DNA of 64,000 bases from Owenia fusiformis (Eukaryota; Annelida; Polychaeta; Sabellida; Oweniidae): contig CAIIXF020000004.1 of assembly GCA_903813345.2 (NCBI GenBank), positions 11,802,196-11,866,195 on the forward strand, read 5' to 3'. The translations under genes and the position numbers were made by a program. Of the stretch, positions 1 through 64,000 are shown piece after piece. Under the pieces are notes generated by a model, which worked only from the letters and a program-made list of their open reading frames with translations, was not told the origin of the DNA and made no database searches. Every line of letters begins with the position of its first letter. Within the stretch, counting starts at the first letter, position 1.

Positions 1-119
1 AAAAACTGTAATCAAAAATTGACTTCCTAGCCTCAGTCCTCATGAACACGTTATTCTTGTTAAATGTCCTCTTTTTAATTCCATTTCCTTCTTTACAAAG
101 GTTCTATTTAGGTCCTTAC

Positions 120-1829
120 CTTCTGAGCTGACTTCGCTCCCATCTTCTGATGCACTACTGGCTTCAGAGCTGAAATAATATGGGATAAATGAACCTCCTT
201 TGTCAAAGTAACAAAATATATACATGTATAAGTCTGATTCGAAATTGTACGACGCAAGAGGAGGGAAAGCCCCAGAGCTTTACCGATGACTGACATATTA
301 CGTCTCTAATGCATACCACCTTCGTTTGCGCAAATTCTCACCAGTTAGTTTTCGAATATAACGCATCATTGTGATCTCTTAATCAATTTAAGCATATTTC
401 TTACATCTTTCTTTATCTTGATGTGAAATAACAAGCTATGATATTGGTTAACACGCTAGTAATTAACATAATATAATATTATTCTAAGCGTTATTAGAAA
501 ATTTTGATTTTGGTTTTGACCAATCAGAGACATGGGTCATCTCAATACAAGTTTACATTATAAGCATATGTCATCTTTGAACTCTGGGGTTAATCCCCCT
601 CTTGTACGAGGCATGTGATAGGACAAATAGTTATCCAATACTGACGCAGTTTTTTTTAGGGGAGACGCATTTTTTGAAAATCGTTACGTCCCAGGGACGC
701 AATCTTGGACAAACCTACTGAAAACACTGAAAACCAATATTCAATCCCAACCATTAGAAATAACCTGTTATTCCATAAATCATTTATTTAACATGTAATA
801 ATAATTTTCTGGAAAAATGCTAAATATTAATTTGAAATAATTTGTTAGTCAAAGATGCAGATTTAGGGTAGCCTTATTATATATTTGCCACTTACTTTTC
901 AAGCTCAGCCTGGGGGGACATTCCCCATACCTCAATAGCTCCCAGAACACCAATCTTTTCACGATCTTGACGTCTCCTACAATATACAACAATCATAAAT
1001 ATCACACTTTTACATTTTACAAATGCTGAAGTACATTAACCTTGTATTCATCAAATCAACACGATTGGAACTGATTTTTGAAAAACTACAACTTTTAAAA
1101 ATATAAATACAGTACATTTAAACCTAATGTAAATATTTTCTAAAAAGCATGTTTTTCTCAAATTGAATTTGATATTAAACCTCTTACAAATGTAAGGCAA
1201 ATGAAAGCTTACTTGTCAAAGAATTCTAGGAGCTCTTCTTCAGACCTGCCATTCATTTCTCTGTGATGCTTATATCCCGATCCTGTATGATGTGGTGCTG
1301 AGTTTGCCCCTCGGTCAAAATGTGATCCAGATCTAGAGGAGTTCCTATCAGCTTCATAATTTCCTCGTCCTTTAGAGTCTCTGCTAGTTTCATATTGAAT
1401 ATCATTGTTTCTAGATTCCCTTTTAAAGTCACTTTGTTTACTATGCTTATGGGTATCAGGAGACCTAGATCTTGAATGCCTGCGTTTTTGACGTTTTGGG
1501 GAATCTGATGGTGACTTGTATCGTTTACTTTGAGTTTTGGATCGAGATCTGGAACGTGATCTATGCATTGGTGATCTGGATCTATGTCTTTTACTATACT
1601 TTGGAGATCGTGAACGGGATCGAGATTTGTAACGTCTGTGCTTTTGTGGTGATCTTGATCTCCTATTATTATAGCGATCTGATGACCTTGACCTGTGTCG
1701 TCTATTTCGCTCTACAGATTGTGACCTTTGCCGCCTGTGCTTATTTGATTTTTGTGGTGAGGGGCTGCGACTCATTGAGGAATCATCTGATGAGTCATCA
1801 GACTCCGAATATGATCTTCGTCTTCCCAT
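120..1829 (-). CDS. NKAP: NKAP (NF-kappa-B-activating protein), 5' coding exons, partial
   Basis: Three spliced exons join in frame: 1213-1835 (ATG at 1829, donor GACAA|GTAAGC), 896-976 and 120-169. The first exon encodes about 206 residues of Ser/Arg-rich sequence starting MGRRRSYSESDDSS, with many RSRSRSP runs, and ends EELLEFFDK. The second gives RRQDREKIGVLGAIEVWGMSP, which matches the conserved 'ERIGELGAPEVWGLSP' block of animal NKAP. The third is an acidic Ser stretch (SEASSASEDGSEVSS), as follows that block in NKAP. The basic C-terminal domain lies beyond base 1. NKAP is a nuclear protein tied to transcriptional repression and RNA processing. A splice acceptor (TTTTTTCAG) lies 6 bases before the ATG, so an upstream non-coding exon is expected and the longer open frame to 1859 is probably intron. 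Identification rests on the short diagnostic block plus domain order. Confidence 0.82.
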
Positions 1830-1835
1830 ATCTAA

Positions 1836-2282
1836 CTGAAAAAACAATGAAAATTTCAAATTAGCTTTTTAAATGTACAGCGGAGTATAATAAATAATTA
1901 TACATGTAATATGAATTGTATTTTTCAAATAAATACATGTATGTAAAAATTATATGACCAGGACTGCCATTGCATGCAGATTGTATGTAATTACAAAAAT
2001 GTTGAAACTGAAATAGCTGGAGTCGATTCAGACCTTTGATCATGCAACCACTGGTAAAAATGATCAGTAGAAAGATGGATAAGGTTGTTTTCAACAAAAT
2101 AAGCCATGACAGAAGGCTAACCATTTTAAATTAGGTATTTCTAAATCCAGAGCCATTTCAGAAAGAAAGTAATAGAATGAATAGAATGATTGACAACCTG
2201 ATCTGACAGGTAACTTATATTGGGTCCAGGAAACAAACTGTAAGATATGGCTGCAATGATGCAATGTTGAAGTGGAAAAGTC
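1836..2282. other. Upstream of NKAP, probable 5' UTR intron
   Basis: No coding signal seen. The open frames here are short and AT-rich. The splice acceptor just before the NKAP start implies that a leader exon and the promoter lie in or beyond this stretch, but I cannot place them. Confidence 0.3.
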
Positions 2283-2685
2283 AGTTGGTTCCATAGCTTA
2301 GTGGTAGAGCACAAGGAGGATTGGCTCCCAGGATCGAAACTCGATATTTTCCAACAATGAAAACGTCGAAATGTCGTTATTTTCTGAAATTAAAACCGAC
2401 TATAAATTCAAAATAAACAGTTCAAAAGATTCGAACCAATATCTCGATCATTTCTTGTGAGTTTTGGAATTTTTCGTTTGGAAATAAGACCAAAATTCCC
2501 GATTTAAATGTTGAAGTGAACAAAATGGCGGCTGTTTGAATTCGAATTTTGTATTACGACATACCCATATATGGGACAGAATATCGGTGGTGCACTCTGG
2601 GAGCCAATCCTCCTTGGGTAGAGCACTTGGCCGGAAAGTGAGGGGTCATGGGTTTGAATCAATCCCTACTAGAGTAGACTGACTT
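2283..2685 (+). repeat. tRNA-derived SINE, split by a MITE
   Basis: The two halves, 2283-2311 and 2626-2685, read as a tRNA-like head when joined. An A-box-like TAGCTTAGTGGTAGAGC is followed by a CACTT/AAGTG anticodon stem with a 7-base loop, then a B-box-like GGGTTTGAATC. The 305-bp element at 2312-2616 sits between A box and anticodon stem, so this copy is dead. Confidence 0.6.
2312..2616. mobile_element. Mutator-like MITE with 9-bp target duplication
   Basis: A 305-bp element whose ends are inverted copies of CAAGGAGGATTGGCTCCCA. It is flanked by GGTAGAGCA at 2303-2311 and 2617-2625, an exact 9-bp target duplication of the SINE it interrupts. A 9-bp duplication is typical of Mutator-like elements. 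No transposase is present. A second copy in opposite orientation lies at 19054-19348. Confidence 0.8.
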
Positions 2686-2689
2686 TTTC

Positions 2690-3367
2690 ACATCATCCCT
2701 TTCCATTTTTTCATGGTATCGGGACTACTTCTCCCCTATGTGAGATCAGAGATATCATATTAGTATACTTTTCAACATACTTCTTAAGATTATCTTGCTA
2801 TTTTAATCCCAATATTAATTTCTAAAAGGTTTCTGACTTCTTACTCCTTGTTTGTATCCAATTTTATGAATTTTTTCAAGAGTACCGCAAATAATGTGAC
2901 AAAAATGTAAAATTAGACTCCTGAAAAAACACTTAAGACTCTGGAAAAGCTATTAAACTCTGGAGCAAGAGGGTTTTAATACATTAGACTCCGGAGTCTA
3001 AAAGCCTAGAGTGAGAACCCTGCATTTATTTGTAATGGTCTAAATACTGCTGAGCATACGCATTGGGAAAGTAGAAGCTAGAAATCTAGATTTATATTAA
3101 AATTAGAGCAAACAAACAAGGTGCTGAAGTTAAATCTACCCCATAATTCAAAATTACCCTTACTGGCATCAACGATTTCGATGTCCACAACAGTCGTGAG
3201 ATCATTTGATCAATGTTGTTATATTATGACCTTCCACCAGTTGTATCCGTGTTCTGTACACCTAAATTACATACCTCAATACATTCTTGAAGTTCGAACA
3301 CTAAATGATGCTTTTCAGTTGATCAAACCATGGGCTCTACCATGATCAAACCCGTTAGTGACAAACA
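2690..3367. other. Intergenic, nothing recognised
   Basis: AT-rich sequence with no convincing open frame. A 74-codon frame at 3121-3345 has no recognisable motif and no splice context. Confidence 0.3.
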
Positions 3368-3371
3368 TTAA

Positions 3372-3609
3372 GGTCAGGGTGCATGATGGGAAATCAGAAA
3401 TTTTTCAGAAATTTTTTTCACTGAATTTTCTCATTTTTTATACATTTTACAAAACAAACCTTCTCACAAGGCTTTTCTAGGCACATAATTGCACTCTTTG
3501 TGCAAAACTGGAAGATATAGACAATGAAGGGAAGGAGTGATTCTTGTTTGAAAAATAACATGTGACTCAATTGAGGAATGCAGAAAATTTCCCATCATGC
3601 ACCCTGACC
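3372..3609. mobile_element. TTAA-flanked MITE
   Basis: A 238-bp element with perfect 23-bp inverted termini beginning GGTCAGGGTGCATGATGGG. TTAA occurs directly outside each end (3368-3371 and 3610-3613), the target duplication expected of piggyBac or Kolobok relatives. There is no coding capacity. Confidence 0.75.
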
Positions 3610-3798
3610 TTAACGCTATAGGCTAGGCTAACCATTAGCCCTAGGAGAAGCTATGATTTTTTTCAAATAGACTTTAGTTATTTTATTGGCTAGAGACTCG
3701 AGTAAGAGAGTCTTGACTCTCGCTTTTTTCTAAAGCCTATATTGTCTTGAACCATCACCTAAGGTCATTTGATCAGGAATGACATCAAATTTGCTCGT

Positions 3799-4244
3799 TA
3801 GGCCATAAGAATTAGATTCTCTGTTTTGCGTCCTGGCAAATTCCAAATCATGCAAGGGTACAAGGAAAACAAACACAAACTCAAGAAAAAACACAAACTT
3901 GTTTGCTGAGAAATGTATACATTTTATAGGAATTAAAAGGGATGACATACCAATTTGCAGTGATACAAACACAGATCTATACATTTTATACAATATATTT
4001 AAATATTGGTATTATTCAAGGGTAAAAAGAAGAAAATATACAATGTATGCCCAAGTAATCAATAACACTGTCAATTTTGACACACATCAATTTATCCGCC
4101 ATTTCGTCTGATTCTGATTGAACGAAATGCGGTGTTACTTTCAGACCCTTGTGGTTGCTATTTGGATGTGTTTGTTTTTTCTGATTTACTCAAAATCATG
4201 CAAGCAAGGGGACGCAAAACAAAGAATCTAATTCTTATGGCCTT
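3799..4244. repeat. Inverted repeat with 35-bp arms
   Basis: Arms at 3799-3833 and 4210-4244 are near-perfect inverted copies (core GGCCATAAGAATTAGATTCT). About 375 bases lie between. No target duplication was found. Probably an old foldback element. Confidence 0.55.
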
Positions 4245-5556
4245 ATTCAATAACATTAAAATCATTGTTGTCCTTACCTGTTTAAGATATAGGCTTCCTT
4301 GGCTGATATACACAAAAACAACTAATAAAAAGAAAAATCATTTGCGATACGAATTTCTTACTTCCGGTATATTCTTCCTTTTTGAAGAGCTCTTTCACAC
4401 TGAACGAAACGTTAAGAGAGCACGTCAGATACTCCCGGGAGATACTATTCTCGATAGAGATACATGACCAAACATCGGGCCAAACATCTGTTATTAAAAT
4501 CTGCAGCAAAATCTAAACAAGTTGATATGGGGTTATTGTAGATGATGAAACAGAGATCACTTTTATTCAAATTATATATCTGCTTCAGGCCACTGGCCTG
4601 GGCTTTCATCTAATTTGAAAGCCCATGTTCAGGCTTTTCAGTAACTTTTTGCACTTATTCAGTGGCCAATGTTTGCTACAGGCATGGTCTTGAAAGCCCA
4701 TGCTACACGTCTATCCAAGACCCACACACTGTCAAAGAAGTATGATATGGGCATGAATCTTTCACGTGTAGGTAACCAGGTCTTCTGTTTTCACATGTAT
4801 TGCGGATACGATAGCCAAATACGATAGCTTTATTTTTGAAAGGAATGATTGAATTACTGCGTGTGATTTCTAAGTTTTGTGGATTTTAAAATTCAGTTGA
4901 ATTTGATGTTAAATTTCTTGAATCAACATCTTCTCAATGGGAACAACTATTTCAGTTTTGAGCCATTATTTTATGTACAGGGTAACCCACAATGAATGCA
5001 ACCCATAAATGCACCCGCCCATGGCGTAGAATATTGGAAATAGCGTCATGAATCCCGGGACAATGAATCTCGGATCCAAGTACGTTATTAATGTTCGAAA
5101 ATCAAAATATTGACAAATTTATAACCAAAAAGGCCGAAAGATTATGCGGCAAATATTGAAACGGGGGTTGTCAACATATTGTATTAGCTTCGATCTCTTA
5201 GAAGCCGTTGAATCCTAAGCGATTGGAGTTGTTTAGATCACTTAACGAATGCTATGAAATGACGAGGATTTGAGTTTTTTCAAAGTGTATAATGGCGGCC
5301 AATGGGGGATTTTAGCATATTATCCCGAAAATTAAATCATTAAAAGGCCGAAAGATCTGTGGATGGATTTTGCTGATTTGTATGTCAAAGCGAACTCTTC
5401 GTTGGGTGTATCAAGGATCCGTTGAATCCTAAGAAAATAAATGATTAATTAAAAAGTTATTAAGATTTAAAATTTTGATGAAGACTGCTCTCCATTGAAA
5501 TCTTTGGACCATGAAATGTCGATTTACGCGCATGCGTTGTGACGTTATTTCCATTA
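4245..5556. other. Intergenic, short palindromes only
   Basis: No gene seen. A small hairpin-rich patch near 4565-4640 pairs GGGCTTTCA with TGAAAGCCC. A mariner-end-like ACAGGGTAACCCACAATGAA lies near 4978. Confidence 0.3.
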
Positions 5557-6027
5557 TGGTATGAGTACCGTAATCCAACACCAAATTCGAAAATTCATAA
5601 CAATACTTTGCACATATGGCGTTCGTGACCAACTATAAAACGTTTACCCCCCATAGTGTTATATATCAAAATGTACCTGTTCATATAGGGGTTCGATTGA
5701 TCTACATCAAATTATAGGGAGTCAGGTTACTTTTTGAGATATCAGCGTCCATTTATTGTGACTCGCGTTTGCTACCACTTCCTCAATTCTGATATGCCGG
5801 GCAAACGCGCAGTAAACACCTTCACGTCGGAACTATTTTTGACCTACATCGCTATTTTCGTAATTCAAATGAAAGTTGAACTCCTCCTCTTTATTTTGAT
5901 ACCAAATAGTGGCATACTAGGTACCCTAGAAGCAAACTATGGCGTTATTTAGAACAATACCACGAGTTTTTAAATGGACTATATAGGGGTCATACCTTTT
6001 GGCGGATGGATATGGAACCTCATACCT
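5557..6027. mobile_element. TA-flanked MITE, copy 1
   Basis: Almost identical to 6817-7278. Ends are inverted GGTATGAG/CTCATACC and TA flanks each side (5555-5556, 6028-6029), as for Tc1/mariner-type elements. It has an 8-bp insertion near 5986 relative to copy 2. The 72-codon frame inside is present in both copies but resembles no protein I know. Confidence 0.65.
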
Positions 6028-6029
6028 TA

Positions 6030-6814
6030 ATGTGTTATGACATCACACTGATTTTTGTCTCTGCAACTTTTTTTGGCAGAAAATATCATTTTTAGTTCAA
6101 AAATGCATAAAAACGTCGGAACTGGCTGAATATGTGAAAAATTTATCCATTTAGGCTAGAAAGGGTTAATTTGCCCTACCCCAAATACGTCTAAATATGC
6201 TAGTCTAACTTTGCCACTGTGACGTCACAAATCTAACCTGACTATCTCTGAGTTTATTGAAGAAGATGATACGTCTGACAAACAGCTTTCATTCCCTATA
6301 TGGCACACCGTCTACTAAGAGTTGCATCATTGACTAAATCTAAGACAAAGGCCCTGTGTCCCGAGGATTTTGACTGAAATTTGGCCATTTTCGCCCAAAT
6401 CTAACTAAATTGCAGTTTCCCTCACACCTGTATTTTGAAATAAATATTGCTACAATGTAGCAATTTAAAAATCACACATGATTACTGTTTCTGTCGACCT
6501 GACACGTGTATCTAGCCTGTAAAAATGAAAAATCGCTACATTGTAGCAATTTCACTGAGATATGGGCCCTGAAAATCATGTAATTTTAGCAAAAAATGAA
6601 GAAATAACCTGCAATTTTGACGGAATTTCAGAGGGCTCTCTTTCATCCATGACCCTCCACGGGCCTCTTATGACCATTCTTATACTCACAGAATGGTTGA
6701 AAGTGATTTCAAATCATTGTTTGCCCTACGCAGAACGAAAAAATCGATTCTGTTCTCAAATTCTGCTAGAATATTGGTCTCTGGCCAACTAGCAGACAAT
6801 TTTAGGCCTCATAT
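6030..6814. other. Intergenic spacer between two MITE copies
   Basis: Nothing coding recognised. Two short ATTGCTACAATGTAGCAAT-like palindromes occur near 6450 and 6535. Confidence 0.3.
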
Positions 6815-6816
6815 TA

Positions 6817-7278
6817 AGGTATGAGTACCGTAATCCAACACCAAATTCGAAAATTCATAACAATACTTTGCACATATGGCGTTCGTGACCAACTATAAAA
6901 CGTTTACCCCCCATAGTGTTATATATCAAAATGTACCTGTTCATATAGGGGTTCGATTGATCTACATCAAATTATAGGGAGTCAGGTTACTTTTTGAGAT
7001 ATCAGCGTCCATTTATTGTGACTCGCGTTTGCTACCACTTCCTCAATTCTGATATGCCGGGCAAACGCGCAGTAAACACCTTCACGTCGGAACTATTTTT
7101 GACCTACATCGCTATTTTCGTAATTCAAATGAAAGTTGAACTCCTCCTCTTTATTTTGATACCAAATAGTGGCATACTAGGTACCCTAGAAGCAAACTAT
7201 GGCGTTATTTAGAACAATACCACGAGTTTTTAAATGGACTATATACCTTTTGGCGGATGGATATGGAACCTCATACCT
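6817..7278. mobile_element. TA-flanked MITE, copy 2
   Basis: 462 bp beginning AGGTATGAG and ending CTCATACCT, flanked by TA at 6815-6816 and 7279-7280. It is essentially identical to copy 1 over its whole length, so at least one insertion or conversion event is recent. Confidence 0.65.
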
Positions 7279-7303
7279 TATTCTACGCCGCCATGTTGCT
7301 ATA

Positions 7304-8014
7304 ACCAATGGGGTACAAGTTTAATTTTTCACTCATGTAGAGCTGAGTTGATAACAGATCAGTCCTTAAAGTTTGGGTTCTGCCATTCAAATGATCTGTC
7401 TTTTATGATCATTCTAAAAACGTGTTCGATATGACCACCATAGGCACCCGGGCATAGGCAGCGCTACGTTGACGTCGCAAACACTCCTGATGGATATTTT
7501 TTAAACATTTTTTCAAGAGAGGACCAGGCCTGTCAACTGTCCCGCATTTTGCGTATTTGTCACGCATTTGCTGAAGAATTTGAAGTCACGCCAGTTATTT
7601 TTGCGTGACAGAAAATGTCACGCAAATACGCATTTTACCTGGTAATTGTCAAGCAAAAATATTTCTGCAGAAAAATTTCTAAAAAAGATCGTCTACACAG
7701 CAAAAATACGAACGCCGGAAAAAAATGTACGCATTTCGTTCGGACTTTTCACGCGAATTATGTATATGTCACGCATTCCGTTCGAAATTTTTCGTACCAA
7801 TGGGGTACAAGTTTAATTTTTCACTCATGTAGAGCTGAGTTGATAACAGATCAGTCCTTAAAGTTTGGGTTCTGCCATTCAAATGATCTGTCTTTTATGA
7901 TCATTCTAAAAACGTGTTCGATATGACCACCATAGGCACCCGGGCATAGGCAGCGCTACGTTGACGTCGCAAACACTCCTGATGGATATTTTTTAAACAT
8001 TTTTTCAAGAGAGG
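7304..8014. repeat. 219-bp direct repeat flanking a 273-bp spacer
   Basis: 7304-7522 and 7796-8014 are identical. The spacer is rich in ACGCATTT/CACGCA motifs in both orientations. There are no terminal inverted repeats, so a local duplication is more likely than two insertions. Confidence 0.7.
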
Positions 8015-8267
8015 AGTGGACATACATACACACCCATGATACCAGGTATAAATATAATTTAACAATCGAAAGATTTAGAACCGAATTGAAACTGGTCGAA
8101 AATCAATTGCGATCAGAGGCAGGCAAAGTAATGATCTTATCAATACATACCAATAATAATTTATGCTTCCACTTTCTCTTTCATTTTGATTCACTTAGCA
8201 TTTGATCTACGACTAAAGTCTAAAATATAAATTTTCAAATTATGGCCCATGGAATATCACCCTATGT

Positions 8268-9015
8268 AGACTGTGCTATACGAAAACAAGCGGTGCAGAT
8301 AGCATGTGTGCAAGGTGCGAATATTAATGGTCGTTTTTTTAAATTTGAATTCGTGATATTTCATAAACTAAATCATGTAAGGTTCTCATATATCCATATG
8401 TAGAGGATACCCAATAAAAGGGAAATTTTGCCCATAGTTGTATTTTTCATTCTCTAACGATTTACTAAACATTCATCCTTTAATTATCCAAAGCAAAGAA
8501 TTTGAAATTGCTGCTTTATTACAGTTTACAGCCTTCATTCAGTATTGGTGATCGAGAAGACCAATCGATATAAATTATTTTTGCATTTTGAAAGTTATTA
8601 ACTTTCTGTGTGAATTCTAAAAATTGAAAACCTTTAACGGATATGTGCTACAGATCTTAACAAGCGGTGCGGATATCGTCACTTTACAGATATCCACACC
8701 GCTTGTACAGAGGTATCACATTTTTCTTCAATGTTTCCCATAATCAAACAGAAACCTTTCAACTTTCAAATTTCAGATTATTTGCTTTGAAGAGAGTATT
8801 ATTGCTTGATGTGTCGTTATAGAATGAAGTACACGCCTAGGCCTATTTACACAATTTCCTTTTTATTAGGGAACCTGCTCACATGTATGAATATGATTAA
8901 GAACCCAACATGCCTTAGTTGATGAAATATCACGAAATCAAATTAAAAAATAACCGTTAATATCCGCACCTTGCGCACATGACATCCGCACCGCTTGTTT
9001 CCGTATACACAGTCT
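8268..9015. mobile_element. Foldback element with ~75-bp imperfect termini and central palindrome
   Basis: Left end AGACTGTGCTATACGAAAAC and the reverse complement of the right end agree over roughly 75 bases, including ACAAGCGGTGC and GCAAGGTGCG. A second palindrome of the same ACAAGCGGTGCGGATAT motif lies at the centre (about 8660-8705). No target duplication is clear and there is no coding frame. Confidence 0.65.
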
Positions 9016-9250
9016 GCGTAGAGTGAATATATGAAATATTGTACGACTGAATTTTTGATTAAAATAATTGTATTAAATTGAATTGAATGGAATAATCATT
9101 GCTTATGTGTGTTGTCAAATGTAGCAGGGTTTATATGATTGTTTGTTGTTTTAAATTATGTGTTCTTTAATCCCAAATTAAACAGAATAATGTAGTCTAT
9201 TTTTTGCTATTGATTCAATGATAATATATATATTTATGAAATCTATACTA

Positions 9251-9279
9251 TGCGTCTGAGGTGTTGAACCTCAGACGCA
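9251..9279. repeat. Perfect 12-bp hairpin
   Basis: TGCGTCTGAGGT and ACCTCAGACGCA are separated by the five-base loop GTTGA. It stands alone in AT-rich sequence with no T-run after it. Function unknown; it may be the core of a decayed foldback element. Confidence 0.4.
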
Positions 9280-11522
9280 CAGCAGAGAACTAAAGTAGAA
9301 TATATTTAGACACACTTTTAGCCACTAAAGCAATGACGTAAGCAGACAGCATGTACATACATGGAAATACAAGTGCAAAAAGTGCTACAATGTGCGTTCG
9401 GCATACATATTAGATATATGCCATATTTTTATTGTTTACCTGTCAGCTGTCACCGTGCTAATCTCAACAATCAAGGCACTGTGATGATATAATTAAGGTG
9501 AGAACTGTCGGGCCTTTTAGAAAATAGGCATGACGAGTGAGTAAAACGTTGCAAAATTGAGAGTTTTTAAATAATAACTAAAATATGCATGTTCAACATG
9601 TGCCTTGATTTCAAATTGATAATGATGAAGACTAAACTTTTTCGAAATGTTCTTGACTTTTATACAACCACAAAAGTAGGGAAGAGAGGTTTACACGCAA
9701 TGAATTATACATGTCATGATATAGGGAGAAAATCAATAAACTCAAGGCCTGTGTTACACTTGCTAACTGTATATTGAATGCTCTTACTATCACGGGGGAT
9801 AAGCAAAACGAGGGCGAAGCCACGGACTGCGACTCGCGTAATTCAAAACGAGGTTACAACGCATTATAGCTGAACAATGGCGGTAAGTCCAAACTTAATT
9901 TGGAAGGCATGTTAGGATTTGGGGTAGATTATTGGTTTGGATAATCTACAGAATAGCTAGTATGTTCCAGTCGGTGATCAACATATTCATACTCCACCTG
10001 CAATGGCATTCTTGGTGCTCGGCTGTCCAATAGTTTAGCATGAACACAAATGAATTCGAAATCTGCCACAAAAAATGTAATTTTGTCAATATTTGTCCCT
10101 AATATACCGATTTAAACAAAGGAATCAGAAAAAACATCGAATTAATATAATTATTCATGTTCTGTTGTTACAATTACATCTTCGTGTGATATTTGGTAAG
10201 CGGAAAACGTACAATTACATAGAAAATTGGAATTTATGATAGTCGCAGTCCATCCATCTGCCCAACGCAGTCCGCGACTCAGTGTTGCTTTATATCTGGA
10301 GCTGAACGCAATCACAGCCAAAGGTAGATAGCACATGTGTGTACAGGTGTGGCCGAAATGGAGCAACTTTGGACAAAATTGAATATAAAGGGCTATTTTA
10401 ATAGACCTACGTACATCGTCTCTCAATCCATTCTGCAAATATATACAAGCTGTCAAATACAGCTGAAATCATGAATTTATGGTAGCTAGCAATATTGATG
10501 GACTGTTGGAAAGATCATCCAAAATTACATTAACTCACCAACTCTCCAATTATTTGATATTTTCCTGATATCTTAAATACTAGTTAATGTACCCTTCCCC
10601 AACAGAAAACTTTTATTGCATCATCAAAAAGTTAATTGTTTCGCATTTCTACTTCTTATAAAAAGTCTCACCACTATCCAATTATCTTTATATTTATAGT
10701 CCGGTGGCCAAGAAGGAAGGGGTCGTTTTAGGGTATAAAGTTTTTTTCTTTGCATATTCTGATAGTACTTGACATTCTTAAGTAAATTAAACAATCTGCA
10801 AAATTTTATAGGTTGAGCATTTTTTTCTGCTGACTCAGCAAATTTTTTACTTTATTTTTCAATTATTCTAATTTATCTCACTGAAAAATATATTGTGAGG
10901 TTATATTAAGCACTTATTTAACACAGACCTCTTCAAAACTCGACAAATGCATAAAATTATAATGTCTTAAAAAGTGCTGAGTCATCATTTTTTCTAATAA
11001 TTGTTTTTTTGCAGATTTATATCAATAATCTTAGAAAATCCAAGTTTTAAGATCAATATTTCACAAACTAATGCATTTGTAGGCAAAGGCAAATTGCTTT
11101 TAATTGGTTATTATCCCAGACATAGAGTGAAGTCCTCCACCCATTCGTCTGTTATCAAGATGGCCACCGCTTTAAAAATGACGGGACTATTTCGCGAAAA
11201 TATTAACTCTTTATTTTTAAACCAAAGTACTGAATATTTTTTTTTAAATTTTGGTAGTATATTCACAACATCCATCTTTTCCACATATATTCTATGTTTT
11301 TCACCCTGCCCCCCCCCCCCCGGGCTGAGTATAGGAGGGAGGGGGTGGGGAAAAAGAAATTTTCATTAATTTTGAGATCTTTCTGAAGTGTAGCTTTATT
11401 ATACTCAAATGAAAGGCAATTTAGAGTGGATTGCAAATATTGTATCATTTTTCTGATTCAGAAAAATTCAAAATGGCTGCCTAATGTAGGATTACACAAT
11501 AATTTCCTGATCCATTCAAAGT

Positions 11523-11612
11523 ATGTCTATATGGCCGAGAGGGCTTGAGCGCCAGCACGTTCAAACTAGGCAATTAGGTGCTGTAACCACGAGTTTGAGA
11601 CGTGTGTGCTCC
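11523..11612 (+). repeat. tRNA-Leu-like SINE head
   Basis: GTCTATATGGCCGAGAGGG resembles the 5' half of a tRNA-Leu (A box TGGCCGAG). A degenerate B box GAGTTTGAGAC follows about 65 bases later. Stems are too eroded for a working tRNA, so this is a SINE or tRNA pseudogene. Confidence 0.45.
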
Positions 11613-12139
11613 TTGTGTTTATTCATTTATACTCAAATTGAAGTAGATAACAATCATTGTATTGTTTCTAGAGTAGAAATTCGCTATTACTCAGCGATTT
11701 CTTCAAAGTAAGGCTATATATTTAAGAAATATAGACTGAAGAGCAGGTGTTATATCGACGATTACACCATGCAGGGCTAGGTACAAATGTTTTATGTACC
11801 CCGAACGACTGAAGGGAGTGAAGTGTTCGAAAGCTTTTGTGCCTAGCTCTATCATATGGGGTGTACGTATCCTAGCTTATTAGATATGGCATTGCATGCT
11901 CTAAATATTTAGATTTTAAGTCAAGACACAATACTTTAGTGATCAAACTGTTAGGTCAAGGTTATACTTGTAAAAAGTTTAAGAAATACTTTCTGGTCTT
12001 TGCTGAAAAATACAAGTCATTAATTTCGAAGTTTTAAGTTTTACCACTTGAGATGCTGAAGGATGTAGGAATTGTTTAAGAAATTGGTGCTGAACTCACA
12101 ATTTTTTCAATTGGCACCTTTTGAGGTGGATCCCAGCAC

Positions 12140-12420
12140 TGGCATTAATGGTTGAGAAATAGGGATCGAAACCAGCCATAGTTCTCTCCTGATGACCATT
12201 GTGAATTATTGTGTTTTATGGATTATGGCGATGGCTTTTGCGAATGGATGTTGACCCTTTGAAACGCCTATGGACTTGTAGACTGGATTTTATCTATCCC
12301 ACATCATTTGAGGCTGAATGCTCTATTTTATATGAGTACTTGTATCTACAACTATTTTTGATGTTATGGGTATTGGATATCAATTTCTAATTTTTTCTTC
12401 AACATGTATTGTAATGACTT
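12140..12420. repeat. Dispersed segment, copy 1
   Basis: Begins about GGCATTAATGGTTGAGAAAT. It recurs in the same orientation at about 39648-39920, where it follows a zinc-finger gene fragment. It may be the 3' untranslated tail of a transposon gene. No open frame. Confidence 0.5.
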
Positions 12421-12916
12421 CAGTATGAATGAAATGTCCCTTGGTGTTCTAGTCTTGGATTGTGATATTGGTTCTTGAATGGCGGGGGAAAGACATTGTT
12501 TCTTTTCATGTTAGATCATGGTTTTGGGATATATGGGGTTTGTTTTTCTTGACTGGTATGCACTTAGAGTTTGCTTTTTCTTGCTAAGTTCCATTACAAC
12601 TTTTGGTCCTTTCCCTTTGGCACTCGTGCTTAGATATCTAAGGGGTGTATTTGTCGATATTACACATTATTCATATTACCAGGGGTAGTGTTGAGGAATA
12701 TACCCCAGGTGAAATTCTGATATATCTGTAATGTATGCCTTTTAATATCTGTCAATTTGATCAAGGGTAGAGTAGATGGTAAATAATCACATCATGCCAT
12801 ATACAGATTCATGAATATATTGTAGTGTTCGTTGGGATTTGCTACTCCGTGGAGTTGTCATTTTCTAGTTAGATAACTATTACATAATCAACACTGTCGC
12901 TGTACTGCTAAACAGT

Positions 12917-12972
12917 CATTTTCTCCTGAAGCGCGCCATCCAGCCATTTTCTCCTGAAGCGCGCCATCCAGC
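12917..12972. repeat. 28-bp tandem duplication
   Basis: Two perfect copies of a 28-bp unit starting CATTTTCTCCTGAAGCGCGC. It is locally GC-rich against the AT-rich surroundings. Confidence 0.6.
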
Positions 12973-15555
12973 CATTCACATTTATGGGCTTCAAGACTTC
13001 TGATGAGACACACTGTATGTCTTCTGGTAAAGCTCCTAAGTAATAATTCTCAACTTTTTCTCAACTAAATTGTGTTGATTCAAGGGAGGATGGATTGGGA
13101 CAATCTGCATATTTCAAGTTTTCCAATGAGCCCCCTTGAAATTTCTGCAATCTGCAAACGCCTTAATTGTTGGGGGTAGGGTTCGAACTTCATTGCTGTT
13201 GTAGATTGTTTTAATCGCTTTATATCCACCACTGCCCTCCCAGGTGATTTTCGCTGCATGGTGGACAGATTCTGCAACTGATGGTTGTGGTTATGATGCA
13301 CAAGAAGAATATGCTATATATATCATTCCATGCCATATTCATTTGTAAGATGTTTAGCTTTAATCATCATGGTCATCATTGTGCTAGGGTCGGATGGTTT
13401 CATGTCAGCCAATGGCTAGTACTTTGTTAAGGTGGCAGGCTTAACTGATTTCTCTTTCATTGTAGTCAATCTGGTAAAGTATCCTCCATATTTGGGGATT
13501 TAATAGCTCAATATTCTTTTTAGTTGTACTGCCAATATCACCAATGTATGGGTTGACTTCCATCCATTCCAAAAGGACATGTTTGCTCCAAAATTGTTTG
13601 AAATTATCTGTATCAATCTAGATACAACAGCAGAAGCCTTGAACTCCAGCAGTATAGTCCCAAGCGATATTTGTAGAGGTAAATAATTGTTGATAACTAA
13701 GTTGGTGATTCAGTAATCTCTTAGAGGGGAAAGATCACAATTGTTATTTTTCACACCTCTATGAAAATGGAATGTTAGTATAGTCACATTTTTCGTTTGG
13801 ATGACATTTTTTGACAAATTAGTTTAAAAAGCATCATATTTTGTATCACATGATGACTTTATAAATTGAGGTACATTGAATATAATTGCATGTGCTTCTA
13901 TCAAAATATGTACTATAGGTATTATCTTTTAACAAAGTTTTTTTTATTGTAATACTATGTAATCAATCTCAAACTAGATATCAGCAACTCGCACAGATAT
14001 TAAGACATACATACATTAGAGATATATAAGAAGTTTCACAGATTTAAGCATATGAGTGACCATTAAGGGGTTTCAAAGGTATAAATCATCAAGACAATAC
14101 TATTTGAAATCTAATATAGTATCATGTAACACTACTTTGAAAAGATCTTTAAGTAATACAGAATTCCTGCTCTATGCAGCCATTTTGAATCTTAAGGCAT
14201 GAATTAGGAAAAACAATACTTTAACAGTGACCTGCTCTCACATTCCTTCAAATTGAATATAAAATACGCATACTTTGAAGATCACAAAATTATTGCGAAA
14301 TCCCACACTAGGCGGCCATTTTGAATTTCAGGAGGCCCGAATCAGAAAAATGATACAATATTTGCAATCTACTCTTAATTACCTTTCATTTGAGTATAAT
14401 AAAGCTATACTTCAGAAAGATCTCAAAATTCCTGTTTTCCAGACCCCTCCCCCCATTCACAGCCCCTGGGGGTCAGGCTGAAAACACGCAATGTATGTTA
14501 AATTAAACCTTTGTTCTCTCTATCTCTCCAAAACACATATTTCTCAGTGGTCTAATAATTTTTAATGAATGTTAACATGTTATAACTTTCAAAGTGCCAC
14601 GCCCCCTTTGAAATTAATTACATAATTATATGGTGCGATTAAAAAAAATGCTCAACATATATGATTTTGCAGATTATTTCATTTTAAAGAATACATGTGT
14701 AGCAATAGAAAAATGCACAGAAAAAAACTTTATACCTTAAAACGACCTTTAGCCTGTCAGAGGTATTTGGCAACCGGACTATTAACCCTATCCACAAATT
14801 GGTTTGTAATAAACATATTACGTTGTCATCTTGCGCTCGACTGTTCTGCCAAATACGCTATTGAATTGCCATATTTCTAGGTCTTAAACGATACAATATA
14901 GCAATTTGGGACATTGATTCAGGTAATAGATATATGTTAATCAACGTAACTTTGAATGATAATCTGGATGCTGACTTTCTTTTCCTGAAACAATAATAGC
15001 GTAGGAATATAGTTTACACTATCTTATTTATTTCGTGTTCGCGGCTGGACTGCGTTGCTTAGAATATCAATGGAGGCTGTGTTGCGTTGTTGAAATAGCT
15101 TTGTTTACTGGACTGCGTCCACTATGAATGCGCAGTTTGAATCTAATTTTCTCCTCATGAACACATTCTTTTATCAAATCATTTTCACGAATTATACTCG
15201 GAGCCTCAACTAACCTTTAGATATCAGAAACGTGTTCAAACTCCTTTCAAATGTATAGTAAATTAAATAATATACACATATTTTACAGGTAAAATCAGAA
15301 CTTTGCTACTGTTTTAGCTTGATCTGGACAACTGCTTATTTTATTATCTACAGACCAACAGTAGATACAGAGTAATATTTTGGTCACCGATTAGACACTA
15401 CGATAGCATTTAAAATACCTGGATTTCTCTATTTTGTCGGAAGAAGCAGAAGGCACTGCCGGATGTCCCTCAATTTTGGCGCTGGGCTGCGGTGTAAAGT
15501 TACGCGAGTCGCAGTCCGTGGCTTCGCCCTCGTTTTGCTTATCCCCCGTGACTAT

Positions 15556-16078
15556 GCTAGAATATTTTCTGTCCCTATATCTTGACACTATTAAATACAA
15601 TGAATGATCTTTTCATTAGGTTATTGTTTATTATCAAAATGTTCTTTACATGATATATATTTTATAATGATGTAGGGGATCAAAGCTTGAGAAGACTTTG
15701 AAAATGTAATTTAAGGATTACTTTCTTGCTATAAATCGAAGGTGGGGCGATTTTGTTGAAATTTTATGTATATGAATACTTTCTTATGACAATAAGGCTA
15801 GCGAGCGGCCATATTGAAAAATGGTGGCCATCTTTATGTGTTTTTGATATAACTACAATTAGTGGAGCGATTTTTTGAAAGTTAATATGTGAATACTTAT
15901 TTATGACTTTATTTTGATATTAATAATGGGCGGCCATTTTATGTTCAGTCTTTTTGATTTTTATGATTTTTTAACATAATGATAAAACTAAACACTACTG
16001 GTGTATTCAAAAAGCAGTGTCCTTGAACGCAGATAGGTCAATGTTGTATGTTTTTTATATTCTGCTTCATGTACTAAT
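15556..16078. other. Spacer downstream of the Ly6-like gene
   Basis: No gene. Contains several AATGGCCGCC-like motifs common in this genome. It should include the Ly6-like gene's 3' UTR; a minus-strand AATAAA is readable at about 15908-15913. Confidence 0.3.
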
Positions 16079-18648
16079 CTAGCCTTTGTACATAATAAAA
16101 ACAGTTCCCAAAGCACAACCAATTATAACTGGCAGTTGGCCGTATGTGAGCGGACCACTACTTTTAAGGGCTTTGTCATTACAAAATGCTGCATTGCAAT
16201 AGCATATGTGTCGAGCTTTGGTTTGTTCGCACCTGTCTCTGGTAATCGGAGCCATGGACGAGGGAACACAGCCACGGCTAATACCTGTAATTGGAAATAA
16301 AGAGATGGACATATCAGTGCACGAGCAAATTTTTTTTTTGATAATTTATTTGTTTCATGAATCATACAATATACACCCAAAGGCTGGTCAATAGCCAAAC
16401 GGCATAAAATCCCAATCTTTGAGTTTTATACATGTACTGTATAATAGAGGTGCAGGTTACTGTTTTGCTCAATCTGCCGAGAAAATACTTGTTAAAAAGT
16501 GTCTCATTTTTTGACAACCCGATATATCGATTCTGAAAACGCCCCTTGATATTTAGGAATAAATAATAATAGGCCATTCAATATGGTGAAATTCAGCAGA
16601 GTTGGATAGAATGAAGCACGAACCGAAGGTGAATGCATTTGTACTGATATTCTGTAGAATATCACCATATCAAATGGCCTATCATTTTTTATTCCGGTTC
16701 ATACATAGCCTAAAAATGATATCATTGTTCAGAGAACTGGGAAGTGAGGTCCATGAAGTAACCAAACTTGCTGTTGCTTTCGCCATTCCAAGGGGTAATG
16801 TCACATACATATACATAGATTCCTGGGAGCAAATCGAATATATGCACGGTCGTGCATTTATGGAGAACGGCTATGTTTTCTTCTGATTGGTTGAGAAACT
16901 CAATTAAAGCACGTTCATGGTTGAATTGACCTCTCGTTTCATTACCTTTATTGTCTCTTGAATACATGCAGCCGTTACCATTACAGCATCCAACCGCGTC
17001 TGTGCACTTCGTTGTTCTATTATTAGGGTTTTTGAAGCCCTCATTCTTGCACCAGTTGTCTTTATGGGAGGAGCATTTATGACATCTCACACCAAACACT
17101 ATAACAACAAATCAACACTTCAACTTGATGATCGTTTAGGTTCTTTTGAATTATCTTTGTCATTTCTGGTCACAAGGAGAAATGAGGTTATTAGTATTAC
17201 TACCACCTTATGCTCAGGGAAGAGGAGGGAAAACACCCGTAGCTTAAGAGTTAACAGATATAATTTCGTTTTTTGCTAATGCCACCTTCGTTTGTCCAAA
17301 TTCTCACAAGTTAGTTTTCGAATATAACACGTCGTTGTGATGTTTTAATTGATGTACAGGGCGTCCACAAACAAAGTATACCCAACTTCAAAGCCAGAAT
17401 ACTAGAATTCTGAGCAGTATTTAAAAATTCAAAGGTAACAGTATTAGGCCTAGTTTGTCTTCCATCTACGTAACTAGATCATTATGTTACTGTCATGGAT
17501 GACTGGACTATCATGACTTCAATGAAAGGTGATACAATCAGCATTGTGCCAAGTTAGCATTCAAGTAGGAATCGGATTGAAACAATGAATTTCAAAATGA
17601 ATGTTCAAAATATATTTATGTTCTAATTCAAACTTGTTTCACGTTCTTCAACCTTGTGTATAATTTTCCTTAACTTTTTATTGTTACCTCCCTCTCCGGA
17701 AATTGTATCACAAGAGCCTCTTGAACAGCAATGAAAATTCTACATGATGATATGCAGCTTTGAAGTCAATTGTATCCCCCCATTTAAGTCAATATTGCTA
17801 GAAACCATTTTCCATAGTATGAATATGGGTTCTTACACAGTACACTGGACTTGCATATTAGAACTTTTTGTTTGCTATACTGCTCAAATGTCAGTTGAAC
17901 CATGTTTGCAGGCCCATTTTAGAGTAAGTTAAGCTTTTTGCCAAACCATTTTTTCATAGGAGAGTTATTCAGCCTCCAGTCCAGCTCATTATGAAAGTCC
18001 TGTGGAACAGAATGTCATACATGACAGTTGTACAGACATAATGATCTAGGTACCATTGAATGGAGGACAAATACAGCTTTTTGCTGTTACCTTTGTGTTT
18101 CAAACAATTGCTCAGGATTCTAGTAATTTGGTTTTGAAGTTGGTATAGTTTTTTGTGGACATAGGCATATTCCTTTCACCTTTTTTTTTATCTTGACGTG
18201 AAATAATAAGCTATGATATTTATTGAATCTCTTTCGTAACCGACATTTAGTTCGGCCGTATTTTTGGTACAGCGTAGTAAACATTTTCCATTTACTTGTC
18301 ACTGTGTTCTTCAACCTCCGATCACAGGGCTTCAAAATCCAGACTATATTCTTTCTTTTTACCCCCTGCGATAAGCAGTTAGCATTTCCCCGATTAAGAA
18401 CTCGCAATCTGATTGGCTGTCGCAACACTACGACAGAAATCATTTATAAGTCATTGCGCATAATTAAAATCACGTGGTTCAGTTTAATCGGGCGCTTCCA
18501 AATTGGTTATAGCAGAGGGGGGGGGAGGAGATACGGATTCTGGACACCTGCATAGGAGGATGTGTGTTCTTTAGATTCTTATTAATAACAAATACTTACC
18601 CGTTGACGTGTATAAGGCTATAACAGCTGTGAACAAGATATATTTCAT
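16079..18648 (-). CDS. Secreted/GPI-anchored Ly6-like (three-finger) protein, quiver/sleepless type
   Basis: Three exons splice cleanly: 18600-18648 (donor ACGG|GTAAGT), 16931-17098 and 16079-16284 (stop TAG), total about 140 residues. Exon 1 is a signal peptide (MKYILFTAVIALYTSTG). Exon 2 opens the domain with VRCHKCSSHKDNWC and carries GCCNGNGC. Exon 3 ends the domain with HICYCNAAFCND, the Ly6 'CN' close, followed by a hydrophobic tail (QLPVIIGCALGTVFIMYKG) fitting GPI attachment. Twelve cysteines remain after the signal. The VRC-x-C-S-H start is typical of invertebrate QVR/sleepless proteins, which act at the cell surface as modulators of channels and receptors; the target here is unknown. 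All phases match. A mariner-like element sits in intron 1 and a ~35-bp-arm hairpin (16563-16692) in intron 2. It has no evident functional tie to the oxidases. Confidence 0.8.
17354..18163. mobile_element. Mariner-like non-autonomous element in Ly6-like intron 1
   Basis: The left end (CAGGGCGTCCACAAACAAAG) and the reverse complement of the right end share about 37 imperfect bases (GTCCACAAA...TATACC...AACTTCAAA...ACTAG). It interrupts a dispersed repeat whose uninterrupted form is readable at about 300-450, so insertion is directly visible. TACAGGG at the left edge is mariner-like. No transposase frame. Confidence 0.6.
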
Positions 18649-19053
18649 CGTCGTGCAATGCTTTGTAGATCTCAACTAGGGTTCCTTGAGTTCAACTGGT
18701 ATCATATTTGTGTATGTTGTTGTTATGTTTGTCGTGACTTTCAGCCATAGCAAACAAAGACATATGCAGCATTAATCTTAATCAATTTTATTGCATTATA
18801 ACATTTTTATTAAAGTAAGAATTTTTAGCTCAAGTACTCCCAAGTAAATGTTGTATCTTATCATAACCTTTAGTTTTCAAATCCAAAAACTGCTAATTGA
18901 ATTAGCAACAAATACACTGCTACGAAATTAGCGTATGTTTCGAATTAAAATGCCATTAAAGTACACTTTACATGAAATAAAGCGATAAAATAAATAAGTA
19001 GTGGTTTAACATCCAAATTCCTTGGTGACATAGATACGAAACTTATCATGCAA
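18649..19053. other. Upstream of the Ly6-like gene
   Basis: AT-rich, no gene seen. The Ly6-like promoter should lie here (minus strand), but no element can be called with confidence. Confidence 0.3.
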
Positions 19054-19348
19054 CAAGGATTGGCTCCCAGAATGCATGCAACATTGATATTTTTGCTATA
19101 ATATGGGCATGTCGTGATTACAAAGTTTGAATTCAAATAGCCGCCATTTTGTTCACTTCAACATTTGAATCATGAATTTTGGTCCTATTTCCCAACGAAA
19201 AATTCCAAAACTCATAGGAAATGATCGAGATATTGGTTTGCATCTTTCGGACTGTTAATTTTGAATTTATATTTATTTAATAACGACATTTCGACGTTTT
19301 AATTGTTGGAAAATATCGAGTTTCGATCCAGGGAGCCAATCCTCCTTG
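19054..19348. mobile_element. Mutator-like MITE, second copy (inverted)
   Basis: The reverse orientation of the element at 2312-2616: left end CAAGGATTGGCTCCCA (three bases shorter), right end GGGAGCCAATCCTCCTTG. The interior matches throughout. No target duplication is left. A third partial trace (GGAGCCAATTCTCCTTG) lies near 29100. Confidence 0.7.
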
Positions 19349-19855
19349 CTCTACTGTAGTCAGAACAAGTATCGATAACAACATTTCTGCACCATTTATA
19401 AACAAACGACTGATCTTAATACAAGCAAGCTCTTTTTAATGACACGAATGATCAGATGCCCCCTTAACTTACTGAAAATCACCAATGGAATATCAAAATC
19501 AATGTTACAAGATGGAAAGCTTTGAGGAGTGTACTAATCTTCGTCTTAACATATGCTCTATATGATCGAATTTGACACTGTCATAGGTTTTAAAAAATCG
19601 ACCATGCAAATGCCTGGAATGCACTTTTAGAGTATTCCAAGGCATCTTCTAGGTATCGTATGTTTTCACCAATAAAGCGATCTTTGATTAAGGCTGTCTG
19701 GTCATGCCCTATAAGTTTCGCCAAAATAACACGGATTCGGAGCGCAATTGATTGATACAATTACGTTATCATATAACAACAATTAAACAGAAATTTATGT
19801 ATGCACAGGTCAAGTCACTCTTGCATTTGGTATTCCGTCTGTCTACACGTCTGTT
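19349..19855. other. 3' flank of oxidase gene A
   Basis: No gene. The first bases downstream of the stop still resemble gene B's coding end, which shows that gene A's stop truncates an ancestral longer tail. No clear AATAAA near the stop. Confidence 0.4.
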
Positions 19856-22800
19856 CTAAATCCAGGTATCAACTTTCTGGTTATAATGCCTAGTTAATAG
19901 TTCTTCCACTGAGTTCAGTGCTCCCTCCATCCAATACTGATGTTTACTATAGCAACTCCCAACGATGTGGACGTTCTCGTCCTCAAATGGTTTGATCATT
20001 TGTTTAGAAATGATTTCCCAGTCAGCACCACCCTTCCAGGAATAGAATGCTGACCCTCGGGGTCCACCTTGTTTCCAATAATGCATTACACCTGTGTACG
20101 GTCTTGCTAGGTCTTCAGGTCGTAGTTGGTGTACCTCTGCAATCTGGTTATGGGCCTCTGCGAGAATCGTCTCTGATATGTTGTATTCACTAGCAAGCAT
20201 ATTGGTAGCTAGAGGTGTGCCTAACAGATCACTATCTAACAACGAGTCATCCCAGAATGAAGCATGTGGATAAGATGAGTACACTAACATCATTGATTTC
20301 CTTCTTTGGTCTTTAAGTGTACCAGAGGAAGGTTTCTTTTGGCCCATGTATAGCATCTGACTAACAGGAAGCGTTGAAACAGACCTCCCTGTCGTATAAC
20401 CTAGTCCCTCCCACCATGGGTTCTCGTAGCCAAGGTACATTTTTAATGCATCTTGTCCATAGACAGCATTAAGTCGAGAGTCAATAAATTTCTGATTTTT
20501 GAGAGGTTGCCAGTCGATTTCCATGAGAGCATCTCTATGCAAAGCTAGGATCACACGTTTAGCGCAAACGGTAACATGTTCCTGAAAAATATGACCATTG
20601 TATTATATTCTTAGGTTTTCAAGCATGCAGCTAACCATTGGAAAGATAAATAAATAATATATAGACCAACATTTCAATCAAAAAAGTAATGATTTTCAAG
20701 TGAAAGCATTGTCAGGCCATTATGGGGGCTTGTAGTGTAGATGGGCAAATGGATTTAAATTATGTTATTCTATCAAAGCCTGCGCCATGTGTGTTAATAT
20801 CAACGACATTTAACGTTAGCTATTTTAATGTCAACACAACTGGCTATCATGACCATACGATATATACCAAAATTATTGCTTATTAATTCTTAAAAATAGC
20901 TTTAACGATGATATTTTGGACAAAACTCAAACTTTTCTTTTATAAAGTCAGACAACATAAAAAATAATGTATCATGTGCTTCGATAATTTCTAACTTGTT
21001 AATAAAGGATGTTTGCAACCAGCTCTTGAAAGGGGGTTGTTTGATATTTCATGCTGGTAAAACAGAATATATCTTATTATGTCCATATGATTTGTATCAT
21101 CCAACACACTGCTTAAATAAACGTTGTTGATAGGTTGTTGATGGATAATTTGTTGAAAGCTTCGCCAGAAAGTGCCTTAAGGGGTTACCTTTTAAATGAC
21201 AGACAACGAAAACATCAGACGAAATATTGTTATTTTTGTGGTGAATTTAGGTTTTGCTCTCCAATATTTTATATCTTCTAAACAGTCAGATTTCAGCTAC
21301 GCACCAACACGATTTCAAAAAATTATTTTGGAAAATGAAACTAATCCAATTTAGTATTTAAATTATTGTTATATACGTTCTCAATTGTATCTAGTTTCTT
21401 AGTGAATTGAATGTGTTGAGTGTGTGTTGGAGGATACAAATCATATGGACATGATAGAACGTTTTCTTTTCATGAGTATGAAATATCAAGCAAATCCCTT
21501 TTGAGAGCTGGTTACAAACATACTTAATTAACAAGTTGGAAATTATTGGATACATAAGTTACATTATTTGTTATGTTCTCTGAGTTTATTTTAGCAAACT
21601 TTGATTTTTGTCCAAAAATCATCGTTAAAGCTAAAGCTGTTTTTAAGAATCAATAAGCAATATTTTCAGTTTATATCGCATGCTCATGATAGCCAGTTGT
21701 GTTGACATTAAAATAGCACAACATTAAATGTAGTTGATATCAACAAACATGGCGCAGGCTTTGGTAGAATAACAGAATTTGCCAATATTTGAAAATATCA
21801 ATTATCGTAAATTTGCCCAGATAGAGCATATGTATTCGGATGATGCCTTGTTCATTAATTCCCGAGTTTTATATTTCTATGTTAATATAATATTCACCAT
21901 TCAGTACTTTCCAAAAACCCATTACACAAAATACTCACCTGAGTATCTGATGTGATATAGTTGTCGGTTGATGTTTTCTGGAATGTTAACAGTTTATTCT
22001 GCCCTTGATTTTCTATGCGTATCAACTTATGGTTCTTGTGCACTTTATGTCTGGAAAGTTCGTTTCATTCAATCAGATTATTTTTGAAACAATAACTTGT
22101 CGAAATGGCTCAAATTGTACTTTTCATTGATGTATATTCATCGTATTATTTGCCGTACTGATGTATGGTTGTACTTTTGTATTTCATTTGATTAAGACAA
22201 ACAACCAATATAACAATAAAAATTAATTATTGTTTTGCGTTAGGCTAGTAAAAAATCTAGAGTAACCAATGAAGAGCATCAGATTGTCTCAGATAAATGA
22301 ATAAACACAACGAGCTTATGCGTCTCGAACTCACTCGTGGTTACGGCGACGGCACCTAGCTTAGCGTCTTACCGACCGCTGACCTTGAAACAAAATTGCA
22401 GGCAAGGGGTACATATTTCCTTACAATGTCAAATCATCTCCCAATCTCCCAAAATATCTACATGATATACTGTTATCAATGTTGTTTAAGATTCAAAGTG
22501 CAAAATGGGGGAAATGTTCAAATTCTTAAGTTTTTCCAAATAATAAACATGGCAACCAAAATAGAAAAAAATTAAAGTCTAATTTGCTTAAGTGCTACCT
22601 CTCTGGCTTGTTTTCTGCAAACTGTTTTATCATTGTCATAGGGAGAGCGCTCATACCACTTCTTAACGATTTAAACCGCATCTCATCGTAGGATCCTTCA
22701 GCAGGTACTGGTACATTTGACGCTGCATTTTCTTCAGAGAGATCAAAGCCCAAAGCGTCTGAGACATATTCCATCGCTTCGATTGAGCCACCATATTTGC

Positions 22801-25800
22801 GCCAGATTCTGTCGTATCTGGAATGATGCAAATATAAGTTGTTTGATATTTTAGTTTTATTTAAGTCACGTAATCACATCGGTTTAACATCGTTGTTGTA
22901 ATTAAATAATATCCTATTCAAAAAGGAATGGAATCTACATGGAAGAAAGGGGGCATGCCTTTGTTTGGATAAATCAATGCCATCTTGATCTTGTTTGTCA
23001 TCACCAAAATCGGGATTCAGTACGCTAGCTTCGTAGATTTTCCTGCGCAGTTGGTTTGGAGATTTCCCCATTTCATCGTGAAATAAGTTGTAGGGTACTT
23101 TAGAACTCCCCAGATCACTATACTTCATATGTGTTCCTCTGAGGTGAAAAGTGTTGTTCCAGATCTTTGACCTAAAATCGCCACTGTAATCCTGAAAGTC
23201 CATGGTTTCCAGTTCAAGAGATTCTATGGCTTTTGTGACATAGACGTGACCCTGCAGTCCCTCCTTAGTTTCAACTGCTGGAATATACCTCATCGCTCCC
23301 ATCTCAGCCAGTTTGTGGTTAATACCTAGTAAAATCCAAAATGACCCCTTTATGTCAATAACTGAATACAAAAACCAATAAACCATGCCATGAAAATTTA
23401 AATCATAGAATTCCATAGGAAGACTTCCCCTTCTCCAAATTATGATAAATCTTGATTACTGTTAAACGCTATTTTAAACATCACGTGATAGATATAATGT
23501 TTGAAGGATCTTCACACCTGCACCATTTCTTCTCGAAAATTGTATAAAACCATAACAATATCTACGATGCTAGTTTTACACACAAATTAGAATAACTACT
23601 TCTATACCAGGTAGTTTTCGGCTGTATACACGCCCCCCTATTCGGTTGGAATATTCAAATAAGTGAATTGACTGTTTGCTTTCCTTTAGCTTCCAGGCTG
23701 CATATGCGCCACCTATTCCACCACCTATCACGGCTATGTCTATTGGAATACCTGGAAATAATATTAATAATATTAATATGTAAATATCATCAAAATCAAT
23801 AATTCAGTCTAATTATTTTATGCGTCATCATTATTTGATTAATGAGATAATTAGCTTTGAAAAAAATTATTCGGTCAAATTTAAGATAAGACAGCCGTAA
23901 TAAAAAACATATAGTAAATTAATGATACCCTAGTTTCTTAACTACATAGTGTTTAAAGGTGAAATAAATAGTGGAAGGAAATCTATCTTTGACTTACATT
24001 ATTAAACATTTGACTACATTTTACACTGATTCGATGACGTTTGATTATTAGCAATATGAAAAGTTTAAACACCTTAACAATGAAATCGCAATATATACTC
24101 CTGTCCTCGAATAGCATTTAAGTTAATAAGATGAACAAAAATTGAATACTTACATTTTTCTGTAGGAGATGTAGTACCTGCCAATCGTGTGCATTTTTTC
24201 ATGCAAGGTTCTAGCGCGAATTTTGGAGGCACACCGGCATCGTCTAGGCACCTTTTCCAACAGCCACCACCACATGTGTACCCCTAAAAACAAAAACACT
24301 GGAGCAAAATACCTCTGCAAGATGATTCCAGAAGAGGTTTGATGATTTATTGATTAAGAAGTATATGTACATGTACATGTATAGCCCTGAACTCCAGGAA
24401 GGATCGCCTTTAATCGTATTTTGTATTTTCTAGTTTCTCCATAACTGATCATTATTTGCGTCCTTAATTTTTTACTGACACTTGCGGGTTCTTACAGTTT
24501 AAAGAGCGGGTTGTTACGGTTCAAAGAGCGGGTTGTTACAGTTCATCATTGCGTAGAGCGACTTGGAAATTGTGATTATGCCATCAATACATAGGCAGCC
24601 AAAGTTCACAAAATTAGTGTTTCAGCAATTAGCTTGATGTGTTTGATCCATGTGCTGTGAACAATACCCTGTATGTACAGTCTTACAGTTTCAGATGAGT
24701 AATGTGTATTGTGCATTGTTGAATTTTTGGATTGTTGCTGAATTGATGTTGATGTGTTGGACTTCTCAGTCAAGTCAAGTAAGTAAGTCAACATTCGAAA
24801 ATAAAAATCTCAAAAATCGTACATCTTTGATTTCCAAAATAATTTGTGAGGTGGTTATTGAGATGATAATACACATTTTAATGTATTAATTTTGAGTACA
24901 TCTCGAATCCATTCTCAACAAAGCGTTCTCGAAATAAGTATTCGAAATGTTTGAGTTCGGGATGGTAAAAGTACGTTAAGATATACCGCTCCTTAACAAA
25001 CTCCTTTGGGAACAAGATATAGAATCAAATTTATATTCTTCTTATTTACTCCCTGACACATGCCCATGAATGTTGCATAAGTAAATATCTCCGTTTCAAA
25101 AAAAATTGAAAACGTTGTTCTCTACAGGTGCCATTTTTTAAAATTGAAAAACAAAATTGAACATTTTGCTTTTCTAAATTGATAAGTTTCTTGGAATACA
25201 ACTTAACCGTAAACGATTTAAGTCATTAATAATATTCCCCTCAGTGAACCCATGCTGAAAAGACAGTAACCGGGTCAATATTTTGTGTTCAGCCTTGTTT
25301 TCATGACTTTTAAAGATGAGTCGACGATTATGTAGGAATTTTCATTTCCAAATGTAAGCGTGTCAACTCCTGTTTTTGCACAATATCTAGCCTTTTATAA
25401 TGATAGATCGCCAAAATCTACATGTACTTCTCAACGAGGCGATATGTTTTTAAATTTATAGATGTAAGCTATAAACTCAAACAAAAATTAAAACCACCCG
25501 CTCTATTATTTTGATTACACAAGACGAAATTTCCACTCCCGGGGAGCACTTTGGTACCACTTTGAAGAAAGATTCTTGAAAAATCGTTCGAAGTTTCACA
25601 AAAGGTTTTACGTAATTTTATTGCTTTGTTTAAGCCTCGACTTATATCATACTCAAATCCGATACCATAATTATAAATTAATAAGAAACATTCAACTCAC
25701 CAGGTTAAATGATAAACCGTTTCGAGAATTGATGATTTGAGTTAATTGTGGATATTTATGTAAATGTAAGTCGGCATGTATTCAAAAGTTAATGTACACA

Positions 25801-28800
25801 CATGATGTATGCATCAACGTGTGACTTAAATATCAATTCGTGACTATTACATTTGGCTTTCAAAAATTAAGTTGGAAGTTACAGCGGTAGGAGATTAACA
25901 AAAACGTCAATCACATCCAAATATCCGAACGACGTCAAGTATTAACAATACACTTTTCGTGCATCTCGATCAAGGCAATGTTCTGTTATCCAGCAATGTG
26001 CATTTTGAAAGAAAAAATTCACAAATATCAACAAATTTTATTGAGTAGGATATTACATTCGAAATCAAAACTTTCAAATTATTTTTTTTAACCAAGAATT
26101 GTAAGAACTTGAAACATGTTGTGAGTTTTTCAAACGGCATATCCTCATTCACGTTCTTTGACAAGGATGAATTCATTTGGAAATATGGATTTTCTTGTTT
26201 ATTCCTCAAAACTACCCTTGAAATATAAGTATGTAGGATATTACAGTGTAAATTGACACGTATTTGTTTGCTCCATATCATGAATAAATAAATGCAGTAC
26301 CGGCTTGCAATATTTGAAAACAGAAAGTTCATTCTGTATTTAAACAAGAAAAAATACATTTATGGTTGGTTTATAATGAAAAATGACAAATAACATACAT
26401 CTTTTGAAGTAGGGGTATACAGGGACACAGTGGAAAATCAGAAATTTAGGTCATATCCCAAAGATTGCTCCACCAATATGTAACAGAACATCAAAATTAT
26501 CATTTACACGTTTGCTGATAGGTTTATTGAAAATAATTAACCAGAGGTTTACTTAAATTGTGGCACCAGTCTTAGTAAATGCTGATGAACATACGAATAT
26601 CGAATGTTTACTAAGTTACTTGGCTTGACCGTTCTGCAATAATGTTTTTAAATCTAGAAATATAGCTTGGTTTTGTATTATACAAAAATCAGATATTGAT
26701 TCTGAACTAAAATTATTTCATGAAAACAGTCTAATTAAAGTATCATGAAATAAAAGCATAACAACTAGTCGGGATTAAGTATGGGTTGATTCCTCGTGAC
26801 AATATCACGGTGTCATAGCATGACGGTTACGACACCTCTGAAAACGAGATTAGACGACTACGATCACTGATTTATCCAATAAAATGGCCGCGATGGAACA
26901 GAAAACTAAGGTTGGTGCAGAAATTTCTTCTACTGTGTATCAATGAAAAAATGAACGATTTTTGTAGACATCGCATTCGGTGATGCATTTAGTAATGTAT
27001 ATTTTGAACGTATTCTTTGCAAATTGATGCCTGGGGATAACATGAAATAAGCGAAAAACTGTTGAGTTTGAAATTCAAAACTACACAAAATTTAGTAATT
27101 TGTTTATTTTTGTCGTTAGGGCATGGTCTACATCGTCTAACGACCTCGGGGTATAAAGATGTAACCTACATACGATCATAAAAAGCCAATTGAGCATTGG
27201 AAACCACCTAATTTGTTCTACTTAGACATCGCATTCGGTGATGCACTTAGTAATGTATATTTTGAACGTATTCTTTGCAAATTGATGCCTGGGGATAACA
27301 TGAAATAAGCGAAAACTGTTGAGTTTGAAATTCAAAACTACACAAAATTTAGTAATTTGTTTATTTTTGTCGTTAGGGCATGGTCTACATTGTCTAACGA
27401 CCTCGGGGTATAAAGATGTAACCTACATACGATCATAAAAAGCCAATTGAGCATTGGAAACCACCTAATTTGTTCTACTTAAGCCTTGATATTGTATTTT
27501 TAATTTGCGGTTACGCCAAAAATCGATTGACGGTTACGCGAACCTCGTTCAAATATGCATCCTAGATTCATTGTTATTAATTTTGTCATATTCATCAGTA
27601 CTTGATGCTAATTCTTCTTTTGCCTCTTCATTGCTATCTTTTTGACTTAAATTGGTTTCATTAATAAAGCAAGACACAATTTTTTCCTTGCCCTATAGAG
27701 GCTCAAACAAGAGCGTCTCTTGTGAGTCCTGAAAACAAATATAAGCAATTCAATATTCAATTTCTTACCCATTATAACAATTACATGGAAATAGGCTATC
27801 AGAACTAGCAACCTTAACTTAAAAGATGTACATGCACGTAACCGTCCGCTAAATATCTAATGTACATCTAATACAATACGGTATCGTCCATAGAATTCAT
27901 ACGTAGTCGTCAAACGACATTGCGTTTGAAAGCTTATTATTTACAATATGACCACGTTCCTGTTCTGGATTTGTCATTTTATGGCTTGTTTATACACAGT
28001 TTACTTACTGTTATTGGGTGAGTGGCTCTGAGGCACATATACTGAGAAATCACGAGAATGGACTAAAAAATATGAACTTGGACATCTCAGTCGGTAAGTT
28101 TACAGCTTATATTCCGCTTCTAGTAAACCACCTGGCAGATTTGGCCCAGCCATTATAACCATCCATATATACGTCACCGAATGGAACTAGTTAAAAAGGA
28201 AATCTTATCTAGCTGTGAATCTTGCCTACAGGCGAGAAAGAGGACATGCTGTCTTTCCCATCCGCCATTTTTTGTTATCGTTTCCGCAAAATTTTGCAAA
28301 TCGCCTTGTCGTAACCGTCATGCTATAACACCGTGAATATGATATCCTCATCATTGTTCCTTTGAATAAAACCCATATCTAATCACTCCCGATAAATAAC
28401 CGCCGTTTCTTTAAGTGTATGGAATACGTAAATCACTGTACCTGTTGAAGTGCACAAATACTTTTGCATTTTCTTCTCGATTCTTCCCCTTTGCATATCC
28501 TCCTGCAAGGTTTATAAGTATGGCCAGCAAAACCATTACACACTAAATATAATTTAACCAATTATCCAACATGATAAAGTGAGTATTTATCATGAAAAAA
28601 CCAATAGTTCAAACTTTCGAATTGAATGCCAATAAAGACTAGTCACACGGTGTGAACGAAATCACTCCATTAATCAGACATACAAGACATTAAACAATGC
28701 AACGAAAAAATACTTTCAAAATGGCCGCCAGATGAAAATAAAGTCGTCCAAAAGTAATCAGCTCTAGAATTTGGCCAAAAGGTATTTATTTCTAGAACTT

Positions 28801-29810
28801 GTATCCTCTATCATCATCATCCTAAACAAATTAGTAGTGTTCCCGAAAATGACAATAACAAGATTTAATGCAATGACAATATTTATCGAAAATGTTCCAA
28901 AATGGCCGCCAGAAAACAAAATGGCCGTTAGAAATTTTTGGTTTTATTTTCAAACAAAAAATCAACACACATAAGAAGTGGTTAAGATATTAGTTCAAAT
29001 ATTTGGGATCGCTGATTATGAATTTATAATATCATAAAATAACTACATTTTCAATGTTGTCATCGATCAAGGTCAAGGTCGAATATCGAGTTGGAGCCCT
29101 TGGAGCCAATTCTCCTTGATCAGCTCTAGAACTTTGTATCCTCTATTATATGTACGAATTTGAAGAACATCAAATTAGCGATTTTCCTAAAATTGCAATG
29201 ACTAGGTTTATCGAAAAGTTCCATAATGGCCGCCAGAAAACAAAATGGCTGTTAAAAAGTTAATCAGCCCTAGAACTTGGTATTCTCTATTATTTTTACG
29301 AATTAAAAGAAAATCAAATTAGCGGTTTTCCTGAAATTGCAATAACAAGAATCGAAAAGTTCCATAATGGCCGCCAGAAAACAAAATGGCTGTTAAAAAG
29401 TTAATCAGCCCTAGAACTTGGTATTCTCTATTATTTTTACGAATTAAAAGAAAATCAAATTAGCGGTTTTCCTGAAATTGCAATGACAAAAATCGAAAAG
29501 TTTCAAAATGGCCGCCAAAAAACAAAATGGCCGTTAAAAATGTTATCATCCTTAGTTAGAACCTCTAATATCATTATGTGTACGAAAAAAATAAGCCGTT
29601 TTCTTGAATACACACGATTGCTCAACCAACATGGCGACTATATACCACTGATGATGTGACAAAAACATTAAAAGATAACTTGTTACACAATATTTTCACA
29701 ATACCAAAGAAAACATTCAGATATCATCTCTCACTTTTATACTATTGAATTATCCTACCTAGAATTGCTGCGACGAGAATGGCAACACGTATATTGCCGC
29801 GATGCATCAT
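19856..29810 (-). CDS. Secreted flavin L-amino-acid oxidase, gene A (C-terminally truncated)
   Basis: Eight exons: 29759-29810, 28442-28502, 24154-24283, 23608-23751, 22959-23325, 22599-22817, 21939-22050, 19856-20581. Exon 1 is signal-like (MHRGNIRVAILVAAIL). Exons 2-3 give a Cys-rich segment (KSICALQQ|GYTCGGGCWKRC). Exon 4 holds the FAD dinucleotide fold VIGGGIGGAYAAWKL and the IGGRVYS motif; exon 5 opens with LAEMGAMRY, the conserved flavin-oxidase block. Exon 8 carries VCAKRVILALHRDAL and the C-terminal flavin motif VHIVGSCYSKHQYWMEGAL. Family members deaminate L-amino acids with release of ammonia and hydrogen peroxide; achacin and aplysianin of gastropods are secreted antimicrobial examples. 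About 600 residues. Exons 2-8 join in phase; the exon 1-2 joint does not (phase 1 to 2), so a small exon may be missing. Intron 5 starts with GC. The stop TAG replaces GAG of gene B. Confidence 0.85.
20736..21824. mobile_element. Foldback element in intron 7 of gene A
   Basis: Imperfect arms of about 370 bases (about 20740-21115 against 21415-21820) with termini around ATGGGCAAAT/ATTTGCCCAG. Gene B's intron 7 is only 390 bases and lacks it, although flanking intron sequence still aligns on both sides. So it entered after the gene duplication. Confidence 0.65.
24284..26805. other. Intron 2 of gene A, left part
   Basis: Mostly unique AT-rich intron. About three units of the AAAGAGCGGGTTGTTAC minisatellite lie at about 24486-24546, the same place where gene B has about 48. 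No exon seen; the 129-codon minus-strand frame at 25970-26359 has no motif and low-complexity content. Confidence 0.4.
26966..27481. repeat. ~258-bp tandem duplication inside the CACGGTG element
   Basis: Two near-identical direct copies (26966-27223 and 27224-27481), each starting AGACATCGCATTCGGTGATG. They differ at only a few bases, so the duplication is recent relative to the element. Confidence 0.75.
27549..27692 (-). pseudogene. Possible terminal exon relic carried by the element
   Basis: An acceptor-like CTCTATAG is followed by 47 open codons (GKEKIVSCFINETNLSQ...) rich in Glu, Asn and Lys, ending in TGA. No family recognised. It could be a transposon gene fragment or chance. Confidence 0.25.
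29080..29560. repeat. 141-bp tandem repeats in intron 1 of gene A
   Basis: Units recur at 141-base spacing (ATGGCCGCCA at about 29226, 29367 and 29508), each with CCTAGAACTTGGTATTCTC. Decayed counterparts exist in gene B intron 1 (about 62160-62640), so the array predates the duplication but differs in copy number. Confidence 0.6.
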
Positions 29811-29874
29811 GTTAAACTCATACATGTCATGTGAAATAAAATCTAGACTTGAGCGTGGATAAATTGCTAATGCA
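29811..29874 (-). promoter_or_regulatory. Conserved 5'-proximal block, gene A
   Basis: About 65 bases upstream of the start match gene B closely (core GATAAATTGCTAATGCA on the plus strand), then similarity stops abruptly at 29874. It probably holds the transcription start and 5' UTR. No certain TATA box; on the minus strand ATTTATCC is the nearest candidate. Confidence 0.4.
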
Positions 29875-32639
29875 GAGGGGAATCAAGTTCAAGGTCTCGC
29901 GTGGTTTGATTCAAAGGTTCTATGTAAAGTTTAAACCATTTATATTATATTTTAGTCTTAAAAATATTTCCAAGAAATGGTTATGTGAAATATTTATTTT
30001 TGATTAAAAAGTTCGTTTTGACTAATTCACAATTTCTGGTAACATGCCCAGAGCTTTTTGACATTGCAAGATTGAGCAAAACATTGAGGGGCAAACTAAA
30101 AAATGGGTAACGATAATTGGCCTGCAGCCAAAGATGGTCGAGGATTTTTCAACTCTAACCCTAAACATATTTCCAAACCTTAACTTAACCCCTAATCATA
30201 TCAATGGCCCTAAATTGTTTGTGGCAACGTTGCAACCACAGGCAAATAATTGTTCAACCTATCATATTCAAAACAACGTTTTAGGTCAAAGATGATAATA
30301 TTCAAATGATAAACAATTTTAAAACCAAACACAAGGCCTTTAATTACTAGCAGAATTTTACACATCTAGAGCGCCGTTGATTTGGTATTTTTCCGTATAT
30401 TATTTATGTATTGATTACTTTTTTTTGCACTATTCTCTACATGTGTAAAATTCTGCTAATACTAGTAATTAAAGGCCTTATGTTTGGTTTTAAAATATGG
30501 TCCTGCTGCATTTCCTTTTTGAATGTGTGTATATTCCCTTCAGTCCCTCAAAAGATACATAAATTTCTCTCGGGGTAAACCCTGTATGCAAAACGTTCCA
30601 CAACAGAAACTTTATCTACTAGTATCACATATAAAAAAAAAAACAATATGTATAGAGCACAAAGGGGGTGTTTTAAACTAGAACTAGTTAAGAGTCACGC
30701 AGGTGTTTTGAGAGAATATCATGAAGATAGTTTTGGAATAAATGAATAATTGTAGAAACCATACAAAACGATTCTTAATTTGAAAAATTATGAAAAAAGT
30801 TACTTAACAATTATTTGATTTCAGCCCGCATGTTTTCTCGATCACATATAGCGTTCTAACCAGTACTTATCAGCAATTATTTTGCAACGCAGCCCTTATT
30901 ACATTTCACGACAGGCTTAATGAGAACAAAACGGCAGCTGCTATTTGAATCATAGCGTCTGCAAACTTATTTTTATAACACCAAGTCAGAAGGGGAGGGC
31001 ACTTGAGATATTTGACCTCTGAGATTTTTGATAAATTGTCTGATTTCAATAATGTTGGTGTTGTAAATCAACAAAAAGGCAAATCAAGGTTAACGTGACC
31101 CATGGGGTGTAAATGTTTGACATTTCGTGATGAATTGTCAGTTTTATTTCAAAATAATTTTTTGATGCCGAAATAATTTTTTGTTTTTTCCTTACCTTCA
31201 GAAATTCATAGCATAGTCATTGATAAATCGATTGTCATGAAGTAAAGAAATTGTTTCGAAAGAAACTTTTATCAAAATATCAAAACATTGTACCCCTAGG
31301 TCACGTTGACCTCATTTTGACCGTAGCTGACCTTCTTTTCCTGAAAAAACAATACGTTTTTTTGGTAATTTCATATACGACGTGCACGGACCTGGGAACA
31401 ATTCGGGAAATACGGGCTAATCTCAGCTTTAAGCGTTTATCTCTGCCTTACTACATGTGTGTTACATATCATGTTGAAGTATTTTTATTCGCATTTCACT
31501 GAAACTATTTTCCTTGAAAAGTTTGATGGGATCTTCCATTTTTCAGTGAATTATACCCCGACATCGTTAAATACGCTTTAAGGCGTAACATTTTAAGCGT
31601 ACACGGTTTGTTGAAATTGGGATAACTTTTAAAATAATGATGAGAATCCCACTAAAATTTTACATTTTATTCACTGAAACATGTGCTTTTATGACGTTAC
31701 AATTGCATAGCGGATACAGTTCAAATTGTTTTAACATATGAACGCTTTTAAAATTTTCAAAATTGTGTAAGGTTTTGAAGGCGAAGGAGCATGCAATTAG
31801 TTTGCCTTTATTTAATTCTTAAGGTCTGATTTGAAAATAGTTAACCAAACAATATTGTCATGGCGAAATTTACAAAACAATAACCAAATTCTTCATTTTT
31901 CAAATAATGTAACGCATAATGTAACGCATCGATTTTTACCACAAATTCCATACATATCAATTTTTAGTAACACCCCGAGTGGATTTCTTGACCGTTTTTC
32001 AAAATCCAAAAACATTTTAGAAATACTGTCCTCGAGATCTTGCTACCCTGTGAATTTTATCATGATTAGATAAGGATGAAGTATTTATTTTTAGGTTGAC
32101 TAAACTTGACAAAATGTAACGCTCGTCGTTTTTGACGTCATAAGGCTGTTATAGGACTCACTATTACTACTTACTTTTCAGAAGAAGAAGAACGCCATCA
32201 CATCTTTTAATCAAGGGCGAATACAGACAATAGACGGATTTAAGCAGGTAAAGCTAACACACCGTCCGCAGACTTTGGTATTCCAAGGATACCATTTGCA
32301 AACTTTACAAACAAATCAAATAAATGTACACCTCCTTTAAAAGTTTGGCAACTGACCGTTTTCATTAAATGCTCTTTCGATGTTTGAATCTTTATAGCAA
32401 TAGTCCAACATTTATGACAAATTGATACTATCACTCCCTATAATGCAAATTGACTACTTTCACATCCGCATATGAGTACATCTTTCGAATGTAATTTTGT
32501 TTACATTTTCCCTTTCATCCTTTAACGAAAATGCTTATTCAAATTGCTTTTAGCTTTAACCAACAACAATTTGCCATGCTAGCATGTAACATATACAAAC
32601 AGAATCTTGCCGAGTCTCAAATATACACCTCCTATGTGC
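29875..32639. other. Intergenic region upstream of gene A, with one palindrome
   Basis: No gene seen. A foldback at about 30311-30499 has ~50-base arms (AAACACAAGGCCTTTAATTA against its complement) around a ~75-base centre. The 83- and 80-codon frames near 31.3 and 31.9 kb have no motif. Confidence 0.4.
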
Positions 32640-32890
32640 AGCATGTGAGCCAAGCTCACACTGCATTTGTTATAAAGGGTTATACGATGGGTGATCAGGA
32701 ATTTCTGGACCATTGGCTCTATTTTTGCCATTTTTTTATCCTTTCTTACTGATTTTCTCACAGAATATAACCCAAGTATGTAGGATCACATCATGAAGAT
32801 TTCATTGTTCTATGCCATCATTATTCTATTTTTGTTACCATATGGTAACTGGTGACGCGACAAGGTGGAGCTCAGAAAAAATACCAAAGA

Positions 32891-33617
32891 ATGGGTATCG
32901 ATATGGCGAACTTTTTGAACACACGTTTCTCTTACACCAGTCATCAAAAATTTCTGAAAATCTTACAAATTGTCAATTTAATGGCCATCTTTTGAATGGT
33001 AACAATATAATTTGAAATAGATATACATACTTCCATCTATATTGTTTTAAAAAACACACCAAACACTTGTTTTGTTCTTGGTATCATGTTTCCAGAGTGA
33101 AATGAAACATCTTTCCGAACCTCATTGGAACAAAACGACATAAACACATGTTTAGGTCTCTCAATATTGTAATTGTACAAAGGAGATTTTGGTTGATTTT
33201 AAAAAAGTATCTTGTTAATGAAATAAAGGGGTTTTCTTGGTTTTTTTTTTATCTATTTTGGGGAGGTTTTGTTTTAATTTTTTGAATACTTTTTTAAAAT
33301 CAACCAAAAATTCCTTTGTATAACTTTAATATTGAGAGGTCTAAAAACATGTTGTCTGTGCTATTTTGTTCCAACAACGTTCGGAAAGACATTTTATTTC
33401 ATTTTCAAGAATTGGCAGAAAGGAGCAAAAACAATTGCACTAAAAAAACAAAAAATGTTACCAACAGTTATATAAAAATATTTCTAAATGGTTTTCGCAT
33501 TAAATTGTTGTCAATCAGTCAACATTACATAAAATACCATGTTTTTTACAGAATGTTTTCAATGATTGGTTTAAGAGAAAAACATTGTTTGATTCAGTTC
33601 TCCATATCGATACCTAT
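32891..33617. mobile_element. Foldback family FB1, copy 1
   Basis: A near-complete palindrome of two ~350-base arms centred near 33250, with ends GGTATCGATATGG and CCATATCGATACC. A direct copy lies at about 57915-58605. It is inserted into the left arm of the surrounding 3.4-kb element. Confidence 0.6.
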
Positions 33618-33693
33618 CCTTTGAAAAACAACAGTAATTTTATATGATGTGTGGACACTGTATTCATTGCTGAATAAGTGACATACTGTATAC

Positions 33694-33822
33694 AATTATT
33701 GACCTCTCCAGAGGTTTACTGTCAAAATTATATCCCGAGACTGTAAACCGAGACCGTAGGTCGAGGTTTACAGTCGAGGGATATGATTTTGACAGTAAAC
33801 CGAATGGAGAGGTCTATAATTG
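33694..33822. repeat. Short palindrome next to the KIAA1958-like relic
   Basis: GACCTCTCCAGAGGTTTACT pairs with AGTAAACCGAATGGAGAGGTC-type sequence, with an inner GTAAACC/GGTTTAC pair. It lies directly 3' of the pseudogene and may mark an element boundary. Confidence 0.45.
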
Positions 33823-33849
33823 TTTTGTTAGTCCGAAGAATATCTTAGA

Positions 33850-34254
33850 TTAGGTTTTACCTTTTCCTGACTTCTGCAGTTCCACAACCATCGCTTTGAA
33901 AACATCGTTTGATGCCTTGAATTCAGACTTGGTAATGTCCATCTTAAGTGTCTCTCTGATGTATCGTGCCACTCCCCATTTAAGAAGCTGAAATGATTTC
34001 AACTTAAGTCCACCGTCTTTTTTTCTAATACCAACGTAAAACTTTTTCCAAAAATTATCTACATCTGCCACGGCAGTAAAAGTGCACTCAATGGAGTCAA
34101 ATTACTCTCCTGGGCGAAGTCCACTAAAAGCTTTGTACAAAGTTTTAGATTTTAGTTTTAGATTCTTCGTATTTTGACTGTCTTTACTCTCTAAGAGACT
34201 AATAATATCCTCATCTTCAACATTTTTGAAACGGCTAGTGCTAGTGGCGGCCAT
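33850..34254 (-). pseudogene. KIAA1958-like / DUF3504 N-terminal fragment, broken
   Basis: The frame opens at ATG 34254 (MAATSTSRFKNVEDEDI...), hits TAA at 34112-34114, then continues in the same frame with FWKKFYVGIRKKDGG, KWGVARYIRETL and VELQKSGKGKT until TAA at 33850. The order 'SRF..V..EDI', 'FY..VRKK.G', 'L..GL.RYL', 'EL...GKG' is that of QRICH1/KIAA1958-like proteins, relatives of Crypton tyrosine recombinases that are very numerous in bivalves. The recombinase part is absent. Both the in-frame stop and the truncation argue for a dead copy. Confidence 0.65.
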
Positions 34255-35799
34255 TTTATCGTCTGATAATGACGTCATTTTAGTGGAATGCTGGGGATAT
34301 TATTCACCGGCAATGCATTGCGCGGTGTACAGTTAAAATTATTCACCGCTCGTTGACCAATCAAAATCGAGTATTTCAACTGAGGTACTAACAATATAAG
34401 TTGTATTATTTCATGAAGTATATTCATTATATTCATGTTCGTAGTAACTCATTATTATTTCATCAATTCTAATCCTTCAAAGAAGTTACCAGCATTTTGT
34501 AAGCATTTGTTATGCTTTTTCATCCAGTCCCGAAAGATGTGATACACGACTACTTTGTAACATTGACGTGTGAATTTCTGAATGATCTCATTACTGTCCT
34601 CAAAGTGGATACCTCATAATTTGTTCTTCGCTGTTGGGAAAAGTTAGAAATCACACCCAGCTAATTCTGGGGTATATGGTGCGTGTGGTACAAGGCCACA
34701 ACCAATGGAAACAATCACATATTTTAAAGTGCCCGATAAAGTATAAAATGCGCATGCGTCCAGGTGTTGATAAACTATAAATAGCGAAAATCCAGGGTTT
34801 GTCACCACAAGGTAAGCCAGGACGTGTTGAGAGAACAGCTAGTGCTGATATTGAATTTATATGTAGCCAGATAAGTTTCCTTATTGAAATTACATATGGT
34901 TATTAGCAATACTTTGTAGGTGCTAAATAATAAAATATTTAGAGTATATATGAGAGAAATTGGTCATTGCGAACCTGTTGAAAAGTTTGTGGCTCTCGGC
35001 TACACCGGGGAATTTACTTCCATGAGTACACACATAAATGTGGGGTTCCCCAAGAGGTACGCGACAAGGTGACCTGGCATCAAATGTGCGACTAAATGCT
35101 ACTATCGAGAAGATAAAATAACGAATACGACAATAAGTTATTGCATGTGACAATTCCGAGCCTTCATCTCACTGAAGTATTTTGAAGTGAAAATAGGATT
35201 TTTGTTTTGATACATGAATTCAGATGAACGTAACTTTATTCTGACAACTAATCAAAACTGAACAAAATTGATTGTACGTAACAGACAATTTATTGTTTTA
35301 CAATGTTTTGATTGGCTAAACGAATGAAACCAACAAATTATGACATGTGAAATGACAATTTTGAAATGTAAAATTTAAAAGTGACAAACACAACCTCCCT
35401 ATCCACTCTTTGGGAGCCCTAGTAAATTAGTAATATGTACATGCAGCAGTGGTAGTGTGCAGCTTATTATCACACTACGCTTTGTATTCTAAAGCCTGTT
35501 GTTTGTAATAACACTGTTCACTCAACGTATGTTTTGTGTGTGGGCAGTCAACGATAATCATTGTTTTATCCCGGTTATATGACCTCGGCAATTATAACAA
35601 AACCGTACTAAACGAAAAAATGCAAATAAGAGAAAGCTTTCACACACATATAAAAAATGAACTAGTATAATCCGCCACTATAAACTCTTAACAAATGTTT
35701 ACAAAGTGCTGGTAATCACTTTGGGGGATTAGAATTGATGGAAGAATAATGACAGTTACTATGAACATTAATGAATATACTTAGTGATATAATACAACC
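34255..35799. other. Interior of palindromic element, no gene seen
   Basis: GACGTCATTTTAGTGGAATG and other short motifs only. The 76-codon minus-strand frame at 34923-35153 has no motif. Confidence 0.3.
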
Positions 35800-36099
35800 T
35801 ATTATATGTTTGTAACATATTCAGCAATGAATACAGTGTCAAAACATCATATAAAGCTACTGTTGAATTTTCAAATTTGATATTTTTTCTGAGCTCCACC
35901 TTGTCGCGTCACCGGCTACCATGGTAACAAAAATAAAAGGATGATGATTTCATAGAACAGTGAAATCGTCATGGTGTGATCCTATATATTTGGGTTACAT
36001 TGTGTGAAAAAATCACTAAGAAAGTATAAGAAATGGCAAAAATAGACCCAATGGTCCAGATATTCCTGATCACCCCTCGTACATTAAGGTTATATACTG

Positions 36100-36690
36100 T
36101 AGCATGTAAGCAGTGCACGCCTGTAACACGGTGACGTATGTGCATTGCTTATAAGTTAAGTGATATGTTGTAGGTAGTACACATTAACTATTTCACCGTG
36201 ACAGGTGACCTTTGATATTGCTTATAAGACAAGTGTTGTGATGTAGCTGTTACGCCGTGACGTGTACGTATTGCTTATAAGGTAAGTAATGTGATGTAGC
36301 GTGGAGGCACTACAAGCCTGTTAAAACGTGACTTGTATGTATTGCTTATAAGGTAAGTAATGTGATGTAGCGTGGAGGCACTACAACCCTGTTAAAACGT
36401 GACTTGTATGTATTGCTTATAAGGTAAGTAATGTAGCGTGGAGGCACTACAAGCCTGTTACGCCGTGACTTGTATGTAATGTTTATAAGGTAAGTAATGT
36501 GATGTAGCGTGTAGGCAGTTCACGCCTGTTACACCGTTACTTGTATGTATTGCTTATAAGGTAAGTAATGTAATGTAGCGTGAAGGCAGTACAAACCGGT
36601 TACACCGTGACTTGTATGTATTGGTTATACGGTATGTAATAAGCATTATGATGTATCGTGTAGTACATCCCTGTTACAACGTGACTTGTA
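36100..36690. repeat. 70-bp tandem array
   Basis: About seven to eight imperfect units with a period near 70 bases. Landmarks are GCTTATAAGGTAAGTAATGT, GATGTAGCGTGGAGGCA and ACGTGACTTGTATGTATTG. Copies differ by small deletions. It abuts the right arm of the palindromic element. Confidence 0.75.
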
Positions 36691-36975
36691 TGTCTTGGTC
36701 GAAAGAAAGTGATAAACATCATTTTGACGTTGCATATTTATTTTGACTATGTAGTAGAAATAAGGATTTGTACAATATAACGACTGCCCATTTTTACCTG
36801 TTCAAATACAATATTATAAACTCTGTTTCAATAAACTATTTAATTATTTTTAATTTTTAATTATATGAATTTAGACCTAGGATATGAGACGATGTGCAAA
36901 AATAAATGGGCCAAGATAGCACATTTTTTTAAGTAAGAAAGTCTTCAGAGTTTCGAAATTATCTAGGATTGCAGT

Positions 36976-36981
36976 TTTATT
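36976..36981 (-). promoter_or_regulatory. Candidate poly(A) signal for gene B
   Basis: AATAAA on the minus strand about 150 bases past the gene B stop. A second copy lies near 36730. Confidence 0.35.
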
Positions 36982-37131
36982 GTAATGGTCAATCAATGTC
37001 GAACTAATGCTATCTAATCAATAGTATGCTAACCATAAGGATGATGGAATGCTGGTGAGGGGATAGCTGGTGGATATCCAAAAGAAGAATACATCTAATT
37101 CATGTCAGTTTCAAAATACTCTATTTCAAGT

Positions 37132-40100
37132 TTAGGTCCATCGAGGAATGTTTTCATATTCTCTGGAGTAGACACCGCGTCTACGCCTGTCTACCCTTTT
37201 GTTCTCAATCCAGGTATCATTTTGCTGGTTATAATGCATATTTAATAGTTCTTCCACTGAGGTCAGAGCTCCCTCAATCCAATGTTGATGTGTACTATAG
37301 CAGCTTCCAACGATGTGTACGTTTTCGTCCTCAATGGGTTTGATCATTTGTTTAGAAATGTTTTCCCAGTCAGCACCACCCTTCCAGGAATAGAATGCTG
37401 ACCCTCGGGGTCCACCTTGTTTCCAATAATGCATTACACCTGTGTACGGTTTTGCTAGGTCTTCAGGTCGTAATTGGTGTACCTCTGCAATCTGGTTATG
37501 GGCCTCTGCTAAAATCGTCTCTGATATGTTGTACTCGCTAGCAAGCATGTTAGTTGCTAGCGGTGTGGCTAACAGATGACTATCTAACAACGAGTCATCC
37601 CAGAATGAAGCATGCGGATAAGGTGAGTACACTAGCATCATTGATTTACTGTTAACGTCTTTTGATGTATAGGAGGTGGGTTTCCCCTTGCCCTTGTAAA
37701 TCATCTGTCTGACAGGAAGCGTAGAGACAGCCCTCCCTGTTGTGAATCCTAGTTTCTCCCACCATGGCTCCTCATAGCCAAGATACATTTTTAATGCATC
37801 TTGTCCATAGACAGCATTAAGCCGAGAGTCAATAAATTTCTGATTTTTGAGAGGTTGCCAGTCGATTTCCATGAGAGCATCTCTATGTAGAGCTAGGATT
37901 ACACGTTTAGCACAAATGGTAGCTTGTTCCTGAAAGAAATATGTTTGTTTTTTACTCCATGGGTTTGCAAGCATACAGCTAATGATGGAAAGATAAATAA
38001 TATGTTTGAAGAGCGATCAACATTTCAACCAATGATTTTCAACGTTTAAGGTGGAAGGTTTCTCAAGACACTGTAGAGGATTGGTTTCTGGCATTGTATT
38101 CGTCTGCTAAATGATATGTTATTTGACGGCATAAACTTTGCGGTTCCTAATTTATTGCTTTGTTATATCATCCATAGTTTGCATTTGATGAAGGATCTGC
38201 CTTGTTCAATAATTCCTTTGTTTCTTTTTATTCAATATTTCAACGTGAATATTATAATCCGTGTTTCTTTTGCTATACAGTACAACAAAGATACAAATAT
38301 GCACAGAAAATCAACTCACCTTGGTGTCCGATGTGATATAGTTGCTGGTTGTTGTTTTTTGGAATGTTAACAGCTCATTCTCCCCTTGCTTTTCTATGCG
38401 TATCAACTTATGGTTCATGTGCACCTTATGCCTGGAAAGTTAATATCATTCAATCAAAGTAAGATTATTCTCTAAACAATGACCAATACTTAAGCTTAAA
38501 AAGTTTAATTGATTCAATATATTTGTAGAAAATAGTTCTAAGGTTCCGAAATTACGAATTCATCTATGCTCGTTATGTGGCAGCAACAACTGGTCCCTGG
38601 ATGGATTAAAAAGCCAAATGGCTCTAACCCATGGTATTGGAGACCACCCTTGCATTGAACCGGTAATATATTCCTAGAATATAAATTACTTCATATACTC
38701 ATTCTGAATATTAAAGGGAGACTGCCCTTCCTCCAAAGTAAGAATTGAACAAGTAGATGTAACTATAAACGTTGTATAAATGCAATTTGAAAATGTTTGA
38801 ATTATTTTAAACTTAACTATCCTCATAGCATTGTAATATAATGAAAAATATAAAGTCAGTACATTATCATTCGTCAGTATCAAGTGGTGAAGGTAACGAC
38901 TGTACCCTTCGCATCTAAGATGGCGGACGGCAAGTGTCGATTCCGATATTTTTAGCTTTCATCGAATTAAACTACCTTATAGTTGACGTTTATGCTTCTT
39001 TGATATTTGAACTACATTTTTGCATATTTGAACATCACATTTTTGTCTCAGTCTCATGGGAAATAAAAGTCTTCCCATCCAAGAGTAAGTTGGCTGTTCA
39101 TGCTCGGGGTCATCTCAACGATAGCCCCTTTGATTGTGACATCTGCAAGAGCAAGTTTACAACTAGGTTTACACTTAAGAAACACATTCAGCGTAAAAAG
39201 TGTGCTGCGGTTCTCAGAGCATATCCCTTTAGTTTTGAATATGAGAAATGTGACTGTAAATTCAAAAGGAAATCGGAACTTACATATCACAGGGGGAGGG
39301 GGGGGGGCAGCAGGGAAAACCGTCAAATGTCCCGATTGTGAAGGAGTTTTCAACCGTGGGGAGAGCCTACGAGAACCTATTTAAAGGAATGCAAACCCTA
39401 AGCTAATTTCTGTGCATGACCCAAGAGTATTAAATCCAGGGCATTCACTGACATATGATGTATTTATATTTATCCCACCCTTAATGCTTTATATGGTTGT
39501 ATAAAATCAACACTCATCGGAAAAAACTCTTGTGAACCTTATATACAACTCCTGGATAGCGTACATGTATACAACTCCTGGTCCCAAATGGTAGTTCTAT
39601 TATTGAATCATGGCGTGTTATTGAACAACTAATATGTATCCCGGCTATGGCATTAATGGTTGAGAAATAGGGATCGAAACCAGCCATAGTTTTCTCCTGA
39701 TGACCATTGTGAATTATTGTGTTTTATGGATTATGGCGACGGCTTTTGTGAATGGATGTTGACCCTTTGAAACGCCAATGGACTTGGAGACTGGATTTTA
39801 TCTATCCCATATCATTTGAGACTGAATGCTCTATCTTGTATGAGTACTTGTAGCTACAACAATTTTTGAGGTTATGAGTATTGGCTATCAATTGGCTATC
39901 AATTTCTAATTTTTTCTTCAACATGTCCTTTCCCATTATATTTGTAATGTTTCTTTTTACCCAAGCTGACCATGGACCATTGACCGTGAGTCTAGTTGTG
40001 TCTTCCCCATTTTTAAAGGCAGAATCAGTAAGTCAGATCTATACGGAATGACAAAATTGCAAGCAAACGTGTACGGTCGACCTACCGATATTGCTTATAA

Positions 40101-43100
40101 TCTCAAATATAATATCTCCTAAAAGATCCATATACGAAGTGTCGTCGATTCGTAAAGTTGTTTAATATTCAAAGTGCAAAAATGAGGAAAAAGTATATAC
40201 TTTGGGGATTTAAAAAAAAATGTAAAGAAAGGTGCACTTTGAACAGAATCTTAAGAGGTTCTGGACAAATCATTTGATTCTGGACTTGTCATATTTTTTT
40301 TTCTACGAAATCACATCCAAGGGTTGAATTTTTATTAGCTATTTAGAGAGTGAGTCCTGCCTAGTATTAATTTCAATAAAAAAAAGTTAAAATAGAACCC
40401 TATTTGAGAGTCAATCTAATACTTACATTACATTGATAAATTAAGGCAAATCCTGAAATATTTTTGATTGCATTTTTTATGAAATATTATCAAAGTATTT
40501 AGATGAAACGGTTTTATTTAAATACAAATCATAACATGAAGATATTTTTCATGTAACAATTTTTAATGAAGTTCAATTAAGGGGTCAAGATAAAACGAGG
40601 TAATTTAGGTGAAAACCCTTACATGATGATGTGTTTTCATAACTTCTTTCATAAAATTCCATCAAGGGGTGAAGATAAAATGATCGAATTTAAGTGATTT
40701 ATGGATCACGAGAATATGTTTTCTTGGATATTTTCTATGAAATCCCATCCAATGGTCAAGGTAAAAGTTTGATTTTGATTTGGTATATTTGGTCACGTGT
40801 TCGAAAGATCCATATAAGGCCCATAGAACCATATAGGAACGTCATTTTGAATGTCACGTGATAGATCCATATATGGGTTTTGGAACCATTTCGGGAAAGA
40901 TGAGGGAAGTCCCTGACACCTGTTTCACGATTTTATCCGAACGTTGTTCGGATCATTTCGGTTTTTATGCACTTCATTATTGTACCGAAGTTTGCCGATT
41001 TGATTCGTCGTATTTCGGAATCCTGGTGACAATTTTATACTCCACTTGGAGTATTTTTGATCTACTTCTTATGACGAAAATTCCCGAACCTTGTTCGGAT
41101 TAATCCGGATTTTCTGACCTACTTTATCTTCCGAGATTTCACGAGTTAACATTCGTCTCATTTCGGAATCCTGGTGACAATTTTATACTCAATTGGAGTA
41201 TTTTTGATCTACTTCTTATGACGAATATTCCCGAACCTTGTTCGAATTAATCCGGATTTTCTGACCTACTTTATCTACCGAGATTTAACGAGTTAGCATT
41301 CGTCTCACTTCGGAATCCTGGTGACAATTTTATACTCCATTGGAGTATTTTTGATCTACTTTTTCTGGATTTTGCTCTACTTATTATAGTTTGACAACAA
41401 GCAAATCAAAAAATTCGACATGAATGGGTCTCGATCGACTAACCTACAGCGTGGAAGCTAGGCACGTAGCCCATGAGACCAAAGTGCTACCGATATGAAA
41501 GAACAAAAGTATTATATATATATATCGATCGTCAATTCAAAATGATCTTCACTTTTGAATCCACGTAAATACAACTCGTCAGTTGTATCCAGAATAGGTG
41601 AACGCCTATGGCGCTAGTGAATAACCAAGCCCAAGGTCAGTGGTTCGTATCCCTTCGTGATATACTATTTTTGTTTTATTAAGTACGACAGAAAGGAGCA
41701 AGGTGTAGGTTGAAAACAAGACGTTAGTTTGTTTCAAAACAGTTTGGAAACATTAACCTCTGATTATCAAAAGGTTTTCCACTCCTGAAGGGCCTCTAGA
41801 TCTATAAAATTTATTAGTTTTTTAGATATATGTGATACGTTTTCATACTTAAGCCTGTAGAATCAACTAAATATTACATTTTGGATTTCATTGATATCCT
41901 GTCATAGTCCTAAAATGTTTTTTTTCTGGAACATTATTTTTTCAACACTGATACAAATTTCCCTGAAATATCTACCGTTTCAAAATTCCCGGACATCTTT
42001 GGCCCTTTTGACCTAATTTTAAAATTCCCTGACATTTCCAGCACTTGGAAAATTGAATCAATTTCCCTGACATTTGCAGGTGTATACGAACCCTGGAAAT
42101 ATCCCAATGGCTCGCCCTATGAATCGCTAGCACAGATTGGTTTGATTAGTGTTTCAAAATGGTGGACGAAGTGTTTGATTAGATAATTTACATATTGAGC
42201 TTCTTAAAGGGGCAACCAGGCCTGTACATAGAAAATTCGAAATTTTTTACTTTTTCTGAATTTTTAGGGCACCATTTGGCTTAACATCTTCTTTTATACA
42301 TTTTTTCTCAAAATGTATGGATAAACAATATAATTTCAGCATTGAGCAGTGCAAATTTAGTTCAAAGCTTCTATAAAGGGAGTCCAACTTATAGATTTTG
42401 AAGATCCGACTCGTTTCAAGAAGAATATCGGCAGCTTAAACCACGCCCGGTGATCATACGAAATGGATGGAGTGGGGGGGGGGGGAGTAGGCGATTTCTG
42501 CAAGAAAACTCAACAAAATTGGAAGATTTATTTTTTCAAGATAAAATTTACAACTGAATTGCCAAATGAATAGGCGCAGTGCATGGCAAAATATGTTAGG
42601 TCTTCTAGTATTTTTTGAACTGATACGCTTCTAAGATATGAGATCTATTATAAAAGGCGCATCATCTTCATCAACGTGCAAAAGTCAATGTTTTTGCTAT
42701 AACTCAGGCAACAATGGTCTACACGACCTGTAATAAATAGGTATAAGGGGCGTTATTATTACAACACTGACATTGCTCACTTTTTAAAGTTGTTTCAATG
42801 CGTTATACAAAAAATAACCCCATTCTTACAAAATCACAAAAAGTGAAATATCTATTCTTGTATTGCATTTTCTTTCACTGGACATATTTTAATTTGCATT
42901 GCTATTAGATACATAAGGGTGATACGAAAATTAAACCACGAAAACAGATGTACTTTAAGTTAAAGGGAACTTTCTACCATACCCACCATGCTATCTGACC
43001 CGAACGAGCCACCTTGTGGTGAGACTGGTAACTACCTGCTCGCATCTGCCTTATTACGCAGAGACATAAACGTATACACAAGGAAACGATAGGAGCTAAC

Positions 43101-46100
43101 CTATTTTATCTCTGTATACATTTTAACTTTAATACATCTTTACAAAAAATACAAAATACCTGTATATTGATTTTTTGACCTTGACCGATTCTTCGAATCG
43201 AATTTGTCCATAGGTCTTGAAACGTAAAATGCCTCAATATTTATCTTTGACCTTGGGATGACCTTGTACAAGAGACATTAATGTTGGCCTCGGTACATCT
43301 AATCATAATTCGCCAAGGGCCATAGTATCATCAAACGCCAAATACCTAGACATTGATCGTTTACCTTTGATGAACTTAACTCTGACCTTTGGAGACCAAC
43401 TTACTATAAGGTTAAATCGTGTAGAAGGAGATGTCCCAACAGACAGACAAAATGACAGACAGACCAAACATGCTTTATAATAGGTCCCGACATCTCCTTT
43501 GGCCCTCATACTTGATGGGCCAGTGAGCGTTCTACTAAGGTCAGAGGTCAAAGTCATTCTAGGTTAAAGGCAGAATCAGATATATGGGGTTGACAAAATT
43601 ACAAGCAACATGTACAATTGACGTACCAATCTATTCCTTACAATCTCAAATACAATATCTCACAAGATATTTACGATATGTTACAAATTGATGAGGTTAT
43701 AATAAATCTAGATTAAAAGTGCAAAATTGTTTAAATTCTCCCAAATAATAAGTAACCATTCTTATAGAAAAAATATACATTGTTGTAAACTCTTTAGTTT
43801 TCCTGAAATAAAGTGTGCACTTTTGGGATTTTTAGAAAATAGACATGAAAAGGAATAACATAAGCCAGAAATATTCTAAATTTGAAACAATTTTTGTTAA
43901 ACTGTTTGCTAGATCTGATTGTCTCTTTAAAATGCCAATATCTACTAGTATAGGTTTACGCGTTTTTTAACCTTGGTCTGAGATTCGACCCTTGATGAGG
44001 CATGATTAGGTGACCTGAATCAAGGTCATTCCTATGTAAAATATCAATATCTAGGTATTTGGTGATTTAAAGTCCTTTGGGCTGCTGTGACCCTTGGCAA
44101 CCAATGATTAGGGGAACTGAGTTCAAGGGCAATGTTAATGGGTCAAGTTTGTTTCAAGATCGAATATTAATATCTAAGTATTTGGCGTAGTAACTACCTT
44201 GGGGCTACAATGACCCTTGACGACACATGATTAGGTTACCTGAGGTCAAAGTCAATGTTTATTGGCCAACGTCATTTCAAGGTCATATCTAGGTATCTGG
44301 GGTTTCGCGAGGTTTCAAAAAGTTCATCTCAATTAAAAAATCAGTCAAAGTCACGTTATCAATACAGGTATTTTTTGCATTTTATGGAGACTGTTGCTAT
44401 GTGGGGACCCCTGGTGATCCACTCGAACATGTAGATTTCTAGTATTTGTAAAGATGTATAAAAGTTAAAATGTATACTTACCATGAGCTCCTATCGTTGG
44501 ATTAAAATAAGGAGTATGGTTTTAATCTTAAAATTGGCTAAGTCGTGGTTATGCAACAATAGTATGTTCGAAATACCGCTGTGTAATGCCTGGGTCACAT
44601 TTGCTGCGAGTATTTTGTTCAAAATTGAATACATTTCTGAACACAATACTCAATCGGCCGGGCGCCGTAGCGAAAATCGGAGCAAATGTGACCAAGGCAT
44701 AAAACAATTGAATAATACACAACCGTATCAGTTTCACATTTACCGCGGTCAAAAGCATTTACAAAAATACAGCCAGAGTTGGCAATCATATAAAATGAAA
44801 CCAATCCCGCTGTGATTCATAGAAATAACCAATTTACTGCATTGAGTTCAATGTTATAACCATGTCGATTTACATGAGTGTCCGATTCATTGTAGCACAT
44901 TTAAACCTTGACTGTTCTCCAGAAAGCAATAAGCTGACATATATTATTTTTTTACATTTTAATAAAACTGAAAGATAATAAATGTTTTAATATAAGGTTG
45001 ACGCCCATGTAGTTATAAATGTTTTAAGCGTAAAATCAAAGCAGAACCATATAATTTTTTTTTTAAATTACGCTGGAATTCCAACTGGATACAACTGACG
45101 AGTTGTATTTAACCCTACTATCACACCAAACTAGTTCTCACTACGTTCTCGAAAACGGGCTCCAACTGTTTACAAACGGACTGGACGTACTAAGAACCGT
45201 TTGGGATCTATTTACAAACTTCATCGAACGTACTCGAACGGGTAGGTCCTCTAGAACTTAGACAATGCTCAAAATGTTCTCGTGGCCGTCACGTTCTACA
45301 ATTAGAACGAGTGACAACGTACTAACGACGAACTGAACGTACTACGAACGGAACCGTCGTACTTCAATCCTACTAGGGACGTTTTAACAACGAGTTGAAC
45401 AGTCTGAGGACGTGTTGAGAACGATGTAAACTCATTGCAAACGGGTTTAAACTGATTAAAACGTATTTAACACTGCTTATGAACGAGTTAGCAAAAATAT
45501 AGCTATCACACCAAACAAGTTGCAACGTCGTTCTTCAAAACTGGTTTTAAACTGTGTGCGAACGGAATGAACGTAGCTGCAACTTTCTAAGGTCTATTTA
45601 CGAACTTTATGAACGTTCTCAGACGGGAATGTGATTTTAGAATTTTGAATCGATTCAAAATTCGATTGCGACCATACCGTTCTGTTATCAGGTCATGATG
45701 ACCTTCTAGACTAAGGGACGCGTTCTACAGCGTTGCACACCGACGTGGTGCGACCTGAACGAACTGCGAACAAGATGGACGTATTGAAGACTGTTTAAGA
45801 ACGAAGAAGCTAATTATTTCAGAAATATTTCCCGACCACAGCCAGATTGAGCCCGTTTTACGACGTTTTCGTAGGACTGGCAAGAACGGGTAAGAACGAG
45901 TTTGGTGTGATAGGGGGGTAAGGTGGCCTAAGTGCTGCTTATTTTTATCGTGAAGCCACATAGTAAAATTACGATTTCTCTGCACCCTGGTGTTCAATCA
46001 ACATCATTCGAGTATCTATGTGTTCCTGACACGTTTGGGCATCAGGTTATGACAACGTCTACCCACTGTTTGCACGCAAAAATGACGTAATTCATGACTG

Positions 46101-49100
46101 AAATCGGGAAGACAAAAATATGTGATATTCTTTCAGAATTGTTTATAATGACCATTTACAAAAATGTTCCCGAGACACAAATCCATGTAGGTAAGGTTTG
46201 TTTTAAAGTCGAAAAGCCCCAATAAGACATTACAAACCAAGATTAAAGTGTCTCACATATTCGATCAAAATTTGCCATGCAAACATGTTAGTCTACTTTA
46301 CTGGCCCCCTTGCTGTAATAAGGAACCCAAAACACATTAAAACTTAAACATAAACCAATTAGTCACTTCACTATGAAAGTGAGGGGTGTACGCTGTGTGC
46401 ATTGACTAACACAATATCAGTGGTCATTTACTGTGTCAACTTAGTAACCCTTGCATATCATGCTCACTCAAGTATTGAATAATTTTTTATGATCTAAATG
46501 TTTGTGGTTTATAAAAAAATGTGATATATTTTAGTTAGAAATACATTAATTAATATATTCATTCAAACAGCACTAGAATTCGGGAAGAAAGAGCAATGGT
46601 GACAAAATGCAGACAGAATTTTCCGTAAGGGTTTCAATTATTTCTGAACACAATCATACATGTACTTCATGTGTACTGTTATTTTTAGTGCTGTATTTAT
46701 AGATATAATTTCACGTATTAAAATCATATTTTACAGCAATGACTTCAAATTCGGAACCACACCCATATCACATTTTCTTCAATAACTCCAAACATGTGTA
46801 AACATTGACCATGTGCATATAAATTCAGATTTCACGAGCTCTTTCCTCACTGGCATGTAGCGGCCCTGATATCGATAAATTCTACACGCAATATAACCCG
46901 ATTTTAGATGCTTGGTTAAAACTTTACACGAAAAAGCCTCGATATCCGGGCATTTACTCTTACACTGAACTGAAAATAGCATCGTCTAAACGTGTATGTC
47001 TTGGCTTTCGGGTAAGTTTATCAACATTTATACTCAATTGAAAGAGCAGTCGTGCTTATATCGTGTACCAGTTTGATTGTTTTATATGTGTGTGTATTTA
47101 TAATATGATAGCCTAGTAATACCGTGTCGTTAGAACAAGTGCTAGATATCGAACTGATGACCTGAAATTAGATTATTGGACTGATCGCGCATCTGATATT
47201 AGATGATTAATTTGCATTGAATCTGATATTAACTTGCAACCCAATACCACAGTAAATACAATGACTTTACATTAGAATGATAACACGGCCTCATATTCTA
47301 ATTCATTATACGTCCATTGCAGGCCAAAAATGTTTCAATGTGGATATTGTAATGCACACGATAATACATTCGATTCGTATATATTGATCATACATCAATA
47401 TCCTAGATGCGAGTAGAAATAATCTTGATTTACGTCATTAAAAATTCAAAATTCTGTCAAACTGGTGTCATATTTGGAATCTACATATAAAATTTCATCT
47501 AAAAATGTGGTTTTGAAAATAGTTTATCAACTTTGAAAATTTAATTTTCTTTGACAATGTGATTTCTAGGTCGGGGAGATTCCCCATAGACCCCATGTTG
47601 TAAAACTACAAAAAGCGAAATATCGTTTCTTGTGGGCAGATAATATTTTCTTTTACTGGACATATTTTAATTTGTATAACTATCACATACATAAGGGTAA
47701 TTTCAAAAGTGAACCACTAAAACTGATGCATATTCAAGTTTAAGGGAATTTTGTAATACCCTGCCATGTTATTTCCCCCGAATCAGCCACCTGGTGGCGA
47801 AACTGGTAACTACCTACTCGCATCTGAGTAATTGAACATGGAGATTTTCCTGTACTCTTTTCCCAAACATGTGGAATAGACTAGATGCGAGTAGAAATTA
47901 TCTTGATTTATCCTATGCCAAGTAGGGTTTTAAGTTTAGGGAGATAGGGAGTTTAGGGATAGGGTTTAGGGAGATAAGTTGGTAAGATATATCCCGTATC
48001 CTGATTTTGAGGTTTCCATATCAAGAACCTCCATATCTCCCGTCATATCTCCCGCTTCGGTGCATATCTTCCCGCTTCGGGGCGTATCTTCCCGCTTCCA
48101 AAAAAGTGGAAATGCAATAAAATGACTTTGCATATGAATGATTTGTTTATTTTTTACACCTTGTACTACTGAAAACTCTACTTGGTATAGGATAAAGCAG
48201 TTATGTACGGTCGGTTTGGATATTGGGTTCATCCCTCGTGAGATATGCACATCTACTTCCTGTCCCTACGGTCCCTCAGGTAGATATGCATATCTCACTC
48301 TGGAAAAACCCCATATCCAAAACCTCCCAGTACATAACCCTTATTTATTCCATAGTTAGCATGATATTCATAGGATAACATGTGAAAATAAAAACGGTAT
48401 TTTTGTAATCAGTGGTAAAATATGATATTTTTGACAAATTTTCACTTAACCATAGCATACGGTTTTTTAGCCATGACATACGACGTCGTATGCGATGGTT
48501 TATGGATTTTTGCTACTTCAGACTCAAAACGAGGCTAAGTGTCAACATCGCCGGATCGTTGACACTTAGTTGACACTGAGTTGACACTCATGGTTATTGA
48601 TATCTGCACTCTCTCGCTACGCTCGCTCGTGCAGATATCATATCCATTCGTGGATAAAAATCATATCACTCATAAATCATAGGATATCCTCTATTTATCC
48701 CATGGTTACAAGGATATAGATCGAATATCACGTGAAGATATAATTGATACGTTGATGAAGATATCATATTTTAGCAAACAATTCCCAAATCATCGAATAT
48801 CACTTTTGAAACCATCGAATATCACTTTTGAAACCATCGAATATCACTTTTTGAAAGGTGATATTCGATGGTTTCAAAAGTGATATTCGATGGTTTCAAA
48901 AGTGATATTCGATGGTTTTGAAAAAAATTCAAAAATTCATCAAATCTATCATCAATTTTCGACCTATTGTAATTGAGGAAAAAAATTGAGAAAATTTGGA
49001 GGTATTGGAAATAAAGTCAAGTTACGTTTCCATCAATATTATAAGTTATTTTTAAATAAAAATTCAAACGTAAAGAGGCTTTAACACGTAGTTCAATGGA

Positions 49101-52100
49101 GAAAAAAGGTTGCCAAACTTATGGAGGGGAGTGTACATAGGGGTTATGCACTGTGAGGTTTTTGGATACAGGGAATATCCCGAGGGATATACAATATATC
49201 TTCCCGAGGGACCGAATTTTTTTCAAAAATGAAAAAAAAATCCCAAAATTTTTTTCACATTTTTTCCCAATTTTTTCACATTTTTTGCATAATTTTTTCA
49301 GAATTATCAACATTTTTTCAAAATCTTTTTACACAATTTTTTTTCAAATTTTTATTTTCAAATTTTTTTCCCGAAATTTTTTTTTCAACATTTTTTTTAG
49401 CGGGACATACGATTTATATGTCCCGGAGCTCCGTTGGAGCGGGACATACGAAAAATATTTGCCCGGATATGGAATATATTGCCGGTTGATATGTCCCTGA
49501 AACCTCATAAGGTATGGAATACGGCGTCGTATGCCATGGTTTATGGATTTTTGCTACTTCAGCGCCGTATCGTTTGGAAAAATCGTTTTAAATCACTTAA
49601 TTCCCGACGATTCTGATGATGACTTTAACTATGGAATATAAAGAACATCCTATGATTTACTCGTGATATGATTTTAATCCACTCTCTCGCTACGCTCACT
49701 CGTGCAGATATCATATCCATTCGTGGATAAAAATCATATCACTCATAAATCATAGGATATCCTCTATTTAAGATGTGATATTCGATAGTTTAAAAGTGAT
49801 ATTCGATGGTTTGTAAATTGTTTGCTAAAATATGATATCTTGATCCACATATCAAATATATAATCATGTGATATTCGATCTATATCCTCCTTGCAACCAT
49901 GGGATGAAGCTTTACGTCCCGCTCCAAGCGGGCAGATATAGTATATCTGCCCGCTATGTCATAATCGCCGCTTGCATATTTGTTCATAATTTGTAACGTT
50001 CGCGGAATGACTGTAAACGGCAATGGAGAAAACACAGACAATCAGGGTCTGTTTGATAGTTAAAAAAAGGGAAAGAGCATCCACTTAATCAATAAAAAAT
50101 TCGAGAAAATAAATATGGGAATATTTGAGAGAACATGAAAATCCGCCCACGGCCAAGAAAACAAAACTGGACATGAATATTCTAAAATGTTTCCACGATT
50201 TAACAATGTGAACCAGATGACCAATATTGGTATGGGATAAACATATTATCCTATAGTCGGTTCAGGATATTGGGATTATCCCTTGGCCAATATATAGGGG
50301 TTATGCAATTGGAGGTTTTGGATACAGGGAATATCCCGAGGGATATACTATATATCTTCCCGAGGGACCAAGGGAAGATATATTATATATCCCTCGGGAT
50401 ATTCCCTGTATCCAAAACCTCCAAGTGCATAACTGTTGTATATAGTTTAGCATGATATGTACTTCTTTCTGTAACTGGAATACGATTCTAATATACAAGC
50501 AGCACATACGTATTCCCGGGGAACCATAAATATTTTGTGTAGGGTGTGGACATTTTTCTTTTCATTTCTCTAAAATCAGATTATTCTCATAAAATTCATA
50601 CAAAGTTGGGCCTAAGCCTCTATTTTCGTATTCTGCATGTTAAGATATTTATAATGTAAAACCTAAGAGATAAATTCAATGTCTTCAGTTGAGAATAAGT
50701 ATAAGGTAAATGTGTGAATTCTGCTTGTTGTTGCACTATTTTTATAATAAACAAGGTTCGATACGCAACACTGAATAGACTGCAGTCATAGCTTAGTTGT
50801 AAAGAAAACAAAAGAAGTTGGGACGTGGTCATGCTTGAATACGATTTTGAATATATCGCCGTTTACATTTGTTGAAATCGGCCTGTATTAGTTTCAACAG
50901 GTGATCGGTGTACAAGGGCATATATTTGAGTTATTGGTTTAACGATAAGTATGACCTATGGGTGGGTAATGTTTTACAAATGCATGAAACAAATACTCCA
51001 ATGGCCTTATCTCAATTTTCCTGCATAAACTATTACATTGAAATGATGGTCATTTGCTCTCTAACTTCCGCACCGCATACGTAACTTCGTAACAATTCAA
51101 TAAGCCAAGACAGGACCGCTATAATCGCTACATGCCAGTGTTTCCTATTCGAGTACCTTATACACCCCTGCATGGATTTGAGTTGGATTCGCCTTGTATA
51201 CGTGAGCCGACACACTCGCAAACGCTGATTGGATAAAGATTGCGAGAATCTTTAAACCCGGAAGAATGCAGATTTCATGAAATGATTTACGTTCATGTTA
51301 ACAAGTAAAATACATGTAATCCCCATATAAAACACTGGCCTACGTGGCATGTATTAACATGTTCAAATTGAAATATAGAAAATTTTCAACATAGCATTTG
51401 CTTCCGTGTTCTGTCTGCCTCTCTACCTGCTTAAGAAGGCAATGCATTTTCAAATAAAACCTTAACCAAGTAGATTAGAGTCTCTAGGACACTTTTGTAA
51501 ATAGTTTTCACAAGCAATTTTGTTGTGAATCTCAAATTTTGTCTTCCCGATTTCGGTCATGAATTACGTCAATTTCGCGTGCAAACTTTGTGTAGACCTT
51601 GCTATTCCCGGACGCCCAAACGTGTCAGGAACACATAGATCTTGATTGGACATCAGGTTGCAGAGAAATCGTATTTTTACCGAGTGGCTTCACGAAAAAA
51701 TAAAAAGGCTATACGCCTGTTCAGTGGAGTCAAAAGTGAAGATCATTTTGAATTGACGCTCGGTATAAATATATAATACTTTCGTTCTTTCATATCGGTA
51801 GCACTTTGGCCTCATGGGCTACGTGCCTAGCTTCCACGCTGTAGGTTAGTCGATCGAGACCCATTCATGTCGAATTTTTTGATTTGCTTGTTGTCAAACT
51901 ATAATACAGTGGTTTCAGTAACTTTGTGTACAAGGGGCAGATGAAAAATACAAGAGGCGGCATTCAAAATAACCAATTTTACGCTCCCGACAATGCAAAT
52001 TCTTGTTATTTTAGAGTCCATGGACTGAAAGAAAGATGTCCAAGGTTTGTCAAAGTCATTTCCACGTGTGATGTGACAAGACATGGGCTCCACAAAATAA

Positions 52101-55100
52101 CACCTGGAACTGTGGAATGACTAGGGCAACTTATATAGAATGTCATTTACCTTTTATAAGATAACTTACCCTTACACAGGTTGCATTTCACAAATCCAAA
52201 TGCACCCGTTGAATTGAACACTTTTAATAGAAATCAAAATCTAGAATTGTCATTATTAAAATGAGAGTGATGTATTAATAGATGATTCACTTGTGATTAT
52301 GTGTATATCAGATTCATTTTAGTTTTTACCGCCTCCAGACATTGCCAGAAATGGTGACATACAGGGTGTTCCAAAAGTAACAGGACTGGTGCCGGTATTT
52401 TGTTAAATATGCACCAATTGTCTTCAAAATTTTACATAATGTACCTTCATGTTTTGTAACTAAAATTGCCGAATTAGATAATTATTGTCGAAATTGATTT
52501 AGAAATCGGCCGATGACTAATCATCGGCCGGCGCCCGGCGCATATGTGGCCAAGGCATTAGAGAGAGACCGAGGTGGGAGATATCCCCCTCCCCTCTACA
52601 CCAAACTTGTTCTCACTACGTTTTCGAAAATTGCCTGAAAGGCCTCCTCACACATTATTAAGGAAAACATATCTACACATTTTGCGCATTTAACCATTTG
52701 ATAACATATTGTGGATCTAATCTTAATTTGTTCATGTGAATTCGCACCTCCATTTGCATGGAAGACTTTGATAAAATCCTTTAATGATGATTTTTGTTAG
52801 AAAGCTGATGTTTGGCTACTTCGAAATTCCAAATTGAACAGTCTACTAAGAATACCATGTTGTAAATATTGTTTTCAATATGTCGAGCTAGGACTGCTCA
52901 AACAAATTCGCTTTTTGTAGCTACACGTATTTAATTTCAATAGATGATAAACTTCTCAATATAAGAAATTACCCTCATATAAGACATTGTTGCAAGATGT
53001 GTTGCAATGAATGTGGCACCCCGCATTCCCGGGCCCGCATTATGTATTCTCGAAGAAAGCCATCATGATAAGCCATGACATCTCATTTCTTCTCAGCCCT
53101 GTGTTTCAGGTGAAACAGAAAGATGCCATGAGTATCAGAATGGAAGAAAGCATATATTTGCATTGATGGTGTATAGATAGTTATTTTATATAGTGTTTCT
53201 AGTTGTACGTGGAAACCTATTCTAACCAGGAAGAATATTGCAACTTTTTTCAAGATCCTAAAGTTGCAATTCTCGTTATTGTGTTTCATTGTAAAGACGC
53301 ACCTGTGAAAATGCGTCGCTTGTACAAAGGCGTAGTTCTACATAAATTTAAGATACACTTTTTTAAACTTGTACGTGAACGTGTAGAATTATGGACCTGG
53401 TGGATTTTTTCTCCCTTTTGTACTGTTAATACTTGGCCGGTTGAGTATATAAAGGTATACATGTCCCAGCTTTTGGTAAGTGGGGGTCAAACCTCCTCCC
53501 CCCATCCACACATACACTTTTTATCATGCTTAAGTAACTTCGCATTGTAATTACAAGGGTGTTATAAACGAGACACCAGGATCATAATGTCGGGGTACAA
53601 TATATTTTGAGAAAATTAGGGCCCAAATCTTGAGAAAGAGTCGAAGGCATGCGAGGCGAATTCTGGAAACTCGGGTTCGGGAAAGCGGGGTTCACTGTTT
53701 GGTTCCGTTGACACCTGTGCGAAACTACATTCATAATTTATCCGACAGTCGCTTTGATAATGTTTCTTTATCTCGTCTGCGACTCGATAAAGAGGAATTA
53801 TTAAATCTCATCAAGAATGGACGATCTTGCACAGGTACTCATATAAGAACCTCTATATCTTTTTAACACCAATATATAACGGACACACCATGTTAAAAAA
53901 TAAAATGTTATATCTAATGTGCCAATTTAATGATTTAGCATATCGAAAATATTTTCAACCTAAGTGACCACATCGTGACATCACTTAGGTGGCAACATTT
54001 TTCAATGTCAATCTTTTCTAAATATGCTAAACAATAAACCAATTTTGACTGTCTAACCAGGTTAAAAGGATGAATATGTTTTTAATATTAGTTTACCATT
54101 GGTTTCTATGAGAATTAAAATTTTGAAATGCATCTTTCCCTGGACCACTTTCATGCATGGATGAGTTCATTGCTCGCTCACCTATCAACCAATTTTCTTG
54201 ATTTTGTCGGCAAAAGAACAAGTGAGGATGATTGCTATACATCGGTGTGAATTATCGCTTTAAAGGATTAGTGTGACCTCTTAAAGTTAGTTTTGAATAA
54301 ATTCACGATATTTTTAACAAAAAGTCCTTCAAAAACATTTTTGAAATTAATAAAAAGTTTCACATTTCACGCTTTGATAACATTGGATAAGACAAAAATA
54401 TAAGCCAAAGTGGTTTAAACTTTATATGGGGCCTTTAACTGATTAATACAATTTTACACCCATTGGAAGGACTGTACTTACCCTTTGCATTCGTTTGACT
54501 TCACTTCTTAAAAGAGAGCTTCTTCGTCTTCAGTAGTTTAACTAGACTCTGCACGCACTGACGCAGGGTAGACTGTTCTGTGACTGGTTGGACAGAGTTG
54601 TATCAATCATACATGTAACTGCATGTCCAGTGAAAAATAACCAACTCTGATTATACCAAAGGTTGGAATTTGAATTATCATGCACATGATAGTGGTCAGA
54701 TAGTGATCTAAAATCCATAGCCCAAACAGGTACAAAATTGGACGGTGTTTACTACTATAATGAGATCAAGTGATCCTTACGATTATAGTGAGTTCCATTG
54801 CAGTTCGAAACTGAGGTACAAATCATAGACAAGGAAGTGCAAAACAAGATCGCTGAATAAAATAAAGGATAGTCTATAGAGGACTTATATTTTCCCCCAA
54901 AACTTAGACAATATTTGATTTCTAACAAACGGCGAATTATCGAAAACAAACGGCGATTTCGGACACTCGCCCCCTGCTATTGAAAGCCCAGTAATAAGTA
55001 GAGCAAAATCCAGAAAAAGTAGATCAAAAATACTCCAATGGAGTATAAAATTGTCACCAGGATTCCGAAATGAGACGAATGTTAACTCGTTAAATCTCGG

Positions 55101-58100
55101 TAGATAAAGTAGGTCAGAAAATCCGGAATAATCCGAACAAGGTTCGGGAATTTTCGTCATAAGAAGTAGATCAAAAATACTCCAAGTGGAGTATAAAATT
55201 GTCACCAGGATTCCGAAATACGACGAATCAAATCGGCAAACTTCGGTAGAATAATGAAGTGCATAAAAACCTAAATGACCCGAACAACGTTCGGATAAAA
55301 TCGTGAAACAGGTGTCAGGGGCTTCCCCTCATCTTTCCCGACATGATTCTAGAAGCCTTATATGGATCTATCACGTGACATTCAAAATGACGTTCCTATA
55401 TGGTTTTACGGGCCTTATATGGATCTTTCGAACACGTGACCAAAAATACCAGATCAAAATCAAAATTTTACCTTGACCATTGGATTGGATTTCATAAAAT
55501 AAATATTCAAGAAAACATATCCTCGTGATCCTTAAATAACTTAAATTCGATCATTTTATCTTCACCCCTTGATGGAATTTTATAAAAGAAGTCATGAAAA
55601 CACATCATTATGTAAGGGTTTTCACCTAAATTAGCTCGTTGATCTTGACCCTTCAATTGAATTTCATGGAAAAATATTTTATGAAAAAATATCATCATGT
55701 TATGATTTGTATTTGAATAAGACCGTTTCATCTAAATACTTGGATAATATTACATTGAAAATGCACTTAAAAAATATTGGATTGGATTTACAGGATTTGC
55801 CCTAATTTATCAATGTAATGTAAGTTTTAGATGAACTCTCAATTAGGGTTCTATTTTAACTTTTTTTGAAATTAATACTTCTCAGGACTCGTTCTCTAAA
55901 TACACGTAGCTAATAAAAATTCAACCCTTGGATGTGATTTCGTAGAAAAAAATATGTCAAGTCCAGAATCAAATGATTTGTCCAGAACCTCTTAAGATCC
56001 TGTTTTTGATCTAATTTCAAAACTGTTCAATTAATTCAGTGAGGAGAGCATCTCTATTTAATTAAGTATTACCTTTCTGAGTTGTTTTCTTCAAACTGTT
56101 TTATCATTGTCAAAGGGAGAGCACTCATTCCATTTCTGAGTGTTTTGACCCTTATCTCATCATAGGGTTTTTCAGAAGGTCCTACAGGTACATTAGACGC
56201 TGCATTTTCTTCAGAGACATCAAACCCCAAAACGTCTGAGACATATTCTATCGCTTCAATCGAGCCACCATATTTGCGCCAAATTCTGTCATATCTGGAA
56301 TGACTCAAATATAAGTTGTTCGATCTTTCAATTTTATTCTAGTCAAGTAATCTCATTGGTTTAACATCGTAGGCTTACTTAAATAATATCTTATTTCAGA
56401 AAAGAATGAAATTAACATGGTAAAATGGGGACATGCCTTTGTTTAAATAATTCAATGCCATCTTTATCTAGTTTCTTATCACCAGAATCGGAATTTGGTA
56501 CGCTAGCTTCGTATATTTTCCTGCGTAGTTGGATTGAGGATTTTCCAATCTCATCGTGGTACAAGTTGTAAGGTACTCTAGAACTACCCAGGTCAATATA
56601 TTTCATATGCATTCCTCTGAGGTGAAAAGTGTTATTCTGGATGTTTGACTTAAAATCACCACTGTAGTCTTGAAAATCCATGGTTTCCAGTTTAAGAGAT
56701 TCTATAGCGTTGGTGACAAACACATGGCCCCGCGTGCCCTCCCTAGTTTCCACTGCTGGGAAAAATCTCATTGCTCCCATCTCAGCCAATCTGTAGTCAA
56801 TACCTTGGAAATTAAAAAAATGAAAATAAATACACGTTTTGGAATGAATACACATATGTGTACCAAACAACAGAAAAAGAGTGTACCTAATTACAGAGTG
56901 GTCCAAAAAATGGGACACTCGTATTTCAAAAACAAACATTGATTTTATTGATGAAAACATGTCATATTACACTCCCCTCCATAAGTTTGGCAACCTTCTT
57001 TCCCCATTGAACTACGTGTTAAAGCCTCTTTACGTTTGAATTTTTATTTACTTAACCGGCGATGAAATAACTTATAATATTGATGGAAACTTAACTTGAC
57101 TTTATTTCCAATACCTCCAAATTTTCTCAATTTTTTCCTGAATTACAATAGGTCGAAAATTGATGATAAATTTGATGAATTTTTGAAAATCGTCATTCCC
57201 ATGTAATCCAATGGGAAATGGAGGGTTCGGGGCAAATCAAAAATCAGGATATATTTTCAGTAAAAGATTCAGCAAAAAATATTTTTATATAGAAAATTGA
57301 ATTGTCTAACTTTTTTGATCACTAAGTGTTTGGTTTATTTGATGGATATTAAAGTTACAGCGCTTCAAAGTCATTTTTGAAAATAATTTTTCGCCTCCTG
57401 TGTTATTTCAATGGGAGAGGTTTTTGAAAAACAATTTTGACTTTAAAGCCCTATAACCTTGTTGAACCTGAAGAAACATATCAATTTTTTGTTAAATAAA
57501 GTTAGCAAATTCAATTGCCTGCCTAACTCGTATTTTTTGCAAGGAGCCAAGGACTCGAATGGATGGATATTCTGTCATATGACTTGCGGCAAACCTACCA
57601 TTTCCCATTGGTTAACATGGGAATGTCGATTTTCAAAAATTCATCAAATCTATCATCAATATTCGACCTATTATAATTGAGGAAAAAAATTGAGAAAATT
57701 TGGAGGTATTGGAATTAAGGTCAAATTACGTTCCCATCAATAGTTTAAGTATTTTCATTGCAGGTTAGGTAAATAAAAATTTAAAGGTAAAGAGGCTTTA
57801 ACACGTAGTTCAATGGGGGAAAAAGGTTGCCAAACTTATGGAGGGGAGTGTATATACCAGTGGATTGGAAATTTAATTATCTTTAATTTGGTGTATCATA
57901 AGTTCAAAGGAGTGATATCGATAAGGTGAACTTTTTGGACACGCATTTCTCTTATACCAGTAATCAAAACATTCTGAAAATTTTACACATCGTCAATTTA
58001 ATGGTCATCATTTGGATGGTAACATAATAATTTGAAATATATATAAATAGTTTTTTCTATATCGTTTTAGAAAACACATTAGACATTCCTTTTGTTATTG

Positions 58101-61100
58101 GTATCATATGTTCGAAATGAAACGAAACATCTATCCGAACCCCATTGGAACAAAACGACATAAACACAACGTGCTTAGGTCTCTCAATATTGTAATTGTA
58201 CAAAGGAAAAATTGGTTGATTTTAAAAAAGTATCTTGTTAATGAAATAAAAGGTTTATCTTAATTTTTTACTTTTATTTGGGGGGGGGTATGTTTTTGCA
58301 TACTTTTTGAAAATCAACCAAAATGTGCTTTGTGTAACTATAATATTGAGAGGTTTTGGAAAATGTTGTACATGTTATTTTGTTCCGACAAGTTTCGGAA
58401 AGACATTTTGTTCTATTCTCAAGAATTGGTAGAAAGGAACAAAAAACAATTGCACTAAAAAACAAAAAAATGTTAACAAAACCAGTTATATAAAATTGTT
58501 GCCAATCAGTCAAGATTACATAAAGGACCGTGTTTTTACAGATTGTTTTCAATAATTGGTTTAAGAGAAAAACGTTGTTGAATTCCTTCACCTATCCTTT
58601 CTCAGAATACGTGTCAACCAGCGTCTATAACACAAACAAATGACGTCATTTTCATTTCAAAACAGGTTTTCAAAAACTTGCAAAAAACAAGTCTGAGTCT
58701 GGTCCAAGTCGTGATTTACCTCATTAAATTGTTTTGCATATATATATGATAATTGATTGAACAGTATATTTAAAGAAAATAAAATCCCGGGACAGTGCTT
58801 TTTCGTTCGGTGTATATACTATTTACGTCGTCTGAGTTTAACGAAACTTCTTAAATGTCAAATAAAACGCAATTAAAAATATAAACGATGATGACAAAAG
58901 AATGTGAGAGGGTGCATAATAAAGCAAATACTGGGTAGTCAGGAGCTATGGCCAGAATCCCGGGCCAGAATGCCTATTCTCGAAAACATATTGGGCTCGG
59001 TTGTTGGTTATATCCAGCTCCTGATCATCTAATATTTGTATAATATTAATATTGCATGTAGCTAATCACTAAAGGACTACAAAACATATTTGAATCTGGC
59101 TTACTGTTATCCGCCATTTTGAATGTCACATGATAAAAATAAAGCTTTGGGAACTATACATGTACATGTCCGTGAATAATTTATCAGTCGCAAATATTGC
59201 ATATTCCCGGAGCTAATAGTCTATTCTGGTAGAATTTGTAGAGAACCATAAAATAAATAACTGCGTTTCAAAAATAAAAAAGTAATTTTATACCCGGTAG
59301 TTTTCGGCTGTATACACGCCCTCCTATTCGGTTGGAATATTCAAATAAGTGTATGGACTGTTTGCTTTCCTTTAACTTCCAGGCTGCATATGCGCCACCT
59401 ATTCCACCACCTATCACGGCTATGTCTATTGGAATACCTGGAAATAATATCAATAATATAATATGTAAATATCATCAAAATCAATAATTCAGTCTAATTA
59501 TTTAATGCGTCATCATTAATTGATTAATGAGATAATTAGCTTTGAAAAAAAAAATTTGGTCAAATTTAAGATAAGACAGCCGTAATAAAAAACATATAGT
59601 AAATTAATGATACCCTAGTTTCTTAACTACAATAGTCTTGAAAGGTGGGAAATCTATATTTGACTTACATATACATTTGACTACATTTTCCACTAATTCG
59701 ATGACATTTGATTATTAGCAATATGAAGAGTTTAGCACCTTAAGAATGAAATCGCAATATATACTCTTCTCCTTGAATAGCATATAAGTTAATAAGATAA
59801 ACAAAAATTGAATACTTACATTTTTCTGTAGGAGATGTAGAACCTGCCGATCTTGTGCATTTTTGCATGCAAGGTTCTAGCGCGAATTTTGGAGGAACAC
59901 CGGCATCTCCAAGACATCTTTTCCAACAGCCACCACCACATGTGTACCCCTAATTACAAAAACACACTGAAGCAAAATACCTCTGCAAGATGATTCCCGA
60001 AGAGTTTTGATGATTTATTGATTAAGAAGTATATGATTAAGAAGTATATGTACATGTATAGCCCTGAACTTCAGAAATGATCGCCTAAATCTTAACTTGT
60101 ATTTTCTAATTCCTCCATAACTGAACATTATTTTCTTCCTTTTTACTGACACATGCGGGTTGTTACAGTTCAAAGAGCGGATTGATACAGTTCAAAGAGC
60201 GGGTTGATACAGTTCAGAGAGCGGGTTGTTACAGTTCAAAGAGCGGGTTGTTACAGTTCAAAGAGCGGGTTGTTACAGTTCTAAAAGCGGGTTGATACAG
60301 TTCAGAGAGCGGGTTGTTACAGTTCAAAGAGCGGGTTGTTACAGTTCAAAGAGTGGGTTGTTACAGTTCCAAGAGCGGTTGATACAGTTCAGAGAGCGGG
60401 TTGATACAGCTCAGAGAGCGGGTTGTTACAGATCAGAGAGTGGGCTGTTACAGTTCCAAGAGCGGGTTGATACAGTTCAGAGAGTGGGTTGTTACAGTTC
60501 AAAGAGCGGGTTGTTACAGTTCCAAGAGCGGGTTGATACAGTTCAGAGAGCGGGTTGTTACAGTTCAAAGAGCGGGTTGTTACAGTTCAAAGAGCGGGTT
60601 GTTACAGTTCCAAGAGCGGTTGATACAGTTCAGAGAGCGGGTTGATACAGCTCAGAGAGCGGGTTGTTACAGTTCAGAGAGCGGGCTGTTACAGTTCCAA
60701 GAGCGGGTTGATACAGTTCAGAGAGTGGGTTGTTACAGTTCAAAGAGCGGGTTGTTACAGTTCCAAGAGCGGGTTGATACAGTTCAGAGAGCGGGTTGTT
60801 ACAGTTCAAAGAGCGGGTTGTTACAGTTCAAAGATCGGGTTGTTACAGTTCCAAGAGCGGTTGACACAGTTCAGAGAGCGGGCTGATACAGCTCAGAGAG
60901 CGGGTTGTTACAGTTCAGAGAGCGGGCTGTTACAGTTCCAAGAGCGGGTTGATACAGTTCAGAGAGCGGGTTGTTACAGTTCAAAGAGCGGGTTGTTACA
61001 GTTCCAAGAGCGGGTTGATACAGTTCAGAGAGCGGGTTGTTACAGTTCAAAGAGCGGGTTGTTACAGTTCCAAGAGCGGTTGATACAGTTCAGAGAGCGG

Positions 61101-62876
61101 GTTGTTACAGTTCAGAGAGCGGGTCGTTACAATTTAAAGAGCAGGTTGTACAGTTTCAAGAACGGGTTGTTACAGTTCAAAAAACGGGTTGTTACAGTTC
61201 AAAGAGCGGGTTGTTACAATTCATCATTGCGTAGAGCGATTTGGAAATTGTGATTATACCATCAATACATAGGCAGCCAAAGTTTACAAGTGTTCCAGCA
61301 ATTAGCTTGATGAGTTTGATCCATGTGCTGTGAACAATATCCTGTTACAGTCTTACAGTTTCAGACGAGTAATCGATTGTGCATTGTTGAATTTTTAAAT
61401 TGTTGCTGAATTGATGTTGATGTGTTGGATTTATACAATGACGTTTTTAAATATAGAAATATAGTTTGGTTTTGTGTCATACAAAAATCAGATATTGCTT
61501 CTGAACTAAAATGATTTCATGAAAACAGTCATAATTAAAGTATCATAAAATAAAAGCTTAACAACTAGTCGGGATTTAATATGGGTTGATTCCTCGTGAC
61601 AATATGATATCCTCATCATTGTTCCTTTGAATAAACCCCATATCTAATCACTCCCGATAAATAACCGCCGTTTCTTTAAGTGTATGGAATACGTAAATCA
61701 CTGTACCTGTTGAAGTGCACAAATACTTTTGCATTTTCTTCTTAGTTCTTCCCTTTTGCATATTCTCCTGCAAGGTTTATAAGTATGGCCAGCAAAACCA
61801 TCAGACACTAAATATAATTTGACCAATTATCCAACATGATAAATTGATAATTAATTTATCATTAAAAACGCAACGGTTCAAACTTTTGAATTCAATGCCA
61901 ATAAAGACTAGTCACACGGCGTGAACGAAATCACTCCATTAATCAAACATTAAGACATTAAACTACTGTATGCAATGAAAAAATACTTTCAAAATGGCCG
62001 CCAGATGAAAATAAAGTCGTCCTAAAGTAATCAGCTCTAGAATTTGGCCAAAAGGTATTTATTTCTAGAACTTGTATCCTCTGTCATCATCATCCTAAAC
62101 AAATTAATAGTTTCCCCGAAAATGACAGTGACAAGATTTAATGCAATGACAAGATTTATCGAAAATGTTCCAAAATGGCCGCCAGAAACCAAAATGACCG
62201 TTATTTTTTTTTACTTCAAAATTTGAATCGCGAGTTTTGGCCTTATTTCATTACAAAAAATTCAACACACACAAGAAGTGATTAAGATATTGATTCAAAT
62301 ATTTTGGACCGCTGATTATGAATTTATAATATTAGAAAATAACGACATTGTCAATGTTGTCATCGATCAAGGTCAAGGTCGAATATCGAGTTGGAGCCCT
62401 AGAACTTTGTATCCTCTATTATGTGTACGAATTTGAAGAAAATCAAATTAGCGATTTTCCTTAAATTCTAAAATGGCCGCCAGGAAAAAATGGCAGTCAA
62501 AAAGTTAATCAGCCCTAGAACTTGGTATCCTCTATTATTTTTACGAATTAAAATAAAATCAAAAACAAAAAACAGAAAACAAAATGGCCGTTAAAAAGGT
62601 TATCAGCCCTAGAACCTCTAATATCATTAAGTGTACGAATTAAAATAAAATAAGCATTTTTCTTGAATACCCAATCACGATCGCTCAACCAACATGACAA
62701 CTATATAACACTGATGGTGTGACAAAAACATTAAAATATAATTTGTTACACAATATTTTCACAATACCAGAGAAAACGTTTAGATATCATCTATCACTTT
62801 TAGACTATTGAATTAACCTACCTAGAACTCCCAGCACTGCGACTAGAATGGCAACACGTATATTGCCGCGATACAT
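37132..62876 (-). CDS. Secreted flavin L-amino-acid oxidase, gene B (full-length paralogue)
   Basis: Eight exons match gene A in number and phase: 62822-62876, 61707-61767, 59820-59949, 59294-59437, 56437-56803, 56073-56294, 38320-38431, 37132-37929. Exon 1 is signal-like (MYRGNIRVAILVAVLGVL), exon 2 gives RICKREELRRKCKSICALQQ, and exon 3 CGGGCWKRCLGDAG. Exon 4 is identical in protein to gene A (VIGGGIGGAYAAWKL). The C-terminal flavin motif reads VHIVGSCYSTHQHWIEGAL. It ends with a basic tail (RVDRRRRGVYSREYENIPRWT) missing from gene A. All coding exons are open, so the gene looks functional. Intron 5 begins with GC as in A, intron 6 is 17.6 kb, intron 4 carries two transposons and intron 2 a long minisatellite. 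Predicted secreted, hydrogen-peroxide-producing amino-acid oxidase; substrate preference cannot be read. The exon 1-2 phase problem is shared with A. Confidence 0.85.
39080..39385 (+). pseudogene. C2H2 zinc-finger fragment
   Basis: Open sequence gives SKLAVHARGH, then a full finger FDCDICKSKF...LKKHIQRKKC, then a degenerate FEYEKCDCKFKRKSELTYH. A G-run at 39293-39306 shifts the frame, after which VKCPDCEGVFNRG follows in another frame. A small ATGGCGGACGGCAAG start-like sequence lies at 38919. It sits in intron 6 of gene B on the opposite strand, so it is probably a captured or transposon-borne gene fragment. Confidence 0.55.
39648..39920. repeat. Dispersed segment, copy 2
   Basis: Same orientation and strong match to 12140-12420 (TTAATGGTTGAGAAATAGGG). 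Here it lies downstream of the zinc-finger fragment, suggesting one element type carried both. Confidence 0.5.
41430..41500 (-). repeat. tRNA-like SINE in the left arm
   Basis: Minus-strand GGCCTCATGGGCTACGTGCC-like A box (here GGTCTCATGG) and a weak B box (TCGATCGAGACCC) about 60 bases apart. The right-arm copy is at about 51790-51870 on the plus strand. Too degenerate for a tRNA. Confidence 0.35.
41568..45109. mobile_element. 3.54-kb TA-flanked element with self-palindromic ends
   Basis: The 25-bp termini (AATACAACTCGTCAGTTGTA...) are perfect inverted copies at 41568-41592 and 45085-45109, and each is itself a hairpin (ATACAACT/AGTTGTAT). TA flanks both sides. The uninterrupted right arm of the giant repeat supports insertion. 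No coding frame recognised. The interior includes a TGACCTTTGACC-rich stretch, a GACAGACAGACC patch near 43440 and a tRNA-like B box GGTTCGTATCCC near 41640. Confidence 0.6.
44583..44700. mobile_element. ~118-bp foldback MITE
   Basis: ATGCCTGGGTCACATTTGCT at the left pairs with AGCAAATGTGACCAAGGCAT at the right. A relic with GGCCGGCGCCC and TGTGGCCAAGGCATTA lies near 52520-52560. Very compact, no coding capacity. Confidence 0.6.
45118..45913. mobile_element. 0.8-kb CGTTC-rich element with CTATCACACCAAAC termini
   Basis: Ends CTATCACACCAAACTAGTTC and its near-perfect inverse (20/21) bracket 796 bases dense in ACGTT, GAACG and CGTTC words. An internal second copy of the left end begins at 45505, about 386 bases in, so the body is a two-unit direct repeat. 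A relic (ACACCAAACTTGTTCTCAC) lies near 52600. No coding frame. Confidence 0.6.
45926..47899. other. Inner part of giant repeat and unique spacer
   Basis: No gene seen. 47570-47850 is a direct, diverged copy of 42800-43065 (shared GAGCCACCT-GTGGTGA-type and TGGTAACTACCTGCTCGCAT). GATGCGAGTAGAAAT occurs at 47408 and 47884. Confidence 0.4.
47930..50460. repeat. Cluster of nested palindromes
   Basis: Four modules. (1) 48190-48345 and 50285-50436 are hairpins with GGATACAGGGAATATCCC arms of ~65 bases; a half copy is at 49140-49215. (2) 48480-48720 recurs directly at 49525-49765 (CTCTCGCTACGCTC, CGTGCAGATATCATATCC). (3) 48780-48925 has GATATTCGATGGTTT three times in each orientation. (4) AGCGGGACATACG and GCGGGCAGATATAG small hairpins lie near 49400 and 49930. 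A T-rich low-complexity stretch covers 49220-49400. Confidence 0.65.
48917..49133. mobile_element. Solo arm of the Tc1-like element
   Basis: Matches the right terminal repeat of the element at 56970-57850, ending GGAGGGGAGTG followed by TA. The other arm is missing. Confidence 0.6.
50461..51449. other. Intron 6 of gene B, no gene seen
   Basis: AT-rich sequence without motifs. The frames at 50620-50832 and 51033-51221 have no splice support. Confidence 0.3.
51907..54991. mobile_element. 3.09-kb TA-flanked insertion in the right arm
   Basis: The left arm of the giant repeat reads GTTGTCAAACTATAATAAG without a break (as reverse complement). In the right arm this is interrupted: ...ACTATAA-TA-CAGTGGTTTC at 51905 and GAAAGCCCAG-TA-ATAAG at 54992. 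A TA duplication suggests a Tc1/mariner-type or similar element, though the ends are only loosely inverted. A mariner-like ACAGGGTGTTCCAAAAGTAA lies inside near 52363. Confidence 0.6.
53620..53834 (+). CDS. Exon-like ORF of unknown function
   Basis: Opens after a splice-acceptor-like AAAATTAG and closes at ACAG|GTACTC. It encodes about 71 residues in one frame (ILRKSRRHARRILETR, then VPLTPVRNYIHNL, then LSRLRLDKEELLNLI). Composition is charged and coding-like, unlike the AT-rich surroundings. I do not recognise the family. It lies inside the 3.09-kb insertion, so it may be part of a transposon gene or a captured exon. Chance cannot be excluded. Confidence 0.35.
56970..57850. mobile_element. 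Tc1/mariner-like element with ~220-bp TIRs in intron 4 of gene B
   Basis: Ends CACTCCCCTCCATAAGTTTG and its inverse are flanked by TA (56968-56969, 57851-57852). The arms extend about 220 bases each. No transposase frame in the 450-base centre. A mariner-end-like GTGGTCCAAAAAATGGGACA lies just outside at 56897. Confidence 0.7.
57915..58605. mobile_element. Foldback family FB1, copy 2
   Basis: A direct copy of 32891-33617 with the same palindromic arms (CTCTCAATATTGTAATTGTA and inverse). Lies in intron 4 of gene B, absent from the 282-base intron 4 of gene A. Confidence 0.6.
58606..59293. other. Intron 4 of gene B, remainder
   Basis: No exon or motif seen. Gene A lacks this stretch. Confidence 0.3.
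60157..61222. repeat. 22-bp minisatellite, ~48 units, with 241-bp higher-order period
   Basis: The unit starts TTCAAAGAGCGGGTTG and continues to TTACAG (22 bases). A variant unit lacking one G (AGAGCGGTTGA) recurs at 60361, 60602, 60843 and 61062, i.e. spacings 241, 241 and 219. So a block of eleven units (ten of 22 plus one of 21) was itself duplicated. Because 22 is not a multiple of 3, all frames stay open and give artefactual repetitive proteins. It lies in intron 2 of gene B. Confidence 0.9.
62150..62640. repeat. Decayed 141-bp-type repeats in intron 1 of gene B
   Basis: AATGGCCGCCAG and CCCTAGAACTTGGTATCCTC recur, corresponding to the array at 29080-29560 in gene A but with fewer and more damaged units. 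Confidence 0.5.
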
Positions 62877-62944
62877 CCTGTTGAATGCCTGTATGTCATG
62901 TGAAATAAGATCTAGACTTGAGCGTGGATAAATTGCTAATGCAG
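62877..62944 (-). promoter_or_regulatory. Conserved 5'-proximal block, gene B
   Basis: Matches the gene A block at 29811-29874 (GACTTGAGCGTGGATAAATT on the plus strand). Upstream sequence is then wholly different, starting with the 200-bp tandem duplication, so the two genes probably have different distal regulation. Confidence 0.4.
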
Positions 62945-62951
62945 GTGTGAA

Positions 62952-63352
62952 TCTACGGAAAGCGATAGGGGACATGCGCATAATTCAAAATCGAATGGAG
63001 TTTTAACATGGGAGTGATATCACACACCGCGGCCCAGTCAGATAGATTTCATCGCGCACTGAATGAATTACAGGGGCCGCGTTGTGCAAAGTTAATTAAA
63101 ATAAAGTGCGCAGAAATTCCGGCATTCAGTGCGCGATGAAAAAATGATTATCTACGGAAAGCGATAGGGAACCTGCGCATAATTCAAAATCGAATGGAGT
63201 TTTAACATGGGAGTGATATCACAAACCGCGGCCCAGTCAGATAGATTTCATCGCGCACTGAAGGAATTACAGGGGCCGCGTTGTGCAAAGTTAATTAAAA
63301 TAAAGTGCACAGAAATTCCGGCATTCAGTGCGCGATGAAAAAATGATTATCT
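62952..63352. repeat. 200-bp tandem duplication just upstream of gene B
   Basis: Two copies of a 200-base unit starting ATCTACGGAAAGCGATAGGG. They are nearly identical. Each holds the inverted pair TTCATCGCGCACTGA / TTCAGTGCGCGATGA and GC-rich CACCGCGGCCCAG and GGGGCCGCGTTG. It lies about 75 bases from the start codon. Confidence 0.8.
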
Positions 63353-63756
63353 GTGAATAAAAAACGAATAAAAATTCGTGGCACCACGAAAAGACTGCGG
63401 GGTGAACCAGCGAAATGACAATTTTGGATAATATTGATGGCTCTAACGAGGAGAACTTTGAGATTTCCCGATTCTAGCGCGCAGCATATCCAGGACATGC
63501 GCACTTTTATCAGATTCGATTCTAATATGGTTTCAAAGATAATGTTCATTAAAAGAGGTCGTATGCATACAGATTACACGTGGCGTTATGTTGAAGTGAC
63601 CCTTGCAAAGGGTTCCATTGAAAATATATTATTTTGGGCCATTTCATATCTTTTAATTGATATTGTATAAAATATTTTCAATGTTTGAAAATTATAATCT
63701 TATAAATAACATTTTATGTAATAAAACTGTAACGAAATGGTAAATACGGAATATGA
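63353..63756. other. Upstream spacer, no gene seen
   Basis: A 78-codon plus-strand frame (63434-63670) opposes a 74-codon frame; neither has motifs or splice context. Confidence 0.3.
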
Positions 63757-64000
63757 TGCAATACAATGCAGTGCAATATGATGTTATACAATGCAGTGCA
63801 ATATAATGCAATACAATGTGGTGCAATATGATGTAATACAATGCGGTGCAATATGATGCAATACAATGCAGAGCAATATGATGCAATACAATGCAGTGCA
63901 ATATGATGCAATACAATGTAGTGTAATATGATGCAATACAAAGCAGTGTTATATGATGCAAAAAATGCAGTGCAATATGATACAATACAATGTAGTGCAA
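63757..64000. repeat. 25-bp satellite array, continues past window
   Basis: About ten units of 25 bases starting GATGCAATACAATGCAGTGC with small variants. Open frames through it are artefacts of the repeat. The right boundary is outside the window. Confidence 0.85.

Follow-up and report, generated by a model that had tools for sequence, protein, structure and literature searches.

How did a 1,530-bp insertion with CACGGTG ends come to lie beside one of two paralogous genes, and what kind of transposase moved it? We analyzed a window of 64,000 nucleotides (C4:11802196-11866195 of the 498-Mb host genome) in which the insertion lies beside gene A and is absent from the matching place beside gene B. 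The original prediction was that inverted 28-bp ends and an AATAT duplication mark a transposition, and that the element is a non-autonomous member of a RAG/Transib-like family.

We delimited the element at 26806..28335 from its ends, its flanks, and its alignment to gene B. The left terminal inverted repeat (26806..26834, + strand) begins with CACGGTG and has the sequence CACGGTGTCATAGCATGACGGTTACGACA; the right one (28307..28335, - strand) is the inverse of CACGGTGTCATAGCATGACGGTTACGACA. The predicted ends are real, and they form a 29-bp inverted pair with one mismatch, or a 30-bp pair with 97% identity if one flanking base per side is added. AATAT adjoins the element on the left (26801..26805) and on the right (28336..28340). 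The inverted repeats and the inner GGTTACG sites (described below) are the only features to which we give a strand.

The flank of gene B contains a single AATAT (61601..61605), and both flanks of the element align to it without interruption, as had been claimed. On the left, positions 26637-26805 align to 61436-61605 (92% identity), and on the right, positions 28336-29318 align to 61601-62563 (85% identity). The two alignments overlap by exactly 5 bp, which are AATAT. Because the flank matches overlap by just the five duplicated bases, they indicate an insertion with target duplication. Two paralogs alone do not polarize the direction of change, and another account would be that gene A gained nothing, the element having been removed from gene B by gene conversion or a precise deletion. 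This is extremely improbable: gene B keeps exactly one AATAT, without a footprint, and 5-bp duplications flank not only the window copy but 43 of the 47 complete copies of its family (see below). Insertion beside gene A is supported by the empty site, by the hundreds of copies in the genome, and by these exact duplications.

The two gene neighborhoods differ in other ways as well. About 1.9 kb beside gene A (24765-26636) has no counterpart in gene B near 61433-61435; its edges are not clean, and either a rearrangement or a further insertion seems to account for it. Next to gene B, a 22-bp repeat forms a minisatellite of about 49 units (60155-61223), of which the matching spot beside gene A has only 2.8 (24484-24545). 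The minisatellite coincides with a GC-skew spike, and the long open frames found there are probably spurious. One reading frame of the window matches flavin amine oxidases (PF01593).

We used the 26-bp end, with up to two mismatches, to examine the host genome and found 837 ends (416 forward and 421 reverse), whereas the reversed control had none in either direction. This count excludes a chance origin of the ends. Neither viral nor prokaryotic contigs contain an exact copy of this 26-mer. We examined 82 family loci in part, plus one extension (83 fetched stretches). These were chosen for the absence of a listed exact mate end nearby (40 loci), as listed end pairs (20), for inner flanks that differ at two test bases (2), or from the 40 best left-end matches (20, read only ~0.7 to 2.6 kb inward). 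The bulk of them belong to the first 100 ends in the list (C1 to early C4) or to those 40 best matches, and for most the sequence covered reaches just 1.5-3 kb inward of the end. Together with the window, they yielded 47 complete copies with ungapped ends, which range from 598 to 1,982 bp. CAC starts all 47 of the left ends and 46 of the right ends, and CACGGTG starts 40 and 44 of them, respectively. The longest open frame in any of the 47 copies is 114 amino acids, which supports the claim that these elements are non-autonomous.

Some family copies lie close to host reading frames. The copy at L015, which we excluded from the 47 because of an indel in its end, is close to a host frame that resembles a forkhead transcription factor, and another copy is 35 bp from a host frame (L086, 3201-4625) that resembles a G-protein-coupled receptor. 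Both resemblances were judged by eye only.

A consensus built from 18 copies has a length of 1,270 bp, and the window element corresponds to this ~1.27-kb unit plus an internal tandem duplication of 258 bp (26965..27222 and 27223..27480). Other copies carry one 258-bp unit: in examples on C12, C7, and C6, the stretch that matches query positions 1-164 is followed directly, at the next base, by the stretch that matches 423-1540. With one unit removed, the window copy is 96.8% identical to the consensus. The two subterminal regions of the family share an AAAATGG...GATGG block. GGTTACG had been described as repeated near both ends of the element. It occurs five times in the consensus, twice in the inverted ends and three times inside. 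The inner sites are over-represented (3 seen versus 0.08 expected under a first-order Markov model of the inner part; 0 of 5,000 simulations reached 3). Since they are at positions 447, 470, and 775 of 1,270, only the sites within the inverted ends are near the ends, so the repetition stands and the placement holds for those two sites alone. Two inner sites of the window copy (27503..27542, + strand) are possible transposase-binding sites.

To examine how the family chooses its targets, we tabulated the duplications. An exact 5-bp duplication flanks 43 of the 47 complete copies, and none of the 43 extends to 6 bp; other lengths are not in the majority. The four copies without an exact 5-bp duplication are L010, L017, L097, and L112. 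Outside the 47, L015 also has an exact duplication, with ATAAG on both sides.

Not all of these copies are independent insertions. Among the 43 exact copies, 19 have the same flank; most of these belong to the ~800-bp class. The common flank implies that these copies multiplied within a larger repeat and not by their own insertion. Genome-wide, this common flank holds 79 ends (39 forward and 40 reverse, with at most two mismatches; 0 in the control). The flank joined without the element was found at 17 sites (2 exact and the rest with one or two mismatches; 1 in the control). Among the copies that we compared, similarity extends for at least 0.7-0.8 kb rightward and 0.7-1.3 kb leftward of the element. 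Examples of the larger repeat, with the ~800-bp form at a fixed site, are L085 (about 1-1678), L007, L002, L012, and L009.

After we grouped copies with similar flanks, the 43 exact copies represented 24 independent insertions. Their targets have the palindromic consensus ATWAT and are 16% GC, versus 40% in the flanks. With both strands counted, A1, T2, A4, and T5 are each present in about 70%. T2 and A4 occur together in 11 of the 24 insertions, and A2 with T4 in none.

Three criteria were applied to the family loci: lists of open frames (for some loci), the longest frame (for the 47 complete copies), and tblastn searches with pieces of Hztransib and of hAT transposases. No transposase was recognized in the 82 partly read loci and the extension. 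The proposed search for longer, transposase-encoding copies thus found hundreds of ends and, in the part examined, no recognizable transposase; nor was an unrelated transposase recognized in any copy of that part. Since we read only some of the 837 ends, failure to find an autonomous copy does not show that it is absent. In four places, an exact end is followed by sequence that differs, at two test bases, from either of the known inner flanks. Two of these were examined and are ordinary family copies, and the two on C10 resemble a deleted left end.

Several of the long gaps within copies proved to be other repeats. The gap in L008 is a LINE, and the adjoining protein, which we considered as a transposase, is a LINE ORF. 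The gaps in L094 and L107 contain LINE-like reading frames, as judged by eye. The insert of the 1,982-bp copy (L065), another candidate for a transposase carrier, is mostly a repeat that is also found in the window.

L022 and L008 also appear, by eye, to share a LINE-like element. L022 has open frames of 492 and 1,196 amino acids, and the C-terminal piece of the 492-aa frame has 108 matches in the genome and no Pfam match. At L013 (413-2853), a family copy is interrupted by a 2.4-kb insert. The matches on the two sides of this insert share 5 bp of element sequence, and parts of the insert are 98-100% identical to window positions 9790-10696, 14782-14960, and 15046-15552.

Which enzyme moved the family? 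The resemblance to Transib that was originally noticed is real: CAC termini together with consistent 5-bp duplications match the description of Transib and RAG-like transposons, including those of protostomes, in the part of PMC7204232 that covers them. Other evidence points away from a Transib/RAG1-like transposase. The RAG1 model (PF12940) has no match in the genome, although it was likewise silent in every control genome. Pieces of Hztransib of 51 and 169 amino acids, used without a positive control, also have no match in the genome, and a tblastn search of the 83 fetched stretches and the window with the 169-aa piece yielded no match at E = 0.1. A degenerate pattern for a Transib motif had 8 matches versus 5 in the control.

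The targets are also unlike those of known Transibs. The target motif of the Drosophila Transibs hopper and transib2 is given as CCANTGG in an excerpt of PMC3276498, and this motif (which is not strictly defining) does not fit ATWAT; A2 with T4 is missing from all 24 insertions. The Hztransib insertion duplicated GCTCG (from a section of PMC1852546), in contrast to the A/T-rich family target. The end consensus of protostome RAG-like elements, CACTWMCAAACKTYKBB (from the section of PMC7204232 on these ends), does not fit the family end when compared by eye. In addition, the relevant portion of a mollusc survey (PMC10294476) records one Transib; this would be relevant only for a molluscan host, which is no more than a guess from the look of the genes nearby. 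Membership in a RAG/Transib-like family is not supported, and we consider a Transib/RAG1-like enzyme unlikely. It is more doubtful still that the family was moved by an undescribed or RAG/Transib-related transposase, specific for CACGGTG ends and ATWAT targets, that has since been lost or was not reached by our search.

Instead, the enzyme could be a hAT5-type transposase, that is, a hAT that makes 5-bp rather than 8-bp duplications. Families with 5-bp duplications are known by this name in the portion of PMC12730594 that treats them; the hAT-5 of PMC6004678 is distinct, as it has 8-bp duplications in the text available from that paper. The T/A-symmetric target of our family is reminiscent of hAT elements: T2 and A4 recall the hobo target motif, NTNNNNAN (excerpt of PMC3276498), if targets can be likened across duplication lengths.

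The host genome does encode hAT transposases, with 138 matches to PF05699. Among 40 of these matches that we screened, none had a 3' flank (1.5 kb each) that ended in the family's inverted repeat; in one flank (L051), a copy of the family points in the opposite direction. In five of the six hAT loci that we read more fully, the ends are of the TAG type and the duplications are 8 bp long. The remaining locus (L092) is a weak candidate only, with a 5-bp AAAAT beside CATGC-type ends (2 mismatches in 12) that are unlike the ends of the window family. When we compared four hAT frames (from L087 and L089) to the 83 stretches and the window using tblastn, the only match was a weak one, in L005 (E = 0.041). 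The rule for hAT termini is YARNG, and the family's CACGG breaks this rule at base 3. No hAT transposase was linked to the family ends in this screen.

Two hAT families have near-identical copies. The copies at L087 and L088 are 99.98% identical, and those at L089 and L090 are 99.8% identical; both families have TAG-type ends and 8-bp duplications. Given their near-identical copies, they were probably active recently.

Overall, hAT5 fits at least as well as RAG/Transib and is equally unproven. As a single guess for the mobilizing enzyme, we prefer a hAT5-type transposase, which is plausible though short of an even chance; another or an undescribed enzyme with a 5-bp stagger is just as plausible, and a Transib/RAG-type enzyme has the smallest share. 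We rejected IS481EU on account of its 4- or about 15-bp duplications and its T-type ends (as described in a section of PMC10045372).

Whichever enzyme is involved, the window element is very probably a copy of a non-autonomous (MITE-like) cut-and-paste DNA transposon. Like other non-autonomous DNA transposons and MITEs, the family has inverted ends, duplications of fixed length, hundreds of copies, and, in the complete copies that we read, no long frame or transposase gene (from open-frame lengths and from tblastn with Hztransib and hAT pieces). MITEs are usually shorter than the 0.6-2.0 kb of these complete copies, and an autonomous partner was not among the loci that we read. We regard it as a putatively new family. 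Since no cognate transposase was found, we infer that it moved in trans. A transposase supplied from elsewhere would bind the 29-bp ends, and might also recognize GGTTACG and the AAAATGG...GATGG block. It would then excise the element and join it to an A/T-rich target with a 5-bp stagger, and repair would leave AATAT duplicated.

At present, what we have is a MITE-like family that is well documented and for which the empty site gives an unusually clean proof of insertion. The family would have greater importance only if its transposase proved to be related to RAG/Transib: a heptamer-like CACGGTG end combined with an A/T-rich target would, if the link were true, widen the known biochemistry of the ancestors of RAG.
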